From assembly GCA_014804005.1 (NCBI GenBank), contig JAAVAP010000013.1, positions 138,302 through 202,301 of the forward strand: 64,000 nucleotides of DNA, in the 5' to 3' direction. The notes under the pieces were generated by a model. It had not been told where the DNA came from. It made no database searches and was given only the letters and a program-made list of their open reading frames with translations. Both the position numbers and the translations under genes were made by a program. The stretch is from Treponema sp. (lineage in GTDB: Bacteria; Spirochaetota; Spirochaetia; Treponematales; Treponemataceae). Within the stretch, counting starts at the first letter, position 1. The number at the start of each line of letters is the position of its first letter. Positions 1-64,000 of the stretch are shown here, in pieces.

Positions 1-2
1 AC

Positions 3-1325
3 GGGCAGCACGAGCATCAGTCGCTGATGCGTGTTTCGGAACACAGAAAATTCCTTGACGGCTATTGCGGAATCACGGAAGAAGTTTCGGAATTCACGCG
101 ACTTTATGCGTTGCTCGTTGCAAAGCGCGAGGAGTTGCGTTCGCTTGAAACGGACGAGAACGAGCGCAGGCGGCGCGCGGAATATCTTTCTTATTCTATC
201 GAAGAAATCGAAGGCGCGAACTTAAAGCCCAATGAGGACGAGTCGCTTTCCGCCGAAGAATCGCGGCTTTCGTCGTTCGAAAAATTGTATTCGGAAATCG
301 ATTCGATAAACGCGCTTTTTTCTTCGGAAGACGGCGGCGGAATTGAAACGCTCGCAAAGCAGGCGCGGAGCGCGAGCGGAAGGGCGGCCGCGCTCGACAA
401 AAGCCTTGAGCCTTTGGATTCGCGCGTGGAAAATCTTTTTTACGAAATCTCGGATCTTGCCGGCGAATTCAAAAGCTACGAAAATTCGCTCGTATTTGAT
501 CCTGCGCATTTGGAAGAAGTTCAGTCGCGGCTCGAGCTGATTTTCAAGATCAAAAAGAAATACGCTTCTGGAATCGATTCTCCGATTTCAGAGCTTTTCG
601 AATATGTGGAAAAAAGCCGCGCGGAATTGGAACGCCTCGAATCTTCCGACCAAAGCAGGGAAGGGCTTGCAAAGGAGATTTCCGCGCTTGAAAAGGAAGT
701 CTACGAGCGGGCGAAAAGAATCTCGCAGAAACGCTCCGCCGCATCGCAGTCGATGTCCGCGCAAGTGGAAAAAATCTTGCAGACTCTCGGAATGGCGGGA
801 ACGAAATTCAGCGTGAGCATAAGGCAAAAGGCTGGCGACGCGCTCGAGCAAAAATGCGGCCCTTACGGAATGGACGACATCGAATTCCTCATTTCCGCGA
901 ATCCTGGAAGTCCGCTTGGCTCGCTTTCGAAAATCGCGTCGGGAGGAGAACTTTCCCGCGTTATGCTCGCGCTCAAGACTGTGCTCGCGCAAAGCGACAA
1001 AGTGCAGACTTTGATTTTCGACGAAATCGACACTGGAATCGGCGGGGAAGTGGCGGTGGCGGTCGGCGAGCACCTCAAGTCGCTTTCGCTTGACAGGCAG
1101 ATTTTGTGCATAACGCACCTAGCGAGCATCGCAGTTTATGCCGATAATCATATAAGGATACGAAAGTCCGCCGAAAACGGAAGCACCAAGACCGCCGCGC
1201 AAGTGGTTTGCGGAAATGAGCGGGTGGCGGAAATCGCGCGAATGCTTTCTGGCGACAGCCAAAGCGGAGAATCCTTAGAGCACGCGTCGGCTATGCTCAA
1301 AAAATTCGGCGCGAGAATTTCCTAG
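3..1325 (+). CDS. recN: DNA repair protein RecN, 5' end cut off by the window
   Basis: RecN is an SMC-like ATPase that tethers DNA at double-strand breaks for recombinational repair. The reading frame is open from base 3 and begins with the conserved GQHEHQSLM stretch, so the true start lies outside the window and roughly the first 120 residues with the Walker A P-loop are missing. The visible 440 residues hold a long Glu/Lys-rich coiled-coil arm. The C-terminal ATPase half follows: ABC signature SGGELSR near residue 314, Walker B LIFDEIDTGIGG near 336 and the H-loop CITHLAS near 368. The gene ends 16 nt before the next one, which has its own AGGAGG ribosome site. The family call is secure. 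Confidence 0.95.
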   Translation, partial: GQHEHQSLMRVSEHRKFLDGYCGITEEVSEFTRLYALLVAKREELRSLETDENERRRRAEYLSYSIEEIEGANLKPNEDESLSAEESRLSSFEKLYSEIDSINALFSSEDGGGIETLAKQARSASGRAAALDKSLEPLDSRVENLFYEISDLAGEFKSYENSLVFDPAHLEEVQSRLELIFKIKKKYASGIDSPISELFEYVEKSRAELERLESSDQSREGLAKEISALEKEVYERAKRISQKRSAASQSMSAQVEKILQTLGMAGTKFSVSIRQKAGDALEQKCGPYGMDDIEFLISANPGSPLGSLSKIASGGELSRVMLALKTVLAQSDKVQTLIFDEIDTGIGGEVAVAVGEHLKSLSLDRQILCITHLASIAVYADNHIRIRKSAENGSTKTAAQVVCGNERVAEIARMLSGDSQSGESLEHASAMLKKFGARIS

Positions 1326-1341
1326 CTAGATAGGAGGATGT

Positions 1342-2148
1342 ATGGGCAAGGTTTCAAATGAAGACAGGGAAACATTCAAGAATTCCTCGAAGCAATACAC
1401 GGAAATCATAAATTCCGAGTTGAAAAAGGAAAAGGAGATTCTTGCGGCCATAAAAAAAGATCCGTCCTGCGCGGTACGAAAAAAATTCGAGCTTGCTGAG
1501 CAGATGTGCTACATCGCCTCGCTTTACAACGCCATAAATACCGCTAGCGTGAGGATTATGGACAATGTCAAGAACAACGACGCGCTCAACGACGCGCGCA
1601 AAATATTGTACAAGGCGTTAATCTACCTTGAAGAAATGGTCACGAACATCGTGGATTCATCTCCCAGCGATTTGACGGAAAATATGGAAGCGATAGAGGA
1701 AATTTCCCTCGAGCAAAGGTATTTTCTTGTGCGCAAACTGGGGCTCGCAATCCAGATGGTGATCGACGCGTTCGGCGACAATTCCAAGTGGAAATGGTCG
1801 TTCGTGGAAATCAACGGGCGTTTCGCCGTAGTCGCCAAGAATATGTTCGACTTCAAGAATTATGTCAAGGCGTATTTTGATCCAAGCTCTCCCGATAATG
1901 AAAACGCGATACTTTACATTCGCTTGATAAAAACGCTGCTGGACAAATCCGCCGACGCTTATCGCAACAAATATGAACTTTCCAGCAGACGAATGGACGA
2001 TATGCAGGCGGCCATAAATTTTGTCATGGCGTTGCGTCAAGTGTGCGTCGCTTTGAACGAATCCGACGACGCTGAGGAATTGAAAAAAAAGGCCGGCACT
2101 TGGAACGAACGCATGAAGGCCGACCGCAAGTCGGGAAAAAACAGCTAG
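1342..2148 (+). CDS. Hypothetical protein, 268 aa, helical, unknown function
   Basis: I do not recognise this protein. It starts at an ATG with a strong AGGAGG Shine-Dalgarno 5-6 nt upstream, 16 nt after recN, so the two are probably co-transcribed. The sequence is soluble-looking, has no signal peptide or membrane segment, is rich in Lys, Glu, Asn and Asp, and appears mostly alpha-helical, with a basic C-terminal tail. No catalytic motif is visible. The next gene (pnrA-like) has its own promoter, so this gene probably closes the recN transcript. Confidence 0.75.
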   Translation: MGKVSNEDRETFKNSSKQYTEIINSELKKEKEILAAIKKDPSCAVRKKFELAEQMCYIASLYNAINTASVRIMDNVKNNDALNDARKILYKALIYLEEMVTNIVDSSPSDLTENMEAIEEISLEQRYFLVRKLGLAIQMVIDAFGDNSKWKWSFVEINGRFAVVAKNMFDFKNYVKAYFDPSSPDNENAILYIRLIKTLLDKSADAYRNKYELSSRRMDDMQAAINFVMALRQVCVALNESDDAEELKKKAGTWNERMKADRKSGKNS

Positions 2149-2190
2149 ATTCTTCGTCCAAATTGTCAGTCCTTTTGCCTCTGCCACTTG

Positions 2191-2219
2191 TTGCAATTTT
2201 TTATGTTTTGTGCTATATT
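2191..2219 (+). promoter_or_regulatory. Sigma-70-type promoter for the pnrA operon
   Basis: TTGCAA (2191-2196), a 17-nt spacer and TATATT (2214-2219) lie 44 nt before the lipoprotein start. The palindrome-like TTTGC-GTTT-GCAAA at 2227-2242 falls at about the transcription start and could be an operator. Confidence 0.6.
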
Positions 2220-2262
2220 TTCCCGAGTTTGCGTTTGCAAATTTAAATTACGGAGGAATTAA

Positions 2263-3378
2263 ATGAAAAAGTTGCTTTTGGTTTGCGCGGCGTTGTGCGT
2301 CGTCGTACTTTCGTCCTGCGCCAAAAAGGGCGGCAAAGTAAAATTGCCGCTCGGATCAAATGATTCGCGTCCCACGATTCGCCTCGTTACGGACGCTACG
2401 GGCATCGATGACAAGTCGTTCAACGCGGCGGCTTGGCGCGGAATCCTTGAGTTTTATGGCGACACGTTGGAAAATCCTTCGGGCCGCGGAACGCTCTATG
2501 ATGTCGTTACCTGCCAGACTCAGGATCAATACATTCCCACGCTCAAACAGCTTTCCGACGAAGGCTACAGCATCATCTGCGCCACGGGCTTCACGTTCGC
2601 GGACGCGATTGGCGAAGTGGCGGATGAATATCCAAATCAGAAATACGTTATAATCGACGTTGACTGGGTGGACAGGCCAAACGTAAAGGAATTCGTTTTC
2701 CGCGAGGAAGAAGGCTCTTACCTTGTCGGGCTTGCGGCAGCGTATCAGGCAAAAAAAGACGGGATCCAAAATCCGAAATTCGGCTTCATTGGCGGAGTGC
2801 CCGGAGCGACAATTACGAAATTTGAAATGGGCTACATTCAGGGATTGCGAGAAGTGATTCCCGGAGCGGAAATCGTTGACTACTACGCCAACGACTGGGG
2901 AAAGCCCGAACTCGCGAAGACGCAGGCGAAGGCTTGGTACGACAACGGAGTTTACGCGATTTTCTCGGCTGCGGGCGGAACTGGAAACGGAACGATTGCG
3001 CAGGCCAAGGAAATGCGGCTTGCCGGAAAAAATGTCTGGGCGATCGGCGTGGATTCGGATCAATATGCGGACGGAATCTATGCGGAAGGACAATCCGCCG
3101 TGCTCACTTCTATGATCAAGCGCGTGGAAAAATGCGCCATGATAGCGTTGGCAGAAATGTCATATGACGGCTTTGTGGGCGGCGTGATGAATCTTTCGCT
3201 CAAGGACGACGGCGTTGACTATTCCAAGGCGAATGCCGCGCTGGATTCTTCGGTGGCGGCTTCCGTGGACGATATGAAAAATTCGATTTCCGTCGGCAAC
3301 ATCAAGGTTATCGGAAAATACAAGGATGCTTTGGCGGCTGGAGTGGTTCCGGCTGGACTTGGCGCGATCGATGACTAG
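2263..3378 (+). CDS. pnrA: BMP/PnrA (TmpC)-family nucleoside-binding lipoprotein
   Basis: This is the substrate-binding lipoprotein of an ABC importer. The family (basic membrane protein, Med/PnrA) binds purine nucleosides; the Treponema pallidum member is TmpC/PnrA. The 371-residue protein has a lipoprotein signal ending LSSC, with Cys19 as the lipidated residue. The mature part opens with the family pattern RLVTDATGIDDKSFNAAAW and carries FGFIGGVPG and the WAIGVDSDQY region typical of the ligand cleft. The GGAGG site sits 6 nt before the ATG. The downstream ATPase and two permeases complete the transporter. Purine nucleosides as ligand follow from family and gene order; the actual ligand is not shown by sequence. 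Confidence 0.9.
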   Translation: MKKLLLVCAALCVVVLSSCAKKGGKVKLPLGSNDSRPTIRLVTDATGIDDKSFNAAAWRGILEFYGDTLENPSGRGTLYDVVTCQTQDQYIPTLKQLSDEGYSIICATGFTFADAIGEVADEYPNQKYVIIDVDWVDRPNVKEFVFREEEGSYLVGLAAAYQAKKDGIQNPKFGFIGGVPGATITKFEMGYIQGLREVIPGAEIVDYYANDWGKPELAKTQAKAWYDNGVYAIFSAAGGTGNGTIAQAKEMRLAGKNVWAIGVDSDQYADGIYAEGQSAVLTSMIKRVEKCAMIALAEMSYDGFVGGVMNLSLKDDGVDYSKANAALDSSVAASVDDMKNSISVGNIKVIGKYKDALAAGVVPAGLGAIDD

Positions 3379-3394
3379 CGCGTTGCGGCGCGAG

Positions 3395-3420
3395 GCGGGC
3401 TTTCTTTTTTGAAAGCCTGC
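3395..3420 (+). promoter_or_regulatory. Intercistronic hairpin between pnrA and the ATPase gene
   Basis: GCGGGCTTTC (3395-3404) pairs with GAAAGCCTGC (3411-3420) around a six-T loop: ten pairs with one G-U. No clear U-run follows, so it is more likely a stabiliser or partial attenuator that favours the binding-protein message than a full terminator. Confidence 0.5.
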
Positions 3421-3440
3421 TAATTTAGGAGGCGGATGTT

Positions 3441-4955
3441 ATGCCCGAGAACTATGCCATTGAGATGATTGGCATAACGAAGCGTTTTCCTGGAGTCCTC
3501 GCGAACGACGGCATCACTCTCCGCGTGCGGGAAAACGAAGTTCTCGCACTTTTGGGCGAAAACGGCGCGGGAAAGTCCACGCTGATGTCGATTCTCTTCG
3601 GCTCTTACGACGCGGATTCGGGAACTATCAGAATCCGCTCGAAGGAAGTGCGCATAAAAAATCCGAATGTCGCGACCGACCTTGGAATCGGCATGGTTCA
3701 CCAGCATTTCAAGTTGGTGGAAAACTATACCGTCGCTGAAAACATAGTCTTGGGGCGCGAGCCTCGGACGAAATTCGGCACGCTCGACATTGCCGCCGCG
3801 CGGAAGGAAGTCCTCGAATTGAGTGAACGCTACGGGCTTAAGGTGAATCCCGACGACAAAATCGAGGACATAACAGTCGGAATGCAGCAGCGCGTGGAAA
3901 TCCTCAAGGTTTTGTATCGCCGCGCGGACATCATCATTTTCGACGAGCCGACGGCGGTTCTCACTCCGCAGGAAATCGACGAGCTTTTGGAAACAATCCG
4001 TCTCCTCAAGGCGCAGGGAAAGACGATTGTCCTCATCACTCACAAACTCAAGGAAATAAAGGCGGTGGCGGATCGTTGCTCGGTTTTGCGCCACGGAAAA
4101 CTCATCGACACTGTGAATGTCGCCGATACGGACGAAGGACGTTTGGCGGAACTCATGGTGGGACGCGCCGTCAATTTTGAAATCGAAAAAAAGCCCGCGA
4201 AAATCGGAAGCGTAGTCCTCAAAGTGGAAAATCTCTGCGTGAAAAACGCGCGTGGAATTCTTGCCGTAAACAATTTGAACATGGAAGTGCGCTCGGGCGA
4301 AATCCTCGGAATTGCTGGCGTGGACGGAAACGGGCAGAGCGAGCTTTTGTATGCGCTGACAGGTCTTTCCAAAGTTCAAAGCGGAAAAATTTTCCTTAAC
4401 GGCGAGGACATCACGAATTCTTCGATTCGGCATCGCATAGAACGCGGAATCTGCTGCGTTCCTGAAGATCGCAAGCGATTCGCGCTCGTGAGCGAATTCG
4501 ATGTTGGCGAAAATTCCGCGCTGAAGAATTACTATGACGCGCGCTACACGCGAAACAAAATCTTTTTGAACAAAGCCGCCATGCACGAAAATGGTGAAAA
4601 AATGATTTCGGCGTTCGACATTCGGGCGGGACAGGGAGCTGCGACGCTTGCCGGAAGCATGTCGGGCGGAAACCAGCAGAAAGTCATCATTGCTCGTGAA
4701 ATTGAATTGAACGGCCCGTTTTTGATTTTTGCGCAGCCGACTCGCGGGCTTGACGTGGGCGCGATTGAATACATTCGCCGCCGAATTGTCGCGGAGCGAG
4801 ATGCGGGCAAAGCCGTGCTTTTGGTGAGCTTTGAGCTTGACGAGATTATGAATCTTTGCGACAGGATTGCTACGATTTCAAAAGGCGCGATTGTCGGCAC
4901 GCACAATGCTGGCGAAGTGAGCGAGCGGGAAATCGGCTTGATGATGGGCAGCTAG
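3441..4955 (+). CDS. Nucleoside ABC transporter, tandem ATP-binding protein
   Basis: This cytoplasmic ATPase powers the BMP-type importer. Its 504 residues form two fused nucleotide-binding domains, as in the sugar (RbsA-like) and YufO families. The first has Walker A GENGAGKST at 39-47, a divergent signature (VGMQQR) and Walker B IIIFDEPTAVL. In the second the P-loop is altered to GVDGNGQSE near 293, while the signature SGGNQQK near 408 and LIFAQPTRGLD near 428 are kept, so one of the two sites is probably catalytically weak, as is usual in this subfamily. An AGGAGG site precedes the ATG. It follows pnrA by 62 nt that contain the hairpin, and the permease genes follow closely. Confidence 0.92.
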   Translation: MPENYAIEMIGITKRFPGVLANDGITLRVRENEVLALLGENGAGKSTLMSILFGSYDADSGTIRIRSKEVRIKNPNVATDLGIGMVHQHFKLVENYTVAENIVLGREPRTKFGTLDIAAARKEVLELSERYGLKVNPDDKIEDITVGMQQRVEILKVLYRRADIIIFDEPTAVLTPQEIDELLETIRLLKAQGKTIVLITHKLKEIKAVADRCSVLRHGKLIDTVNVADTDEGRLAELMVGRAVNFEIEKKPAKIGSVVLKVENLCVKNARGILAVNNLNMEVRSGEILGIAGVDGNGQSELLYALTGLSKVQSGKIFLNGEDITNSSIRHRIERGICCVPEDRKRFALVSEFDVGENSALKNYYDARYTRNKIFLNKAAMHENGEKMISAFDIRAGQGAATLAGSMSGGNQQKVIIAREIELNGPFLIFAQPTRGLDVGAIEYIRRRIVAERDAGKAVLLVSFELDEIMNLCDRIATISKGAIVGTHNAGEVSEREIGLMMGS

Positions 4956-4983
4956 AATTCGGCGTTATTTGGGAGATGTGGTT

Positions 4984-6144
4984 TTGGTTCAGAAAAAAAA
5001 ATATTCTTCGCTTTACGAATTTCTCATAAAGTCCGATGGCGCGATTTCCGTGCTTGTAATCGTGCTTGGATTTTTGTTCGCTACGGCTTTGATCGCGCTC
5101 GTCGGAAGGAATCCTGTCGGAATGTACAAGGCGATTTTTCAGTCGTGCACAGGATTCAATTTGAACAACGGAAAATGGAACATCCGCTATGTGGGCGAAT
5201 GGCTCAACTATTCGATTCCGTTCGTGCTTTGCGGCTACGCGATGGCGTTCGCTTCGCGCACAGGGCTTTTCAACGTGGGAGGCGAGGGGCAGTACATCGT
5301 CGGAATGACTGTGGCGCAATTGGTCGCGCTTTTCTTTCCGCGAATTCCGTTTGTGCATCCTGCGGCGGCGTTGTTGCTCGCACTTCTTTGCGGCGCGGCG
5401 TGGGGCGGAATCGTAGGCTTTCTCAAGGCTCGCTTCGAAGTTTCGGAAGTCGTATCCACGATCATGCTGAATTACATCGCGCTTTATCTTTCGCGGATCG
5501 TAACGCTTGCGATTCCCGGAAGCAACACTTACAAGACGCCGAATTTTCCAGAGACCGCGAGCCTCAAGATTCCTTTTCTTTCGAGGCTTTTCAACAATTC
5601 GAATTTGAACGCTGGAATTTTCATTTGCATTGCCGCGATTTTCGCATATTGGATTATAATGGAAAAAACGACGCTCGGCTTTTCGATGCGCGCGACTGGC
5701 TTCAACAAGGACGCGGCGCGGGCTTCGGGAATTCCCGTCGTTGCGAGCGTCGTTGCGAGCATGGCGATTTCGGGCGCGTTCGCGGCTTTGGGCGGAAGCA
5801 TTGTCGCGCTCGGCTCATTCAGGTACGGCCGCGTCATCACGGGAATGGACAACTACGGATTTACGGGAATGGCTGTTGCGTTGGTCGGAAACTGCACCGC
5901 GCTCGGCACGGCTTTGGCTGGGCTTCTTTTCGGGCTTTTGCAAGCGTCGCAGGCTTTGATGCAGTCGAACAACATTCCGAAGGAAATCGTTTTCATAATC
6001 CAGGGGCTTGTCGTGGTTTTCATCGCGCTGAAGACGGGATTGCGGATTTTCCTTTCCTGGCGACTTCGCAAAAAAGATTCTGCTGTGTCTGAAAACTTGA
6101 GGAAGAAAAATGCTGCCGCGAATTTGGAGAATGAAAAATGCTGA
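4984..6144 (+). CDS. Nucleoside ABC transporter permease, first subunit
   Basis: This is an integral membrane subunit of the BPD_transp_2 (branched amino acid/BMP) permease family. It has about eight to ten hydrophobic segments, a glycine-rich helix pattern (FNVGGEGQYIVG) and the family loop ending in MLNYIALYLSR. I place the start at the TTG at 4984 because a GGGAG site at 4971-4975 sits 8 nt ahead of it. A TTG at 4969 would lie upstream of that site and the GTG at 4978 is too close to it. The Lys-rich C-terminal tail is cytoplasmic. It overlaps the next permease gene by 7 nt, indicating translational coupling. Confidence 0.88.
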   Translation: MVQKKKYSSLYEFLIKSDGAISVLVIVLGFLFATALIALVGRNPVGMYKAIFQSCTGFNLNNGKWNIRYVGEWLNYSIPFVLCGYAMAFASRTGLFNVGGEGQYIVGMTVAQLVALFFPRIPFVHPAAALLLALLCGAAWGGIVGFLKARFEVSEVVSTIMLNYIALYLSRIVTLAIPGSNTYKTPNFPETASLKIPFLSRLFNNSNLNAGIFICIAAIFAYWIIMEKTTLGFSMRATGFNKDAARASGIPVVASVVASMAISGAFAALGGSIVALGSFRYGRVITGMDNYGFTGMAVALVGNCTALGTALAGLLFGLLQASQALMQSNNIPKEIVFIIQGLVVVFIALKTGLRIFLSWRLRKKDSAVSENLRKKNAAANLENEKC

Positions 6145-7043
6145 GTAGTTTGCCTTCGATTTTTATGATTGTCGCGCCGATTCTCATTACTGCCGTCGGC
6201 GGAATGATTTGCGAGCGGAGCGGCGTGGTGAACATCGCGCTCGAAGGGCTGATGGGGATTGGCGCGTTCACGGCGGCCACCGTCCATGTTTTGATGGAGG
6301 CGGCTGGATTCGGCAGATGGGATTTGTGCGTGGCGCTTTTTGCGGGCGCGATTCTCGCCACGGTCTTCACGCTGATTCACGCCTACGCTTCGATTTCTCT
6401 CAACGCGGATCAGACGATTTCTGGCACTGGAATAAATTTGCTTTCGAGCGGTGTGACGATTTTTTTCTGCCAGATAATTTTTCGTGCGGACAGGACTCGG
6501 CCTTTCCAAATCGGAATGATGCCTGACGCGAGCGGATTTTATCCGACGCTTTGGATTGCGCTCGCCATTTTGATTGTCGCATGGTTTGTGCTTTATCGCA
6601 CGGCGTTCGGATTGCGCCTTCGCGCTTGCGGCGAGCATCCCGATGCGGCTGCGAGTGTCGGCGTGAACGTGCTCGGAATGAGATATTTCGCGACGCTCGT
6701 TTCGGGATTTTTGGCTGGACTTTCGGGCGGATGCATGGTGCTCACGCAGTCAATCCAATTTACGAGCAACACCGTGAACGGCGCGGGATTCATCGCGCTC
6801 GCGGCGGTGGCGTTCGGGCGGTGGAAGCCGCTCGGAATTGCGGGCTCGACTTTCCTTTTCGGGCTTGCGAGCGCGCTCGCCGTCCTTTCAAGGAATTTCT
6901 TTCCGAAAATTTCGCAGTCGCTTCCTTCCGAAGTTTTCAACATCCTGCCGTATTTCATAACGCTGCTCGCGCTAATGATTTTCAGCGGAAAGAACTATGC
7001 GCCGGCCGCCGACGGAAAGCCCTATGTCAAGGGCGCGTCGTGA
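6138..7043 (+). CDS. Nucleoside ABC transporter permease, second subunit
   Basis: This is the second membrane subunit of the same importer: 301 residues with about eight transmembrane segments and the family N-terminal block ICERSGVVNIALEGLM, the hallmark of the BMP/YufQ permeases. It overlaps the preceding permease by 7 nt and has a GGAG site inside that gene. With the two-domain ATPase and the lipoprotein it makes a complete importer. The assignment to nucleosides comes from the PnrA-type binding protein. Confidence 0.9.
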   Translation: MLSSLPSIFMIVAPILITAVGGMICERSGVVNIALEGLMGIGAFTAATVHVLMEAAGFGRWDLCVALFAGAILATVFTLIHAYASISLNADQTISGTGINLLSSGVTIFFCQIIFRADRTRPFQIGMMPDASGFYPTLWIALAILIVAWFVLYRTAFGLRLRACGEHPDAAASVGVNVLGMRYFATLVSGFLAGLSGGCMVLTQSIQFTSNTVNGAGFIALAAVAFGRWKPLGIAGSTFLFGLASALAVLSRNFFPKISQSLPSEVFNILPYFITLLALMIFSGKNYAPAADGKPYVKGAS

Positions 7044-7064
7044 TTTCTGATTTTGTGAGGCGAC

Positions 7065-8303
7065 ATGGATCTTGAAAAAAACTGCGTTCCGATGATTCTC
7101 AAAATGTTCGAGGCTTTTTCCATCGAACGCTGGAACGACCTTATCCGTCCGTTCGACCTCATCGAAATGGACAAGGCCGCGGAAAAAATGGTGCTAGCCT
7201 ACATCATCGGAAAGTTCGAGGAAAACGCGGGAAAAAAAGTCAACTGGCAATGGATGATAAACGCTTCGCTTTTCGACCTTTTGAAAAAAATCGCGCTCTG
7301 CGACATCAAGGCTCCCGTCCAAGATTTGATAAAAAGCGAATATCCTTCCGAATATCTCAGGCTCAATGAATGGGTGCTGAACCAATATCGCCCGTTCATG
7401 GACGACGATTTTTTCGCGAAGTTCACGATTTACATTGGGCAAAAAGCGTCGTCAATTCCGATTCCTGAAGGCGACGTTCTTACGAGCCGGATTTATGCCG
7501 CCGCGCACAAGTATTCCACGATGCGCGAATTGCAGATGATTTTCCCTGTGAACGAAAGCGTACGGCTCGGAAAAATCGAGCGCGAACTGAACGAGACGCT
7601 TTCGGCTTTTATGGATTTGCGCGGCTTGCAGCTTTTAATGACGAAGCAGCGTCCGTTCGAATTCCTTCTCAAAATCGAGCAACTGCGTTTTCAACGCCGC
7701 TGGAATCAAACTCCGCGCGTTCCTCACACGAGCGTCCTCGGGCACTGCTATTTTGTCGCGGTGATCACGATGCTTTTGCAGAACGCTTCAGGCGAAAAAA
7801 TGTGCGCCCGCCGCGCCTACAACAATTTTTTCAGCGCGCTTTTCCACGATTTGCCCGAAGCCGTGACGCGCGACATCATTTCTCCCGTGAAGCAGGCGAC
7901 GGACGCTCTTCCCGAAATCGTAAAGCGAATCGAGGACGAAATCGTGGCGAAGGAACTTGTTCCGCTCATGGAAAATTTCTACGCGCCCGAGCTTTTATAT
8001 TTTACGAACGATGAATTTGAAAACCGCATTTTGCGCGATGGAAGCGCGCGCTCGGTGACTTTTGAGGAACTGAATTCACGCTACAATTCCGACGGTTTTT
8101 CGCCCGTGGACGGAAAGCTTGTCCGTCTCGCAGACCATTTGAGCGCGCTTTTGGAAGCGGACATTTCGATAAAGCACGGAATCACTTCGCCTCATCTTGA
8201 AAGCGGGCGCAAGAACATGCTTTCTTCGCATCCGCGCGGAAAGATGATAAACGGAATCGATTCGGGACTTTTGTTCGAAAAATGCACGGAAGTCGCAAAT
8301 TGA
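7065..8303 (+). CDS. HD-domain phosphohydrolase, YfbR-like
   Basis: This is a 412-residue cytoplasmic protein whose C-terminal half is an HD-superfamily metal-dependent phosphohydrolase. The metal ligands are visible as GHCY near 226, FHDLPEAVTRDIISPVK near 260 and ADHLSALLEAD near 357. The HDLPE...PVK pattern is that of the YfbR 5'-deoxynucleotidase group, which dephosphorylates dNMPs. The roughly 200-residue N-terminal part is extra compared with YfbR and not recognised. It starts 21 nt after the nucleoside permease, so a link to nucleoside or nucleotide salvage is plausible. The substrate is inferred, not shown. Confidence 0.8.
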   Translation: MDLEKNCVPMILKMFEAFSIERWNDLIRPFDLIEMDKAAEKMVLAYIIGKFEENAGKKVNWQWMINASLFDLLKKIALCDIKAPVQDLIKSEYPSEYLRLNEWVLNQYRPFMDDDFFAKFTIYIGQKASSIPIPEGDVLTSRIYAAAHKYSTMRELQMIFPVNESVRLGKIERELNETLSAFMDLRGLQLLMTKQRPFEFLLKIEQLRFQRRWNQTPRVPHTSVLGHCYFVAVITMLLQNASGEKMCARRAYNNFFSALFHDLPEAVTRDIISPVKQATDALPEIVKRIEDEIVAKELVPLMENFYAPELLYFTNDEFENRILRDGSARSVTFEELNSRYNSDGFSPVDGKLVRLADHLSALLEADISIKHGITSPHLESGRKNMLSSHPRGKMINGIDSGLLFEKCTEVAN

Positions 8304-8338
8304 ATGCGCCATTCTTTTCCCAAATTCCAATATTCCGT

Positions 8339-8366
8339 TAATTATTTGCGCGAATTCTGCCGATAA
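8339..8366 (+). promoter_or_regulatory. Possible sigma-28 (WhiG/FliA) promoter
   Basis: GCCGATAA (8359-8366) is an exact match to the motility sigma -10 element, with TAAT 16 nt upstream (8339-8342) close to the TAAA -35. It is followed after 9 nt by the ATG of the LysM/M23-like gene, which has no ribosome site. A motility sigma factor gene is present at 55685. The 8-mer also occurs by chance inside coding regions, so this is tentative. Confidence 0.45.
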
Positions 8367-8375
8367 ATAAAAAGT

Positions 8376-9245
8376 ATGAAAATCGGAAAATTTTTCAAGA
8401 AAACAACGTTCGCGCTTTCTGCGGCATTGTGCCTGTCCGCCTTTGCCGATACCGTTCATTTAGTGCAGAAGGGCGAGACGTTGTATTCGATAGGACGAAA
8501 ATATCAAATCACATTGAGCGAATTGCGCGCGGCGAACAACCTTTCCGAAAATGATGTTCTCAAGGCCGGGCAAAAACTCAACATTCCAAGCCCCGACATC
8601 GAGAACGCCGCGATTCTCAATTCTAACGCGGGCAATGGCTCGCAAAGCTACAGTTCCTCGTCGCTTGACGTTTATGCCGTTCAAAAAGGAGACACTTTCT
8701 ACGGAATCGCGCGAAAATACAATATCAAGGTCGCGGAACTTTTCGCGATGAACGATTTGGGCGAGAACGATGTTCTGAAAGCCGGACAAAAATTGAAAGT
8801 CCCTTCAAGAAGCTCGCCTGGCACGGAAAATCTTCCCGACTTGAAAGAAGCCGACCCGCGAAAATATTCCGGCACGAAAGGCTCGGACGACGGCCTTGTG
8901 TGGCCTGTGAAAAGTCCGCGCGTGACTTATGTAAACGGCAAGGTTTCCGGAGTGCAGCTTTCGGCTTCCAACAAGGAAAAAGTCATGAACATCATGGCAG
9001 GAACTGTGATGTATTGCGGCACGTATCGCGGATTCGGCGAAGTCGTGTTCGTGCAGTCAAAGACTGGTCTTGTGTACGCGTACACCGGAATGTGCGAAAT
9101 CAAAGTGAAAAAAGGCGACTATGTTGTGTACGGCGACACCATCGGGCTTGCGGGCGTGGACGCAATTTCAAAAGAGCCGCGCCTCACGCTAATGGTTTTC
9201 AGCAACGGAAGTCCGATAGATCCCGCGAAAGCGCCGAGAGGCTGA
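8376..9245 (+). CDS. Exported LysM protein with a degenerate M23 domain
   Basis: This 289-residue protein has a signal peptide ending near SAFA and two LysM peptidoglycan-binding domains (about residues 27-71 and 99-144, each beginning VQKG[ED]T), followed by an M23/LytM-like C-terminal domain. Active M23 enzymes carry HxxxD and HxH zinc ligands. Here the matching places read FVQSKTGLVYAYTGM and PRLTLMVFSNG, so the zinc site is gone. Such proteins (NlpD/EnvC type) usually bind the wall and activate amidases. The ATG has no ribosome site and lies just after a sigma-28-like element. No neighbour is obviously co-transcribed. Confidence 0.85.
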   Translation: MKIGKFFKKTTFALSAALCLSAFADTVHLVQKGETLYSIGRKYQITLSELRAANNLSENDVLKAGQKLNIPSPDIENAAILNSNAGNGSQSYSSSSLDVYAVQKGDTFYGIARKYNIKVAELFAMNDLGENDVLKAGQKLKVPSRSSPGTENLPDLKEADPRKYSGTKGSDDGLVWPVKSPRVTYVNGKVSGVQLSASNKEKVMNIMAGTVMYCGTYRGFGEVVFVQSKTGLVYAYTGMCEIKVKKGDYVVYGDTIGLAGVDAISKEPRLTLMVFSNGSPIDPAKAPRG

Positions 9246-9555
9246 GATGGTTTAGAGTTGATAATGAATAGGGAATAGTTGATGGGGAGTTGTTGGTGAA
9301 CAGTTTGCTGGGTGGCTTTTTGTTACGCTTCGCTCCACAAAAATCAGGCTTTCCGCACTTCGCCGACTAACCGCGGCTCATCCCTTCGTTCGCACTTCGT
9401 GCTACCTACGGGACTGCCTGCGGCAGGTGCTACAATCCTTGCCGCAAAGTTTTCATTAAACAATTATTAACTATTCACTAGCAACTATTAACTATAATTT
9501 CCTTGCCGCAAAGATTGCATCGAACAACTAATAAATATTCACTAATAACCATTAA
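9246..9555. repeat. Gene-free stretch with degenerate repeats
   Basis: No gene is visible. The stretch holds A+T-rich, loosely repeated words built on TAACTATTCACTA and TTAACTAT, and two copies of CCTTGCCGCAAAG about 60 nt apart. Between them lies a G+C-richer block containing CTTCGTTCGCACTTCGTGCT. A related block appears in reverse orientation near 19920-19955 (GAAGTGCGAGCGAGGGGAAG), which suggests a dispersed intergenic element. Confidence 0.45.
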
Positions 9556-10137
9556 CTATTTTTGTATCGAGTCCGTGTCGCGCAGAATCCGCAAGAAAAC
9601 TTCCATGCAGACTCGCGCGTCGTCATAGGCGCGGTGCGCTTCGTTCACTTTGATTTTCATTCCGGCGGCGAGATATTGCAGCGAATGTTTTTTGTTGAGA
9701 GGATACGCCCACCGCGCGGCTTCGAGCGTGTCGATTATCTTGTTCTTGATTTGCGGAAACGAAATCCGCGCCAATTCCTGCTCCAAGAAATTCCAGTCGA
9801 ACATCGCGTTGTGCGCCACCAAAATCGTGCCGCGCGAAAATTCGCAAAAGTCCGCCATCACTTTTTCGATTTCAGGTGCTTCTCGAAGCATTTCGTCTGA
9901 AATCCCCGTGATTTTCGTAATCAGCGCGGGCAGGGGAAACGGGATTTTCACAAAAGAATCGAATTGGGAAATAGTTCCGCCCTTGTCGAATTTGACCGCG
10001 CCTATTTCTATGATGCTGTCGCGCGAAGAGGAAAGGCCTGTGGTTTCCGTGTCGAACGCGCAGAAAACTTCGCCGCTTTCGAAAAGCCTGCGAAGTTTTC
10101 TGTAGTCGCGGAATACGCGCGCGCTATTTTGCGCCAT
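9556..10137 (-). CDS. DEDDh 3'-5' exonuclease, DnaQ/epsilon-like
   Basis: This is a 193-residue exonuclease of the DnaQ (DNA polymerase III epsilon) superfamily. All three Exo motifs are present: D29-T-E-T-T-G-L (ExoI), HNAMFDWNFLEQEL near 107 (ExoII) and HRAYDDARV near 169 (ExoIII, DEDDh type). It could be the stand-alone proofreading subunit or a general DNA/RNA trimming exonuclease; the sequence cannot decide. Its ATG lies inside the 3' end of the upstream phosphohexomutase gene with a 14-nt overlap, so the pair is translationally coupled. Confidence 0.87.
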   Translation of the reverse strand: MAQNSARVFRDYRKLRRLFESGEVFCAFDTETTGLSSSRDSIIEIGAVKFDKGGTISQFDSFVKIPFPLPALITKITGISDEMLREAPEIEKVMADFCEFSRGTILVAHNAMFDWNFLEQELARISFPQIKNKIIDTLEAARWAYPLNKKHSLQYLAAGMKIKVNEAHRAYDDARVCMEVFLRILRDTDSIQK

Positions 10138-11899
10138 CGAGCACGGAATTTATTTCCGAAGAAATCGCGTCGCAGAGCGCGGCGGCTTCCTTCTTCGATT
10201 CGGAAAGTCCGTCCTTTCCTTTGGGCGGAAGGCATGCGTTGATGTAGAACTTGATTTTTGGCTCAGTTCCGCTCGGACGCGCGCTTACGATTGTTCCGCC
10301 TTCAAGGAAGAATTGCAGGACGTTGCTTTTCGGGAAATCAAGCGTTTCCTTTTTCGCGGGATTCGCAGGATCGAACGAGACGCTTTCCCGGATGTCGCGG
10401 ATTTTCACGACGCGCTTTCCTCCCAAAGTTTTCAAGCCTTCGGTGCGGAGCTTCGTCATGATTCCGTCCATTATGGCAGGACCTGTAGGACCTTCGAAAT
10501 ACTTCGAGATCGCGCCGTCCTGGAAATATCCGTATTCCGCGTACATGTCGTCCAAATGCTCGAGCACGCTTTTTCCCTTGCTTGCCCAGTAAAGCGTCAT
10601 CTCGGCGCAGAGCGCGGCGGCGGAAATTCCGTTCTTGTCCATCGTCTCTTTTTCAACTTTGTAGCCGTAGCTTTCTTCAAGCCCGAACACGTATTCCGCA
10701 GAGCCGTCTTTTTCCATCTTTGCTTGCGCCGCGGCAATCCATTTGAAGCCCGTCAAGCATTCGATCATCTTTACGCCGAATTTCTTGCAAATCGCGTCGC
10801 CGAAAGGCGATGTTACGATCGAGCGCACGACGGCGGGATTTTTCGGCATCGTTCCCAATTCCTTTCGCGAAATGAGGACGTATTCCATAAGGAGCGCGCC
10901 CATTTGGTTTCCGCTCACGAGCACGAATTTTCCGTCCTTGTCGGGGAACGCCGTTCCGAATCTGTCCGCGTCGGGATCGGTCGCCATAACGCAGTCAGCC
11001 TTTTCCTTTTCGCCCAAATCGCAAGCCATTTTCATCGCGGGGGCTTCTTCGGGATTCGGCTTTTCCACGGTGGGGAAATTTCCGTCGGGCTTTTTCTGCT
11101 CGGGAACGGTGATGACTTTAAGTCCCAAATCTCCGAGGACTTTTTCCACATGCATTGCGCCAGTTCCGTGCAGGGGAGTGTAGACGATCTTTACGCTCGA
11201 AGCCTTTTCCTTGATGAGCGCGGGGCGGAAAAGCTGCGCCTTGCACATTTCCCAGAATTTCTCGTCGATTTCCTTGTCGATGATTTTGAGAGAGCCGTTT
11301 TTCAACGCCTCGTCTTTGGAAATTGTCTTCACTTCTTTCACCGCGTTCACTTCGACGATGATTCCCTTGTCGTGTGGCTCGATGACCTGCGCTCCGTCAT
11401 TCCAATAGGCCTTGTAGCCGTTGTACATTCTCGGATTGTGGCTTGCCGTGACTACGACTCCCGTGTCCGCGCCGAGTTCTCGGATTGCATATGAAAGTTC
11501 GGGAGTTGGCCGCACGCCGCTGAAAAGGTACGCCTTGATTCCGTTCGCGGCGAAAATCAACGCGGTGGCTTCGGCGAAAACGTCGCTGTTGAGGCGGCTG
11601 TCGTAGGCGACTACCGCCGAAAGTTTTCCTTCTTTCGCCTTTTCGGGAAACGTCTTTATGAAATAGTTTGCGAGTCCTTGCGTGGCGCGGTTTATTTCGA
11701 GCGTGTTCATCCTGTTCGTGCCGCCGCCCATGATTCCGCGAAGTCCGCCTGTTCCGAATTCAAGCGTCTGATAGAAGCGGTCTTCGAGTTCCGCGAAATT
11801 CTCTTTTGCGACAAGCTCTTCGACTTCCTTTCTGAATCTCTCGTCCTTTTCCTGCGCGATGTATTCTTTTGCTCGCGATAAGATTTCCTGCTTTTCCAT
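10124..11899 (-). CDS. Phosphohexomutase (phosphoglucomutase/phosphomannomutase), PgcA-like
   Basis: This 591-residue enzyme of the alpha-D-phosphohexomutase family moves phosphate between C1 and C6 of hexoses. The four active-site loops are visible: phosphoserine loop TASHNPRMYNGYKAYW, metal loop TDPDADRF, sugar loop GLEESYGY and phosphate loop RPSGTEPKIKF. Its length matches PgcA/PGM2-type enzymes. An in-frame stop just upstream fixes the ATG at 11899. Oddly, the only strong AGGAGG lies about 30 nt before it. A promoter with TATTAT/TATAAT boxes lies at about 11950-11960. A second, less similar paralogue is at 17243. Confidence 0.9.
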   Translation of the reverse strand: MEKQEILSRAKEYIAQEKDERFRKEVEELVAKENFAELEDRFYQTLEFGTGGLRGIMGGGTNRMNTLEINRATQGLANYFIKTFPEKAKEGKLSAVVAYDSRLNSDVFAEATALIFAANGIKAYLFSGVRPTPELSYAIRELGADTGVVVTASHNPRMYNGYKAYWNDGAQVIEPHDKGIIVEVNAVKEVKTISKDEALKNGSLKIIDKEIDEKFWEMCKAQLFRPALIKEKASSVKIVYTPLHGTGAMHVEKVLGDLGLKVITVPEQKKPDGNFPTVEKPNPEEAPAMKMACDLGEKEKADCVMATDPDADRFGTAFPDKDGKFVLVSGNQMGALLMEYVLISRKELGTMPKNPAVVRSIVTSPFGDAICKKFGVKMIECLTGFKWIAAAQAKMEKDGSAEYVFGLEESYGYKVEKETMDKNGISAAALCAEMTLYWASKGKSVLEHLDDMYAEYGYFQDGAISKYFEGPTGPAIMDGIMTKLRTEGLKTLGGKRVVKIRDIRESVSFDPANPAKKETLDFPKSNVLQFFLEGGTIVSARPSGTEPKIKFYINACLPPKGKDGLSESKKEAAALCDAISSEINSVLDGAK

Positions 11900-11949
11900 T
11901 ATGGTTCAGGCGACTAAATTTGCCGCCACCTCCTTTTGTTGATTTCAAA

Positions 11950-11985
11950 ATTATAATAAATCAAAATGCAAAAATTGTCTAGAGG
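11950..11985 (-). promoter_or_regulatory. Probable promoter of the 11899 phosphohexomutase gene
   Basis: On the minus strand TAGACA is followed after 17 nt by TATTAT, which runs into TATAAT (reverse complement of 11950-11955). This leaves a leader of about 45 nt that contains an AGGAGGTGG far from the ATG. Confidence 0.45.
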
Positions 11986-12051
11986 AAAAGAAAGTTTGGC
12001 GATTTTGAAAAGTGCGTTGAAAGCATTCGTTTTATTCGCGAAAATGACAAT

Positions 12052-12918
12052 TCACTCGACGTTCTTCGCCTGCTCGCGGATGTTTTCGAGCGCGTCCTTC
12101 GCGTTCACCACTTCGCGGCCCACTTCTACGAACTGGTTCTTGCTTCCGATCGTGTTCACTTCGCGCGCGGCTTCCTGGCAGATGAAGTCGATTCGCTTGC
12201 CCGAACAAGGCTTTTCGAATTCCTTGCGCAGAGTCTCGATGTGGCTTTGAAGGCGCACGATTTCCTCGTTTATCGTGTAGCGAATCATCATCGACGCGAC
12301 TTCGTTCATAATCTTGTTTTCGTCAACCGCGTCCTGCAAAAGTTCCTTGAAACGCGCCGTGATTCCCTCGCGGAATTTTCTTTCCATCTGCGGCTGCCAT
12401 TCCTTGAAAAACGCCGCGCTTTTTTCGAGAATCGAAAGCTGCGAAAGCAGGTCGCGCTTCAAGTTCGCGCCCTCGTTCTCGCGCGAAAGCACGAACTCGC
12501 CCAAAGTCTTTTCGAAGATTCCGGAAATCTTCTCGCGGTAGCTTTCAGCGTCGCATTCGCGCGAAAACTGCAACACGCCCTCAAGCTGCGCCAAAGTAGA
12601 AAGCGTGATCTCGCCTTCGTCCTTTCCCACCGCGCGCGCGATTTCGCACAACGCGGTGTGGTATGATTTTGCGGCGTTCACGTCGGCGAAGATTTTCGTC
12701 TTTGAAAAATTGTCGCGAACGCGAATCGTAAGATCAACCTTGCCGCGAGAAATTTTCTTTTGGACGGCCTTTCGGATTTCCATTTCAAGCGGATTCAAAA
12801 AATACGGAACGCTCACGTTCAGGTCAAGGAAGCGGCTGTTCACGCCCTTGAATTCCACGCTGATTTGCGCCCCGTCAATCTCGCATTCGTTGTACGCATA
12901 TCCTGTCATGCTGGTCAT
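12052..12918 (-). CDS. YicC/YloC family endoribonuclease
   Basis: The protein (288 aa) shows both domains of the YicC family. The N-terminal YicC_N begins MTSMTGYAYNECEI and continues VEFKGVNSRFLDLNVSVP. The C-terminal DUF1732 contains RIDFICQEAAREVNTIGSK. Members are hexameric endoribonucleases involved in RNA turnover. I choose the ATG at 12918 because AAGGAG is 5 nt before it; the GTG two codons upstream overlaps that ribosome site. It follows murC by about 20 nt and is probably co-transcribed with it. Confidence 0.88.
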   Translation of the reverse strand: MTSMTGYAYNECEIDGAQISVEFKGVNSRFLDLNVSVPYFLNPLEMEIRKAVQKKISRGKVDLTIRVRDNFSKTKIFADVNAAKSYHTALCEIARAVGKDEGEITLSTLAQLEGVLQFSRECDAESYREKISGIFEKTLGEFVLSRENEGANLKRDLLSQLSILEKSAAFFKEWQPQMERKFREGITARFKELLQDAVDENKIMNEVASMMIRYTINEEIVRLQSHIETLRKEFEKPCSGKRIDFICQEAAREVNTIGSKNQFVEVGREVVNAKDALENIREQAKNVE

Positions 12919-12941
12919 AGTCACTCCTTATGAAACTTTTC

Positions 12942-14459
12942 TTACGCTTTCGTCATCTTTTCCAAAACCGACTTTCCGACCTTCCAATTGTCGCCCGCGC
13001 CCATGGTGACGAAAAGATAGCCGTTCGGGAAATCCTCGCCCGCTTTCTGCGAAAGAATCTTTTCCGCCTCGCGCGCGGCATCCGAAAATTCCTTTTCATA
13101 GCGGACATCGGCGTGATATTTCGAAGCGAGGCTCGCAAGAATCTCTCCGCTTACGTTCGCAGTCCCTTCCGCCTCGCGCGCGCTCGCATAGATTTTGTTT
13201 ATCAGGACTATGTCCGCGCTTTCAAAACTTTTCGCGAAATCCTCGAGCAAAGCCGCCGTGCGCGTGTAAGTGTGGCTCATGAAATCGACGACGATTTTTC
13301 TTCCCGAAAAGAATTCCCTGTATCCCGCGAGCGTCGTGCGGATCGCAGTGGGATGATGGCCGTAGTCGTCAATGAAAATTATCTCGTCGCCGTGCGGATT
13401 CTTCGCGCGCCCCACGATTTCCGAGCGGCGTTTTCCGCCTGAAAATTTTTCCAAGCCGAGCCTTATTTTTTGCGCATAGTCAAGCGGATTCTTTCCGTCC
13501 TCGCGCAAAAGCTCGAACGAAAGCGCGACCGCCGCCGCAGCGTCCAAGATTTCGTGCCTTCCCGGAACGCGCAAAAAGGCATCGCCAAGGCATTCCAAGG
13601 AAAAATTGTTCTTGAGTTCTTCCGCCTTTTTGAATTCGACGCGGAATTCGCCCGAAGCGTTCTCGCCGTAAGGAATGAGAACTATGTCGCTCCGCTTTTC
13701 CCGAACCATTTCGACGCATTGCCTTGCGCCATCGTCGTCCGCGCAGAAAATCAGCTTTCCGCCTTTCGGCAATTTCAAGATGTATTCGACGAAGGCTTCC
13801 TGAATGTCCGCCAAAGTGGGAAAGCAATCCTGATGGTCGCTTTCGACGCTCGTGAGCACGATGATTTTCGGGCAGAACGACATGAAGTGCCGCTTGTATT
13901 CGCAGGTTTCCGCGACGAAATATTTTTTTTGCGAAACGGCATTTTCGGCGGAGTCAAAATAAGGCGAAGTGAAAGTGCATTTTGCGCCGAACGAATCGAC
14001 TACGCTTCCCGCCAAAACCTGGCAAGGCAAGTCCAATTCGCGCAAGATCGTTCCCGCGAGGGCCGTGGTGCTCGTTTTTCCGTGAACGCCGCAGATTCCC
14101 GCGCTGAACGCCGCGGAGGAATACGCGCCCAAAGCCTCGGTGTAAAGCATCGTCGGAATGCCGAGACGGAAAGCCGCCACAAGGTCGGGATTTTTTTCCG
14201 CGTCATACGCCGAAGAGTGAATCACCAATTGAGTTTCGCGCGTGACGTTCTTCTCGCCGAATTCAAGAGGTGCGATTTTGAGCTTTTCCAAAATCTCGTC
14301 GGTATAGAAACGCTCGGAAACGTCGCTTCCGCTGATTTCCGCGCCCGCGCGAACAAGAATTTCCGCGAACGCCGCCATTCCCGTGCCCTTTATTCCGACA
14401 AGGTGGATTTTCGCGCCGCGCAGACTTTTCAAATTTCCAAGGATTGTTTTTTCTGACAT
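12942..14459 (-). CDS. murC: UDP-N-acetylmuramate--L-alanine ligase (MurC)
   Basis: MurC adds L-alanine to UDP-MurNAc in cytoplasmic peptidoglycan synthesis. The 505-residue product starts MSEKTILGNL. It has the nucleotide-binding IHLVGIKGTGMAAFAEIL, the ATP loop GVHGKTSTTA, PGRHEILDAAAAVAL and DDYGHHPTAIRTTL, all Mur-ligase landmarks. GIKGTGM differs from the usual GIGGIGM, so an Mpl-type ligase is a minor alternative. The frame stays open for another 74 codons upstream, but that part crosses the promoter and a repeat array. The ATG at 14459 lies 6 nt after a good -10 box and has no ribosome site, suggesting a leaderless message. Confidence 0.85.
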   Translation of the reverse strand: MSEKTILGNLKSLRGAKIHLVGIKGTGMAAFAEILVRAGAEISGSDVSERFYTDEILEKLKIAPLEFGEKNVTRETQLVIHSSAYDAEKNPDLVAAFRLGIPTMLYTEALGAYSSAAFSAGICGVHGKTSTTALAGTILRELDLPCQVLAGSVVDSFGAKCTFTSPYFDSAENAVSQKKYFVAETCEYKRHFMSFCPKIIVLTSVESDHQDCFPTLADIQEAFVEYILKLPKGGKLIFCADDDGARQCVEMVREKRSDIVLIPYGENASGEFRVEFKKAEELKNNFSLECLGDAFLRVPGRHEILDAAAAVALSFELLREDGKNPLDYAQKIRLGLEKFSGGKRRSEIVGRAKNPHGDEIIFIDDYGHHPTAIRTTLAGYREFFSGRKIVVDFMSHTYTRTAALLEDFAKSFESADIVLINKIYASAREAEGTANVSGEILASLASKYHADVRYEKEFSDAAREAEKILSQKAGEDFPNGYLFVTMGAGDNWKVGKSVLEKMTKA

Positions 14460-14465
14460 CGATTC

Positions 14466-14494
14466 AGTATACACGAAAAAGCGGCTTATTGCAA
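14466..14494 (-). promoter_or_regulatory. murC promoter, apparently leaderless
   Basis: Reading the minus strand: TTGCAA (14494-14489), a 17-nt spacer and TATACT (14471-14466), followed after only 6 nt by the murC ATG. Transcription would start at or within a base or two of the start codon. Confidence 0.65.
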
Positions 14495-14533
14495 GGGATT
14501 GGTCATCCATGTAAACAGAGTGTTTTCTCAAGG

Positions 14534-14689
14534 GAAAAAAAGTTTCATCAAAGTTTCCCACGGCGAAACAAAAAGTTTTGTAGCGTGAAACAGAAAGTTT
14601 TACGCAGTGAAACAAAAAGTTTCTCAAGGCGAAACTAAAAGTTTCCTGGTGTGAAACAAAGTGTTTCATCAAGGGAAACATTGTGTTTC
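14534..14689. repeat. Array of 15-bp palindromes GAAAC-N5-GTTTC at exact 22-bp spacing
   Basis: Six full units begin at 14565, 14587, 14609, 14631, 14653 and 14675, each a 15-nt near-palindrome (for example GAAACAAAAAGTTTC), always 22 nt apart. A half unit (GTTTC) lies in register at 14553-14557, and an out-of-register GAAAAAAAGTTTC at 14534-14546. Linkers differ (TCAAGGC, CTGGTGT), so it is the sites that repeat, not whole sequence. Several half-sites read GTGAAACA or TGTTTCAC. The array lies between the DUF6078 gene and the murC promoter. Confidence 0.85.
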
Positions 14690-14705
14690 ACACTAGGAAA
14701 GTCTT

Positions 14706-15128
14706 CTATTCCCAGTCAATCTCTTCGGAGTGGCGGTTGTATGCCGGCGCGGTGTCCACTCCGTTATTGCGGAAAATGTTTTGAACCGCGGATTGCTCGG
14801 CGGGAGTGAGCGGAATTTCCTCGCGAAAGAATCGGTAGTATCGGGTTTTTCCGAAATGGGATATCATGTCCCGTCTTATGCTCCGCGCGCGATCGTAAGG
14901 AATGTCGCGCAGCATGTCTTTTATCCCCCATGCAAGATGGATTTTCTTCATCGGGCGGTAATGCTCGCATTCGCCGCTTTCCTTCGGATAGAGCCGCGGG
15001 TTGAGCGCGCGGACTGACACTGCGTCCGCAGGATAGTGCATTGCATACAACTGCCTGAGGCAGCTCTCGGCTTGCGGGCATGCGCTGTTGAGGCATATCA
15101 TGTAATAGGCGGGAATGTGATCGTCCAT
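14706..15128 (-). CDS. DUF6078-like protein, 140 aa
   Basis: This is a small cytoplasmic protein with a cysteine cluster near its N terminus (YMICLNSACPQAESCLRQLY), then YHYPADAVSV-like and PRLYP segments and a conserved ECEHYRPMKKIHLAWG block. This arrangement resembles the DUF6078 family, which is common in Bacteroidota; the family call is from memory and unverified. The Cys-x4-Cys-x5-Cys could bind metal. No function is known. The ATG has no ribosome site and lies 8 nt after a -10 box. The 22-bp repeat array begins right after its 3' end. Confidence 0.7.
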   Translation of the reverse strand: MDDHIPAYYMICLNSACPQAESCLRQLYAMHYPADAVSVRALNPRLYPKESGECEHYRPMKKIHLAWGIKDMLRDIPYDRARSIRRDMISHFGKTRYYRFFREEIPLTPAEQSAVQNIFRNNGVDTAPAYNRHSEEIDWE

Positions 15129-15136
15129 ATTTGGAC

Positions 15137-15165
15137 AGTGTACAGCAAAAAATGGGGCGCGTCAA
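15137..15165 (-). promoter_or_regulatory. Promoter of the DUF6078-like gene, apparently leaderless
   Basis: Minus strand: TTGACG (15165-15160), a 17-nt spacer and TACACT (15142-15137), then 8 nt to the ATG at 15128. No ribosome site is present. Confidence 0.55.
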
Positions 15166-15267
15166 GGTTCGGCTGGCTCACCTTGCGCTGAGAATGCGCT
15201 TGCACAGCCACTGTGAAAATTGCCTTGACCGTTTGTTCGCTTGTTGGTGGTAGCGGCACTTTCGCAC

Positions 15268-15296
15268 TTGAATTTTTTTGATTATTCCGTTAGACT
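15268..15296 (+). promoter_or_regulatory. Promoter of the 15305 gene, apparently leaderless
   Basis: TTGAAT (15268-15273), a 17-nt spacer and TAGACT (15291-15296), then 8 nt to the ATG at 15305, without a Shine-Dalgarno. Confidence 0.5.
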
Positions 15297-15304
15297 TGAA
15301 AATT

Positions 15305-16363
15305 ATGAAAGTGAACAAAAGGGTGCTTGTGCCCGCGTTGCTCTGCGTCGCCGCGCTCGTCTACTTTTTTCTGAACTACATCCCGCTCGAAAAGGAACTC
15401 CAGCTCACGCCCGAATGGACGGCGGATATTTCCGAGACTCCCGAAACCGATGGCGGCGAACGCCTTCCTTTCAGGCTGGGACGGAATTTGGGCTATTTCT
15501 CTCCGTCTGGAAAAATCTCGTTGCTCAAGAGGATTCCCTACAAGGCGACGATTTCGAAGGATTTTTTCGCGCTTTACGATCAGGACGCTCGTGGAATACA
15601 AGTGTTCGATTCCGAGGGGAATCCAAAATGCGAAATTAAAGGCGCGGGCTTTCCTTTCATTCAGGACGAAAGGATTTTCCTGATGCTTCCCGGCGGAAAT
15701 TCTTTCGCGTTCGTAGAAAGCGAGGGCGGCACTCTTGCGAGCATTTTCGAAAGCTCCGCCCCGATAACTTCGTTCTGTTCTTCAAAAAGCGGCGCGGCGG
15801 TGGGCTACGCCAACGGAGATTTCCTCGTTTTCGCGCCCGACGGAAAATTGAAATTCACCCTCAATCCCGGCGCGAGCGATTTTCCCGTGATTTTGGGCGG
15901 CGCGATTTCCAACGGCGGAAAAATGTTCGCATGCGTTTCGGGGCAAGATCCTCAACGCATTGTCCTTTACAGGGACGAGGAAAACTACCAGAAAATTGTC
16001 TTTCATCAGAATCTTGGAAAAAGCCTCGCGCGGCAGACTTTCGTCCACTTTTCGAGAAACGACGGATTCGTCTATTTCGACACCGCCGATTCCCTAATGA
16101 TCATTGACACGGAAAGGCTTGAAGCGAAGCTCGTTCCGCTTGGCGGGGCGGTTTTGGACATACAGGAATCGGAAGTCGCAAACAGCGTTTTTGTCCTGAG
16201 CCGGGACGGAAAAAATTACGCGGTTACGGTTTTGGAAAATTTCGACGAAGTCGCGGGCGGATTCAAGTTTGAGGCGGAAAACGCGTTCATCCTCGTCGAG
16301 GGGAATGCGCTCTATGTCGGGCGCGACGAAAAAATCTCGCGGCTCAAAATCTCAAAGGAATGA
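15305..16363 (+). CDS. Membrane-anchored, beta-propeller-like protein of unknown function
   Basis: This is a 352-residue protein with one N-terminal membrane anchor (about residues 6-25, VLVPALLCVAALVYFF) and an extracytoplasmic body of repeated short beta-strand blades, such as FFALYDQDARGIQVFDSEGNP and FLVFAPDGKLKFTL. This suggests a WD40/PQQ-like propeller. I do not recognise a named family. I take the ATG at 15305 because it sits 8 nt after a -10 box and directly precedes the membrane anchor. The next gene, an exported degenerate M23 protein, starts 4 nt after its stop, so the pair probably acts together at the cell envelope. Confidence 0.75.
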   Translation: MKVNKRVLVPALLCVAALVYFFLNYIPLEKELQLTPEWTADISETPETDGGERLPFRLGRNLGYFSPSGKISLLKRIPYKATISKDFFALYDQDARGIQVFDSEGNPKCEIKGAGFPFIQDERIFLMLPGGNSFAFVESEGGTLASIFESSAPITSFCSSKSGAAVGYANGDFLVFAPDGKLKFTLNPGASDFPVILGGAISNGGKMFACVSGQDPQRIVLYRDEENYQKIVFHQNLGKSLARQTFVHFSRNDGFVYFDTADSLMIIDTERLEAKLVPLGGAVLDIQESEVANSVFVLSRDGKNYAVTVLENFDEVAGGFKFEAENAFILVEGNALYVGRDEKISRLKISKE

Positions 16364-16367
16364 AAAG

Positions 16368-17240
16368 ATGAAAGCATGCAAAAAGGCGGCCCTCGCGGTC
16401 GCGGCGTTTTTTTTAGCGGCGGAATTCTCGCGGGCGTTCGAATGGCCGGCGCGGGATTTCAACGGCGAAAACTTGAATGCGACGTTCGCTCAGAACAGGA
16501 ACGGAAGGTTCAACTCATCGCAGATTTTCCGCGAAGTGGACGACGTGACTGCCACGGACGACGGAAGGCTCGTCATGGTCATCTTTGAGCATCAGGAAGG
16601 CGCGTCGTGGTTCGACTCAACTTTGGGAAACTGCACCATCATCGCGCACGAGGACAGTCTCGTTTCGGTATACGGAAATCTCGACGAAAAAAGCGCGGTT
16701 TCATTTTCGAAAAAGCGGAACATCGTTTCGGGAACTTCGGTCGGCAAAGTAGGGGATTCCGCATGGAGCGACACGCCGAACTCTCTTGAATTCCAAATCC
16801 TTGACACCTCAAAAAAAAGTGTGTTGAATCCGCTCATGCTGATGCCGCGCGTTTCGGGCACTCAGGATGTCGCGCTCGACGGAATCACTTTTGAAAACCG
16901 CCTCGGCCGCGTTTTCGAGATTTCTTCTACGCGCTCGCTTCAGGCGGGAACCTACAATGTCTACAAAATCCGGCGCGACTTGAATCCCGCATACACATCG
17001 ACGCTTTATCTCAACGGCGCGGAAATTGAGCGCATCGTGAAGGACACGCTCGGAATTGAAAACGGGCTGCTTGCAATTTCGGGAAGACGCGCGTATTCCG
17101 CAAATGTCTTTTATCCCGATTCGTCGCGGGAATTTTTGGGACGAATCGTTATTCCCCATGGAAACAACACGGTGACTATCACGGTGCGGAACAACCTTGA
17201 AAAGGAACGCTCCCTGACATACAACATCCAAGGAAACTGA
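16368..17240 (+). CDS. Exported degenerate M23/LytM-like protein
   Basis: The product is 290 residues with a signal peptide (cleavage near EFSRA). Residues about 70-165 follow the M23 fold pattern: GNCTIIAHEDSLVSVYGNL corresponds to the active-site HG..YxHL strand and LEFQILD to the HLHFE strand. Both zinc-binding histidine positions are replaced, so catalysis is unlikely. The C-terminal third is beta-rich and unrecognised. The ATG follows an AAGGAA site 8 nt upstream. The gene sits between the propeller-like protein and a phosphohexomutase with gaps of 4 and 2 nt, clearly one operon. A wall-binding or amidase-activating role is possible. Confidence 0.75.
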   Translation: MKACKKAALAVAAFFLAAEFSRAFEWPARDFNGENLNATFAQNRNGRFNSSQIFREVDDVTATDDGRLVMVIFEHQEGASWFDSTLGNCTIIAHEDSLVSVYGNLDEKSAVSFSKKRNIVSGTSVGKVGDSAWSDTPNSLEFQILDTSKKSVLNPLMLMPRVSGTQDVALDGITFENRLGRVFEISSTRSLQAGTYNVYKIRRDLNPAYTSTLYLNGAEIERIVKDTLGIENGLLAISGRRAYSANVFYPDSSREFLGRIVIPHGNNTVTITVRNNLEKERSLTYNIQGN

Positions 17241-17242
17241 AA

Positions 17243-19057
17243 ATGGCATCTTTCGAACATAACATGATTCTCTCGGCGAGCGGCTGGCGAAAGGTTTTCG
17301 CGCAAAGCGGAAACGAGCAGGATTTTTCGCGCGAAATCGGAGACGAAAATTACGCGCTTTCCGTTCTTGCGGCGCAAGCGTTCGCTGAATATCTTTGCGA
17401 AAAAAAAGGCATCGCGCGCCCTGCGATTGTCGTCGCGAAGGACACGCGCCCCACGGGCGACGAAATCTGCCGCGCGATTTTGCAGGCTTTGAAAAGCCTC
17501 GAAAAAATCAGCGTGAGGTTTCTCGGAGTGGCTTCCGCGCCCGAAATAATGGCGTATGCGAAAAGCGCGGACGGCTTCATCTATGTTTCCGCAAGCCACA
17601 ATCCCGTAGGACACAACGGAATAAAATTCGGGCTTTGCGATGGCGGCGTTTTGAGCGCGAACGAAAACGCGCAGGTAAAAGAAATTTTCCTGCGAAAAGT
17701 CGCGGGCGTGAAAAGCGTTTCGGAATTTGTGAAAGAATATCGCGAAATTGAAATCGGAGGCATTTTGGAAAGGCGGAATTTTTTCAAAGGCGAATCGCTT
17801 TCCGCCTACGAAACATTTTCTTCCGAAGTGATTTCCGCAATTTCGGACGAAGACGGGCGCGAAAAATTTTTTGGCGAATTCGATTCGATTTTGGGCGAAA
17901 ACAAAATCGGCGTTGTCTGCGACTTCAACGGAAGCGCGCGTACTGAATGCATCGACAAAAGTTTTTTCAAAAAGCACAATGTGGATTTTCTTTCGATGAA
18001 CGACGTTTCGGGAAAAATCGCGCACGAAATAATTCCCGAGCCGGAAAACCTTGTCCATGTGCAGAAATTCTTGGAAGAAACGCGCGCAAAATCCGGCAAC
18101 GAGAAATTCGTTCTCGGATACATGTGCGACTGCGACGGCGACCGTGGAAACTTGGTCTATTGGAGCGAACGCGAAAATGCCGCGAAAATCCTAAAGGCGC
18201 AGGAAGTCTTTTCGCTTTCGGTGCTGGCGGAACTTTCGTACATGGCGTGGCTTTTGGGAAGCGGCGCGGACAAAGGAAAGATGGCGGTGGCGGTGAACTG
18301 TCCAACGTCGATGCGAATCGATGAAATTGCGCAGGCGTTCGGCGCGAAAGTTTTCCGTGCGGAAGTGGGCGAAGCGAACGTCGTGAACCTCGCGCGCGAG
18401 CTTCGCTTGCAAGGCCTTGCGGTGCGAATCCTCGGCGAAGGAAGCAACGGCGGAACGATAACGCATCCTTCGTGTGTGCGCGATCCGCTCAACACGGTTT
18501 TCGCAATAATAAAGCTGCTCGCAATCAGAGACGGCCTCGCTGATGGCGGCGAGGAAAGAAAAGGTCTTTTCCATTTGTGGTGCGAAGCCTCGGGCATTCC
18601 GTACAAAAAGGATTTCACTCTCGACGACATAATCGACTCGCTTCCGAAATACACGACCACGGGCGTAAGCGAAAGCCGCGCCCTGCTCAAGGTGCGTTCG
18701 CGCGACATCGCGCTTCTCAAAAAGAATTTCCAAAGCGAGTTCGAACGCTCGTTCACATCGGACAGCGAAGGCTTCGTAGGAAAATATTCGATCACTTCAT
18801 GGAGCGCGTCGCTCACGAACGGCACGAAAGAAGTTTCCCACGCGAAGGACTTTTCGAAATCGGGCACTGGCGGACTGAAGGTCCTTTTCTACGAAAGCGG
18901 CTCGCAAGTCCCATCCTCGTTCATCTGGATGCGGCCTTCGGGAACGGAGCCGGTTTTCCGCATCCTCTGCGACGTAAAGGGAAGCGACGCTCAAAAAGAA
19001 AGGGATTTGCTTTCGTGGGAAACGATGCTTCTGCGCAAAGCGGACGCTGAAAACTGA
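17243..19057 (+). CDS. Phosphohexomutase family protein (phosphoglucomutase-like), 604 aa
   Basis: This is a second, diverged member of the alpha-D-phosphohexomutase family. Visible loops are the phosphoserine loop VSASHNPVGHNGIKFG near residue 115, the metal loop CDCDGDRGN near 293, and the phosphate loop MRPSGTEPVFRIL near 560. The sugar-binding loop is GEGSNGGT instead of the usual GEESGG/GEMSGH, so substrate preference may differ from the 10124 paralogue. It follows the M23-like gene by 2 nt, with AAGGAA in that gene as ribosome site, and is followed 15 nt later by a kinase gene. Confidence 0.85.
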   Translation: MASFEHNMILSASGWRKVFAQSGNEQDFSREIGDENYALSVLAAQAFAEYLCEKKGIARPAIVVAKDTRPTGDEICRAILQALKSLEKISVRFLGVASAPEIMAYAKSADGFIYVSASHNPVGHNGIKFGLCDGGVLSANENAQVKEIFLRKVAGVKSVSEFVKEYREIEIGGILERRNFFKGESLSAYETFSSEVISAISDEDGREKFFGEFDSILGENKIGVVCDFNGSARTECIDKSFFKKHNVDFLSMNDVSGKIAHEIIPEPENLVHVQKFLEETRAKSGNEKFVLGYMCDCDGDRGNLVYWSERENAAKILKAQEVFSLSVLAELSYMAWLLGSGADKGKMAVAVNCPTSMRIDEIAQAFGAKVFRAEVGEANVVNLARELRLQGLAVRILGEGSNGGTITHPSCVRDPLNTVFAIIKLLAIRDGLADGGEERKGLFHLWCEASGIPYKKDFTLDDIIDSLPKYTTTGVSESRALLKVRSRDIALLKKNFQSEFERSFTSDSEGFVGKYSITSWSASLTNGTKEVSHAKDFSKSGTGGLKVLFYESGSQVPSSFIWMRPSGTEPVFRILCDVKGSDAQKERDLLSWETMLLRKADAEN

Positions 19058-19072
19058 ACGGAGATGAAAACT

Positions 19073-19639
19073 ATGGAGTATAAGATTCCTTCGGGAAAGA
19101 AACTGCGCGTCGCGATAAGCGGAAAGTCGGGCTGCGGAAACACGACCGTCAGCGCGCTCCTTTCAAGGCGGCTCGGCATCCGCATGATCAACTTCACGTT
19201 CCGCCAGCTAGCCGAGGAAAAGGGAATGACGCTCGCGCAGGTGATCGAAGCCGCTAAGACAAGCGACGAGTTCGACATCGAAGTGGACACGCGGCAGGTG
19301 GAACTTGCCCGCGAGGACTCGTGCGTACTGGGAAGCCGCCTCGCGATTTGGATGCTGAAAGAGGCCGACGCCAAAATCTATCTCGTCACGGGCGACGATG
19401 TCCGCGCGAAGAGAATCCAGTCCCGCGAAGGCGGCGCGCTAGAGGAAATCGAGGCGTTCACGAGAATGCGCGACGGCGAGGACACCCGACGCTACAAGAA
19501 GCTTTATGGCATAGACAACGACGACTTCCGCTCCGCCGCCGATCTCGTGATTGACGTGAGCGAGGCCTGCCCCGAGGAAATCGTCGGGATGATCCTTTCG
19601 GAACTTGAAAGGCGCAACCTTGTCGAGAAAACAGGCTAG
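19073..19639 (+). CDS. Cytidylate kinase-like P-loop kinase
   Basis: This is a 188-residue nucleoside monophosphate kinase of the short Cmk-like (cytidylate kinase-like, AAA_18) type. It has the P-loop ISGKSGCGNTTVS, VDTRQVELARE and the lid/arginine segment RAKRIQSREGG, followed by RRYKKLYGID and DLVIDVS, as in archaeal-type CMP kinases. An ATG at 19064 directly abuts the GGAG site at 19060-19063. The ATG at 19073 has the right spacing and is chosen. It is the last gene of the run that starts at 15305. Confidence 0.82.
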   Translation: MEYKIPSGKKLRVAISGKSGCGNTTVSALLSRRLGIRMINFTFRQLAEEKGMTLAQVIEAAKTSDEFDIEVDTRQVELAREDSCVLGSRLAIWMLKEADAKIYLVTGDDVRAKRIQSREGGALEEIEAFTRMRDGEDTRRYKKLYGIDNDDFRSAADLVIDVSEACPEEIVGMILSELERRNLVEKTG

Positions 19640-19751
19640 GAAAGCGCGCTCCAGGGCGGGGTAGACACGCTTTCCCGCGTCTTGCGCGAGCGAATCCCGC
19701 GAGGCAATGAAGCGCGTTCGTGTGCGGCTCGGAAAGGCGATGCCGCGCGAC

Positions 19752-19862
19752 GCGGGAGCGTAGTCCCGCACACCACGGATGCCTAATCCCGCGCAGTGCG
19801 GGAGCATAATCCCGCGCACAACGGATGCGTAATCCCGCACACTGCGGGAGCGCAGTCCCGCT
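19752..19862. repeat. 46-bp tandem repeat, 2.4 copies, each with inverted GCGGGA/TCCCGC
   Basis: Units begin at 19752, 19798 and 19844 (third partial). Each opens with GCGGGA-N6-TCCCGC, a perfect six-base inverted repeat whose N6 differs (GCGTAG, GCATAA, GCGCAG). The second half of each unit is a related CGGATGC-N-TAATCCCGC block, so the basic periodicity is about 23 bp. Confidence 0.75.
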
Positions 19863-19979
19863 ATGAGGCTCGCGCGGGGAGGGCGGAGCGCGGGTTTTAG
19901 GGCGTCAGCCCTAGGAGAAGGGGTAGCGAGCGACGAAGTGCGAGCGAGGGGAAGGCTTTCCCCTTCGAAAAAATTTAGA

Positions 19980-20007
19980 TTGACAAAACGCCAGAAAGTG
20001 TTATAAT
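19980..20007 (+). promoter_or_regulatory. Near-consensus promoter, apparently leaderless, for the 20016 gene
   Basis: TTGACA (19980-19985), a 16-nt spacer and a perfect TATAAT (20002-20007), then 8 nt to the ATG at 20016. No ribosome site lies between. Confidence 0.7.
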
Positions 20008-20015
20008 TATCAAGA

Positions 20016-20357
20016 ATGGATTTCAAGGACGTTCTGCAGGAAAAGGAAATTCCCGACGGATTCATAAAGGTTACCGACAGGCCGCTAGCGAACCTTTCCT
20101 CGGAGCAGAAGGCCGTGCTCAACCGCAAGGGAAACGTCCTTTTCAACGAGGGCAAGATCGAGGACGCGCGCAGAATCTTCCTCACAACGGGATATTCCGA
20201 CGGGCTGATTCGCGTGGCGGATGTCTACGCCAAGAAGAAACGGGGGCTCGACGCGCTCAAGCTTTACGTCCTCGCGCACGAGCAGGCAAAGGCCGAGCCT
20301 CTTTACGAGAAAATCGCCTCCACCATCGGAGAGCTGCTCAAAGGCGGCGAAATTTAA
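20016..20357 (+). CDS. Small TPR-like protein, 113 aa
   Basis: This is a small cytoplasmic helical protein. The middle (residues about 32-100) reads like two tetratricopeptide-type helix pairs: LNRKGNVLFNEGKIEDARRIF and GLDALKLYVLAHEQAKAEPLYEKI. No enzyme motif is present. It lies 20 nt before a clear TPR gene, with which it is presumably co-transcribed. Its ATG lies 8 nt after a consensus -10 box and it has no Shine-Dalgarno, while the second gene has AAAGGAG. Confidence 0.75.
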   Translation: MDFKDVLQEKEIPDGFIKVTDRPLANLSSEQKAVLNRKGNVLFNEGKIEDARRIFLTTGYSDGLIRVADVYAKKKRGLDALKLYVLAHEQAKAEPLYEKIASTIGELLKGGEI

Positions 20358-20377
20358 AAACAAAAGGAGATTCCGCA

Positions 20378-21514
20378 ATGCTCGAACAACAGACACCCTC
20401 CTCGTTCGAAGAATACCCGGATTTCGAGGGTGCGGAGCACGAGGACAGCGAGATTTCGACTCTTTCCAAGCGCGGATACCAGCTTCTCAAGGAAGGGCGC
20501 ATCGACGAGGCCAAGACCGAATTCCGCAAGATACTTGCGCACGAAAACAACAACTACGCTTTGGTGGGGCTCGGCGACTGCGAGCGCAAGCAGAACAATT
20601 TCCACGATGCGATAGCGTATTACGCGGAATGCCTTTCATACCATCCGGGGAACAACTACGCGCTTTTCGGGCTTGCCGACTGCTACAAGGCGTTGAATCA
20701 GCTTCACAAGGCGATCGAAATCTGGGAGCAGTATCTCACGCATGACGATCGCAACATAACGGTGCTCACGCGCGTCGCGGACGCGTACCGAAAAATCCGC
20801 GACTTCAAGAAATCAAAGCAAATCTACCTGCGTGTCCTCGACATGGAAGAAAACAATCCATACGCGCTCATCGGGCTCGGGCATTTGCACTATGATTTCA
20901 AGGAGTATACCGACGCGCTTTTTTATTGGACGCGGATGCTCGACCAAAACGAAAATTCCGCGGACATCCGCGTGCTCACGAGCATAGGAAACTGCCATCG
21001 AAAATTGAAGACGTTCGACAAGGGGCTGCAATATTTCGAGCGCGCCCTGAGATACGACCCGGGAAATTTCTACGCGCTCTACGGGCTTGCCGACTGCTAT
21101 CGCGGAATGAACCAGCAGTTCCGCTCGATTGAATATTGGAACAAAATCCTTGAAATCTATCCCGAAAACAAAGTGATTCTCACGCGCGCGGGCGACGCCT
21201 ACAGGAATTCCGGCAACTACAAGATGGCGGAAGAGTATTACAAAAAGGCTATGAGCATCGACTTCGACATCTACGCCGCGTTGGGACTTGCGCTTTTGAG
21301 CAAAGGCCAAGGTCGGTACGAAGAAAGCGTCGAGCAGCTCGAGGCGCTCATCAAAAACGACCCGAAAAACCACAGGCTTTATATCGCCTTGTCGGACAGC
21401 TACGAAAAGATGGGAAAAAAGCAAAAGGCAATCGAAACCCTTGAGAATTTTCAGAGGCAGGGAATTCGAAGCCATGCGGTAAGCGCAATCCTTGAACGCC
21501 TGAAGAATTCATGA
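20378..21514 (+). CDS. Tetratricopeptide repeat protein, 378 aa
   Basis: This cytoplasmic TPR protein has about nine consecutive 34-residue repeats from residue 25 on. Typical units are YALVGLGDCERKQNNFHDA and YALFGLADCYKALNQLHKA, each with the small-residue/aromatic spacing of TPRs. The first 20 residues are acidic. It is a scaffold or chaperone-like protein; partners are unknown. It has an AAAGGAG site, follows the small TPR-like gene by 20 nt, and its stop overlaps the start of rlmN by 4 nt (ATGA). Confidence 0.88.
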   Translation: MLEQQTPSSFEEYPDFEGAEHEDSEISTLSKRGYQLLKEGRIDEAKTEFRKILAHENNNYALVGLGDCERKQNNFHDAIAYYAECLSYHPGNNYALFGLADCYKALNQLHKAIEIWEQYLTHDDRNITVLTRVADAYRKIRDFKKSKQIYLRVLDMEENNPYALIGLGHLHYDFKEYTDALFYWTRMLDQNENSADIRVLTSIGNCHRKLKTFDKGLQYFERALRYDPGNFYALYGLADCYRGMNQQFRSIEYWNKILEIYPENKVILTRAGDAYRNSGNYKMAEEYYKKAMSIDFDIYAALGLALLSKGQGRYEESVEQLEALIKNDPKNHRLYIALSDSYEKMGKKQKAIETLENFQRQGIRSHAVSAILERLKNS

Positions 21515-22545
21515 TGCAAAAAACCGCGCTCACAGGGCTTTTTCCCGAAGAAATCTGCGAAGTTCTCTTGCTCGACGCGCCTTTTCGCGGAAGGCAAATC
21601 TTCAAATGGATCTATTCTGGCGCGGAAGATTTTTCCGAAATGACGAACCTCTCGAAGGAATTGCGCGCGCGACTTTCGGAAAGCGCGTCGCTCCGCTCGA
21701 CCTCGGTGAAAAGAATCCTCCGCGACGACGACGGCACGGTGAAGCTCCAAATCGAGACTTCCGACGCGCTCGCCGTGGAAACTGTGCTCCTCATCGACAA
21801 GGAAGGACGCAAGACCGCGTGCGTTTCCTGCCAGGCGGGATGTGCGATGGGATGCGCGTTCTGCAAGACCGGAACTCTCGGCCTTGCGCGGAATTTGACG
21901 GCGGCGGAAATCGTCGAGCAGTTCTTGTTTTTGGAAAAGGAAGTCGGACTTCTTTCGAACATTGTTTTCATGGGAATGGGCGAGCCAACTCAGAATCTCG
22001 GCGAAATCCGAAAAGCCGTCGCGCTCCTTTCAAGCGCGGAAGGACGCGCGCTTTCGCCGAGGCGGATCACGATTTCCACCTGCGGAATCGCGAAAGGAAT
22101 TTACGAACTTGCCGACGAAGGCCCGAAAGTCCGCCTCGCCCTTTCGCTCACCACGGCGGATCAAAAATTGCGCGAAGAGCTGATGCCCACGGCAAAGGCT
22201 AATCCGCTTTCCGAACTGAAAAATGCGCTCGCATACCATTGTGAAAAGACAGGATTCCGCGCTACGCTCGAAGTCGCGCTTTTGGCGGGAAAAAATTCGG
22301 ATGAAAAAAGCGCGGAAAAGGTCGCGGAATTCGCGCGCGCGATTTCCGCCAACGTGAACGTCATCGCATGGAACGAAGTGGAAGGCCTGCCCTTTTCAAG
22401 CCCGAGCCGCGAAGAATGCGACGCGTTCTTGAAAATCCTGCGGGATTCTGGCGTGAACGCCACATTGCGTCGGCGGCGAGGAAGCAAAATCGGCGGCGCG
22501 TGCGGCCAGCTCGGAAGCACGGGGAATTTTCGTCAGGAAGCCTGA
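21511..22545 (+). CDS. rlmN: 23S rRNA (adenine2503-C2)/tRNA methyltransferase RlmN
   Basis: RlmN is a radical-SAM enzyme that methylates C2 of A2503 in 23S rRNA and A37 of some tRNAs. The 344-residue protein has the N-terminal FPEEICEVLL...RQIFKWIYSG region, the radical-SAM cluster CQAGCAMGCAFC near residue 110, the VFMGMGEPTQNL motif, and the C-terminal RRRRGSKIGGACGQL containing the catalytic cysteine. Length and motifs are standard. Its start overlaps the TPR stop. It is the last gene before a palindromic spacer with the next promoter. Confidence 0.95.
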   Translation: MMQKTALTGLFPEEICEVLLLDAPFRGRQIFKWIYSGAEDFSEMTNLSKELRARLSESASLRSTSVKRILRDDDGTVKLQIETSDALAVETVLLIDKEGRKTACVSCQAGCAMGCAFCKTGTLGLARNLTAAEIVEQFLFLEKEVGLLSNIVFMGMGEPTQNLGEIRKAVALLSSAEGRALSPRRITISTCGIAKGIYELADEGPKVRLALSLTTADQKLREELMPTAKANPLSELKNALAYHCEKTGFRATLEVALLAGKNSDEKSAEKVAEFARAISANVNVIAWNEVEGLPFSSPSREECDAFLKILRDSGVNATLRRRRGSKIGGACGQLGSTGNFRQEA

Positions 22546-22554
22546 AATTTTTGT

Positions 22555-22592
22555 AATTTTTGCTTGCAAAAATTCGACTTATGTTTTAAAAT
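22555..22592 (+). promoter_or_regulatory. Palindrome overlapping the promoter of the HMA-like gene
   Basis: A perfect palindrome, AATTTTTGC-TT-GCAAAAATT (22555-22574), covers the -35 TTGCAA (22564-22569) of a promoter with a 17-nt spacer and TAAAAT (22587-22592). It may be an operator, or the A/U-rich end of the rlmN transcript. It shares the TTTGC/GCAAA arms with palindromes elsewhere in the window. Confidence 0.55.
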
Positions 22593-22635
22593 ATTATTAA
22601 TAATTAAAAGTTGCTTTCAAAAAGGAGTTAAAAAA

Positions 22636-22836
22636 ATGCAAAAAAAGATATTTGTTGACGGAATGTTTGACGACGGCGCGGCGGAAAAAGTCGCGGCGGC
22701 TGTAAAGGCTGTGGCGGGCGTTACGAACTGCGAGGCAAATCCAATGAAAGCGCAGGTTCTCGTGGACTTTGACGGCGCGGATGAAGGCGCGATTGACGCT
22801 GCGATAGCGTCCGCAGGCGTTACGGTTCTCGGCTAG
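22636..22836 (+). CDS. Small HMA-like (ferredoxin-fold) protein without the metal cysteines
   Basis: This 66-residue protein follows the beta-alpha-beta-beta-alpha-beta pattern of heavy-metal-associated domains: KIFVDGMFDDGAAEKVAAAV...VTNCEANPMKAQVLVDFDG. Where metal chaperones have GMxCxxC it has GMFDDGA, so both metal-binding cysteines are missing and copper binding by that motif is excluded. The AAAGGAG site 8 nt upstream fixes the ATG at 22636. It stands alone between rlmN and leuC with its own promoter. Its function is unknown. Confidence 0.75.
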   Translation: MQKKIFVDGMFDDGAAEKVAAAVKAVAGVTNCEANPMKAQVLVDFDGADEGAIDAAIASAGVTVLG

Positions 22837-22905
22837 GACAATTTCGTCGCATCGCAAAGACAAAAATCCATAAAATTTTCATTTTAAAATTTAAAGGAGC
22901 ACAAT

Positions 22906-24192
22906 ATGGGAAAGACCATAGCGCAAAAAATTTTCGAAAGTCATCTTTTGGAAAAGCCTTTCAAGGACACATACATTCTCAAATTGGACAGGGTTTTCTG
23001 CCATGAAATCACAACGCCGATCGCCATAAACGACTTGGTGGAGCGCGGAATGGACCGAGTTTTCGACTGCGAGAAAATCAAGGCGGTGATCGACCATGTC
23101 ACGCCCGCGAAAGACAGCAAGACCGCCGAACAGGAAAAAATCCTGCGCGACTGGGCGCGGCGCAACGGAATCAAGGACTTCTTCGACATCGGCGCGAACG
23201 GAGTGTGTCACGCGATTTTCCCCGAAAAAGGCTTTGTGCGCCCGGGCTTCACGGTCATCATGGGCGACAGCCACACCTGCACGCACGGAGCGTTCGGAGC
23301 GTTCGCGGCGGGCGTGGGCACGACGGACTTGGAAGTGGGAATCCTCAAGGGCGTGTGCTCGTTCAAAGAACCAAAGTCTATAAAATTCATTTTGAACGGA
23401 AAATTGCGCGAAGGCGTTTTCGCGAAGGACGTTATTCTCTACCTTATTTCGAAAATCGGCGTGAACGGCGCGACAAACTGCGTCGTGGAATTCACAGGTC
23501 CTGTCGTTGACAATTTCAGCATGGAAGAGCGGATGACGATTTGCAACATGGCGGTGGAAGCCGGCGCGACAAGCGGAATCTGTTTTCCCGACATGACCAC
23601 GGTGGAATACCTTTGGCCTTTCATCGAAGGCGAATTCTCTTCAAAGGAAGACGCGCTCGCAGAATATTCCAAGTGGAAGAGCGACGCGGACGCGCAGTAC
23701 GAAAAGACGCTCACGCTCGACCTTTCCGACCTCGAGCCGCTCGCCACCGTGGGCTACAAGCCCGACCAAGTGAAAAAGGTTTCCGAGCTTCAAGGCACGA
23801 AAGTCGATCAAATCTATATCGGCTCTTGCACGAACGGAAGGATTTCCGACCTGCGGATTGCGGCGGAGATTCTCAAAGGAAAGCACATCGCGCAAAACGT
23901 CCGCGCCATCGTAAGCCCTGCCACGCCGAAAATCTACAAGCAGGCTTTGGACGAAGGTCTCATTTCGATTTTCATGGACGCGGGATTCTGCGTCACAAAT
24001 CCGACTTGCGGCGCGTGCCTCGGAATGTCGAACGGAGTGCTCGCCTCGGGCGAAGTGTGCGCGTCCACCACGAACCGCAATTTCAACGGGCGCATGGGAA
24101 AAGGCGGAATGGTGCACTTGATGAGCCCTGCCACGGCCGCGGCGACGGCGATCGCGGGAACAATCACGAATTCCGAGTTGTTCAAAAAATAA
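22906..24192 (+). CDS. leuC: 3-isopropylmalate dehydratase large subunit (LeuC type)
   Basis: This is the large subunit of an aconitase-family hydro-lyase that isomerises 2- to 3-isopropylmalate in leucine synthesis. The 428-residue, short (archaeal/clostridial) form carries GDSHTCTHGAFGAFAAGVGT. The [4Fe-4S] cysteines are in YIGSCTNGR near 307 and NPTCGACLG near 367-370. An AAAGGAG precedes the ATG. leuD follows 117 nt later. leuA and leuB are not in the window, so a related substrate (homoaconitate, methylmalate types) cannot be excluded. Confidence 0.9.
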   Translation: MGKTIAQKIFESHLLEKPFKDTYILKLDRVFCHEITTPIAINDLVERGMDRVFDCEKIKAVIDHVTPAKDSKTAEQEKILRDWARRNGIKDFFDIGANGVCHAIFPEKGFVRPGFTVIMGDSHTCTHGAFGAFAAGVGTTDLEVGILKGVCSFKEPKSIKFILNGKLREGVFAKDVILYLISKIGVNGATNCVVEFTGPVVDNFSMEERMTICNMAVEAGATSGICFPDMTTVEYLWPFIEGEFSSKEDALAEYSKWKSDADAQYEKTLTLDLSDLEPLATVGYKPDQVKKVSELQGTKVDQIYIGSCTNGRISDLRIAAEILKGKHIAQNVRAIVSPATPKIYKQALDEGLISIFMDAGFCVTNPTCGACLGMSNGVLASGEVCASTTNRNFNGRMGKGGMVHLMSPATAAATAIAGTITNSELFKK

Positions 24193-24206
24193 ATTTATAA
24201 AAATGC

Positions 24207-24264
24207 GAGGCAAGATTCCGCACGAATGGCGCGGCTTCTTTGCCTCAAAGTTTGCGTTGCAAAC
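24207..24264 (+). promoter_or_regulatory. leuC-leuD spacer: hairpin and GTTTGC-N3-GCAAAC palindrome
   Basis: GAGGCAA (24207-24213) can pair with TTGCCTC (24240-24246). Directly after it lies GTTTGCGTTGCAAAC (24250-24264), a palindrome with six-base arms. The same 15-bp pattern occurs upstream of the ferredoxin and ssb genes. Confidence 0.5.
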
Positions 24265-24309
24265 AATTTTCAAAAATCATAATTAACTTTTTTTTACGGA
24301 GAAGAAAAA

Positions 24310-24843
24310 ATGAAACAGTTCGGTGGTCCGGTTCTTTTTTTGGACAGGTCTGACATCAATACGGATGAAATCATCCCGGCGAAATATTTGACGGAAAACA
24401 CGAAGCAGGCTCTCAAGCCCTACTTGCTCGAAGATTTGAAGCTCGACGGATTCGACTCGAAGACCGACGTGGTCGGGAAGAAAGTCATAATCACGCGCGA
24501 GAATTTCGGATGCGGCTCAAGCCGCGAGCACGCTCCGTGGGCGCTCGAAGTGAACGGAATCTACGTCGTGGTCGCGCCGAATTTCGCGCGCATTTTCCGG
24601 CAGAACATGTTCAACTGCGGGATGCTCGCCGTGGAAATGGACAAAAAATCGATCGAGGACATGTTCCACACGTTCGCCGACAAGGACACCGAATGCAAGA
24701 TCGTCATCAACGACGACGACACGGCGAAAGTCAAGCTAATCGCCGGCTCGCTTTCGAAAAGCTATCCTTTCAAACTGGACGGCTTCGAAAAAGCCCTCGT
24801 GGAAAAGGAAGGCTGGATAGGCTACGCAGACAGCAAGTTCTAG
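24310..24843 (+). CDS. leuD: 3-isopropylmalate dehydratase small subunit (LeuD type)
   Basis: This is the small (swivel-domain) subunit that closes the active site of the LeuC subunit. The 177 residues match the short LeuD form: DRSDINTDEIIPAKYLTE near the N terminus and the substrate-binding loop ENFGCGSSREHAPWAL near 63, followed by FARIFRQNMFNCGML. A GGAG lies 9 nt before the ATG. It ends at a strong rho-independent terminator, which closes the leuCD unit. Confidence 0.92.
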   Translation: MKQFGGPVLFLDRSDINTDEIIPAKYLTENTKQALKPYLLEDLKLDGFDSKTDVVGKKVIITRENFGCGSSREHAPWALEVNGIYVVVAPNFARIFRQNMFNCGMLAVEMDKKSIEDMFHTFADKDTECKIVINDDDTAKVKLIAGSLSKSYPFKLDGFEKALVEKEGWIGYADSKF

Positions 24844-24852
24844 GAAACTTTC

Positions 24853-24886
24853 AGGCGCGTAAAGCATTGCTTTCCGCGCCTTTTTT
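24853..24886 (+). terminator. Rho-independent terminator of leuCD
   Basis: AGGCGCG (24853-24859) pairs with CGCGCC (24875-24880), with an inner AAAGC/GCTTT extension, followed by TTTTTT (24881-24886), immediately after leuD. Confidence 0.85.
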
Positions 24887-24912
24887 ATGTCCAAAAAAAA
24901 TCAGAGAAAACC

Positions 24913-25767
24913 ATGAACAAGAAATCCATTATCGCATTTGCCTCAATTTTTGCGCTGTGCGTGTTGGCTGTAGCGCGCTCGAATGAGAACAAGACAGCCG
25001 CGCTCATGATTGCGGCAAAGAACAACAACGCCGAGGCAGTGGCGCGGCTCATAAAAATGGGCGCAGACGTGAACGCACAGAACAACGACGGCATGACCGC
25101 GCTGATGTGGGCGGCACACTACAACGCGGCGGACATGGCGAAACTGTTCATTAAAGCGGGCGCGAACGTAAACGCGAAGGGCGGTTGGTACAACGCCACC
25201 GCGCTCATGATTGCGGCAAAGGATTACGCGGCAGACACGGCGAAACTGCTCATCGAGGCAGGCGCACATGTTGACATAACGGACAACGAGGGCAAAACTG
25301 CGCTGATGTGGGCGGCAAGCTACAACGCAGCGGACGTGGCGAAGGTGCTGATAGAGGCCGGCGCGAACGTGAACAGCGGTTGCGACAATGCCACCGCGCT
25401 CATGTATGCGGCAAGACAGAACGCAGCGGACGCGGCAAAACTGCTCATAGAGGCGGGCGCGCATGTTGACGCAAAGAACGATTACGGCGATACCGCGCTG
25501 GTATATGCAGCGTGGAACAATAACGTGAAAACAGTACGGCTTCTGCTCGCGGCAAAGGCAGACGTGAACGCACGGAACAACGACGGCAAGACCGCGCTCA
25601 TGCGGGCGGCATCCAATCGCACTGCGGATACGGCGAAGGCCCTCATCGAAGCGGGTGCGGACGTGAACGCAACGGACAACAACGGCAAGACCGCGCTCAT
25701 GGTGGCGAAAGCGTGCGACGCAAAAGACGTGATTGCGCTGCTCAAGGCCGCCGGCGCGAAAGAGTAA
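24913..25767 (+). CDS. Exported ankyrin-repeat protein 1
   Basis: This is the first of a tandem family. The 284-residue product has an N-terminal signal sequence (MNKKSIIAFASIFALCVLAV) without a clean lipobox, then eight ankyrin repeats of about 33 residues with the consensus TALMxAAxxNAADxAKLLIEAGADVNAKxxxG. The last repeat is the short cap ending LLKAAGAKE shared by the family. Ankyrin stacks mediate protein binding, here probably in the periplasm. The ribosome site is weak. The 21 nt at 25774-25794 after the stop match those after ank 5, so the 3' flank was duplicated with the gene. Confidence 0.87.
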   Translation: MNKKSIIAFASIFALCVLAVARSNENKTAALMIAAKNNNAEAVARLIKMGADVNAQNNDGMTALMWAAHYNAADMAKLFIKAGANVNAKGGWYNATALMIAAKDYAADTAKLLIEAGAHVDITDNEGKTALMWAASYNAADVAKVLIEAGANVNSGCDNATALMYAARQNAADAAKLLIEAGAHVDAKNDYGDTALVYAAWNNNVKTVRLLLAAKADVNARNNDGKTALMRAASNRTADTAKALIEAGADVNATDNNGKTALMVAKACDAKDVIALLKAAGAKE

Positions 25768-25800
25768 ACGGGAGCGCACATTAAAGAAAACCGTATGAAA

Positions 25801-26227
25801 TTTCCTTCCCTCCAATTGTCGGGAATGCATCAACCGCCGGAAATTGTCGCAATGCAATGTGTTGCTTCCGAGTTTTCTTCGAAAACTCGCAAATGCTGGT
25901 GCGACAAGGCTTTGGAACGAGAGGAAATTCGTTCCCGCGAAGTTGCGAGAACAACAAAACCGCCGGAAATTCCTTCTCGCCAAACAGCGGGAAGGAATTT
26001 GGTACGCCAAATTCCTTCCCGACAAACTGCGTGAACGAATTTGGCGCGCAAGATTCATCCCCGACAAACTGCGGCAACGAATTTGTTGCGGAAATTCCTT
26101 CCCGCAAATCGGCGGCAACGAATTTGGTGCTCAAGATTCCCTCCCGCAAAACTGCGTGAACGAATTTTGTGCGCAAGATTCATTCTCGCCAAACTGCGGC
26201 TACAAATTTGGTACGCAAAATTCGTCC
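25801..26227. repeat. 42-bp tandem repeat array, about ten units
   Basis: Units are in register at 25801, 25843, 25885, 25927, 25969, 26011, 26053, 26094, 26136, 26178 and a partial one at 26220. All steps are 42 nt except one of 41. The consensus runs ATTCCTTCCCGCCAAACTGC, then GTGAACGAATTTGGTGCGCAAG. The left three units are strongly eroded; the right seven are clear. There are no spacers, so it is not a CRISPR array. Alternate units favour GTGAACG or GGCAACG at the same place. Confidence 0.85.
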
Positions 26228-26240
26228 ATGCGGCCACGCT

Positions 26241-26270
26241 TTGACAATCAGCCGCCGCATGCGCTATAAT
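26241..26270 (+). promoter_or_regulatory. Consensus promoter for ankyrin gene 2
   Basis: A perfect TTGACA (26241-26246), an 18-nt spacer and a perfect TATAAT (26265-26270) lie 32 nt before the start at 26303. It probably drives the whole ank 2-5 group, whose genes are spaced by 9-14 nt. Confidence 0.75.
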
Positions 26271-26302
26271 ATCGCAGAGAGAATGACATCAAGGAGCAAT
26301 GT

Positions 26303-28183
26303 ATGAACATGAAGAAAGCATTTATCACCATTACCGCGCTCGCGATGTGCGCGATGGCAGTGTCGTGCTCAAAAGAGAGCAGAACAGCCGCCCTCATGAA
26401 GGCCGTGAAAAACAATGACGCTTTCAAAGCGCGGTGGCTCATACGGGCAAGTGCAGACGTAAACACAAAAGACGATGAGGGCATAACCGCGCTCATGTAT
26501 GCGACGACGAATAACGCTACAGACGTTGCAAAACTGCTCATGCAAGCCGGCGCGGACGTGAACGCGAAAGACTCTAAAGGCATGACAGCACTGATGTATG
26601 CGGCAGAAAAAAATGCGGAAGATATTGCACGACTGCTCGTGAATGTCGGCGCGGACGTGAACACAAAAGACAACTACGGGTGGACTGCGCTGATGTTCGC
26701 GGCCCGTAACAACGCGGCTGACATTGCTGAACTGCTCATCGAATCCGGTGCGGATGTGAATGCAAAAGACAACTACGAGTGGGTCGCGCTCATGCATGCG
26801 TTGCGTGAGAAAGCGATCGATGTGGCAAGTCTGCTCATAGATGCTGGCACGTACTTGGACAAGAAAAGCTATGATGATATGAAAGATATGTTGTATGATG
26901 CGGCGGATAGCAACGCGGCAGACCTTGTGAAACTTCTCATCGAAGCGGGCGCGAATGTGAACGCAAAGACCAACAACGGCTGGACTGCGCTGATTAGCGC
27001 GGCTCGTAGCAACGCGGCAGATGTTGTGAAACTGCTCATAGATGCTGGAGCGGACGTGAACGCAACGATAAAATACGTGTCCCGCGGTGAGGCGACACCG
27101 CTTATGTATGCGGCGCATAACAATTCTGCTGGCGTTGCGAAACTTCTCATCGAGGCGGGCGCAGACGTGAACACAAATGTTCCTCCCCTTGGCTTTTCCG
27201 CACTCATAGAAGCGGCGGAAAATAATTCGGCGGACGTTGCGAAACTTCTCATCGAAGCGGGCGCTGATGTGAACGCAAGGGATTATGCATACATAACCGC
27301 GCTCATGTATGCGGCGAATAATAATTCTACTGGCGTTGCAAAACTTCTCATAGAAGCTGGCGCGGATGTGGAAGCGAAGAACAAATATGGCAAGACCGCC
27401 CTCATGTACGCAACAGAAAAGACCGCGAAATACATTGCAAGTATACTCATCGAAGCCGGCGCGGACATGGACGCAAGGGACGCTTACGACAAGACAGCAC
27501 TGATGTACGCAGCAGAAAATAATGCGAAAGACATTGCACGGCTTCTCATCGAATCTGGGGCGAACGTAGACACAGGGGAGCAAGACGGCAATACCGCGCT
27601 GATGCTCGCGGCTCGTAACGACAAGGTGGACATTGCCGAACTTCTTATCGAATCAGGCGTGGATGTGAACGCGACGAATTTTTCTGGCACGACTGCGCTC
27701 ATGTATGCGGCATCTTCCAACGCCGTGGGCACGGCGAGATTGCTCATAAAGGCAGGCGCAGACGTGAACGCAAAGGACAAATTTGCAGAGACTGCCCTCA
27801 TGTATGCGGCGGATAATGACTTTACGGACATGGCGGAACTGCTTATTGAAGCCGGCGCTAACGTGGACGCGCAGGACGAAGATGGTCGGACAGCCCTCAT
27901 GTATGCGGTGGCGGAGAAGAATTTGTCAGACTCGTATGATGCAGGCGTTGCGAGGCTGCTCATACAAGCTGGCGCGGACGTGAACGCACGGAACGATTAC
28001 GGCGGAACCGCGCTCATGTATGCGGCAAGGAGAAACGGCTCGTATGAAGCAAAACTGCTTATCGAGGCTGGCGCGGATGTGAACGCGAAAAACCAGTTCG
28101 GCGAGACCGCGCTCATGCTTGCAGAAGAACACGACGCGGCAGAAGTAATCGCATTGCTCAAATCCGCCGGCGCGAAAGAATAA
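26303..28183 (+). CDS. Ankyrin-repeat lipoprotein 2 (18 repeats)
   Basis: This is the largest family member: 626 residues with a lipoprotein signal (MNMKKAFITITALAMCAMAVSC, Cys at 22) and 18 tandem ankyrin repeats filling the rest of the protein. The repeats are near-uniform (TALMYAAxNNAxDIAxLLIEAGADVNAK) with an insertion in repeat 7 and a longer repeat 16, and end in the LLKSAGAKE cap. An AAGGAG site precedes the ATG. Its last 93 nt plus leader are identical to those of ank 4, a sign of recent duplication or gene conversion. It is likely a surface or periplasmic binding protein; the ligand is unknown. Confidence 0.9.
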   Translation: MNMKKAFITITALAMCAMAVSCSKESRTAALMKAVKNNDAFKARWLIRASADVNTKDDEGITALMYATTNNATDVAKLLMQAGADVNAKDSKGMTALMYAAEKNAEDIARLLVNVGADVNTKDNYGWTALMFAARNNAADIAELLIESGADVNAKDNYEWVALMHALREKAIDVASLLIDAGTYLDKKSYDDMKDMLYDAADSNAADLVKLLIEAGANVNAKTNNGWTALISAARSNAADVVKLLIDAGADVNATIKYVSRGEATPLMYAAHNNSAGVAKLLIEAGADVNTNVPPLGFSALIEAAENNSADVAKLLIEAGADVNARDYAYITALMYAANNNSTGVAKLLIEAGADVEAKNKYGKTALMYATEKTAKYIASILIEAGADMDARDAYDKTALMYAAENNAKDIARLLIESGANVDTGEQDGNTALMLAARNDKVDIAELLIESGVDVNATNFSGTTALMYAASSNAVGTARLLIKAGADVNAKDKFAETALMYAADNDFTDMAELLIEAGANVDAQDEDGRTALMYAVAEKNLSDSYDAGVARLLIQAGADVNARNDYGGTALMYAARRNGSYEAKLLIEAGADVNAKNQFGETALMLAEEHDAAEVIALLKSAGAKE

Positions 28184-28197
28184 ACTTGGAGGAAAAT

Positions 28198-29088
28198 ATG
28201 ACAATGAAGAAAGCATTTATCGCCATTTCTGCGCTCGCGCTGTGCGCGGCGTTCGTGTCCTGCAAGAAAGCGGACAAGACAGCCGCGCTCATGCAAAGCG
28301 CGGGAGCGAATGAATACGCACTTAGAGAAGCCGTGAAGAACGGCGACATTTTCGTAGTGCGGCAGCTCATCCTAGCAGGCACAGACGTGAACGCAAAGAG
28401 CGATGACGGCACGACAGCACTGATATTTGCGGCAAAGAACGGCTCGACGGATGTGGCGAGACTGCTCATCGAGGCGGGCGCGGACGTGAACGCAGGGAAT
28501 CAGCGCGGCGAGACTGCGCTGATGTTTGCGGCGCTGAAGAACGCGTCAGGCGTAGCCAAATCGCTCATAGAGGCAGGCGTGGACGTGAACGCTACGAACA
28601 ATAACGGCGATACCGCGCTGATGTGGGTGGCTTTTGAGAATGCCGCGGATGTGGCGCGGCTTCTTCTCGCGGCGAATGCGGACGTGAACGCAAAGGAAGT
28701 TTACAGCGTGACGGCACTGATGCTTGCGGCGTATCACAACGCGCCGGACGTTGCGAAACTGCTCATAAATGCGGGCGCGGACATACGCGCGCGGAACAGA
28801 TTCGGCGGCTGGAACGCGCTCGTATATGCGGCATACCACAATTCGCCGGACGTTGCGAGGCTGCTCATCAAAGCGGGCGCGGACGTGAACGCAAAGGACT
28901 GCTTCGACAAGACTACGCTTATGATTGCGGCGGAGAAAAACGCAATTGATGTGGCGGACGCGCTCTTGGAAGCGGGCGCGGACATAAACGCCAAGGACGA
29001 TGATGGCAGAACCGCGCTCATGTGGGCGGAAGAACGCAAAGCGGCGGACGTTGCCGCGCTGCTCAAAGCCGCCGGCGCAAAGGAATAA
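28198..29088 (+). CDS. Ankyrin-repeat lipoprotein 3
   Basis: The product has 296 residues, a lipoprotein signal ending AAFVSC and eight ankyrin repeats finishing with the family cap LLKAAGAKE. The first repeat is preceded by an odd SAGANEYALREAVKNGD stretch in which a cap-like SAGA lies at the start, as if a repeat end had been copied there. GGAGG 5 nt upstream supports the ATG at 28198. It starts 14 nt after ank 2 and is followed 13 nt later by ank 4, so it lies inside one operon. Confidence 0.88.
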   Translation: MTMKKAFIAISALALCAAFVSCKKADKTAALMQSAGANEYALREAVKNGDIFVVRQLILAGTDVNAKSDDGTTALIFAAKNGSTDVARLLIEAGADVNAGNQRGETALMFAALKNASGVAKSLIEAGVDVNATNNNGDTALMWVAFENAADVARLLLAANADVNAKEVYSVTALMLAAYHNAPDVAKLLINAGADIRARNRFGGWNALVYAAYHNSPDVARLLIKAGADVNAKDCFDKTTLMIAAEKNAIDVADALLEAGADINAKDDDGRTALMWAEERKAADVAALLKAAGAKE

Positions 29089-29101
29089 ACGGGAGGAAGC
29101 C

Positions 29102-29584
29102 ATGACCATGAAAAGCAAAGCCATTATCGCAATTTCCGCGCTCGCGGCGTTCGCGAATGTCGGCTGCGTGAGCAAAAACAGCGAGGCGGCAGAGAAAGAA
29201 GCAAAGGAACAGGAGCTGAGGCTCACCGTGCAGTTGGACGAAGACATCGAAGAAACGCGAAGGCTCATCAAAGCGGGCGCAGACGTGAACGCACAGACCA
29301 AGTACGGCTATACTGCGCTGATGTACGCAGCGGGGTACAATGCCTCATACACCGCGCAGCTCATCAAAGCGAATGCGGATGTGAACGTGAAGGACGATGC
29401 CGGTCATACCGCACTCATGTATGCGGCAGAGCGGGATGCGGAAGATGTCGTCGAACTGCTCATTGCCGCCGGCGCGGACGTAAGCGCAAAGAACGAAGAC
29501 GGCAAAACTGCGCTCATGCTTGCAGAAGAACACGACGCGGCAGAAGTAATCGCATTGCTCAAATCCGCCGGCGCGAAAGAATAA
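29102..29584 (+). CDS. Short ankyrin-repeat lipoprotein 4
   Basis: At 160 residues this is the smallest intact member. It has a lipoprotein signal ending FANVGC, a charged spacer (AAEKEAKEQELR), three ankyrin repeats plus the cap LLKSAGAKE. Repeat 2 is one residue short (ASYTAQLIKANAD). The 3' end from 29510 is identical to that of ank 2. It may be an internally deleted version of a longer gene. The GGGAGG site sits before the ATG. Confidence 0.85.
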   Translation: MTMKSKAIIAISALAAFANVGCVSKNSEAAEKEAKEQELRLTVQLDEDIEETRRLIKAGADVNAQTKYGYTALMYAAGYNASYTAQLIKANADVNVKDDAGHTALMYAAERDAEDVVELLIAAGADVSAKNEDGKTALMLAEEHDAAEVIALLKSAGAKE

Positions 29585-29598
29585 ACTTGGAGGAAAAT

Positions 29599-30456
29599 AT
29601 GAACATGAAGAAGAAAGCCATTATCGCCATCGCCGCGCTGTGCATGGTAATGGCATGCGCGTATGCGGACGCAAAGTCGGACGCGCTCATAGAAGCAGCG
29701 AAAAACAACGACACCGCAGAAGTGGCGCGGCTCATACAAGCGGGCGCAGATTTGAACGCAACGGACGACTACGGCAAGACCGCGCTCATGCGGGCGGCGT
29801 ATAGGAACGCGGTAGACGCGGCGAGACTGCTCATTGAGTCGGGCGCGGATGTAAATGCAAAGGACGATCACGGCTTAACCGTGCTCATACATGCGTCAGT
29901 AAACAATGCGGTAGACGCGGCAAGACTGCTCATACAGGCCGGCGCGGACGTGAACGCACGGGAAGACGATGACGGCATGACTGCTCTCATGAGTGCAGTC
30001 AATGGCACGGCAGACATGGCGGAACTGCTCATCGAGACTGGCGCAGACGTGAACGCAAAGGACAATGAAGGCGCGACCGCACTCATATTTGCGGCATCGC
30101 TCAATGCCGCAGACATGGCACGACTACTCATAGCGGCTGGCGCGGACGTGAACGAAAAGGACAACGACGGCAAGACCGCGCTGATATGGGCGGCATGGCA
30201 TAACGCAGCGGACGTTGCCAAACTGCTCATTCAGGCGGGCGCGGACGTGAACGCACGGGAAGACATTGACGGCATAACCGCGCTCATGGCTGCAGCAGCG
30301 GACAACGCGGCAGACACGGCGAAACTGCTCATACAAGCTGGCGCGGACATGAACACACGGGAGAACATGTACGACATGACCGCGCTCATGATTGCAAAAG
30401 AACGCGACGCGAAAGACGTGATAGCGCTGCTCGAGGCGGTGGGGGCGGAAGAGTAG
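29599..30456 (+). CDS. Exported ankyrin-repeat protein 5
   Basis: The product is 285 residues with a signal sequence (MNMKKKAIIAIAALCMVMACAYADA) that could be cut as a lipoprotein at Cys or by signal peptidase I after AYADA, followed by eight ankyrin repeats. The C-terminal cap is changed to LLEAVGAEE. The leader, including GGAGG, is identical to that of ank 3. Downstream lies a 21-nt match to the ank 1 flank and then a dead sixth copy. Confidence 0.88.
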   Translation: MNMKKKAIIAIAALCMVMACAYADAKSDALIEAAKNNDTAEVARLIQAGADLNATDDYGKTALMRAAYRNAVDAARLLIESGADVNAKDDHGLTVLIHASVNNAVDAARLLIQAGADVNAREDDDGMTALMSAVNGTADMAELLIETGADVNAKDNEGATALIFAASLNAADMARLLIAAGADVNEKDNDGKTALIWAAWHNAADVAKLLIQAGADVNAREDIDGITALMAAAADNAADTAKLLIQAGADMNTRENMYDMTALMIAKERDAKDVIALLEAVGAEE

Positions 30457-30518
30457 GACGACGCGCACATCAAAGAAAACCGTCGGGAACACATCAACTA
30501 AGCGGCAAGGAACACTTT

Positions 30519-30593
30519 ATGAACATGAAAAAGAAAGGCTTTATCGTGGTTGCCACGCTCGCACTGAAAATTTCGTGCAATACTGCGACATAA
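30519..30593 (+). pseudogene. Remnant of a sixth ankyrin lipoprotein gene
   Basis: An AAGGAA site and ATG start a 24-codon frame, MNMKKKGFIVVATLALKISC followed by NTAT and a stop. This is the family signal peptide with its lipobox cysteine. No ankyrin repeats follow in any frame, so only the 5' end of a family copy survives. It also marks the right edge of the ankyrin cluster. Confidence 0.6.
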
Positions 30594-30777
30594 CATCAGG
30601 CGGCATCGTGTTCTATAAATATTTATAGGATATGTTTTTCATCCATGATTTGGACGACGCAAGCCCTGTCATCTGTTACTATTTGGAATGCTTGCGAAAA
30701 TAAATGAAGGGTGCGCTATGGTGTTCGTCCGACTTTATTCTCTATCTAAAAAATTCCCAAAAATCTTTTAACTACGT

Positions 30778-30793
30778 AATCTTGTAAAAATCC
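30778..30793. repeat. Left copy of a 16-bp direct repeat related to the 3' end of rsmD
   Basis: AATCTTGTAAAAATCC here matches AATCTTGTAGAAATCC at 35452-35467 with one mismatch. Read on the minus strand it still encodes DFYKIT followed by a stop, against DFYKIAE and stop in rsmD. A looser similarity (ATTCCCAAAAATCT against ATTCAAAAAATCT) lies to its left in both copies. Confidence 0.5.
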
Positions 30794-30821
30794 GCTCGAC
30801 GAAGATACTGTGAGTGGACTA

Positions 30822-31157
30822 CTATGTCTGCCTGCCGAACACTTCCTGCACTTCGCGTCGAATGTCGTCCTTGAGACGTGAGTGCAGTTCAGCGGTGATT
30901 TTTTCTATGTATTTATCTGCGTTGAATTGCATGGCATTTTCCGGACATCCGTCCTCCATGAACAGCTGGTGCGCCTTTATGGCGAGCGCGTTGGCAATTC
31001 GTTCGATGACATCCGGCGGCGGAAAGCACTTTTTCTGCTCCACTCCGTTTATGTAGTTGTAGCTCTTGTCAATGCAGAGCGTCAGCTCGTTCTGCGTCAT
31101 CCCTTTCTGCTTCCGGTAGAATTTCAGATTTTGTATGAAGATTTCCTGTAATGTCAT
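30822..31157 (-). CDS. XRE-family transcriptional repressor
   Basis: This is a 111-residue DNA-binding protein. Residues about 8-64 form an XRE/Cro-type helix-turn-helix (FYRKQKGMTQNELTLCID then YNYINGVEQKKCFPPPDVIERIANAL). The C-terminal 40 residues are a helical, probably dimerising tail. It is divergent from a lipoprotein gene, and the shared spacer holds three copies of a palindromic site, the classic layout of a repressor controlling its neighbour and itself. The ATG has only AGGA one base away, while TATAGT lies 6 nt upstream, so its message may be leaderless. Confidence 0.87.
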   Translation of the reverse strand: MTLQEIFIQNLKFYRKQKGMTQNELTLCIDKSYNYINGVEQKKCFPPPDVIERIANALAIKAHQLFMEDGCPENAMQFNADKYIEKITAELHSRLKDDIRREVQEVFGRQT

Positions 31158-31163
31158 GTCCTA

Positions 31164-31208
31164 ACTATAGGAGCAATGGCATAAATAATAACAGTGTAAA
31201 TTACTGTT
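31164..31208 (-). promoter_or_regulatory. Operator O1 and possible promoter of the XRE gene
   Basis: O1 is AACAGTGTAAATTACTGTT (31190-31208) with perfect six-base arms. On the minus strand TATAGT (31169-31164) lies 6 nt before the XRE ATG, and O1 overlaps the place of its -35, which would allow autorepression. The -35 itself is poor. Confidence 0.5.
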
Positions 31209-31222
31209 TTGTGATTTTTATC

Positions 31223-31252
31223 TTGACAAAAAAGTTTAATCCGCTGTATAAT
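31223..31252 (+). promoter_or_regulatory. Consensus promoter for the lipoprotein gene at 31382
   Basis: A perfect TTGACA (31223-31228), an 18-nt spacer and a perfect TATAAT (31247-31252). Operator O1 lies 15 nt upstream and O2 starts 2 nt downstream. Confidence 0.8.
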
Positions 31253-31253
31253 C

Positions 31254-31300
31254 AACAGTGTAAACCGCTGTTTTTGACGAAAAACAGCGGTTTACAGCAG
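31254..31300. promoter_or_regulatory. Operators O2 and O3, forming a 17-bp perfect hairpin
   Basis: O2 is AACAGTGTAAACCGCTGTT (31254-31272) and covers the expected transcription start. O3 (31283-31300) is its inverted copy. Together TGTAAACCGCTGTTTTT (31259-31275) and its exact complement (31280-31296) form a 17-bp stem with loop GACG. A second small stem, GCGGAA-GACG-TTCCGC, lies at 31311-31326. Confidence 0.75.
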
Positions 31301-31381
31301 ATTTTATTGCGCGGAAGACGTTCCGCCATTCTGCTGCACGAGGTGCGTTTGCGCACGAACATTTTTTCAAGGAGTAACATA

Positions 31382-32464
31382 ATGAAACTTATCAAACGGA
31401 ATTTCGCGCTTGCATTGCTTGCAGGGGCGGCACTTTCTTTTGGCATCTTTGCTGGATGCGATAATGGCAGCGGTGGGGATGAGGATAATGGCGGGGGAAC
31501 GCCTGCTGTTTACAATGGATTTTATAACTATCCGATTGGGCGCACTGATCAGAACGGACGGCTGACAATAAAGAATAATTCCAACACGGAAGTCTTGTTG
31601 TTTGACGGCAAGGTGGAAAAGGACTGCTATCTTGGTACGGTGAACGCATTGAGCAGCACGGTTTTGAAAATGAACGAGGAGAAGTTTTATTCGATTGTCG
31701 CTGTCGAAAAATTGAACTATGAGGAAAAAGCCGCGCAGGCTTCGCAAACGTCATATTTCACATATTATTCGAACACCACACCGTATCAAGTCGAAGTCAG
31801 TGCGAACGGCACGAGTGGTACTGCGACTTGGATGATAAACAATCCTACAAATTTTTGGGTTCGGTTTGCAAGTGTAAGCGGCACTGCGCAAAACTATGCT
31901 GTTGTCGCACCGAAAGCACTTCGAGTTGCCGTTCCAATTCAGCCTGATACGGCGTATGATTACAGAGTGTATTTTACCAAAGAAATTTCGTTCAACGGGA
32001 AGGTCATCGCTACGGTAGATACAACAGATCCTGCATTGTCCAATACCGCCGTTGCGACTTCCGCAAACAATTATCAGTACAATACTCTTGTCGGAACGGA
32101 CTTCAATCCTTCCAACAATGTGAAGCCGAGCATCTTGATAAAGAACAATACGACCGATCGTTCCGTCTATGTGCGCAAGAGCAATGTCCAGCTGAACAAC
32201 GGTGTTTCAAGTGTCGAAGGATTGCCTGTCATTGCCGGTACCAGTCAAATTTATGTTGGACTTGAAGTTGGTGACAACCTTAATACCATCAATTTTGAAA
32301 ACGTAGGCTGGACAGACAGTAATCTTGGAAATTTGAGGGTTGAAGATGACATCGTAATGGAAGCGGGAAAAGTGTATACAATTACGTTGACAGGTTCCAT
32401 GGAAGACAGAAAAGCTGTCGTTTCTGCCGAGCCGGAAGACGCGTCAACATATTTTGAAGATTAA
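31382..32464 (+). CDS. Lipoprotein of unknown function, 360 aa
   Basis: This is a predicted lipoprotein: signal MKLIKRNFALALLAGAALSF with lipobox GIFAGC, then an acidic Gly/Asp-rich linker (DNGSGGDEDNGGG). The beta-rich body appears to contain several related segments built on short asparagine-rich strands (RLTIKNNSNTEVLLFDG, SILIKNNTTDRSVYVRKS), perhaps internal repeats. AAGGAG supports the ATG. It is controlled by a consensus promoter surrounded by XRE operators. No named family is recognised. The base composition is more A+T-rich than in the core genes around it. Confidence 0.8.
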   Translation: MKLIKRNFALALLAGAALSFGIFAGCDNGSGGDEDNGGGTPAVYNGFYNYPIGRTDQNGRLTIKNNSNTEVLLFDGKVEKDCYLGTVNALSSTVLKMNEEKFYSIVAVEKLNYEEKAAQASQTSYFTYYSNTTPYQVEVSANGTSGTATWMINNPTNFWVRFASVSGTAQNYAVVAPKALRVAVPIQPDTAYDYRVYFTKEISFNGKVIATVDTTDPALSNTAVATSANNYQYNTLVGTDFNPSNNVKPSILIKNNTTDRSVYVRKSNVQLNNGVSSVEGLPVIAGTSQIYVGLEVGDNLNTINFENVGWTDSNLGNLRVEDDIVMEAGKVYTITLTGSMEDRKAVVSAEPEDASTYFED

Positions 32465-32490
32465 ATTCGTGCAAGGAAGATTTTAATCTT

Positions 32491-32529
32491 GGCAGGTCAG
32501 TTGTTTGATTTTCATACAGCTGTCCTGCC
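32491..32529 (+). terminator. Hairpin after the first lipoprotein gene
   Basis: GGCAGGTCAG (32491-32500) pairs with CTGTCCTGCC (32520-32529), with one mismatch in ten pairs. No U-run follows, so this may be a partial terminator or attenuator before the second lipoprotein gene. Confidence 0.45.
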
Positions 32530-32574
32530 GCTTTCGCTTTCACTTAGCTAATTCATAAAGAGAGGATAATTATC

Positions 32575-35313
32575 ATGAAACGATTGAATGAAATGATGTG
32601 TGCTGCCCTGCTTGCTTGCGCACTTTGTGCGTTTGGGTGCAATAACTCTTCTGCTTCTGACGATTATGAGCCGCCCGTTACGGTTAATCCTGGAGATAAC
32701 GTGGTGTTTTCCAATCAGACTGAATTTGCGGTGAAAGTATATTCGGATTCTATGCGGAGCGTTTTGGTTGCGGATGTGGCGGCAAAAAAAGGCGTGTCCA
32801 GCCATGTCGATGTCGTTCCTACTGGAAATGTGTTTTATTTTTCGTATTTCATGGACGTGAACGGAGTGTCCGTTCCATACGGTGTTACGGACGGGCACAC
32901 AGTTATGCTAGATGACGGTTCTGCCACATCGGTGAAAATCACCGAGCCGCAGGTTGTAAATACCAACAAGCGGATTATACTATTGAAAAACGAGGCGACT
33001 TCCGCCATTGTGTTGTACAACGGAAACATTGAAAAGATTCCCGAAGGAAAATCTTCTGCACTCGTCAACAGCGGCGATTATGGCATTTATTTGCTGGACG
33101 CGCGTGATGATATTGAAGCCGTCGCTGTTGTCGATGGATCGAAACGTGTCCCACTTTCTACGGTTGCTGACTTTGAAAACGGTTATATCTACACCGTTGT
33201 GTACGACGGCGCGAAAATCTATATGCGTTCAAAAAGTTTCCTCGACAGAAACATGAGCAAGAAGATTTGGAAGATTTCTCTGTCCCAAGATACAGGAAAA
33301 ACGCTTCTTGCAGGAGTGTTTAAAACAAGGGAGAATCCAAAAAACGGGTATATGTTGTTTGGGCGGCAAGTGTATGCCGCTATAGATTCTGATGATGTTA
33401 TGAATAATGGAGCGATTCCTTATTATGCCTTTATATCATCGGAAGGCAACCTTACTACAGAACAGTCATTTTCTTTTGCGGACAATCCTAAATCTGCAAG
33501 ATTTAGAGATGTTGCTGAATATGGCGATTATATTCTTGTAGCTGGAATAAAGGACTCTGCCGATGGGTGTAGGAGTGCTTTTGTGTCAAGCGTCAAAGGA
33601 TGCAATATTTACAAGGATGTGTATCCGTTGCCAGATTCGTATGTGGCTTCGCACGCGTGTAATATTATTCATAAAAAAGGTAATGTGTTTTGTGTCGCAT
33701 TGATTGCTGAAGAAGAAAAAACGGAACGATATCGTTCTGTTTTAGTTGAAACTACGATAGATGGTTATACATCTGTGACGACAAATGTCTTGTGGGAAAG
33801 TAGCGATGAACGCGATTTAGATATAAAAGATTTAATGTATGACGAGGCGACAGATACATATATTGTTTTAGGGGCTGAATATAAGTCTGGTGAATGGTCA
33901 AATTCATATATTAATTTTATTGATGGAGCTTCCGGCAATTCCAAGCAGAAGGAACTGATTTTCGATAAATATGATTTTGCAAAATGTTCAAAGGTTGGAG
34001 ACAAACTTTTGGTGTGTGGCTCTTTTAAAAGTGCAATTACAGGTAAAGATGAGGCTTGCTTTCAATTTATAGATATTGTCAGTGGTCAGCTTGATTCTGC
34101 TCCCACCTTGTTTTCATGTGAGAACAAGTCTTTATCTAATTGTTTCAAATCCTTTATATATGAAGATGACGCTTTGCTTCTTGTAGGATATACGGATCGC
34201 GAGGGTGAAAGAGAGTGTTACCCGTATTTAGTTAAATATGACTTAAAATCAAAATCAATTGTTTTTGAACAGAAATACACCGATTTGAACGGATATGAAA
34301 TTTACAGCTGCCATCCATCTGACATAGGCTTTATTTTTGAATTGTATAATGAAACTACAATGCATTCTTTTTTAATTTCTTCAGGGCTTTTAGGAGAACT
34401 TCCAGAAACTACGCTTTTGACACTGCCCAAAAATCCGTCAAAAATTATTGCCGTTCCTGATATTGAAATAAGCTTTTTCAATGATTATTCATCTGATGAT
34501 ATGTATGATAAAACAACTTTCAAATATGGAAATACAATTACACTGGCGGATTTAGAGCGTTATGCAGACGCGCCTAATGATTATTCTGTTGTTGGGTGGT
34601 ATGACTGGAAAAATGGAGATGAAGAGGATGTTGAAGTTTCATTTCCGTTTGTCATAACTGAAAGCAAGTATCTGTATCCTAAGATTAAAATTTCTCCGCC
34701 GACTGGCGTTTACGGATATGCGCTGTCCGATTCGGAGATATATGTGCAGTGGGACGCGCATCCGGTTGCAAATAATTACTATTTGTATTGGAGCGATAGT
34801 TTTGGTAATAGTTACAGTACACCTGTAAATAATTCTAGTTATTATACAATCAGTGGTTTGTCGTCTTCGTCTTCATACAAAATTTCCGTTATCGCGTATG
34901 ATAGCGACAAGAGAGAATGGAGCGATCATAGTGTAGAATATATGGTGCAGACAGCAGACAACTGGTCGAGTGTTCCTTCGGGTGCATATGAAATGTCTCT
35001 GAATACAGGAAACAGATATATAAATTTGTATTCTGGAGAGGCTCATTATTACTATGCGTACTTTGAAGCTGGAAGAAAATATCGTGTCAGTTGGGCGGAT
35101 AATGACAATAAAACTGGTCTTGATGGATATTATAGTCCAATAGCTGATATTGTGTTATATGTGTATTATGCTGGCGATGACAAGGGCGATAGACATGATA
35201 CCGATTCGCCTCTTCTGTTTAATTGCACAAGAAGCGGATACTATATAATGGAAGTGCAGGGCTATTCCAGTTCAGTAAACGGGTATTATGCTATACAATG
35301 TGATGAGAACTAA
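32575..35313 (+). CDS. Large lipoprotein with a fibronectin type III domain, 912 aa
   Basis: The lipoprotein signal ends LCAFGC (Cys near residue 22). The N-terminal part (about 25-225) resembles the neighbouring lipoprotein in its NEATSAIVLYNG-type strands. Residues about 230-620 look like a propeller or sensor body (VAGIKDSADG, LLVCGSFKSA, LLLVGYTDRE repeats). A stretch ending VVGWYDWKNGDEEDV near 680 recalls InlB-type repeats. A fibronectin type III domain follows near 707-795 (PPTGVYGYALSDSEIYVQW...YTISGLSSSSSYKISVIAY), then a C-terminal beta domain (GEAHYYYAYFEAGRKYRVSW). It is probably a surface-exposed adhesin or sensor. Codon use is markedly A+T-rich compared with flanking genes, which suggests acquisition. 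Confidence 0.8.
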   Translation: MKRLNEMMCAALLACALCAFGCNNSSASDDYEPPVTVNPGDNVVFSNQTEFAVKVYSDSMRSVLVADVAAKKGVSSHVDVVPTGNVFYFSYFMDVNGVSVPYGVTDGHTVMLDDGSATSVKITEPQVVNTNKRIILLKNEATSAIVLYNGNIEKIPEGKSSALVNSGDYGIYLLDARDDIEAVAVVDGSKRVPLSTVADFENGYIYTVVYDGAKIYMRSKSFLDRNMSKKIWKISLSQDTGKTLLAGVFKTRENPKNGYMLFGRQVYAAIDSDDVMNNGAIPYYAFISSEGNLTTEQSFSFADNPKSARFRDVAEYGDYILVAGIKDSADGCRSAFVSSVKGCNIYKDVYPLPDSYVASHACNIIHKKGNVFCVALIAEEEKTERYRSVLVETTIDGYTSVTTNVLWESSDERDLDIKDLMYDEATDTYIVLGAEYKSGEWSNSYINFIDGASGNSKQKELIFDKYDFAKCSKVGDKLLVCGSFKSAITGKDEACFQFIDIVSGQLDSAPTLFSCENKSLSNCFKSFIYEDDALLLVGYTDREGERECYPYLVKYDLKSKSIVFEQKYTDLNGYEIYSCHPSDIGFIFELYNETTMHSFLISSGLLGELPETTLLTLPKNPSKIIAVPDIEISFFNDYSSDDMYDKTTFKYGNTITLADLERYADAPNDYSVVGWYDWKNGDEEDVEVSFPFVITESKYLYPKIKISPPTGVYGYALSDSEIYVQWDAHPVANNYYLYWSDSFGNSYSTPVNNSSYYTISGLSSSSSYKISVIAYDSDKREWSDHSVEYMVQTADNWSSVPSGAYEMSLNTGNRYINLYSGEAHYYYAYFEAGRKYRVSWADNDNKTGLDGYYSPIADIVLYVYYAGDDKGDRHDTDSPLLFNCTRSGYYIMEVQGYSSSVNGYYAIQCDEN

Positions 35314-35442
35314 TGTGATATGTTACTGTGCATTTTCTCCTGACGAATACTTGCGGCATTTTGTGGTGTTGCAAGTGTTGTCCATGCTTTTTAATCAGCT
35401 TGCATTCAGTTTTACATGATTCAAAAAATCTCCGAAACGCCA

Positions 35443-35988
35443 TCACTCCGCAATCTTGTAGAAATCCACGACGGAGCGGCCGTAATTTCGCCGGTCGGAA
35501 AGCGAAAGTCCCGCGATTTTTTCGGGCATCGCGCGTTCGGAAGGGCGGTGCACCATCAGGATTCCGCCGTCCGCGAGCAGGGAGCGTTCAGCGCATTGCG
35601 CCACGAGCTGTTCATGGAATTTGTATGGAAAGGGCGGGTCTAGGAAAATGTAGTCGAAGCGGCTTTTGCAGCGTTTTACGAAAAGTTCCACCGCCATGAA
35701 ATGGCATCGGATTTTCACGCCCATTTCCCCTTCGGTGAGCGAGACGTTTTCAAGGACTGTCTTGATTTTGAGCCTGTCCTTTTCGCAAAGCTCCACGTTC
35801 GACGCACCCCGGGAAACGGCTTCAATCGCGACTGTGCCAGAGCCAGAAAAAAGGTCGAGCCACGACTTTCCGTCCAAGTCGCCGAGAATCGCGAATACGG
35901 ATTCGCGCATCTTGTCCATCGCGGGGCGAATCACGCCGTCAGGACATTTTATGATTCTGCCTTTCAGTTGGCCGCCTGTTATCCTCAT
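35443..35988 (-). CDS. rsmD: 16S rRNA (guanine966-N2)-methyltransferase RsmD
   Basis: RsmD methylates G966 of 16S rRNA during 30S assembly. The 181-residue protein has MRITGGQLKGR at the start, RPAMDKMRESVFAIL, the SAM loop WLDLFSGSGTVAIEAVSRGA and the catalytic FLDPPF motif near 117, all standard. It starts 1 nt after the ankyrin gene upstream and uses a GGAG inside it. Its 3' end matches the word at 30778, so the region between may have inserted here. Confidence 0.92.
   Translation of the reverse strand: MRITGGQLKGRIIKCPDGVIRPAMDKMRESVFAILGDLDGKSWLDLFSGSGTVAIEAVSRGASNVELCEKDRLKIKTVLENVSLTEGEMGVKIRCHFMAVELFVKRCKSRFDYIFLDPPFPYKFHEQLVAQCAERSLLADGGILMVHRPSERAMPEKIAGLSLSDRRNYGRSVVDFYKIAE
35452..35467. 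repeat. Right copy of the 16-bp direct repeat, inside the 3' end of rsmD
   Basis: AATCTTGTAGAAATCC is the last coding part of rsmD (DFYKI on the minus strand). Its partner at 30778-30793 lies 4.67 kb away, with the XRE gene and the two lipoprotein genes in between. Confidence 0.5.
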
Positions 35989-35989
35989 T

Positions 35990-37510
35990 TCATTTCTCCG
36001 AATTGTTCAGCGACCAAAAAACGTCGTTTCGCGGAAGGTTCGGATTTCGCTTGGCAAAATAATACGCATCCTTTCTGTCCGCCGTGACGAATGTCTTGTC
36101 CGCGCCGCGTTCCAAAAGGAATTCGATGCAGTCCGTGTCGGTGTTGGTCTGAGCTGCGAGCATGAGCGGAGTCTTTCCTTTGTGGACGATGTTCGCCGTG
36201 ATTCCGTGCCCGAAAAACACTTCGAGGATTTGCCTTTGCCTTCCCATTCCCACCGCCGCGAAGAACGCCTGGACGATTTCCTTTTTTCCGAAATGGCTCG
36301 CAAGCTCGTCGAGCACGTCCGCGCTCGTGCCGTATACCGCCGCGATTTCAAGCGCGTTCGAGCTGAATTTGTTCTTCGCCTTGACGTTCGCACCGGCCTT
36401 TATGAGCGCGCTCGTGGTCTCGCTTTTTTGGGCAAAACGCGCGGCGTACATAAGCGCACTCCAGCCGTCGCCGTCCGTCAAATTCACGTTCGCGCCCGAA
36501 GCCAAAAGCCGCGTCACAAGTTCGATGTCGTCATGCGCTGCGGCGTTTTGCAAAAGCGTGCGTCCGTTTTCGTCTTTCGCGTCGGGATTTTTGATCGGCT
36601 CGAATTTTTGTTCGGTAACGATATATGTGTCGAACGATTCCAAGCCTTCAAAAAGGTATGTGCGCATGTTTTCGCGCCGCTTTTTTGGAACTGCCTCTGC
36701 GGATTTTTTTTGTTCGGGAATTTTCGCGTCCGCGTCCGAATCGGAAATGTTTTCGGCTTTGAGCGCGCTTTCTATTTCCTGCGAAATTTCTTCTTCGGAG
36801 GAATTTAATTCAGGCTCGGGATTTTCATTTGAAAATTCTTCGGCGCTGTTTTCTTCGGAAGAATTTGTTTCCAGCGGATTTTCATCTTCTGAAAAAACTT
36901 CGTCTTGAATCTGCGCGTTTGATTCTGCCTGCGGAAAATCTTCGGCAGGAATTTCTTGGATAAAATTTTCTTCGATTTCCTTCTGCGGATTTTCCGCCGC
37001 TCCTTTCGGCTTTTTTTTCTTGCCTTCCTTTTCGGCGTAGCGTTCTAGGAATTTTTTTTCTTTCGTGCCGTCTTGCAAAAAATCGGCGGCTTTTTTTCCG
37101 AGATTGTTGCGATGCGCCGCGCGAGCTTTTTTCTTCGCAGGGCTTGCGGCATACGAAAGAAGCGTTTTGAGCGCGGACTTTCCGTAGCCGAATTTCGCGG
37201 CATAGATTAGGGCAGTGTCGCCGTTGTCGTTGGCAGCATCGGGTGGAACTCCAAAATCCAAGAGTGCGCTTAAAAAACTCTCTTCGCGCCCTGCCTCGAT
37301 CGCGACCATAAGAAGCGTGTCGTTGTTCGCGCCGTATCGCGCGGCGGCGGCCGACTTTTCCTTTTTCAGGGCTTTTTGAATCGCGCGCGCGTTTCCGCTT
37401 TTTGCGAGTTCGTAGAAATCGAATTGTTCCTCAGTTTTTTTGCGCGCGGAAATTTGCGCTGCCATTAAAATCAAGCAGAGAAAAGTGAGTGTTTTTTTTT
37501 GCGCTCGCAT
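35990..37510 (-). CDS. Exported ankyrin-repeat protein with a Glu-rich middle, 506 aa
   Basis: This is a separate ankyrin protein, not a close copy of the 25-30 kb family. It has a signal peptide (MRAQKKTLTFLCLILMAAQI, SA cleavage), three ankyrin-type repeats in residues about 28-140 and a basic patch (KKKARAAHRNNLGKKAADF). A long acidic Glu/Ser/Asn linker covers about 175-280. Four to five further ankyrin repeats occupy about 310-500, including DENGRTLLQNAAAHDDIELV and TDGDGWSALMYAARFAQ. It lies just upstream of rsmD in a dense minus-strand run. Confidence 0.83.
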   Translation of the reverse strand: MRAQKKTLTFLCLILMAAQISARKKTEEQFDFYELAKSGNARAIQKALKKEKSAAAARYGANNDTLLMVAIEAGREESFLSALLDFGVPPDAANDNGDTALIYAAKFGYGKSALKTLLSYAASPAKKKARAAHRNNLGKKAADFLQDGTKEKKFLERYAEKEGKKKKPKGAAENPQKEIEENFIQEIPAEDFPQAESNAQIQDEVFSEDENPLETNSSEENSAEEFSNENPEPELNSSEEEISQEIESALKAENISDSDADAKIPEQKKSAEAVPKKRRENMRTYLFEGLESFDTYIVTEQKFEPIKNPDAKDENGRTLLQNAAAHDDIELVTRLLASGANVNLTDGDGWSALMYAARFAQKSETTSALIKAGANVKAKNKFSSNALEIAAVYGTSADVLDELASHFGKKEIVQAFFAAVGMGRQRQILEVFFGHGITANIVHKGKTPLMLAAQTNTDTDCIEFLLERGADKTFVTADRKDAYYFAKRNPNLPRNDVFWSLNNSEK

Positions 37511-37563
37511 CGCTTTGATTATATATCAAAATGAAGCCATTGTCAACTTCGGCTTGAATGCGT

Positions 37564-38169
37564 TCAAAGCGGAACGAAATCGCTCGCAGGATGCTTGCAG
37601 ACTGGGCAAATGAAATCGTCCGGAAGCGGCTCGCCTTCGTAAATGTAGCCGCAAACCGTGCAGATGTAGCCTTTTTTCTTTTCGGCGTTTTCGCGCGATT
37701 TCGGCTTTATGTTCTTTTGGTAGAACGAATATGTCGCAGATTCATCTTCGCTGAAAACTGCTCCGTCCGTAACGTCCGCGATGAAAAGCGTGTGGCTTCC
37801 CAAGTCCACGGACTGCACGACCTTTGCCGAAATGAACGCGTTCGCGCCGTTCGTGATGTACGCGATGCCGTTCGCCGAACGCTCGAATTCCACGGAAAGC
37901 ATTTTGTCCGTGTCACGCCCGCTTTGCATTCCCCAATGTTTGAACGTCTCGAATTCCGCCTTTTCGCTCAAAATCGAAATGTTGAATTCGCCCGAATCGC
38001 GAATGAAATCGTGCGTGAGATTCTGCTTGTTCACCGCGACGGAAATTCTGTTCGGGCTTGCCGTAACTTGACCCGCCGTGTTCACGATGCAGCCGTTGTC
38101 CCTGCCGTCGCGCTTCGACGTGAGCACGAACAAGCCGTAGGTGAGTTTGTACATTGCCTTTTCGTCCAT
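37564..38169 (-). CDS. Flavin reductase-rubredoxin fusion (high-molecular-weight rubredoxin)
   Basis: This 201-residue redox protein has an N-terminal FMN-binding flavin reductase domain (about 1-150: YKLTYGLFVLTSKRDGRDNG, NRISVAVNKQNLTHDFI). The C-terminal rubredoxin domain has two CxxC iron knuckles (CTVCGYIYEGEPLPDD, CPVCKHPASDFVPL). This fusion (Hrb) in anaerobes passes electrons from NAD(P)H to flavodiiron proteins that remove oxygen or nitric oxide. The ATG at 38169 is chosen because of the GAAGGAA site 8 nt upstream. No flavodiiron gene lies in the window. Confidence 0.87.
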   Translation of the reverse strand: MDEKAMYKLTYGLFVLTSKRDGRDNGCIVNTAGQVTASPNRISVAVNKQNLTHDFIRDSGEFNISILSEKAEFETFKHWGMQSGRDTDKMLSVEFERSANGIAYITNGANAFISAKVVQSVDLGSHTLFIADVTDGAVFSEDESATYSFYQKNIKPKSRENAEKKKGYICTVCGYIYEGEPLPDDFICPVCKHPASDFVPL

Positions 38170-38191
38170 ATTACAATTCCTTCCTTTGCCT

Positions 38192-39043
38192 TTAAATCTC
38201 GACTCCCGCAATTTTCTTCGCGCAGTCGCGGTAAAGAGCGGCGGTTTTTTCCACGATTTCTGCTGGAATGGATTTTATGCTCGCGTCTCCAGCCAAATTG
38301 TTTTTCGAAAGCCAGTCGCGGACGAACTGCTTGTCGTAACTGGCGGGACTTTTTCCAACTTCGTAAGCCGCCTCGTCCCAAAACCTTGAGGAATCGGGCG
38401 TGAGAACTTCGTCCGCCAAGACAAGCGCGCCTTCGCTGTCAAGCCCGAATTCGAACTTCGTGTCGGCGATGATGATTCCGTTTTTGAGCGCGTGGTCGTA
38501 GCATTTTTTGTATATTGCGAGCGCGGCGCGTTCGATTTTTCCGCCCAAATTTTCGCCGATGTTCGCCTTCATTTGCTCGAGCGTGACATTGATGTCGTGT
38601 CCTTCCTCGGCTTTTGTCGAAGGAGTAACGATCGGCTCGGAAAGTTTTTCCGCCAAAGCGTATTCTTTTTCGAAGCTGTGTCCCAAAAACGGCTCGCCTT
38701 TTTTGTACGCCTCGTACATCGAGCCGAACATGTAGCCGCGGACAATCACTTCGTAAGGAATCATCTTGAGTTTTTCAACGAGAATCGTGCGCCCTTCGAA
38801 TTCCGCGCCTTGGAATTCCGCGGGCATTTCGCGCGTGTCGGCGGAAATCATGTGATTTTTGCAAATGTCCTTCGTAAAGTCGAACCAAAAATTCGAAAGC
38901 GCGTTCAGCACTTTGCCTTTTCCCGGAATTTCCGTCGGCAAAATCACGTCGAACGCGGAAATCCTGTCCGTCGTGACGATTACCATTTTTCCGTTCTCAA
39001 GGTCGTAAACTTCGCGGACTTTGCCGCTCCTGATCTTTTTCAT
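38192..39043 (-). CDS. purC: SAICAR synthase PurC
   Basis: PurC couples CAIR with aspartate in purine biosynthesis. The 283-residue sequence has KIRSGKVREVYDLENGKMVIVTTDRISAFD at the start in the ATP-binding part, VRGYMFGSMYEAYKKGEPFLGH, and LADEVLTPDSSRFWDEAAYEVGKSPASYDKQFVRDWL, which are family hallmarks. It sits in the minus-strand run with a 78-nt gap upstream and 22 nt downstream. Other pur genes are not in the window. Confidence 0.95.
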   Translation of the reverse strand: MKKIRSGKVREVYDLENGKMVIVTTDRISAFDVILPTEIPGKGKVLNALSNFWFDFTKDICKNHMISADTREMPAEFQGAEFEGRTILVEKLKMIPYEVIVRGYMFGSMYEAYKKGEPFLGHSFEKEYALAEKLSEPIVTPSTKAEEGHDINVTLEQMKANIGENLGGKIERAALAIYKKCYDHALKNGIIIADTKFEFGLDSEGALVLADEVLTPDSSRFWDEAAYEVGKSPASYDKQFVRDWLSKNNLAGDASIKSIPAEIVEKTAALYRDCAKKIAGVEI

Positions 39044-39121
39044 ATTCTCTTTTTCTCCTTATTTTTTTTAAGCCCCCTTACGGAAGCCAGAATTTCAGTT
39101 CAAGTTTTTTTCAAACCAGCA

Positions 39122-40090
39122 TCATTCCGATTCCTTTATGTTCGCCTCGAAATTCACGGAAATGTCGTAATGCTTTCCGTTTTGAATCTCGACGCTTCGG
39201 ACAACTTCATATCCGCCAAGCACGAATTTGAAGGCGTGCTTTCCGGCTTCAAGCTTCATTTTTCCCGCATTCGCGATTTCGTTTCCGTCCACGAAAATCC
39301 GCGTTCCCTGCGGCGCGTTGAAACTGAATGTCGGCTCGACGCTTTTCAGTTCAAGTCCGATTTCCGTAGTTTTCGCCTGTTCCACTGCGACCGTCCGAAC
39401 TTCGTTGCGGAATTTCTCGGAAATGACCGCTACGCTGTGCTTTCCGGGCTTCAGGAAAATGAGTCCCGCCGAATTCGGCTTCGCCTCAGCGTCGTCAACC
39501 ATTATTGAAAAATCGCCCGTGTCGTGATTCGCGCGGATTTTTATCGCGCCGAGATTCGTGAAAACCGTTTTCGCGCTCATTTCGAATTCCGCGTCAAGCA
39601 CTTTTTGCGGAACGCCTTTCATCGCGAGTTGGTTTCTCAAAAACACGAATCCTCGGCCGGAATCCGGAATCAAAGTCTTGTCGGCGTAAGGATTTTTGGC
39701 TATCGTGTTGCCTTTTACGAGCGGAACTAAAATCGACCATGAAAGATGCCCGGGGTACAAGCCCGAATAAATCGCCTTTCCAGAATAGTCATTTTTACCT
39801 TCGGACGGGAATGGCGCGATGTTGTCGTAAAGCGAATAGATGACTGTGTTTTGGAAATTCGCAAGAATCTTCGGAATTTTCACGATTATTTCGATTCCTT
39901 GAATGAACGTCAAATCGTCGGGCAGTTTTATCGAAACGCATTCGTTTATGCCGACATTTTTGATTTCCGAAGCGTATTCGTCCGCCACGAGCACGACTGT
40001 CCTTTGCGTACGGAAAACTTCCGCGTTGGAATGCGCGAAAAAGGCCACGAAAATGAGAATATTGAAAATGTGCCTTTTTGTAAACGACAT
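39122..40090 (-). CDS. Exported PEGA-domain protein, 322 aa
   Basis: The product has a signal peptide (HIFNILIFVAFFAHSNA). The N-terminal domain is beta-rich (about 25-180). The C-terminal half carries PEGA-type segments: FLKPGKHSVAVISEKFRNEVRTV and, near 260-310, APQGTRIFVDGNEIANAG followed by LEAGKHAFKFVLGGYE. PEGA domains are surface-exposed beta modules. The ATG at 40090 lies 2 nt after the M23 peptidase stop, so the two are co-translated. Its role is unknown, presumably in the envelope with that peptidase. Confidence 0.82.
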   Translation of the reverse strand: MSFTKRHIFNILIFVAFFAHSNAEVFRTQRTVVLVADEYASEIKNVGINECVSIKLPDDLTFIQGIEIIVKIPKILANFQNTVIYSLYDNIAPFPSEGKNDYSGKAIYSGLYPGHLSWSILVPLVKGNTIAKNPYADKTLIPDSGRGFVFLRNQLAMKGVPQKVLDAEFEMSAKTVFTNLGAIKIRANHDTGDFSIMVDDAEAKPNSAGLIFLKPGKHSVAVISEKFRNEVRTVAVEQAKTTEIGLELKSVEPTFSFNAPQGTRIFVDGNEIANAGKMKLEAGKHAFKFVLGGYEVVRSVEIQNGKHYDISVNFEANIKESE

Positions 40091-40092
40091 AA

Positions 40093-41097
40093 TCAATTGA
40101 TATATTTTTTCGGATCGACCGAATTTCCGTCCTTGCGCACTTCGAAATGCAGATGCGGACCTGTAACTTGCCCCGTGCTTCCGCTTTTCGCAATTGGCTC
40201 GCCCGAACGAACTTGCGCACCGTTCCGCACGTTCGCGCCCACGGCGGAAAGATGCGCGTAGAAACTGCTTATTCCGCCCGAATGTTCGAGCAAAATCCAT
40301 TTTCCGTAGACTGAATCTTCGCCGCTAGCCGCGACGCGCCCGCCCTTGCATGCGACAACTTCCGTGCCCTCGGGAACTGCCATGTCCATTCCCTTGTGCA
40401 TTTGCAAACTTCCGCCTCCGAAAGGATCTTCGCGGTTTCCGAACGCGCTGGAAATCCAATAATTTTGCACGGGCACAATCATCGCGGGGTCGAGGAAAAA
40501 GGCGCGTTCAGTCGGCGAAAAATTCTCGTCGGGCAGAAAAACGTATCGCCGCCCACGGATTTCAAAGTAAATCGCGCCGTCCGCGTCCGCAAGCGGAAAT
40601 CGGTTTTTTTGGAGCAAAATCTCAAGCTGGCTTTCGCGCCCACTTGGGGATTCTTGATCGGGAATGAAAAGCCCTTTCGCCGTGGGAAAAATGAGTGTCC
40701 GCCCTTCGATTTCCTCGTCTTGCGACGAAATTTCATTTATAATCACGAAAGAGTCGGAAATCACGCAAAGCCGTGCCGCCAATTTCGAAACTGTATCTTC
40801 TTTTTTTGCCTTGTATGCGAAAAAATTCACTTGTGGAGTTTTTCCGCTCCGAATCGCGATGTTGTTGCGCTCAAGTTCGGAGTCGTATTGCGCCAAAACC
40901 GCGTCGGTGACTTTAGCCTTGCGCCGGACTTTTTGTCCATTTATCACGACTTCCTTTTCGACTTCCACCGTCTCGATTGAAGAAATTTCCGCGAGCTGCG
41001 CCAAATCAATTTTTACGACGGACTTTTGGCAAAACATGGCGCGCGCGGAGAAAGCCGTCAAAATGAGAAAGAAGGATTTTTTTGCGAGGCTTCGCAC
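40093..41097 (-). CDS. Exported M23-family peptidase, zinc site intact
   Basis: This peptidoglycan endopeptidase of the LytM/M23 family (334 aa) has a signal peptide (LAKKSFFLILTAFSARAM), a LysM-like segment near 100-150 (EDTVSKLAARLCVISDSFVIINEI), and a C-terminal M23 domain. The zinc and catalytic residues are all present: MHKGMDMAVP, SSFYAHLSAV and GPHLHFEVRKDG. I choose the GTG at 41097 because AGGAG lies 5-6 nt before it; that site overlaps the stop of the membrane-protein gene upstream. It is the only apparently active M23 enzyme of the three such proteins here. Confidence 0.9.
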   Translation of the reverse strand: MRSLAKKSFFLILTAFSARAMFCQKSVVKIDLAQLAEISSIETVEVEKEVVINGQKVRRKAKVTDAVLAQYDSELERNNIAIRSGKTPQVNFFAYKAKKEDTVSKLAARLCVISDSFVIINEISSQDEEIEGRTLIFPTAKGLFIPDQESPSGRESQLEILLQKNRFPLADADGAIYFEIRGRRYVFLPDENFSPTERAFFLDPAMIVPVQNYWISSAFGNREDPFGGGSLQMHKGMDMAVPEGTEVVACKGGRVAASGEDSVYGKWILLEHSGGISSFYAHLSAVGANVRNGAQVRSGEPIAKSGSTGQVTGPHLHFEVRKDGNSVDPKKYIN

Positions 41098-41105
41098 AGA
41101 AACTC

Positions 41106-41474
41106 CTACGCCTTCTTGAACGCCGCGTCCACAAGTTTGAAAAGCGCGACTGTCGAGAGTGCCGCCACGAGCGCGAGAATTCTCTTGAATGAAAGCAGGA
41201 AGTAAAACGCGAGAAAAATCCCTGCCGCAGTCACAGCGCATTTCAGCAAGACGCGAAGCATGTTTTGCGCGCCTGACTTTTTCGCCCATGCCGCGAATTT
41301 CAACGCCGCGACAAGCGCCGCCACAATTACAACCGCCGCGGAATACGCTCGGGGCGCGTTTTTCGCGAATGCCCACAACGGGAAAACCACCGCGAAACTT
41401 ACGACAAGACACGCGCCCAAAAAGAGCGCGGCCTTTAGAAACGAGACAAATTTGGATTTTCCTTTCAAATTCAT
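41106..41474 (-). CDS. Small membrane protein, 122 aa, unknown
   Basis: The protein begins MNLKGKSKFVSFLKAAL and has about four hydrophobic helices (AALFLGACLVVSFAVVFPLW, YSAAVVIVAALVAAL, LLKCAVTAAGIFLAFYFL, ILALVAALSTVALF) with short basic loops. No family is recognised. Its stop overlaps the ribosome site of the M23 peptidase gene, so it is probably translated together with it. Upstream lies the ferredoxin gene, 25 nt away. Confidence 0.7.
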   Translation of the reverse strand: MNLKGKSKFVSFLKAALFLGACLVVSFAVVFPLWAFAKNAPRAYSAAVVIVAALVAALKFAAWAKKSGAQNMLRVLLKCAVTAAGIFLAFYFLLSFKRILALVAALSTVALFKLVDAAFKKA

Positions 41475-41499
41475 CTTTTTTGTACGGAATCGTGAAGCC

Positions 41500-41670
41500 T
41501 TACGCTTCCGAAATAGCTTCCGCAGGGCAGACACCGGCGCAGGTTCCGCAGCTGATGCATGTTCCAGCATCGATTTCGCGCTTTGAGCCTTTTTCGGAAA
41601 TCGCGCTTACAGGGCACTCGCCCTCGCATGCTCCGCAGTTTACGCAAGCGTCAGAAATTGTGTAGGCCAT
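41500..41670 (-). CDS. Bacterial 2[4Fe-4S] ferredoxin, 56 aa
   Basis: This is a small clostridial-type ferredoxin. The two CxxCxxCxxxCP motifs are CVNCGACEGECP (residues about 9-20) and CISCGTCAGVCP (about 38-49), each binding a [4Fe-4S] cluster. It is a soluble electron carrier of anaerobic metabolism. GGGAG 7 nt before the ATG supports the start. It is the first gene of the minus-strand run, divergent from the flagellar operon, with a palindrome-rich spacer between. Confidence 0.93.
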   Translation of the reverse strand: MAYTISDACVNCGACEGECPVSAISEKGSKREIDAGTCISCGTCAGVCPAEAISEA

Positions 41671-41774
41671 TTTTTGCTCCCATAAAAAGCCTTGGCGAAA
41701 AGTAAATTTCGCGGACGGCTTTTTAGAATGCGTTTGCAATGAAATGAAAACGCACATTTGATGTTGATATCGAA

Positions 41775-41789
41775 GTTTGCGACGCAAAC
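41775..41789. repeat. Palindrome GTTTGC-N3-GCAAAC upstream of the ferredoxin gene
   Basis: GTTTGCGACGCAAAC; with flanks the arms extend to AAGTTTGC/GCAAACTT. The same 15-bp pattern occurs at 24250-24264 and 63631-63645. Confidence 0.65.
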
Positions 41790-41952
41790 TTTTTAAGATA
41801 AAAAATTGACGACGTTCCGCGCAACTTTTTATCTCGAAATTCCCTGTTTTGGGATTTTTCAAAGTTACTTTAAAGAATAGCATTTTTCACGGAAAAGTCA
41901 AGTGAATTCGGAATAAAAATCGCTTGGCGCGCGAAAATAGCGAAAATACTAC

Positions 41953-41981
41953 TTGATTTTTTTTTGAGCATGATATATAAT
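41953..41981 (+). promoter_or_regulatory. Sigma-70-type promoter of the flagellar operon
   Basis: TTGATT (41953-41958), a 17-nt spacer and TATAAT (41976-41981) lie 36 nt before flbD. A housekeeping-type promoter is what is known for treponemal fla operons. GGGGA at 42002 precedes flbD by about 11 nt. Confidence 0.7.
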
Positions 41982-42017
41982 GATAGAATATCTTTATTAG
42001 TGGGGAAATAATAAAGT

Positions 42018-42215
42018 ATGATTCAGGTTGAGCGTCTTAACGGATCGAGCTATTTCATCAATCCGCACATGATTGAATCCATGGAATGCCTTCCCGACTT
42101 GACGATCACTATGCTTTCCGGCAAAAAAATCGTAGTAAGAAATTCCCCCGAAGATGTCGTTAATAAAATCGTGGAGTACCGCAGCAGAATCGGTATAAAT
42201 GGCCAGGAAAGTTAA
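42018..42215 (+). CDS. flbD: Flagellar protein FlbD
   Basis: This is a 65-residue member of the short FlbD family found in flagellar operons of spirochaetes and Gram-positives (MIQVERLNGSSYFINPHMIE, TITMLSGKKIVVRNSPEDVV). It is not the Caulobacter regulator of the same name; its role is unsettled. It is the first gene of the operon here. In T. pallidum the hook genes flgD and flgE lie upstream of it, but here they are absent. Confidence 0.9.
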   Translation: MIQVERLNGSSYFINPHMIESMECLPDLTITMLSGKKIVVRNSPEDVVNKIVEYRSRIGINGQES

Positions 42216-42241
42216 AGGCTTTTTGGCGCGAGGGGTGTTGA

Positions 42242-43024
42242 ATGGATATAGCGTCTATAATCGGCTTTGTGGGCGGCGCGGCCTGTATCGTAATGTCGGT
42301 TCTGACTTCGGGAGGAACTTTGGGCGGAATCATCGACATTCCGTCCGTGTTCATGACGATCGGAGGTTCTTACGCCGCGATTTGTATCATGTGTCCGCTG
42401 AGCAAGGCTTTGGGAATTTTCAAGATTATGGGAAAATGCTTCAAAATTCCCGATTTCGGCGAAAAATCGTTGGTGCAGAACATGGTAAACCTTTCGGACA
42501 AGGCTCGCCGCGAAGGAATCCTCATCCTTGAAGACGGCTTGGAGGATTTGGACGATCCGTTCCTCAAGAGCGGGCTTCGTCTCGTGATTGACGGCACGGA
42601 CAGCGCGGTTGTGCGAAAAATTATGGAAAACGAAATGAGCCAGACCGAGGCGCGCCACTTTGACTGGATAAACGTGTTCAACCAGTGGGGCGGTTTCGCG
42701 CCGGGCTTCGGAATGATGGGAACGGTTCTCGGACTTATCGGTATGTTGAACAACTTGGAAGACAAAAGCTCGCTTGGTCCGAACATGGCCGTTGCGCTTA
42801 TTACGACGCTTTACGGTTCAATGCTCGCCAACTGGATTCTCGTTCCGCTTGGGCAGAATCTTCAGGATCAGAATTCTTCGGAAATGCGCGTCAAGGAAAT
42901 GGTCGTGGAGGGTGTCCTCGCGATTCAGGCTGGCGAAAACTCGCGCGTCATCGCGCAGAAACTTTTGACTTATCTTGATCCCGTGAGCAGAAAAGCCGTG
43001 GGCGCGGAAGTCCTCAAGGATTAG
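42242..43024 (+). CDS. motA: Flagellar stator protein MotA
   Basis: MotA is the proton-channel stator subunit around MotB. The 260 residues have four membrane helices ([18 protein letters not shown] near the start, a pair near 150-200 including [19 protein letters not shown] and [21 protein letters not shown]) and the cytoplasmic loop with [14 protein letters not shown] that contacts FliG. The C terminus is basic. It lies 26 nt after flbD and 4 nt before motB. Confidence 0.95.
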
Positions 43025-43028
43025 TCTG

Positions 43029-43799
43029 ATGGGAAAGAAGAAAGAGCCTGAAAAACCTTCTACAGCATGGCAGGGCACTTATGGCGACATGATTACGCTC
43101 ATGCTGTGCTTTTTCGTCATGCTCTACGATCCTACTGAGATCGACGTTACTCAGCTCGCTACGATTACGGAAGCGCTTCAGATGAATCAGACTGAATCGG
43201 TGACGGGAGGCTTGTCGCTTTCGGCGGGAAGACTTGCCGATTTGGGAAACACTATAAGTTCGCTTCCCTCGCTGGAAAAGGGGCGCTCGCTCGGCATGGT
43301 CAAAAAAAAGGCCGTCTCGCTTTTCGCGCCTGACATCAAGAGCGCGAAAATTACCGTCACGAGCGACGAGCGCGGGCTTGTGATTTCGCTTGCGGCCGAC
43401 GCGTTTTTCGACCGCGGAAGCGCGCGGCTCAATATCGAAAACACGCGCGAAACACTTTTGCGCCTTTCCGAATTTTTTAATGATAAAGATTTAATTGAAA
43501 AAAACCGAAGATTTAGAATAGAAGGGCATACCGACAATGAGCCGGTGGATGCCTTTTTCGTGGAAAACGGTTCGGAGGAAGGTTCCGGCGATCGGGAAAT
43601 ATATCCGAGCAACTGGGAACTTTCCGCGGCGCGTGCGATGAACGTGCTTCATTATCTTGCCGATTTCGGGGTGGACGAGGAAAAATTTTCCATCGCCGGC
43701 TACGCCGACAAGCGTCCGAAATTCAGCAACGATACGGAAGAAGGGCGCGCGTACAACCGCAGGGTTGACATAATAATCCTTGACGAGGGGCATTTTTAA
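43029..43799 (+). CDS. motB: Flagellar stator protein MotB
   Basis: MotB anchors the stator to peptidoglycan. The 256-residue protein has a single membrane helix with the essential proton-binding aspartate D20 in [17 protein letters not shown]. The C-terminal OmpA-like domain (about 120-250) has [26 protein letters not shown] and GYADKRP, which bind the wall. It follows motA by 4 nt and precedes fliL by 17 nt. Confidence 0.95.
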
Positions 43800-43816
43800 T
43801 TTAAGGGGGCTTGAAT

Positions 43817-44371
43817 ATGGCAGACGACGATATGGACGACGGCTTGGGCGATGACGAGGTTTCTGGCGGTTCTTCTCAGAAAAAAAGTGGTGGTGGCGGA
43901 TTTTTGCCAAGCCTCCTCAAATATGTCGCGCTCGCGTTGGGCGCGATAATCCTGATTGTTACCGTGGTCATAATTACGATGAAAGTCATGGGCGGAAACA
44001 AGCCCGCCGCGGCTGCCATTCCAATCAGCGAAGACTACAAGGAAATCGCCGAAGAATTGGACTGGTATCAGGGAATTGGCGAAATACAGACACGCTCAAG
44101 CGATCCGATTCCTGCGAGCGTTGTCGTGAACATTTTCTTGGGATATAAAAAGGAAGACAAGATTACTTCCACCGAAATCACGGCGCAGAGAATCCCGATT
44201 CGCGACTTTTTGCGTAATTATTTTGCAGGAAAGACGGCAGAAGCACTTTCTCCGCGCAACGAGGAAAAACTTAAGATTGAAATTCGCAACGAAATAAACG
44301 ATTCGATTTTGAGCCGTGGAAAAATCCGCAGGATTTCCTTTGACAAGCTGAACGTGGTAACGCAGCAATAG
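43817..44371 (+). CDS. fliL: Flagellar basal-body protein FliL
   Basis: FliL surrounds and supports the stator. The 184-residue product has an acidic N-terminal cytoplasmic tail (MADDDMDDGLGDDE), one membrane helix near 35-58 (YVALALGAIILIVTVVIITM) and a stomatin-like periplasmic domain. The ATG at 43817 is chosen because AAGGGGG lies 8 nt upstream; a TTG two codons earlier is too close. fliM follows after 20 nt. Confidence 0.88.
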   Translation: MADDDMDDGLGDDEVSGGSSQKKSGGGGFLPSLLKYVALALGAIILIVTVVIITMKVMGGNKPAAAAIPISEDYKEIAEELDWYQGIGEIQTRSSDPIPASVVVNIFLGYKKEDKITSTEITAQRIPIRDFLRNYFAGKTAEALSPRNEEKLKIEIRNEINDSILSRGKIRRISFDKLNVVTQQ

Positions 44372-44391
44372 GCGAAAAGCGAGGCTTTTAG

Positions 44392-45426
44392 ATGACAGAT
44401 GTTCTTTCGCAGGACGAAATAGACCAGCTTCTCAACGCGATCAACACGGGACAGCCGGACAACGACGATTACAAGGCCGTTTCCGACACCCGCAAGATCA
44501 AGATTTACGACTTTAAGCGTCCCGACAAATTTTCAAAGGAACAGATTCGCACCGTGCAGATTATGCACGAAACTTTCGCGCGCCTTACCACGACGAGCCT
44601 TTCGGCGCAGTTGCGTTCGCTGGTTCATGTCCATGTTGCGACCGTAGACCAGCTCACTTACGAGGAATTCATTCGATCGATTCCGACGCCGACGACGCTC
44701 GCCGTCATAAACATGGATCCGCTAAAAGGCAACGCGGTTTTGGAAATCGATCCTGCCATAACGTTCAGCATGATTGACAGGCTTTTTGGCGGCACGGGCG
44801 TGGTCACTGGAAACAAGAGCCGCGACCTTACGGACATCGAGCAGTCGGTAATGGAAGGAATCATCGTGCGCATTTTGGCGAATATGCGCGAGGCTTGGAC
44901 GCAGGTGATTGACTTGCGGCCGCGTCTTGGCCAAATTGAGACGAATCCGCAGTTCGCGCAGATTGTTCCGCCGACGGAAATGGTCGTTCTCGTTACATTG
45001 GAAACGAAGGTTTCTGAAGAAGAGGGAATGATCAATTTCTGTATTCCATACCTTACGATTGAGCCGATAATTTCGAAGCTCTCTTCGCAGTTTTGGTTCA
45101 GTTCCGTGAGGCGAAGCAGCACGACGCAGTATTTGGGTACGCTCAAGGAAAAGATTTCCACGGTCGATATGGATGTCGTTGCCGAAATCGGCTCGATAAA
45201 CGTGCCGATTCGCGACGTGCTTTCGTTGCGCGCTGGCGATGTCGTGAAACTTTCCAACACGAAAGTGAACGATCAGCTTACGCTCAACATCGGCGACAAG
45301 AAAAAATATTATTGCCAGCCCGGGCTTGTGGGCAAGAAGATGGCGGTTCAAGTTACGGGCAAACTTGAAGAAGACGATGAAGAAGAATTCGAAGAACTTT
45401 CCGTAGAAGGAGATGAATCAGTATGA
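44392..45426 (+). CDS. fliM: Flagellar motor switch protein FliM
   Basis: FliM is the middle C-ring protein that receives CheY-P. The 344 residues begin with the CheY-binding peptide DVLSQDEIDQLLNAI, then the CheC-like middle domain (KFSKEQIRTVQIMHETFARL, GGTGVVTGNKSRDLTDIEQSV). The C-terminal SpoA domain is near 255-335 (VVAEIGSINVPIRDVLSLRAGDVV). The acidic tail is typical of spirochaetes. Its stop overlaps the fliY start by 4 nt. Confidence 0.96.
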   Translation: MTDVLSQDEIDQLLNAINTGQPDNDDYKAVSDTRKIKIYDFKRPDKFSKEQIRTVQIMHETFARLTTTSLSAQLRSLVHVHVATVDQLTYEEFIRSIPTPTTLAVINMDPLKGNAVLEIDPAITFSMIDRLFGGTGVVTGNKSRDLTDIEQSVMEGIIVRILANMREAWTQVIDLRPRLGQIETNPQFAQIVPPTEMVVLVTLETKVSEEEGMINFCIPYLTIEPIISKLSSQFWFSSVRRSSTTQYLGTLKEKISTVDMDVVAEIGSINVPIRDVLSLRAGDVVKLSNTKVNDQLTLNIGDKKKYYCQPGLVGKKMAVQVTGKLEEDDEEEFEELSVEGDESV

Positions 45427-46580
45427 GCGATGGTGTAATTTCTCAGGACGAAATCGACGCGCTGCTTTCGGGCGTTCCTATGGACGGGTTAAACGCCTCG
45501 GGTCAAGTCGCCTCGGCATCTCCGTCGATGACGAACATAGACACGGAAACCTTGGCGAAATTCGCGGGCGATACCAAGGATGCGTTCGCGGAAAACCTCA
45601 AGCAGATGACTGGCGCGGAAGTCACCGTGGGAACTCCCACCGTGGAATCCGCAGTTCGAGACCAACTTTTGGCGAAGCTTCCGGAAATGGTCGTCGTAAC
45701 GCAGGCCGACTATTCGGCAGGGCTTAAAGGCGATCACCTTTACATAATATCGACAGATTGCGCCCAAAAATTGGTGGGGCTCATCAACAAGGAGGAAAAC
45801 GCCGCGCTTGACGACATGGCGCTTTCCGTCGTGAACGAGACCCTTTCGACACATACAAATGACGAGCTTACAGCTATTGACAAGACCGGAAAGTTGCCAG
45901 GGCTTGCCTGTAATCCGGCGGAATCTATAAACGTGCCCAAGGCTATGGTGCGCGCTCCGCAGAACACTTTCGCGCTCTTCACGTTCCCGATTACTATCGA
46001 CGGAAACGCATACACTATGTGGGAGGCGATTTCGGGCGAGGCTGCTTGGCAGATTGGAATGGCTTTGGGCGGAAACGCGGCGATGCCTATGCCGGGAAAT
46101 GCCGGCGCGCTCAACGCTGCGGACATGGCTAGCCTTGCCGGAGCCGCAGCCCCGATGGGCGGAGGAATGCCGCAGGGTGCGCCCGCCATGTCAATGGGAG
46201 GAGGAATGCCGATGCAAGGAATGCCGAACATGCAAATGGGTGGAATGCCGATGGGAGCCGCGCCGAACGTTCAGCCCGTTCAATATCCTTCGCTCATGGG
46301 CGGCGGAATGGGCGGCGATCAGGGCAATATCGGTCTCTTGATGGACGTTTTCATGGAGATGACCGTAGAGCTCGGTCGCACGAAAAAGCCGATTAAAGAA
46401 ATCCTCGGCTTCGGCGAAGGCACGATCATCGAATTGGACAAACTCGCGGGCGAACCTGTGGACATTCTCGTAAACCACAAGCCGATTGCGAAAGGCGAAG
46501 TTGTAGTCATCGACGAAAACTTCGGTGTCCGCATTACCGAAATCCTTTCTCCGCAGGAGCGCGTTTCGGAATTGCGATGA
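45423..46580 (+). CDS. fliY: Flagellar motor switch protein FliY (FliN-type with CheC-like domain)
   Basis: FliY replaces FliN in the C-ring. The 385-residue protein starts with a FliM-like CheY-binding motif (GVISQDEIDALLSG). A CheC-like middle domain (about 45-205) follows, in which the usual ExxN phosphatase motif is not clear: VVNETLSTHTND stands where GEVGN is expected. A Met/Gly/Pro-rich linker spans about 215-290 and the C-terminal SpoA domain is near 300-380 (MDVFMEMTVELGRTKKPIKEIL). The linker is unusually rich in methionine (GGMP, MQM repeats). Confidence 0.94.
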   Translation: MSDGVISQDEIDALLSGVPMDGLNASGQVASASPSMTNIDTETLAKFAGDTKDAFAENLKQMTGAEVTVGTPTVESAVRDQLLAKLPEMVVVTQADYSAGLKGDHLYIISTDCAQKLVGLINKEENAALDDMALSVVNETLSTHTNDELTAIDKTGKLPGLACNPAESINVPKAMVRAPQNTFALFTFPITIDGNAYTMWEAISGEAAWQIGMALGGNAAMPMPGNAGALNAADMASLAGAAAPMGGGMPQGAPAMSMGGGMPMQGMPNMQMGGMPMGAAPNVQPVQYPSLMGGGMGGDQGNIGLLMDVFMEMTVELGRTKKPIKEILGFGEGTIIELDKLAGEPVDILVNHKPIAKGEVVVIDENFGVRITEILSPQERVSELR

Positions 46581-46589
46581 TTTTTCCGC

Positions 46590-46609
46590 GTGCAGGAATT
46601 CCTGCGCGT
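46590..46609 (+). promoter_or_regulatory. Hairpin between fliY and fliO
   Basis: GCAGG-AATT-CCTGC (46592-46605) extended by CGCG on both sides forms a strong stem in the 52-nt spacer. Only a weak ATTTTAT follows, so it is more likely an attenuator or processing site than a full stop of the operon. Confidence 0.45.
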
Positions 46610-46632
46610 GATTTTATATGGGTGGGGTAAAA

Positions 46633-47292
46633 TTGATTTTCTCGAAAAAAAAGTTCGCGCTTTTATGCGCTTTTTCGCTTTTATGCGTTTTCGCGTTTTC
46701 GCAAGATTCGCGGGGCGAAGCCAATCTTTCTGCGCAAACTCAAGGCGATGAAATTTCCGCGCCTTCAATTCCGGACGAATCCACTCTCAGAATCGGCGGC
46801 GCGTCGTCGGAAAATTATTCTTCCGAAGGAGCGTCACAAAATCGCGGCGGCTCGACGATTTGGGTTTTCTTCAGAATGGTCTTCGTTTTGATTGTCGTCG
46901 TCATTTGCATTTATTTCGTGATGAATTTCATGAAAAAAAAGATGGGCGGCGGAATCACGGAAGACGACATCTTTTTGCGAAAAGTGGCGGCGATTTCGAT
47001 CGCGCCCGGAAAATCCGTGCAAATCGTTACGCTTTTGGAACATGCGTACTTGCTCGGCGTGACGGAAAATTCGATTGACTTGCTCGGCGAAATCACGGAC
47101 AAGGAACTTGTGGACGCGATGAATCTCAACGCCGACCGAAACGAAAACAACGCTCGGGCGCGCAATTTCAGCGACATACTTTCGATTTTCTTGAATCCGA
47201 AAAACGCGCAGTCCGCGGGGCAAAAAAAATCTGACGCAAACATTTCGGAATTCTTCGAAGCGCAGCGCAAAAAACTCGGCTCGGAGGAATGA
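46633..47292 (+). CDS. fliO: Flagellar export protein FliO
   Basis: FliO assists assembly of the FliP ring of the export gate. The protein has a signal-like N terminus (LIFSKKKFALLCAFSLLCVF), a short periplasmic part, one membrane helix (FFRMVFVLIVVVICIYFVM) and a cytoplasmic FliO domain (DDIFLRKVAAISIAPGKSVQIV). I prefer the TTG at 46633, which has GGTGGGG 5 nt upstream. The ATG at 46618, 5 codons earlier, has no ribosome site but cannot be excluded. The gene overlaps fliP by 4 nt. Confidence 0.85.
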   Translation: MIFSKKKFALLCAFSLLCVFAFSQDSRGEANLSAQTQGDEISAPSIPDESTLRIGGASSENYSSEGASQNRGGSTIWVFFRMVFVLIVVVICIYFVMNFMKKKMGGGITEDDIFLRKVAAISIAPGKSVQIVTLLEHAYLLGVTENSIDLLGEITDKELVDAMNLNADRNENNARARNFSDILSIFLNPKNAQSAGQKKSDANISEFFEAQRKKLGSEE

Positions 47293-48158
47293 GAGTGGCG
47301 GCGAATTTTTTTCAAAGGAAAATCTTCTCCCGATTTTTTGCTTTCGCGTTTTTCATTTTGATTTGCTCGTCTCCGATTTTTCCGCAGAACGCGATGCGCG
47401 CCGCAGACGATCCGAATTTTCCGCAAGGCTCTTCGCGCGGAACGATGCAAATGGAAGGCGATGTGAATCCCGTTCAAATTCCGAACATCGACATCAGCAT
47501 AACCCGGCCGGAAAGTGGCGAGGAAGTGGCGTTCAGCGTGCAGCTTTTGGTTTTGCTCACGCTGCTCACGCTCGCGCCGAGCCTTTTGATTTTGCTCACT
47601 TGCTTTTTGCGTTTTTCGATCGTGCTTGATTTCATAAAGCGCGCGCTTTCTTTGCAGCAAGTTCCGCCCACGAGCGTCTTGAACGGAATCGCGTTTTTCA
47701 TGACGCTTTTCGTGATGTGGTCGATTTTCACGAACATTTACGACAGCGCGTTCGTTCCGATGCGCGACGGCGAAATCGGAATTCAAGAAGCGTTCGAGAG
47801 CGCGCAAAAACCGATTCGATATTTTATGTATTCGCAGATGGCGGACGACACAAGTTACATCGAGATGTTCATGGGAATGGGAAACATGGAAAGGCCGAAC
47901 ACGCTCGAAGATGTTCCGACGCATGTTCTCGTGCCGTCGTACATTTTGCACGAACTGACCGTGGCGTTCAAAATCGGAATTTATTTGTACATTCCGTTCA
48001 TCATAATCGACATGGTTGTGGCGAGCATTTTGATGTCGATGGGAATGATGATGTTGCCGCCGGTGCAGATTTCGATGCCGTTCAAGCTGATGCTTTTCGT
48101 GCTTGTGGACGGCTGGGGAATCTTGACGCGGCAGCTTTTCATTTCGGTATTGAGGTAG
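47289..48158 (+). CDS. fliP: Flagellar export gate protein FliP
   Basis: FliP forms the core of the type III export gate. The 289 residues have a cleavable signal (FAFAFFILICSSPIFPQ) and four membrane helices with family motifs LLTLLTLAPSLLILLTCFLRF, QQVPPTSVLNGIAFFMTLFVM and FIIIDMVVASILMSMGMMMLPP. It overlaps fliO by 4 nt and precedes fliQ by 7 nt. Confidence 0.96.
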   Translation: MRVAANFFQRKIFSRFFAFAFFILICSSPIFPQNAMRAADDPNFPQGSSRGTMQMEGDVNPVQIPNIDISITRPESGEEVAFSVQLLVLLTLLTLAPSLLILLTCFLRFSIVLDFIKRALSLQQVPPTSVLNGIAFFMTLFVMWSIFTNIYDSAFVPMRDGEIGIQEAFESAQKPIRYFMYSQMADDTSYIEMFMGMGNMERPNTLEDVPTHVLVPSYILHELTVAFKIGIYLYIPFIIIDMVVASILMSMGMMMLPPVQISMPFKLMLFVLVDGWGILTRQLFISVLR

Positions 48159-48165
48159 GTGAAAA

Positions 48166-48435
48166 ATGGATTTGGGACAAATCATGAATTTGATGCGATC
48201 GGGAATCTTGCAGGTTTTGATTTTGGTGGCTCCAGTTTTGGGCGCGGCTTTGATAATCGGACTTGTCGTCGCGATTTTCCAGGCGACCACTTCGATTCAG
48301 GAACAGACGCTCACGTTTTTGCCGAAAATGCTCACGATTTTGGCGGTGCTCGCGCTTTTGGGCGGCTGGATGTTCGCAATGCTGCGCGACTATACGATCG
48401 CGCTTTTTGGACAAATTCCCGCGCTCGCGCGATAG
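48166..48435 (+). CDS. fliQ: Flagellar export gate protein FliQ
   Basis: This small gate subunit (89 aa) has two membrane helices (ILQVLILVAPVLGAALIIGLVV and MLTILAVLALLGGWMFAML) joined by the conserved ATTSIQEQTLTFLPK loop. The start MDLGQIMNLMRSG fits the family. It lies between fliP and fliR with gaps of 7 and 22 nt. Confidence 0.94.
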   Translation: MDLGQIMNLMRSGILQVLILVAPVLGAALIIGLVVAIFQATTSIQEQTLTFLPKMLTILAVLALLGGWMFAMLRDYTIALFGQIPALAR

Positions 48436-48457
48436 GGTATACCGGTATGGGGTATAG

Positions 48458-49270
48458 ATGCTGGACGATGTTTTGAATAATGCGCCCGCGTTTTTGCTGG
48501 CGACCGTAAGATGTTTTGCTCTCTTGATGACGCTTCCGCTTTTTTCGATGCGGAACGTTCCCACGGTCGCGCGTCTTGCGCTCGCGCTTTACATGTCCTA
48601 CATCGTCCTTCCGCAAGTGGACTTTTCGTCGTATGGCGCGGAGATGAACGCAAGCGCGATTTTTACGATGAGCTTTTTCCTGCTTTTGGCTGGCGAGGCT
48701 TTGCTCGGAATAATAACTGGATTTTTCGTGAGCATAATTTTTTCGGCGTTCAGCACGGCGGGACAATTCTTCGCGTTCCAAATGGGGTTTTCTGCGAGCG
48801 AAGTCTACGATGCTTTGAGCCAAGTGGAAAATCCTTTGATGGGACAATATTTGAATTTGATCGCAATGCTCGTTTTCATGCAGACGCGGTGGTTTCAAAA
48901 ATTGTTTTTGGGCGCGCTCGTTTCAAGCTTCAAGACGCTCAGCGCGTTTTCGATTGTGCGCGACATGCAAAGCGGCGTTCTCGTCCAGACGATGATGCGC
49001 TCTTTGAGCGAACTTTTCGCGTCGTCGCTTGTGATCGCGCTTCCGATAATGGGCACTCTGATGCTCATCACGGTTTCGGTGGGAATCCTTTCCAAGGCCG
49101 CACCGCAGATGAATCTTCTTTCCGAAGGATTTCCCGTGATGATTTTGACGGCGTTCTTCATTTTAACGGCGTTGATGCCGAGCATGATCGACGCTTTCAC
49201 GCGCGGATTCGAGGCGGGATTTTCGCGGCTCGAACAATTGTTTTTGGCACTGGGAGGAAAACGAATTTGA
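48458..49270 (+). CDS. fliR: Flagellar export gate protein FliR
   Basis: FliR is the single-copy gate subunit next to FlhB. The 270 residues have about six membrane helices and family motifs (RCFALLMTLPLFSMRNVPTVARL, FQMGFSASEVYDALSQVENPL, LPIMGTLMLITVSVGILSKAAPQMN). A GGGG lies before the ATG. Its last codons overlap the TTG start of flhB (TTGA), and the flhB ribosome site lies inside it. Confidence 0.95.
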   Translation: MLDDVLNNAPAFLLATVRCFALLMTLPLFSMRNVPTVARLALALYMSYIVLPQVDFSSYGAEMNASAIFTMSFFLLLAGEALLGIITGFFVSIIFSAFSTAGQFFAFQMGFSASEVYDALSQVENPLMGQYLNLIAMLVFMQTRWFQKLFLGALVSSFKTLSAFSIVRDMQSGVLVQTMMRSLSELFASSLVIALPIMGTLMLITVSVGILSKAAPQMNLLSEGFPVMILTAFFILTALMPSMIDAFTRGFEAGFSRLEQLFLALGGKRI

Positions 49271-50388
49271 AAGGCGAAAATCTTTTTGAATACATCGACC
49301 TTCAGTGGTTTGCGGCGGAAGACGAAGGGCGCACGGAAGAGCCTTCCGACATAAAAATCGACAAGGCGCGAAAGGAAGGCCGCGTCGCGAAAAGCCAGGA
49401 AGTGAACGGCGCGATTGTTTTTCTTTTTTCGACGCTCGCGCTTTTCCTTTTGGGAAAATGGATTTTGGAGCAGTTCGTCGAAGTGCTCGTGTTTTTTTTC
49501 AGCCGCTGCGCGGAAGGCAACGCGATGAGCGGAACTAGCGCGGTCGTGTTCTTCAATTATTTTTTGAAAACCGTCATGCCGATAGCATTCGTCGCGCTTT
49601 TGGCGGGCGTGATCGGAAATCTCATTCAGAACAAAGGCTGGCTTTTCAGCACGAAGCCGATTCAAATGAATTTTTCGAAGATTCTTCCGAAGTTCGGAGA
49701 ATATTTCAAAAAGACGATTTTTTCGCGGCAAGGCGCGTTCAATGTCGTGAAATCGATTTTAAAAGTCGCGGTTTTGGTTTTCGCTTCGTTCAGCATAATT
49801 CGCGCGAATATCGGCGACTTGCTTTTCATAATTCACGGAAACGGAAATGTCGCGGGCGCAATCGGAAAGCTCGCTTCGATCGCGATGCAGATTTTGTTTT
49901 TCGCGGCGATTTTTTTTCTTGTGATTTCGATTCCCGACTATTTCGTTCAGCGCAGGGAATTCATCGAATCTTTGAAAATGACGAAGCAGGAAGTGAAGCA
50001 GGAATTCAAGGAAATGGAAGGCGATCCCGAAGTGAAGGGAAGAATCAAGCAGGCGCAAAAGCAGCTTCTCGCTTCGAACATTCCGCGCGCCGTGGCTGAA
50101 AGCGATGTCGTCATCACGAACCCGACGCATTTCGCCGTGGCACTCAAGTACGACACCGCGCAAAGTTCCGCGCCGATGGTGAGCGCGAAAGGCGAGGATT
50201 TTATGGCGCAGCGCATAAAGCAGATCGCGCGGGAAAACGACGTTCCCATCGTGGAAAATCGTCCGCTCGCGCGTTCCCTCTATGCAGACGTGGATTTAGG
50301 TGATATAATACCTGAAGATTATTTCAAGGCGATTTCGCTGGTGTACAGCCATTTGAAAAAATTCAACAAGAAATCCGGCGCGGCGTAA
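49267..50388 (+). CDS. flhB: Flagellar export switch protein FlhB
   Basis: FlhB switches export substrates by self-cleavage. The 373-residue protein has an N-terminal cytoplasmic part (EEPSDIKIDKARKEGRVAKS), four membrane helices, and the C-terminal cytoplasmic domain with the cleavage site NPTH near residue 285 (VVITNPTHFAVALKY). I place the start at the TTG at 49267, which overlaps the fliR stop by 4 nt. A GGGAGG lies 9-10 nt upstream and no ATG or GTG fits. The frame is also open upstream through fliR but that part is not FlhB. Confidence 0.92.
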   Translation: MKGENLFEYIDLQWFAAEDEGRTEEPSDIKIDKARKEGRVAKSQEVNGAIVFLFSTLALFLLGKWILEQFVEVLVFFFSRCAEGNAMSGTSAVVFFNYFLKTVMPIAFVALLAGVIGNLIQNKGWLFSTKPIQMNFSKILPKFGEYFKKTIFSRQGAFNVVKSILKVAVLVFASFSIIRANIGDLLFIIHGNGNVAGAIGKLASIAMQILFFAAIFFLVISIPDYFVQRREFIESLKMTKQEVKQEFKEMEGDPEVKGRIKQAQKQLLASNIPRAVAESDVVITNPTHFAVALKYDTAQSSAPMVSAKGEDFMAQRIKQIARENDVPIVENRPLARSLYADVDLGDIIPEDYFKAISLVYSHLKKFNKKSGAA

Positions 50389-50485
50389 AAAATGAAACGC
50401 TTGCGTAAAGCAGGTTGATTTTGCAGAGACGCTTGCGCGATTTATTTTTTATATTTATTGATTTATTTGGTCAGGGTGGGGACTT

Positions 50486-52612
50486 ATGCCAAACGAACGA
50501 CAGAATAATTTTACGAATCTCATTCAGAACAACGCGGTGGCAGTTGGCGCGATTCTTGTCGTCCTCATGCTCATCATTCCCCTCCCTTCGGTTTTGCTCG
50601 ACACTTTCATGGCGTTGAATTTGGCGATTTCGATTTTACTTTTGCTCACCGTGATTTCAACGCCGAAGCCTTCGCGTCTCACGGTTTTTCCGCAGCTGAT
50701 TTTGCTCGTGACGCTTTTCGGGCTTGGAATAAACGTTTCGTCAACGCGCCTCATTCTCACGCAAGGTCAAAGGTTTGACGGGCGGATGGTTCGCGCGTTT
50801 TCCACTTTCGTCGTCGGAAGCACTTCGGGCACGGACGGCCTTGTTGTCGGAATGGTGATTTTCATCATTTTGATTGTGATTCAAACTGTCGTGATTACGA
50901 AAGGCGCGACGCGAGTTTCCGAAGTGGCGGCGAGGTTCGCGCTCGATTCGATGGCGCAGAAAAATTTCGCCGTGGATCAGGAACTCAATTCGGGCGCGAT
51001 TACGGAAGAGCAGGCGCGGCAAAAGCGCGCGGAAATCCGGAACGAAAGCGACTTTTTTTCCGCGATGGACGGTTCTTCGAAATTCGTAAGCGGAAACGTG
51101 ATGGCTGGAATTTTCATCACGGTCGTGAACTTGGTCGCAGGCCTCATCACAGGAATGGTTCTTCGCCACGAGAATTTTATGAGCGCGATCGAAACTTATT
51201 CGCGCCTTACGATTGGCGACGGACTTTTGAGCCAGATTCCTTCGCTCTTGCTTTCGTTTTCCACGGGCATGCTCGTAACGGCGAGCAACACGGAAGAACA
51301 GCTTGGCGAGGCGATAAAAAATCAGTTCACCACTTCGGGCAGAACTTATGTCATCGCGGGCGCGTCGATGGCGGTTCTTGGAATTTTGCCCGGAATGCCG
51401 TGGTATATTCTCATACCCCTGGGGGGTATATGCATTTTCGCCGGATTGCGGATGCTGAAAGATCGTGCAAAGGAGGAAGCCGCAAAGCAGGCCGCAGAAG
51501 CCGAAGCCGCCGCCGGCGGACAGACGGGGCAGAATCCTTTGGACGTTTCGCCTGTCGTTCCGCTTGATCCGCTTTTGCTTGAAATCGGCTACGCTTTGAT
51601 TCCGCTCGTGGACAAGGAAAAGGGCGCGAAACTTCTTGAGCGCGTCACTCGCATTCGTCGCGAGGCCGCGTTGGATTTGGGGCTTGTCGTTCCGAGCATT
51701 CGCATTATGGACAACATGACGCTTGATCCTAGCGAGTACACTTTTAAAATTCGCGGAATCGAAGCGGGTCGCTCGAAACTCAAAATGGGATATTATATGG
51801 CAATCAACGCGGGCGACATAAACGAGGAAGTGAAAGGCGAGCCGACGCGAGATCCCGCTTTCGGAATGCCAGCCATTTGGATTCCCGAGGACAAGCGCGC
51901 GGAAGTGGAACGCGCGGGCTATGCTGTTGTCGATCCGCCGACGGTAATCGCGACGCACTTGACGGAAATAATTCGCTCTCACGCCGCAGAAATTTTGGGG
52001 CGCAAGGAAGTCAAGCAAATCATCGACAAGATTTCCGAAACGAACAAAGTGGTCGTGGACGAAGTTTTCGAATCTGGAAAATTCAATTACGGTCAAATCG
52101 AAAAAGTTTTGCAGGGACTTTTGCGCGAAAAAGTTTCGATTCGAAATATAGAATTGATTTTGGAGACGCTCGCGAATTACGGCTCGGGAGTGAGTCCGTG
52201 GATTCTCACGGAAAAAGTGCGCGAGGCTTTGGGCAAACAAATCTGCCTGCAATACGCCGACGACGATCATTGTCTGCGCGTGTTGAATTTGTCGCAGGAA
52301 TACGCGGAACTTTTGCTCGCGCATCAACAGATTCCGCCCGATGGCTCGCGTCCGTTTGTCGCGCTTGATCCTGTGGATGGACGAAAATGGATTGGCGACG
52401 TGAGCGCGTCGTTCGCGGCGATGCAGGAACGCGGCTACCAGCCGATTGTCTTGTGTCCGGGCGAAGTTCGCGCGCTTGTAAAATCGTCCACGGAACGCGA
52501 GCTTCCAGGAATCGTCGCGCTTTCGGTGAACGAAGTTATGGCCGCGCAGAACAGCATTTCCATCGAAGTGCTCGGAGAAATAAAGCAGTCAGGTCCGCGG
52601 CTTGCGGAATAG
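50486..52612 (+). CDS. flhA: Flagellar export protein FlhA
   Basis: FlhA is the nonameric ion channel and chaperone dock of the export gate. The 708-residue protein has eight membrane helices in the first 330 residues and a large C-terminal cytoplasmic domain. The FHIPEP signature is partly divergent: RVSEVAARFALDSM is kept, but the following PGKQMAID reads AQKNFAVD. GDGLLSQIPSLLLS is conserved. An AGGGTGGGG site precedes the ATG; a 97-nt gap separates it from flhB, longer than elsewhere in the operon. Confidence 0.96.
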   Translation: MPNERQNNFTNLIQNNAVAVGAILVVLMLIIPLPSVLLDTFMALNLAISILLLLTVISTPKPSRLTVFPQLILLVTLFGLGINVSSTRLILTQGQRFDGRMVRAFSTFVVGSTSGTDGLVVGMVIFIILIVIQTVVITKGATRVSEVAARFALDSMAQKNFAVDQELNSGAITEEQARQKRAEIRNESDFFSAMDGSSKFVSGNVMAGIFITVVNLVAGLITGMVLRHENFMSAIETYSRLTIGDGLLSQIPSLLLSFSTGMLVTASNTEEQLGEAIKNQFTTSGRTYVIAGASMAVLGILPGMPWYILIPLGGICIFAGLRMLKDRAKEEAAKQAAEAEAAAGGQTGQNPLDVSPVVPLDPLLLEIGYALIPLVDKEKGAKLLERVTRIRREAALDLGLVVPSIRIMDNMTLDPSEYTFKIRGIEAGRSKLKMGYYMAINAGDINEEVKGEPTRDPAFGMPAIWIPEDKRAEVERAGYAVVDPPTVIATHLTEIIRSHAAEILGRKEVKQIIDKISETNKVVVDEVFESGKFNYGQIEKVLQGLLREKVSIRNIELILETLANYGSGVSPWILTEKVREALGKQICLQYADDDHCLRVLNLSQEYAELLLAHQQIPPDGSRPFVALDPVDGRKWIGDVSASFAAMQERGYQPIVLCPGEVRALVKSSTERELPGIVALSVNEVMAAQNSISIEVLGEIKQSGPRLAE

Positions 52613-52628
52613 AAATTGGAGTTTGCGA

Positions 52629-53852
52629 ATGGTTAGCGAATATCAGGCAGGAGAAATTCTCACTCTCACAGGCGAGGACATGAACGACTGTCGCGCGAAA
52701 CTTGCCGACATGTACGGACAGTCCTACAACATCATTGATCGTCGCCAGGTGATGAAAAAATATGGGCTTTTCGGACTTTTCCAAAAGGAACGCACCGAAG
52801 TGAAATATGTCGTGAATCGCCATGCAGAGCGTCCTTTTGTGGATGTGAGTGATGCGGAAAGTCTGCGCCGCGTGAAAGAAAAAATTCTGCGCGAGGCTTC
52901 GGGCGGAAAATCCAAGGAAGAAATCAGGCTTGATGAGCTCAACAGCAAGCTCGACAACCTCACCGCACAAATTCAGACTATGCCGCGCGCCAACGCCGAA
53001 GAAGGAAAAATCGAATCCATCGAGCGAATCAAGGAAATGCTCGACGACAACGAATTCACCAAGGAATTCATAAACGAAATCGCGCTCCGTCTGCGCAAGG
53101 ATTTTTCGCTCGATGACCTCGGAAATTTTTCGCTCGTGGAGCGGCAGGTCGTGGACTGGATTGGCGAGGCGATTTCCATCGCGCCCGAAAGCGCGCACCG
53201 TCCGCCGCATGTAGTCGTCATCGTTGGACCTACGGGCGTTGGAAAGACAACTACGATCGCAAAACTCGCCACGCAGAATATTCTCGCGCGCCAAAAAGAC
53301 GAGAATGCGAAAAAGCTGAATATGTGCATGATTACGATTGACAGAACCCGCGTGGGCGCGGAAGAGCAGCTCAGGACTTTCGGTGACATGCTCAGCCTGA
53401 ACGTGCTCAAGGCCGAAAACGCCGCCGATCTCAAGACTATTTTCGATTCCGTCCGCGCGGACAACGACATAATTTACATCGACACTTCGGGATACAGTCC
53501 GAACGATTCAGAAAACATCGCAAAGCTCAAGACCACGCTTGGAGTGGACGGGCTTCGCCCAGACGTGCATCTTGCCGTCGCTGCTTCCACGAAATCGCGC
53601 GACCTCAAAAACATAATGCAGAACTACGAACTGTTCGGCTACTCTTCTGTGATAGTAACGAAGTGCGACGAAACCACGCGCTTCGGAAATATAATAAGCG
53701 TGCTCAATGAAAGGCACAAATCGTTTTCCTATGTAACCGACGGCCAGCAAGTCGCGCGGCACATCAAGAAAGCGAATGTCGTTGATTTTTTAATCAGGCT
53801 TTCCGGTTTTACTGTGGACCGGATTCATATCGAAGATAAATTTGGAGAATGA
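52629..53852 (+). CDS. flhF: Flagellar placement GTPase FlhF
   Basis: FlhF is an SRP-type GTPase that marks the pole for flagellar assembly. The 407-residue protein has an N-terminal B domain (about 1-115), an N domain, and a G domain with P-loop VGPTGVGKTTT near 199 and TIDRTRVGAEEQLRTFGDML. IIYIDTSGYSPNDSENI and VTKCDET follow. The ATG at 52629 has TGGAG 8 nt upstream. It follows flhA closely and slightly precedes flhG. Confidence 0.94.
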   Translation: MVSEYQAGEILTLTGEDMNDCRAKLADMYGQSYNIIDRRQVMKKYGLFGLFQKERTEVKYVVNRHAERPFVDVSDAESLRRVKEKILREASGGKSKEEIRLDELNSKLDNLTAQIQTMPRANAEEGKIESIERIKEMLDDNEFTKEFINEIALRLRKDFSLDDLGNFSLVERQVVDWIGEAISIAPESAHRPPHVVVIVGPTGVGKTTTIAKLATQNILARQKDENAKKLNMCMITIDRTRVGAEEQLRTFGDMLSLNVLKAENAADLKTIFDSVRADNDIIYIDTSGYSPNDSENIAKLKTTLGVDGLRPDVHLAVAASTKSRDLKNIMQNYELFGYSSVIVTKCDETTRFGNIISVLNERHKSFSYVTDGQQVARHIKKANVVDFLIRLSGFTVDRIHIEDKFGE

Positions 53853-53853
53853 A

Positions 53854-54735
53854 ATGGAAGATCAGTTAAGCGAGCTTCGGGAAATTATGAAGGCGAATTC
53901 ACACGGCCAAGAAACACGCCGTCCGCACAACACGCGGATTATCGCGGTTACGAGCGGAAAGGGCGGGGTAGGAAAGACGAACATTTCTGTGAACATGGCG
54001 ATCGCCTACGCGGCCCTCGGAAAAAAAGTGATTCTCATCGACGGCGATCTTGGCATGGCGAACGTGAACGTCTTGCTGAACGTCGTGCCGAAGTACAATT
54101 TGCTTCAAGTGATGAACAAGCAAAAGACGATGCAGGAAATCATCCTCGACACGGAGTTCAACATAAAATTCATCGCGGGCGCGAACGGCTTTTCGAAAAT
54201 CGCGAATCTCGGCAAGGAAGAGCTTGAATATTTTGCCAAGCAATTTTCGTCGCTTGAAAATGCCGACATCATCATCATCGATACGGGCGCGGGCATTTCA
54301 AACAACGTGCTTTCGTTCGTGGCGGCGAGCGACGAAGTTTATGTCGTGACGACGCCCGAACCCACCGCAATCACCGACGCTTACGGAATGATAAAAATTA
54401 TCACGACGGAAATTGAAGGGCGTGAAATCAACTTGCATCTTTTGGTGAACCGCGTCCATTCCGCCGAAGAAGGAAAGCGCATCGCCGACCGAATCATCAG
54501 CATCGTCGGACAGTTCCTCAATTTCAAGGTGAACTACGTTGGCTTCGTCTACGAAGACTCGGCCGTGCAGAATTCTGTGATTCGCCAAAAGCCGTTCATC
54601 GTGGTGAATCCGAATTCCAAAAGTTCTATGTGCATCAAGCACATTGTCGGGCGCATCGAAAAGACCGAAGCTCCGCACGGCGAGGGCGTTTCGAATTTCC
54701 TCAAGAAATTCTTGGGCTTCAAGGAGCGCGGCTAA
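53854..54735 (+). CDS. flhG: MinD/ParA-like flagellar number regulator FlhG
   Basis: FlhG (FleN/YlxH) counts flagella with FlhF. The 293 residues have an N-terminal activation helix (MEDQLSELREIMKA), a deviant Walker A SGKGGVGKT near 34, LIDGDLGMANVNVLL and the FlhG-type IIIDTGAGIS. A C-terminal amphipathic helix with FLKKFLGFK binds the membrane. A GGAG 6 nt upstream supports the ATG at 53854; an upstream TTG overlaps that site. Confidence 0.94.
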   Translation: MEDQLSELREIMKANSHGQETRRPHNTRIIAVTSGKGGVGKTNISVNMAIAYAALGKKVILIDGDLGMANVNVLLNVVPKYNLLQVMNKQKTMQEIILDTEFNIKFIAGANGFSKIANLGKEELEYFAKQFSSLENADIIIIDTGAGISNNVLSFVAASDEVYVVTTPEPTAITDAYGMIKIITTEIEGREINLHLLVNRVHSAEEGKRIADRIISIVGQFLNFKVNYVGFVYEDSAVQNSVIRQKPFIVVNPNSKSSMCIKHIVGRIEKTEAPHGEGVSNFLKKFLGFKERG

Positions 54736-54760
54736 AACTTGTTTTTTTGTCAACTTTTTG

Positions 54761-54789
54761 TAGACTTTTTTTGAAAATTGCTTTATAAT
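54761..54789 (+). promoter_or_regulatory. Possible internal promoter before the 54830 gene
   Basis: TATAAT (54784-54789) is preceded at 17 nt by TAGACT (54761-54766). It lies in the 94-nt gap after flhG and would give the last operon genes, including the sigma factor, a second start. Confidence 0.45.
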
Positions 54790-54829
54790 ATAGCGAATGA
54801 ATTTTTGACTTTGCGGAAGGGGAAACGAA

Positions 54830-55666
54830 GTGATAAAAATAAAGCCCGTCGTAATATGTGCGTCAATCGCGCTCGCTTTGTCTTTTTTCGTTTCACTTTT
54901 CTCAAGGAACAGCCTTCCGATTTCGCTTTTGAAGGCCGCGATTTTTGCGGCGGTGTTCGGCGGAATCGCGGTGGGAATTCAGGTCGTGTACGACAAATTC
55001 CTTTCGGATGGCGATGCTCCAATAGTAGATTCTAACGCGCCTCAGCAAAAGGCCGTTGGTTCGAAAGTTGATTTGGTTGTGAGCGAAGAGGATTTGCCGG
55101 ACGAGGAGAACGCCCCGACTTTCGCGCTGGATTCAACCCGGCATGTTTTGACGGCGGCGGATGTCGGAATAAAGGATTCTGCGGCGAGGGAAAATTCATC
55201 CGAGCAAAACGCGCGCTCTGCGCAACTGAGCGAGACTGCTTCCGATAGCGCGAAAAATTCGGAAGCGTCCAACAATGAAGGCGTTTCATCGGAAAAAGTT
55301 TCCGACGAAAGCGCGGCTTTTGTCCGGCAAGATTTGCCTGCGAAGCCCGAGACTGAAAATAATTCGGCATCGTCGGGTGAAAATTCCGCGCAGGCGGATT
55401 CTTCCAAAATCGATGGCGCGAAATCCAATTCGACAGGCGGCGACGAACTTCCCGAATTGGACGACTTTCCCGCGTTTAGCGGCGACGATTCGGAAAACAA
55501 GCAAAGTTCGGAAGACGATGCCGTCATCGAGGACAGCGACTTTGCCGAGGGTGGCTCTCCGTCGATTCCTCGGCGCACGGAATTTTCGGACGGAACTATC
55601 GCGGATTCGAAGGATGCTTCGCTAATGGCGGAAGCCATCCGAACAGTCCTTGTAAAAGATGAATAA
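54830..55666 (+). CDS. Membrane protein with an acidic tail, 278 aa, unknown
   Basis: The GTG start follows GAAGGGGA. Two membrane helices lie at about 5-22 and 30-52 (VVICASIALALSFFVSLFS, LLKAAIFAAVFGGIAVGIQVV). The remaining 220 residues are highly acidic and Ser/Asn-rich, probably disordered, with ELPELDDFPAFSGDDSE and a conserved-looking end (GTIADSKDASLMAEAIRTVL). I do not recognise a family. It sits between flhG and whiG in the flagellar operon, so a flagellar role is likely. Confidence 0.72.
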   Translation: MIKIKPVVICASIALALSFFVSLFSRNSLPISLLKAAIFAAVFGGIAVGIQVVYDKFLSDGDAPIVDSNAPQQKAVGSKVDLVVSEEDLPDEENAPTFALDSTRHVLTAADVGIKDSAARENSSEQNARSAQLSETASDSAKNSEASNNEGVSSEKVSDESAAFVRQDLPAKPETENNSASSGENSAQADSSKIDGAKSNSTGGDELPELDDFPAFSGDDSENKQSSEDDAVIEDSDFAEGGSPSIPRRTEFSDGTIADSKDASLMAEAIRTVLVKDE

Positions 55667-55684
55667 TTTTTAGGGTGTGGAAAT

Positions 55685-56473
55685 ATGGATTCAACGCTAA
55701 GCGATGAAAAGACAGAAGAAGAACTTTGGAAGGAGTATCGGAAAACCAAATCTCCGGAACTCCGCGACAAATTCATCCGCCAATATATGCCGCTGGTAAA
55801 ATATGTGGCGGGCAAGGTTGGCGTGGGAATGCCTGGCAGCGTTGAATTCGACGACCTTGTGGGATTCGGACAGTTCGGGCTTTTGGACGCGATAGAAAAA
55901 TATGATCCCGGAAAAAGCGTCAAATTCAAGACTTACGCCGTTACGAGAATCCGCGGCGCGATTTTCGACGAATTGCGGCAGCTGGATTGGATCCCGCGTT
56001 CGGTGAGACAGAAGTCGCGCGAGATTGAGGACACCATCGGCGACCTTGAGGCAAAACTCGGACGCACCGCGAGCGACGCTGAAATTGCGCAAAAACTCGG
56101 CGTTTCGGAACATGAATATCAGCAGACAGTGATGAAAATCACGGGACCTAGCGTGCTTTCTCTCAGCGACGTGTGGTATTCGGGCAATGACAACGACCAT
56201 ATGTCCATCGGCGACAGCATCGAATCTCCTTCGAGCCTCAATCCCGACGTAATTGTCGAGCGCGAGGAAATTCGGAAAATAATTATCGAGGCGATAAACG
56301 AGCTTCCCGAAAAGGAAAAAATGGTCATCGTGCTTTATTATCATGAGGATTTGACGTTCAAGGAAATCGGACAAGTTTTGGAAGTGAGCGAGTCGCGAAT
56401 CTCGCAGCTCCACACCAAGGCAAACCTCCGCCTTCGCGCCAAGCTCACAAGTTTGCGAAAAGGAATTATGTGA
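55685..56473 (+). CDS. Motility sigma factor (WhiG/FliA, sigma-28)
   Basis: This sigma-28-type factor directs late flagellar gene transcription. The 262 residues show sigma region 2 (YMPLVKYVAGKVGVGMPG, FDDLVGFGQFGLLDAIEKYD), region 3 (GDLEAKLGRTASDAEIAQKL) and region 4 with the helix-turn-helix DLTFKEIGQVLEVSESRISQ. The WhiG/FliA-type IPRSVRQK motif is present. The gene ends in TGA overlapping the fapA start region. A GCCGATAA element upstream of the LysM gene at 8376 is a candidate target. Confidence 0.93.
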   Translation: MDSTLSDEKTEEELWKEYRKTKSPELRDKFIRQYMPLVKYVAGKVGVGMPGSVEFDDLVGFGQFGLLDAIEKYDPGKSVKFKTYAVTRIRGAIFDELRQLDWIPRSVRQKSREIEDTIGDLEAKLGRTASDAEIAQKLGVSEHEYQQTVMKITGPSVLSLSDVWYSGNDNDHMSIGDSIESPSSLNPDVIVEREEIRKIIIEAINELPEKEKMVIVLYYHEDLTFKEIGQVLEVSESRISQLHTKANLRLRAKLTSLRKGIM

Positions 56474-58449
56474 TGATTACGTTGGAAGAAGTCAGAAAGG
56501 ACATGAAGACTCAGTGGGAGTTCGACAGCTCGCTTTCCGTAGTGGAAGTGAACGCCGACACTTTGGACGAATGCCTTGCCGACGCTTCCACTCAACTTGA
56601 AACGAAAGTCGCCAATCTTGAATACGAAGTCCTTGAACGTGGTTCGGACGGATTTTTGGGATTGGGAAAAAAGCCATGGAAGGTTAGGATTTACCAGAAT
56701 TCCGCCGCCGTCGCGGAAAAAAAGAAAAAGGTCGCGAAGGAAGCCGAGATTTTGGGAGTTCATCTCGCCGAGGAAGAGCAGTCTATCGACAGGGATGGAT
56801 TGTACTACATCAGGCATTTTGGCGAGGACATCATGCTCAAGGTCGTCCTTCCGGTCGGAAAGGGAAATTTGGTGGACGCGAAGGAAATCATAAATGACGC
56901 GCGCCGTCCCGACACCGTAAGCCTTGACGAGGGAAAAATCAAAAAATTTGCGAAGGGCGGCACGGACGAGAAATACGAGAAAATCGGCGAGTACAAGCAT
57001 GTCAAGGCTGGCGATGCTTCCATCATAATCGACATTTCCAAGGACGACATTGTTGCCACGGTTACTGCCACTGCGCCCGCAATGAGCGGCTCGGAAGTTA
57101 CCGCCGAAATGATAACTCAGGCACTTGCCACGCAGGGAGTTGTGGTCGGAATCGAGGAAGACAAAATATCCGAATTCGTGGACAATCCCGTCTACGGAAC
57201 GCCCTGCGAAGTGGCGCACGCTGTCATGCCGCATGACGGGGCGGACGCATACATTCAATATAATTTCGAGACGGATTCCACAAAACTTCGCGCAAAAGAA
57301 ACTGAATCTGGCAACGTGAATTTCAAGGAACTCAATCAAATTCAAAATGTCGTTCAGGGACAGCCGCTCGCGCAGAAAATCGCTCCCGAGCGCGGCAAGG
57401 CGGGAAAGACTTTGAGCGGCCGCTATATGGAAGCGAAGAACGGCAAGGACATAAAAATTCCGCTCGGGCGCAACACGGAACTTGACAAGGACGGAGTTAC
57501 TGTCATTGCGTCTGTGGCTGGCCGCGTAATGTTCGATGACGGCAGGATAAACGTCGATCCTGTGCTTGAACTGGATTCGATTGGAATCAAGACCGGCAAC
57601 ATCGACTTCTTGGGAAGCGTCATCGTAAAAGGCAACGTGGACGACGGTTATGAACTGAAAGCCACGGGAAACATAGAAATCGGCGGCACTGTCGGAAAAA
57701 GCGTCATCAAAAGCGAGCATGGGGACATCGTTGTGGCGCGCGGCATTTTCGGGCACGACGAAGGCGTGGTTCAAAGCGGAAAGTCCGTTTGGGCGAAATT
57801 CATCCAAAGCGCGAAAGTGGAAGTGGAAGAATTCTGCATCGTTTCGGACAGCATAATGAACAGCGAAGTGAGCGCGATGAAACGCATCATCCTCAACGGA
57901 AAAAAAGCCCAAATTACTGGAGGTCATCTTTTTGCTACGGAGGAAATCGCGGCCAAAAACATCGGCTCGCCGGGCGGTGGAACTGAAACCATCCTTGAAG
58001 TCGGATTTGATCCGCGTCTCAAGCATAGGCTGGAAGAAATCCAAAACAGGCAGAACGTGATAGTCAAGGAGCTTGAGGACGTGGAAAACAACATAACTTC
58101 ACTCGAAAACATAAAGAAGCAGCGCCGCGTTCTTCCGCCGGACAAGGAGCAAAGTCTCAACGAAAACCGTTCGCGCAAGGAAGAAATCACGTTGGAGTCC
58201 GAAAAGCTCAACGACGAAATGTCGCAGATTCAGGATAAACTTCGCGAGATGAAGCAAGTGGGAAAAGTCAAGGTGGAAGGCACTGTTTATTCTGGATGCA
58301 AGATTTACATTCGCGACACTTTGCAGGAAGTCCGCAATGACATGAAAAGCCTCGTGTTCTTTATGGAAGGTGGGTTTGTCCGCACGGGAAAATACGAAAA
58401 GCCTGACATGGAAGGTGTCGAAGCGCCTGAAGGCTATTCGATGTTCTAG
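56470..58449 (+). CDS. FapA (DUF342) protein with an N-terminal Jag_N-like domain
   Basis: This 659-residue cytoplasmic protein of the FapA/DUF342 polymer-forming family is found in flagellar operons of spirochaetes. Residues about 15-75 (DTLDECLADASTQLETKVANLEYEVLERGSDGFLGLGKKPWKV) match the Jag_N/KhpB pattern ending in GFLGLGKKP. The FapA N domain and the beta-helical core follow (GNIDFLGSVIVKGNVDDGYEL, GNIEIGGTVGKSVI). A coiled coil lies near 515-590. The start is either the GTG at 56470 or the ATG at 56473; AAGGA precedes both. Its function is unknown. Confidence 0.88.
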   Translation: MMITLEEVRKDMKTQWEFDSSLSVVEVNADTLDECLADASTQLETKVANLEYEVLERGSDGFLGLGKKPWKVRIYQNSAAVAEKKKKVAKEAEILGVHLAEEEQSIDRDGLYYIRHFGEDIMLKVVLPVGKGNLVDAKEIINDARRPDTVSLDEGKIKKFAKGGTDEKYEKIGEYKHVKAGDASIIIDISKDDIVATVTATAPAMSGSEVTAEMITQALATQGVVVGIEEDKISEFVDNPVYGTPCEVAHAVMPHDGADAYIQYNFETDSTKLRAKETESGNVNFKELNQIQNVVQGQPLAQKIAPERGKAGKTLSGRYMEAKNGKDIKIPLGRNTELDKDGVTVIASVAGRVMFDDGRINVDPVLELDSIGIKTGNIDFLGSVIVKGNVDDGYELKATGNIEIGGTVGKSVIKSEHGDIVVARGIFGHDEGVVQSGKSVWAKFIQSAKVEVEEFCIVSDSIMNSEVSAMKRIILNGKKAQITGGHLFATEEIAAKNIGSPGGGTETILEVGFDPRLKHRLEEIQNRQNVIVKELEDVENNITSLENIKKQRRVLPPDKEQSLNENRSRKEEITLESEKLNDEMSQIQDKLREMKQVGKVKVEGTVYSGCKIYIRDTLQEVRNDMKSLVFFMEGGFVRTGKYEKPDMEGVEAPEGYSMF

Positions 58450-58457
58450 GAGTTGAA

Positions 58458-58790
58458 ATGGCGTTGCAGCCTATTGACTTGCAGACGATGTATTCTCAGA
58501 TGGCGAATGTCGCCCAGCGCGTTTCAGGCGAAACACAAGGCGCGTTGCTTTCCCAGCAAATTCAGCAACAGGGAATCGTAAACCAAAATCTGAGACAATC
58601 TCAATCCGTCCAACGTGCAGCGGAAAATCAGTCCGAGGCTGGAAAAATAAAAAAGGACGGAAGCGGAAATTCGCAGAACGCCGATGCGCAGGAAAAGAAG
58701 GGCGGACGGCAAGAGACCGAAGAATCCAAAAAAAGGGAATACGAAATCCGCGACCCGCTTTTGGGACAGCGCGTCAATCTTGTGGGGTGA
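58458..58790 (+). CDS. Small Gln-rich hypothetical protein of the flagellar operon, 110 aa
   Basis: This is a soluble, polar protein starting MALQPIDLQTMYSQMANVAQ, rich in glutamine and lysine, with a coiled-coil or disordered middle and the end YEIRDPLLGQRVNLVG. No family is recognised. An AGGAG lies 5 nt before the ATG and the gene starts 8 nt after fapA. Its stop overlaps the region just before the next start, so all three are co-transcribed. Confidence 0.75.
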   Translation: MALQPIDLQTMYSQMANVAQRVSGETQGALLSQQIQQQGIVNQNLRQSQSVQRAAENQSEAGKIKKDGSGNSQNADAQEKKGGRQETEESKKREYEIRDPLLGQRVNLVG

Positions 58791-58792
58791 AA

Positions 58793-59503
58793 ATGCAGGC
58801 AGTGGCGGCTTTGATTCTGTTGAACCTGCTTTTGTGGGCGGTGTTCCTTATAAAATTCAAAAAGCTTTTCACCACGGAAAAAATCATGCTGGAATTTCGC
58901 GCGGGAATGGAAAGGCTTTCGTCCGACCTCCAGCGCAACACGGTTTCGTCCGTGAATCTCATTGAAGAAAAAATTCGTGCGCTCAAGGAAGCGAGCGCGG
59001 AGGCCGAACGCAAGATTGCCATTGCCGAGCGCAGGCTTGACACGCTCAAAAACGAGCGCGCTCTTTTTGAACAAGGCGCGTTTCTTCAAAGCCAAATTTC
59101 AGGGAGGAATGCGGATATTCCTGAAAAAGCCCGTTCCAAGAAAAAGCCAGCCGCGAAGGCCGCGGTAGAAAAATACAGGAAAAGCGCGCCGCTCAAAGAA
59201 ACTCCCGTTCCAGGCGCGGATGCGGTCTACGCGCTCACGGGGCTTTTCAAGGAAAACGCTCAGAAATCGCTTTTCGAGGACGCTGGTCAAACTGTTACCG
59301 TAACAAGCGATGGCGATTCTTACGGAAAGATTCCGCTTGTAAAGCCTGAAATCGTGTTCAGCGAAAATCAAATTGTTCCCAAAAAAGATTTTTTGAGACA
59401 GGTTCGCGACTTGAACGCGCTTGGAAAGAATGTCGAGGAAATCGCGGCGGAAACAGGACGCTCCACTACGGAAGTGGATCTTGTTTTGGCCATGCTTACA
59501 TAA
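58793..59503 (+). CDS. Single-helix membrane protein with a C-terminal helix-turn-helix-like end
   Basis: The 236-residue protein has one N-terminal membrane helix (AVAALILLNLLLWAVFLI), a coiled coil (about 40-105, Glu/Lys/Arg-rich), a Lys/Pro/Ala-rich linker, and a C-terminal segment LRQVRDLNALGKNVEEIAAE followed by TGRSTTEVDLVLAML. That end resembles the small helix-turn-helix of DUF2802 proteins found beside flagellar genes. The ATG at 58793 has GGGG 5 nt upstream. It is the last gene of the flagellar operon. Confidence 0.75.
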   Translation: MQAVAALILLNLLLWAVFLIKFKKLFTTEKIMLEFRAGMERLSSDLQRNTVSSVNLIEEKIRALKEASAEAERKIAIAERRLDTLKNERALFEQGAFLQSQISGRNADIPEKARSKKKPAAKAAVEKYRKSAPLKETPVPGADAVYALTGLFKENAQKSLFEDAGQTVTVTSDGDSYGKIPLVKPEIVFSENQIVPKKDFLRQVRDLNALGKNVEEIAAETGRSTTEVDLVLAMLT

Positions 59504-59519
59504 TTTATAGGAGAAAAAA

Positions 59520-60581
59520 ATGACGGTAAAAAAACAAGCTCTTGGAACTCTTTGCGACGGACAAAAAGTTTCTCTCTACACTGTCTCGAACGGAAAAATG
59601 TCGTTCTGCGCGATGGACTATGGATGTACGCTCACGGGAATTTTCCTGCCGAATAAAATCGGCGGCGGCAAAACCGACATCCTTTTGGGACATTCAACGC
59701 TTGACTCTTATGTCGCCTCGTCGAGCTGCTTCGGCTCGATCGTGGGAAGGTTTGCCAACCGCATCGGCGGCGCAAAATTTTCAATTGGAAAGAATGAATA
59801 TTCGCTCGACAAAAATGACAACGATGCAAACACGCTTCACGGCGGATTCACGCGCCTCGACCATTTTGTATGGAAGTCCGCTCCGATTGAAGGAAAGGAA
59901 GGATGCGGCGTAAAATTCACGCGGCGCAGCGTGGACGGCGAGCAGGGCTTTCCTGGAAATCTCGACGTTTGCGTTTCGTACACGCTCGGAAAGGACAACC
60001 GCCTCACGCTGAAATACACTGCCACTACCGACAAGCCCACGCCCGTGAATTTCACGAATCACGCCTATTTCAATCTTGCGGGCGGCGGCACTGTTCTTGA
60101 GCACACGATGCAATCGGATTGCGAAGGCTATCTTGAAGTGGACAAGAATTTGATTCCGACGGGAAAAATTATTCCTGTCTCTGGCACGGCATTTGACTTT
60201 ACCAAAGAAAAGCCGCTCGGACGCGACATCGCCAAAACAGGCTCGGGCTACGACCATTGCTTTGTCACTCCGGCTTACGGCAAGGAAAATTCCGCTGTTC
60301 CGCTCAAGGAGAAGCCGCTTGTGGTGGCTGCGGTTCTTCGTGACATTAAAAGCGGTCGCAAGATGACGGTCGAAACGAATTTGGAAGGAATCCAAGTCTA
60401 CACCGCAAACTCTGTCGGCGGAGTCGTCGGAAAAAATGGTCGCGTCTACAAAAAGCACGAAGCCGTCTGCCTTGAGACGCAATGTTTCCCAGATACGCCG
60501 AACAAAGCCGAATTCCCTTCGTGCATTTTGCAACCGGGCGAAACGTACAAGGCCGTCACTGTTTACGGATTCGAATTTTAA
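59520..60581 (+). CDS. galM: Aldose 1-epimerase (mutarotase) GalM
   Basis: GalM interconverts the alpha and beta anomers of hexoses. The 353 residues show IVGRFANRIGGAKFSI, NTLHGGFTRLDHFVW, the catalytic-histidine motif NFTNHAYFNLAG near 180, SGYDHCFV and the catalytic glutamate segment AVCLETQCFPDTPN. The length is standard. A TAGGAG lies 8 nt before the ATG. It lies 16 nt after the flagellar operon without a visible terminator between, and is closed by a strong terminator. Confidence 0.95.
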   Translation: MTVKKQALGTLCDGQKVSLYTVSNGKMSFCAMDYGCTLTGIFLPNKIGGGKTDILLGHSTLDSYVASSSCFGSIVGRFANRIGGAKFSIGKNEYSLDKNDNDANTLHGGFTRLDHFVWKSAPIEGKEGCGVKFTRRSVDGEQGFPGNLDVCVSYTLGKDNRLTLKYTATTDKPTPVNFTNHAYFNLAGGGTVLEHTMQSDCEGYLEVDKNLIPTGKIIPVSGTAFDFTKEKPLGRDIAKTGSGYDHCFVTPAYGKENSAVPLKEKPLVVAAVLRDIKSGRKMTVETNLEGIQVYTANSVGGVVGKNGRVYKKHEAVCLETQCFPDTPNKAEFPSCILQPGETYKAVTVYGFEF

Positions 60582-60649
60582 AAGAAAGGTTTGAAAAAAC
60601 GGATTCTCGCGTCCTTGAAAAATTTGCGCTGATTCGTGAGGAAGGTTTT

Positions 60650-60692
60650 CATATCCCTACGCTTGCGTCGGGATATGTTTATTTCTTTTTTT
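60650..60692 (+). terminator. Strong rho-independent terminator after galM
   Basis: CATATCCC-T-ACGC (60650-60662) pairs with GCGT-C-GGGATATG (60665-60677), 12 pairs with one mismatch and a tiny loop, followed by TTTATTTCTTTTTTT. It probably ends transcription of the flagellar operon plus galM. Confidence 0.88.
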
Positions 60693-60729
60693 AAAGCCTC
60701 GGGAAGTGCTAGCATTTTTTTCGCGGATA

Positions 60730-60738
60730 TGCTATAAT
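60730..60738 (+). promoter_or_regulatory. Extended -10 promoter of the U32 gene, apparently leaderless
   Basis: TGC-TATAAT (60730-60738) is a perfect extended -10 and lies 8 nt before the ATG at 60747. The -35 is weak, as is common with extended -10 boxes, and no ribosome site is present. Confidence 0.65.
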
Positions 60739-60746
60739 ACCGCCCT

Positions 60747-62963
60747 ATGGCAGAACTACTCGCTCCGGCAGGAAATTTGGAATCTTTGGACGCGGCAATC
60801 GGCGAAGGCGCGGACGCGGTTTATTTGGGCTTGAAAAGTTTCAACGCGCGGCTTCGCTCGTCGAATTTTGCTTTCCGCGAATTCGAGGCGGCGGTCTATG
60901 CTCTGCATCGAATGGGAAAGAAAATCTATGTCGCCGTGAACACCGTCTTCACCGAACGTGAGGGCGAGCGGCTCTACAGGTTTTTGGCGTATCTCGATCG
61001 CGTTGGACCTGACGCGCTCATCGTGCAGGACTACGGCATCATCAGAATGTGCCGCGAATTTTTTCCGAATCTTGTCCTTCACGCATCGACGCAGATGAAC
61101 GCCGAAAGTGCTTCCGCCGTGAACCTTTTGGGCAAGGAAGGATTCAAGCGGATTGTACTTGCGCGCGAACTCGGAATCGAAGAAATCAGGGATATAAAAT
61201 CCAAGACAAATTGTTCGCTCGAAGTGTTCGTGCACGGCGCGCTTTGCGTGAGCGAATCTGGCCTTTGCCTTTTTTCAAGCTTTTTAGGCGGAAAATCCGC
61301 GAATCGAGGAATGTGCACTCAGGCTTGCCGAAGATTTTACACGGCGCAGGATTCGTCGGGCGAGCGGGGCGGCTATTATTTTTCTCCGTGCGACTTGCAG
61401 TTGATTGAAAAAATCCCGGAGCTCATCGAGGCGGGCGTGGATTCGTTCAAGATCGAAGGGCGGATGAAAAGCGCGGAGTATGTCGGAAGCGTCGTCTCCG
61501 CCTATCGCTATGTCATCGATCATTATCAGGAAAATAGAAAAGAAGCGGTGGCCGCCGCCAAAAGAATGCTTTCCACGGATTTTGCGCGCGCGAAAACTTC
61601 GTATTGGTACGGATTCAAAAACGTGGAAGAAGGCGTGAAAAATGCGGGCGAGGCGATTTTAAATCCCGATCAAGCCGGAGGAACGGGAATCTATTTGGGA
61701 AAAATCGCCGCGATCAAGCCAATTCCCAAAGAACTCAAAGTTTCGCTCAAAGAATCGCTTTCCCCGAACGCGCAGGAAAACCAACGCTCTGTGAGTCTCG
61801 CGCTCGTGCGGGGCGGGACTTACGATGCCGATCCCGGAGACTCGATTCGCATCCACAAAAACGACGACTCGGGGCGCGTGAGCCACAAGGTGCGCCACGT
61901 GGAAACAGACGGCGAGGGCAGACGATGGATCGACGTTCCTGGCGGAATAAGCCAGTACGACGAAGTGTACCTTTTGCAGACCAAAGCCGGCACGAAAAGA
62001 TACAAGCGCGTTTTGCCGAACGAACTCAAAGGCTTCAACAAGCAGCCGCGCGATGAGGCTCTCCCGATAATGGATTTGCCTCCCGTGCAAAAAAATGAGC
62101 TTGATTTTTTCCCCGAAGGGCTTTACATTCAGGTTTCTTCGGTCGAGGACGTTTTCCTTGCGCAATCCGCACATCCCGTGCGCATCATCATCGAAGTGAA
62201 TTCCGAGACGCTCGGCGACTTGCTCGTAAAAAAGACGGTTCTGCCTTTTTCTAAAGCGCAGGTGATTTTTTCGCTTGATCCGTTTTGTCCGCAGGGAATC
62301 GAAGAAAGTCTTTCCGCGCAGATTGACGAACTCGTCGGCATTGGATACAAGACTTTCGTCGCGAACAATTTGGCGCACATTTCGATGCTTCGAAAAAAAG
62401 GCGCGGCCTATATAGCGGGCCCGTACCTTTACACGTTCAACAGGTGGGCGGTCTCGTGGCTTGAGAATCGCGGCGTTTCCGCGTTCGTTTCGCCTTACGA
62501 GAATTCGCGAAAAAACCTTGAGGCGGTTTTCGAGGAAAGCTTCCGCGCGCGCGTATTGATTCCGGTCTTCGCGTATCCCGCGCTTTTCCGCCTGCGATTC
62601 CGCCTTCCCGAACACTACGACTTCACTTATTTTTCCGACAAGTCCGAGATGAATTTCAAAGTGAATTCCACGGACGACGGCTCATTCGTCATGCCAGAAA
62701 TTCCTTTTTCGATCGCCGACAAAACCTCGACCCTTGAAGGCGCGGGCTTCAAAAGATTCCTGCTGGACTTTTCGAAGACACGCCTCAAAAAAGCCGAGTT
62801 CCGTCAAGTCATGCAGTCATATTTGAAAAAAATCCCGCTCGAAGGCGCGTCGCTTTTCAACTGGAAAGAAGGCTTCTACAGCATTTCGCCGGAAGAATAC
62901 AAGGCGAAATTCGGCGAGAAAACCAAAAATGCTCGTGGCAAAAGGCCTTCCCGCCGAAAATAA
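60747..62963 (+). CDS. U32 family peptidase / RlhA-like protein
   Basis: This 738-residue protein belongs to the U32 (YegQ/YdcP) family, whose members include RlhA, needed for 5-hydroxycytidine at C2501 of 23S rRNA. It begins MAELLAPAGNLESLDAAIGE. It has GADAVYLGLKSFNAR, the cysteines in RGMCTQACRRFY and FSPCDLQLIEKIP, and the signature DSFKIEGRMKSAEYV near 235. The C-terminal collagenase-like part continues to residue 738, longer than short U32 proteins; the tail is Lys/Arg-rich. The ATG lies 8 nt after an extended -10 box. Confidence 0.9.
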   Translation: MAELLAPAGNLESLDAAIGEGADAVYLGLKSFNARLRSSNFAFREFEAAVYALHRMGKKIYVAVNTVFTEREGERLYRFLAYLDRVGPDALIVQDYGIIRMCREFFPNLVLHASTQMNAESASAVNLLGKEGFKRIVLARELGIEEIRDIKSKTNCSLEVFVHGALCVSESGLCLFSSFLGGKSANRGMCTQACRRFYTAQDSSGERGGYYFSPCDLQLIEKIPELIEAGVDSFKIEGRMKSAEYVGSVVSAYRYVIDHYQENRKEAVAAAKRMLSTDFARAKTSYWYGFKNVEEGVKNAGEAILNPDQAGGTGIYLGKIAAIKPIPKELKVSLKESLSPNAQENQRSVSLALVRGGTYDADPGDSIRIHKNDDSGRVSHKVRHVETDGEGRRWIDVPGGISQYDEVYLLQTKAGTKRYKRVLPNELKGFNKQPRDEALPIMDLPPVQKNELDFFPEGLYIQVSSVEDVFLAQSAHPVRIIIEVNSETLGDLLVKKTVLPFSKAQVIFSLDPFCPQGIEESLSAQIDELVGIGYKTFVANNLAHISMLRKKGAAYIAGPYLYTFNRWAVSWLENRGVSAFVSPYENSRKNLEAVFEESFRARVLIPVFAYPALFRLRFRLPEHYDFTYFSDKSEMNFKVNSTDDGSFVMPEIPFSIADKTSTLEGAGFKRFLLDFSKTRLKKAEFRQVMQSYLKKIPLEGASLFNWKEGFYSISPEEYKAKFGEKTKNARGKRPSRRK

Positions 62964-62983
62964 TTTCGCGCCTTTCGGAATGA

Positions 62984-63445
62984 CTAGAAGGCAAAATCCT
63001 CGCTCAAATCCGCTTCCGCCGTTTGTGCGGAGAGCGCGAGCGCGATTTCATCTTGTGCTGCGCTTTCGCTTTCGGCGGCGCGTTCTTCGTTTTCGCTTGC
63101 ATCGGACTTTGCGAAGTGTTGCTTGAATTCAACCTTTTCCGCGATGATCGTTACGCGGCTCGCGTTTCTTCCTTCCTCGGTTTTCCAGCGGTTTTGCTTG
63201 ATTCGTCCGATCACGCTCATTCCGCGCCCCTTGTGGCTGTGCTTCGCGCAGATTTCCGCGAGCTTTCCGAACGTCTCGACGTCGAAATACGAGACTTCCT
63301 TTTCGTATTCGCCGCTCGCGCTTTTCTTGTAGAAATGATTCACCGCGATGGGGATTTTGCACACGGGAAATCCGTGCGGCGTGGTGCGGAATTCCGGCTG
63401 GCGCGTAATGTTCCCTTCGACGATGAGGCAGTTGATGTTGTTCAT
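62984..63445 (-). CDS. ssb: Single-stranded DNA-binding protein
   Basis: SSB coats single-stranded DNA in replication and repair. The 153 residues have the OB fold (MNNINCLIVEGNITRQPEFR, GFPVCKIPIAVNHFY, YFDVETFGKLAEIC, GRGMSVIGRIKQNRW) and an acidic tail ending LSEDFAF. That tail differs from the usual DDDIPF but keeps the acidic-aromatic pattern that binds partners. AGGAG 5-6 nt upstream supports the ATG at 63445. It stands alone, not with rpsF-rpsR. Confidence 0.93.
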   Translation of the reverse strand: MNNINCLIVEGNITRQPEFRTTPHGFPVCKIPIAVNHFYKKSASGEYEKEVSYFDVETFGKLAEICAKHSHKGRGMSVIGRIKQNRWKTEEGRNASRVTIIAEKVEFKQHFAKSDASENEERAAESESAAQDEIALALSAQTAEADLSEDFAF

Positions 63446-63895
63446 AAAGACTCCTGTAAAAGCCACGCGCGATTTTGACAAGAAACTTCGTTGCCGGCAA
63501 AAAAAATCGCGTCCGACTTTTTGACGCGCGCTTTCGTTGAAATGAAAGTGCGCGATAAATTGATTACGAGCTTTCGCAAAAAAAACTCGGCTTGAAAATC
63601 CTCGAATTGCTTCGATTCGAATTTTCATAAGTTTGCAACGCAAACGCGGAAGAGACCCGCACTTATAATGTAGGAATTTTTCGAACGAATTCCGCGCGAA
63701 AACTAAAAATTTTTGATTTTTTTTCAAGGAAAAAATTCGCGAACTTTGGCGGAAATTTTCGCGGTCGTGGCGAAACGCTTTTGTTTCGCGCAAATGAAAA
63801 TCTCTCGCGTCGCGCGGTTTTCGGCTGCGCGAATGATCGCGTCAGTTGAGCGAGGGGCGAAAATCCAATTTAAATTTCTTATGCCGAATTTGCGC
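63446..63895. other. Gene-free stretch upstream of ssb with hairpins and a palindrome
   Basis: No gene is visible in about 450 nt. There is a stem CGCGCGCTTTC (63525-63535) with GAAAGTGCGCG (63544-63554) around GTTGAAAT, and the palindrome GTTTGCAACGCAAAC (63631-63645). Both resemble, in the same order, elements upstream of the ferredoxin gene (41729-41754 and 41775-41789). Confidence 0.5.
63631..63645. repeat. Palindrome GTTTGC-N3-GCAAAC upstream of ssb
   Basis: GTTTGCAACGCAAAC, about 186 nt upstream of the ssb start. It is a third exact-arm copy of the motif at 24250 and 41775. Confidence 0.65.
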
Positions 63896-64000
63896 TCACA
63901 TGTTTTTCACGAGGTGGACCATATAGAGCTGCACGTACATATAAAGCGAGCTTTGGTCGTGGATTTGCTGCATGTTCGGCGACTTGCAGAACGTTTCGGC
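63896..64000 (-). CDS. 3' end of an unidentified gene, cut off by the window
   Basis: On the minus strand a frame is open from the window edge to a TGA at 63896. It encodes 34 residues, including SPNMQQIHDQSSLYMYVQLY and ending VHLVKNM. The codon choice and lack of stops are coding-like. I do not recognise the family. Confidence 0.55.
   Translation of the reverse strand, partial: AETFCKSPNMQQIHDQSSLYMYVQLYMVHLVKNM

Follow-up and report, generated by a model that had tools for sequence, protein, structure and literature searches.

The window, a stretch of 64,000 nucleotides from a Treponema sp. genome, carries an array of short palindromes between murC and a gene of the DUF6078 family (Table 1). 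The six palindromes start at 14565, 14587, 14609, 14631, 14653 and 14675, a step of exactly 22 bp. Their arms are perfect in four of the six units, with units 1 and 2 closing with GTTTT, and both the spacers and the 7-bp linkers differ from unit to unit. An earlier note on this DNA had described a strict 22-bp register, a half-site standing in that register and variable linkers and spacers, and all three were confirmed; the window has a run of 6 units at a 22-bp step, and the longest run in any of 100 first-order Markov simulations of the same 64 kb was 1. The array edge lies 16 bp from the stop codon of the DUF6078 gene. On the other side, the murC frame stays open through the array (14460-14681, minus strand) to an ATG at 14681, so that an automatic annotation might wrongly lengthen murC by 74 residues at its N-terminus; this longer ORF start is a mere read-through of the array.

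Table 1 Features of the palindrome array and its neighbouring genes, in window positions
Feature	Position	Strand	Basis
Array of six GAAAC-N5-GTTTC(T) palindromes, starts at 22-bp intervals	14565..14689		
Half-site GTTTC in the 22-bp register, its unit having a decayed left arm	14553..14557		
Extra GTTTC, 11 bp out of register, degenerate murC-side edge of the array	14542..14546		
DUF6078 gene, 140 aa, PF19555 (E 1.8e-39), proposed cognate partner	14706..15128	-	
Promoter-like site of the DUF6078 gene, TTGACG-17-TACACT	15137..15165	-	consensus match only
Promoter-like site of murC, TTGCAA-17-TATACT, in the array-murC interval	14466..14494	-	consensus match only
murC, Mur ligase domains, chance neighbour	12942..14459	-	

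Distribution of the arrays and their pairing with DUF6078

The earlier note had proposed a search for units at 22-bp steps in the whole genome and in related treponemes. This search found four more arrays of the same step in the source genome, on contigs C1, C16, C20 and C30 and with different linkers and spacers (the reversed pattern, used as a control, gave 0 arrays), and GAAAC unit pairs in 11 of 196 Treponema genomes. Identical arrays at random positions or a drifting step had been named as findings that would speak against the proposal; the arrays are scattered and non-identical, and the step and the partner gene are kept. Among the matches listed in a scan of GTDB species genomes, most lay on Bacteroides and Prevotella contigs, with some in Treponema and one in Bacillota, and the 22 step and the arms were kept, with differing linkers, in 118 of the loci listed. 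Solo arrays repeat the motif of the gene-linked array in the same genome and were intergenic in 103 of 105 cases, and their gene context (14 convergent, 14 divergent and 40 co-directional) showed no clear preference for promoters, terminators or orientation.

Within Treponema, DUF6078 was present in 14 of the 196 genomes and GAAAC arrays in 11, with both in 8 (Fisher p ~1e-8, which, like the other p values given here, overstates independence because the control genomes and the genes are mutually related). At all 14 Treponema DUF6078 places with sequence beyond the stop codon, an array of 22-bp step was found there, in some cases degenerate; those downstream of DUF6078 in G085 and G145 have AAAAC/GTTTT arms. 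DUF6078 genes also occur in 67 of 151 Bacteroidaceae genomes, one to five in each. A motif-blind autocorrelation test was applied to 117 DUF6078 genes of Treponema and Bacteroidota, with the 97% control level as threshold. The signal exceeded this level in 78 of 115 downstream flanks, with 75 at a lag of 21-23 or 44, and in 24 of 702 control windows, where the lags were scattered. For the Bacteroidaceae genes that had been found by protein alone, the same test gave an array signal downstream of 60 of 93 and on either side of 69 of 93, and no detectable array at 24 of 93, which counts against the pairing.

At least five in-register arms were present downstream of 73 of the 117 genes, upstream of 7 and in none of the 117 shuffled flanks. 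Among 30 further DUF6078 genes, at least five arms were found downstream of 13 and upstream of 3, control windows never having more than 4, and several of these genes had no detectable array. Five in-register arms served as the cut-off, four being too lenient since a control window reached that number at 6 of the 30 loci.

Of 34 array-bearing genomes drawn from the matches listed, 26 carry DUF6078, often in several copies. DUF6078 was not found in the other 8, which include Evansella vedderi and some incomplete MAGs, nor in the array-bearing Treponema genomes G060, G159 and G174. Some array genomes without the gene are incomplete assemblies; decayed systems would look alike. The Paraprevotella MAG G299 (locus L043) has 60 GAAAC-type pair matches (e.g. 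GAAACACCCAGTTTCAGAGCCT) and DUF6078 was not found in it; either these are orphan arrays or the assembly is incomplete. Evansella vedderi (L053) belongs to Bacillota, and its short GAAAC array thus lies beyond the two phyla Bacteroidota and Spirochaetota. As to the gene itself, a 424-kb plasmid of Treponema saccharophilum (NZ_AP025289.1) has two DUF6078 places, from 1934, and the broken DUF6078 copies (G260, G324, G342, G217:C7, G286:C12, G170 and G188:C10) are mostly C-terminal pieces, that is, the array-side end.

The DUF6078 protein and the arms of its arrays

The protein encoded in the window matched PF19555 with 135.8 bits (cut-off 27) over profile positions 9-145 of 145. PF19555 was the sole consistent Pfam match of the DUF6078 members, and Y1/HUH was not detected in them. 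Cysteines 12, 17 and 23 are present in 114 of 114 sequences and Cys54 in 97%, and these four near-invariant residues likely form a metal site. Two AlphaFold models agree on a C-terminal region of strand, three helices and strand (pLDDT mostly >90), with an uncertain N-terminal part. A fold search of PDB and BFVD gave no match above noise. The noise-level matches included the helix-turn-helix entries 3bs3 (Z 4.2 over 59 residues) and 4yba (Z 3.8 over 61), tied with unrelated rows, and the IS200/IS605 transposases 2ec2 (E 0.6) and 2xma (Z 2.3); a sequence-based PDB search gave no match. Because the fold matches are at noise level, the proposal that DUF6078 may bind DNA is built on the genomic pairing and not on the fold.

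The 3′ flanks of DUF6078 genes in Bacteroidaceae often hold palindromes of about 22-bp step with different arms, for example GTGCCA/TGGCAC, GATAC/GTATC, AGTAC/GTACT, TTACC/GGTAA and TGCCA/TGGCA. The arm sequence varies by DUF6078 clade (GAAAC, AGTAC, CGGAC, TGCCA and others), with the step constant at 21-23 bp. Of the 151 Bacteroidaceae genomes, 14 have GTACT-type arrays, and these 14 include 9 of the 11 in which DUF6078 has GTACT arms (Fisher p ~1e-9); one Bacteroidaceae genome has 66 GTACT-type array matches. A tree was built from 114 DUF6078 proteins, limited by its small number of columns and its related rows; the GAAAC and AGTAC types require 2 changes on it versus 11.5 when shuffled, and none of 500 shuffles was as low. 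The Treponema proteins form one supported group within the GAAAC-type Bacteroides proteins on this tree, and this nesting points to a transfer of DUF6078 between phyla, from Bacteroidota to Treponema. The residues that separate GAAAC-type from AGTAC-type proteins (95, 100, 101 and others) were set aside as candidate determinants, being inseparable from clade effects.

Change and probable dispersal of the arrays

Sister species differ by whole units in the length of their arrays. The window array has changed between G000 and G127 by a single complete 22-bp unit, and a linker has been replaced, in surroundings that are about 95% identical, and after DUF6078 in G061 and G078 there are 4 versus 9 units at a locus that is 97% identical. 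One block of some 146 bp that contains an array shows 86% identity between G000:C1 and G061:C48 (also G078:C10), at sites whose flanks are 46-50% alike, a level equal to that of unrelated DNA, and whose neighbouring genes differ. The solo array on C20 opens with the last codons of DUF6078 fused to other DNA. This remnant is a single case, since an HMM search of 151 array flanks found no convincing DUF6078 remnants beyond the known genes. By sequence comparison, a dispersal of arrays is supported in these two cases, the moved block and the C20 remnant.

G000 and G127 are no longer homologous beyond a point about 76 bp upstream of where DUF6078 starts (~15204), and G061 and G078 likewise diverge shortly upstream of DUF6078; the break at ~15204 is a possible module edge. 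Beside the C20 array, a segment of L212 (~5072-5200) that matches many places in G078, G127 and G061 looks like an ankyrin-repeat fragment. A search of IMG/VR with one Bacteroides protein found no viral DUF6078. Six DUF6078 matches were seen in unannotated faecal 'phage' contigs, which may be bacterial DNA.

A proposed two-part module and competing explanations

Given the pairing of gene and array, we think it likely that the two form a single module, with the array as its DNA half and DUF6078 as its protein half, binding and mobility both being properties that we infer. A DUF6078 dimer would occupy each palindrome in its double-stranded form, with dimers side by side every two helical turns along the array, and would contact the DNA through its C-terminal helical region and the four-cysteine metal site. 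The specificity of the protein and the arms of its own array would change together. Arrays, whether accompanied by the gene or alone, would disperse as short extragenic elements much as REP/RAYT do, with no Y1 transposase; DUF6078 might be the mover of the arrays, or a binder only (autoregulation, DNA bridging). A bolder proposal, to which we give somewhat less than an even chance, is that this is a new protein-repeat class, in which a non-HUH four-cysteine protein, DUF6078, co-diversifies with its arrays and disperses them within genomes and between Bacteroidota and Spirochaetota. The idea of the earlier note, a protein-binding multi-site array adjoining DUF6078 whose arms and two-turn step are under selection, is retained here in spirit, stripped of its links to murC and to ParB.

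The closest known systems are REP sequences with TnpA-REP/RAYT, in which extragenic palindromes are dispersed, have clustered copies and diverge together with the protein of a linked gene (PMC8266576, PMC3733652, PMC3116915). Like these, the DUF6078 arrays are dispersed intergenically, have a cognate copy linked to the gene and diverge in their arms with the protein. They differ in the strict 22-bp tandem step, in strand-symmetric arms and in having no constant GTAG-like tag by the palindromes, the 7-bp linkers being variable. Y1_Tnp (PF01797) was not found in five of eight array genomes (the source genome G000, and G127, G109, G011 and G180, assemblies 82-94% complete), the E. coli control being positive. 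DUF6078 and its arrays may therefore work like a REP system but, because the Y1 transposase is missing in these five genomes and there is no GTAG-like tag, would not belong to REP/RAYT.

The literature searches found no paper naming DUF6078 and nothing relevant on palindrome arrays of 22-bp step, and the proposed two-part, probably mobile system is undescribed in the literature searched. If the pairing is as proposed, a protein family of unknown function gains a concrete, testable candidate DNA partner, and dozens of natural protein-target pairs become a source for reading a recognition code. It also suggests a REP-like system lacking the HUH transposase to which known REP sequences are attributed, and one that is common in gut Bacteroides and Prevotella.

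Several other explanations were weighed. DUF6078 could be an ordinary autoregulator or DNA-bridging protein whose arrays are its operators and are not moved by it. We give this an appreciable minority chance, since the two-helical-turn step is conserved, as in cooperative helix-turn-helix operators with their palindromes at two-turn steps, a promoter-like site lies near the DUF6078 start, and the protein has a weak helix-turn-helix resemblance. The arrays, however, follow the gene at its 3′ end and do not cover the promoter, the solo copies adjoin unrelated genes without promoter preference, and the block at unrelated sites and the 5′-truncated gene remnant point to dispersal. It is unlikely, in our judgement, that the arrays act as RNA, forming 3′-UTR hairpins of the DUF6078 transcript (for stability, for termination, or as an RNA ligand of the protein like the repeats of type III toxin-antitoxin systems), although most arrays stand directly 3′ of the gene and the window array has a strong predicted fold as RNA (z -5.9). 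In 73 sense-orientation units, arm changes that keep G-U pairing and those that break it were equal, 12 versus 12 (small numbers), and this lack of a wobble bias favours recognition of double-stranded DNA over RNA; the intergenic position of the solo arrays and their want of a clear orientation preference also speak against RNA. Type III toxin-antitoxin systems carry their repeats upstream of the toxin gene and on its strand. DUF6078 resembles these ToxIN-like systems in being a small protein gene beside a series of short repeats, but its arrays lie predominantly downstream, are palindromic and strand-symmetric and have solo genomic copies, and PADLOC gave no convincing match.

The earlier note's reading of the array as an operator for murC or as a loading site for ParB/Noc has become very improbable. 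In its favour, murC adjoins the array in G000 and G127, and the parS half-sites GTGAAACA/TGTTTCAC resemble those of the array. In G061 and G078, however, the same DUF6078-array unit stands beside a ribose-phosphate pyrophosphokinase-like gene, and since the neighbour on this side varies between lineages, the position of murC next to the array is incidental; murC also has a promoter-like site of its own. As for ParB, the 16-bp parS TGTTTCACGTGAAACA is absent from the window array and present on contig C14, with a one-mismatch copy on another contig, the outward dyad of the array has a centre of 7 bp versus 4 bp in parS, and many array families, including arrays of relatives, use unrelated arms. 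An ordinary slippage minisatellite with no protein partner would explain that the unit number varies between sister species, yet it is scarcely credible in view of arms that are kept as linkers vary, one step shared by two phyla with different arms, and a partner-specific co-occurrence in which 22-bp arrays were met again at DUF6078 in the 30 further genes. A CRISPR-like array was rejected by reasoning, the 5- and 7-bp spacers being too short.

Other repeats were noted in the window apart from the array beside DUF6078. A second palindrome array, with a 23-bp step and the form GCGGGA-N6-TCCCGC, lies at 19752-19861, with a further copy at C18:90415; at the matching site in G127, upstream of the same gene (20016), there is a GAAAC array instead. 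A 64-bp AT-rich unit is tandemly duplicated at 9436-9559, and 42-bp tandem repeats (25964-26227) lie within a cluster of ankyrin-type repeats at 25082-30411 with a period of about 99 bp.
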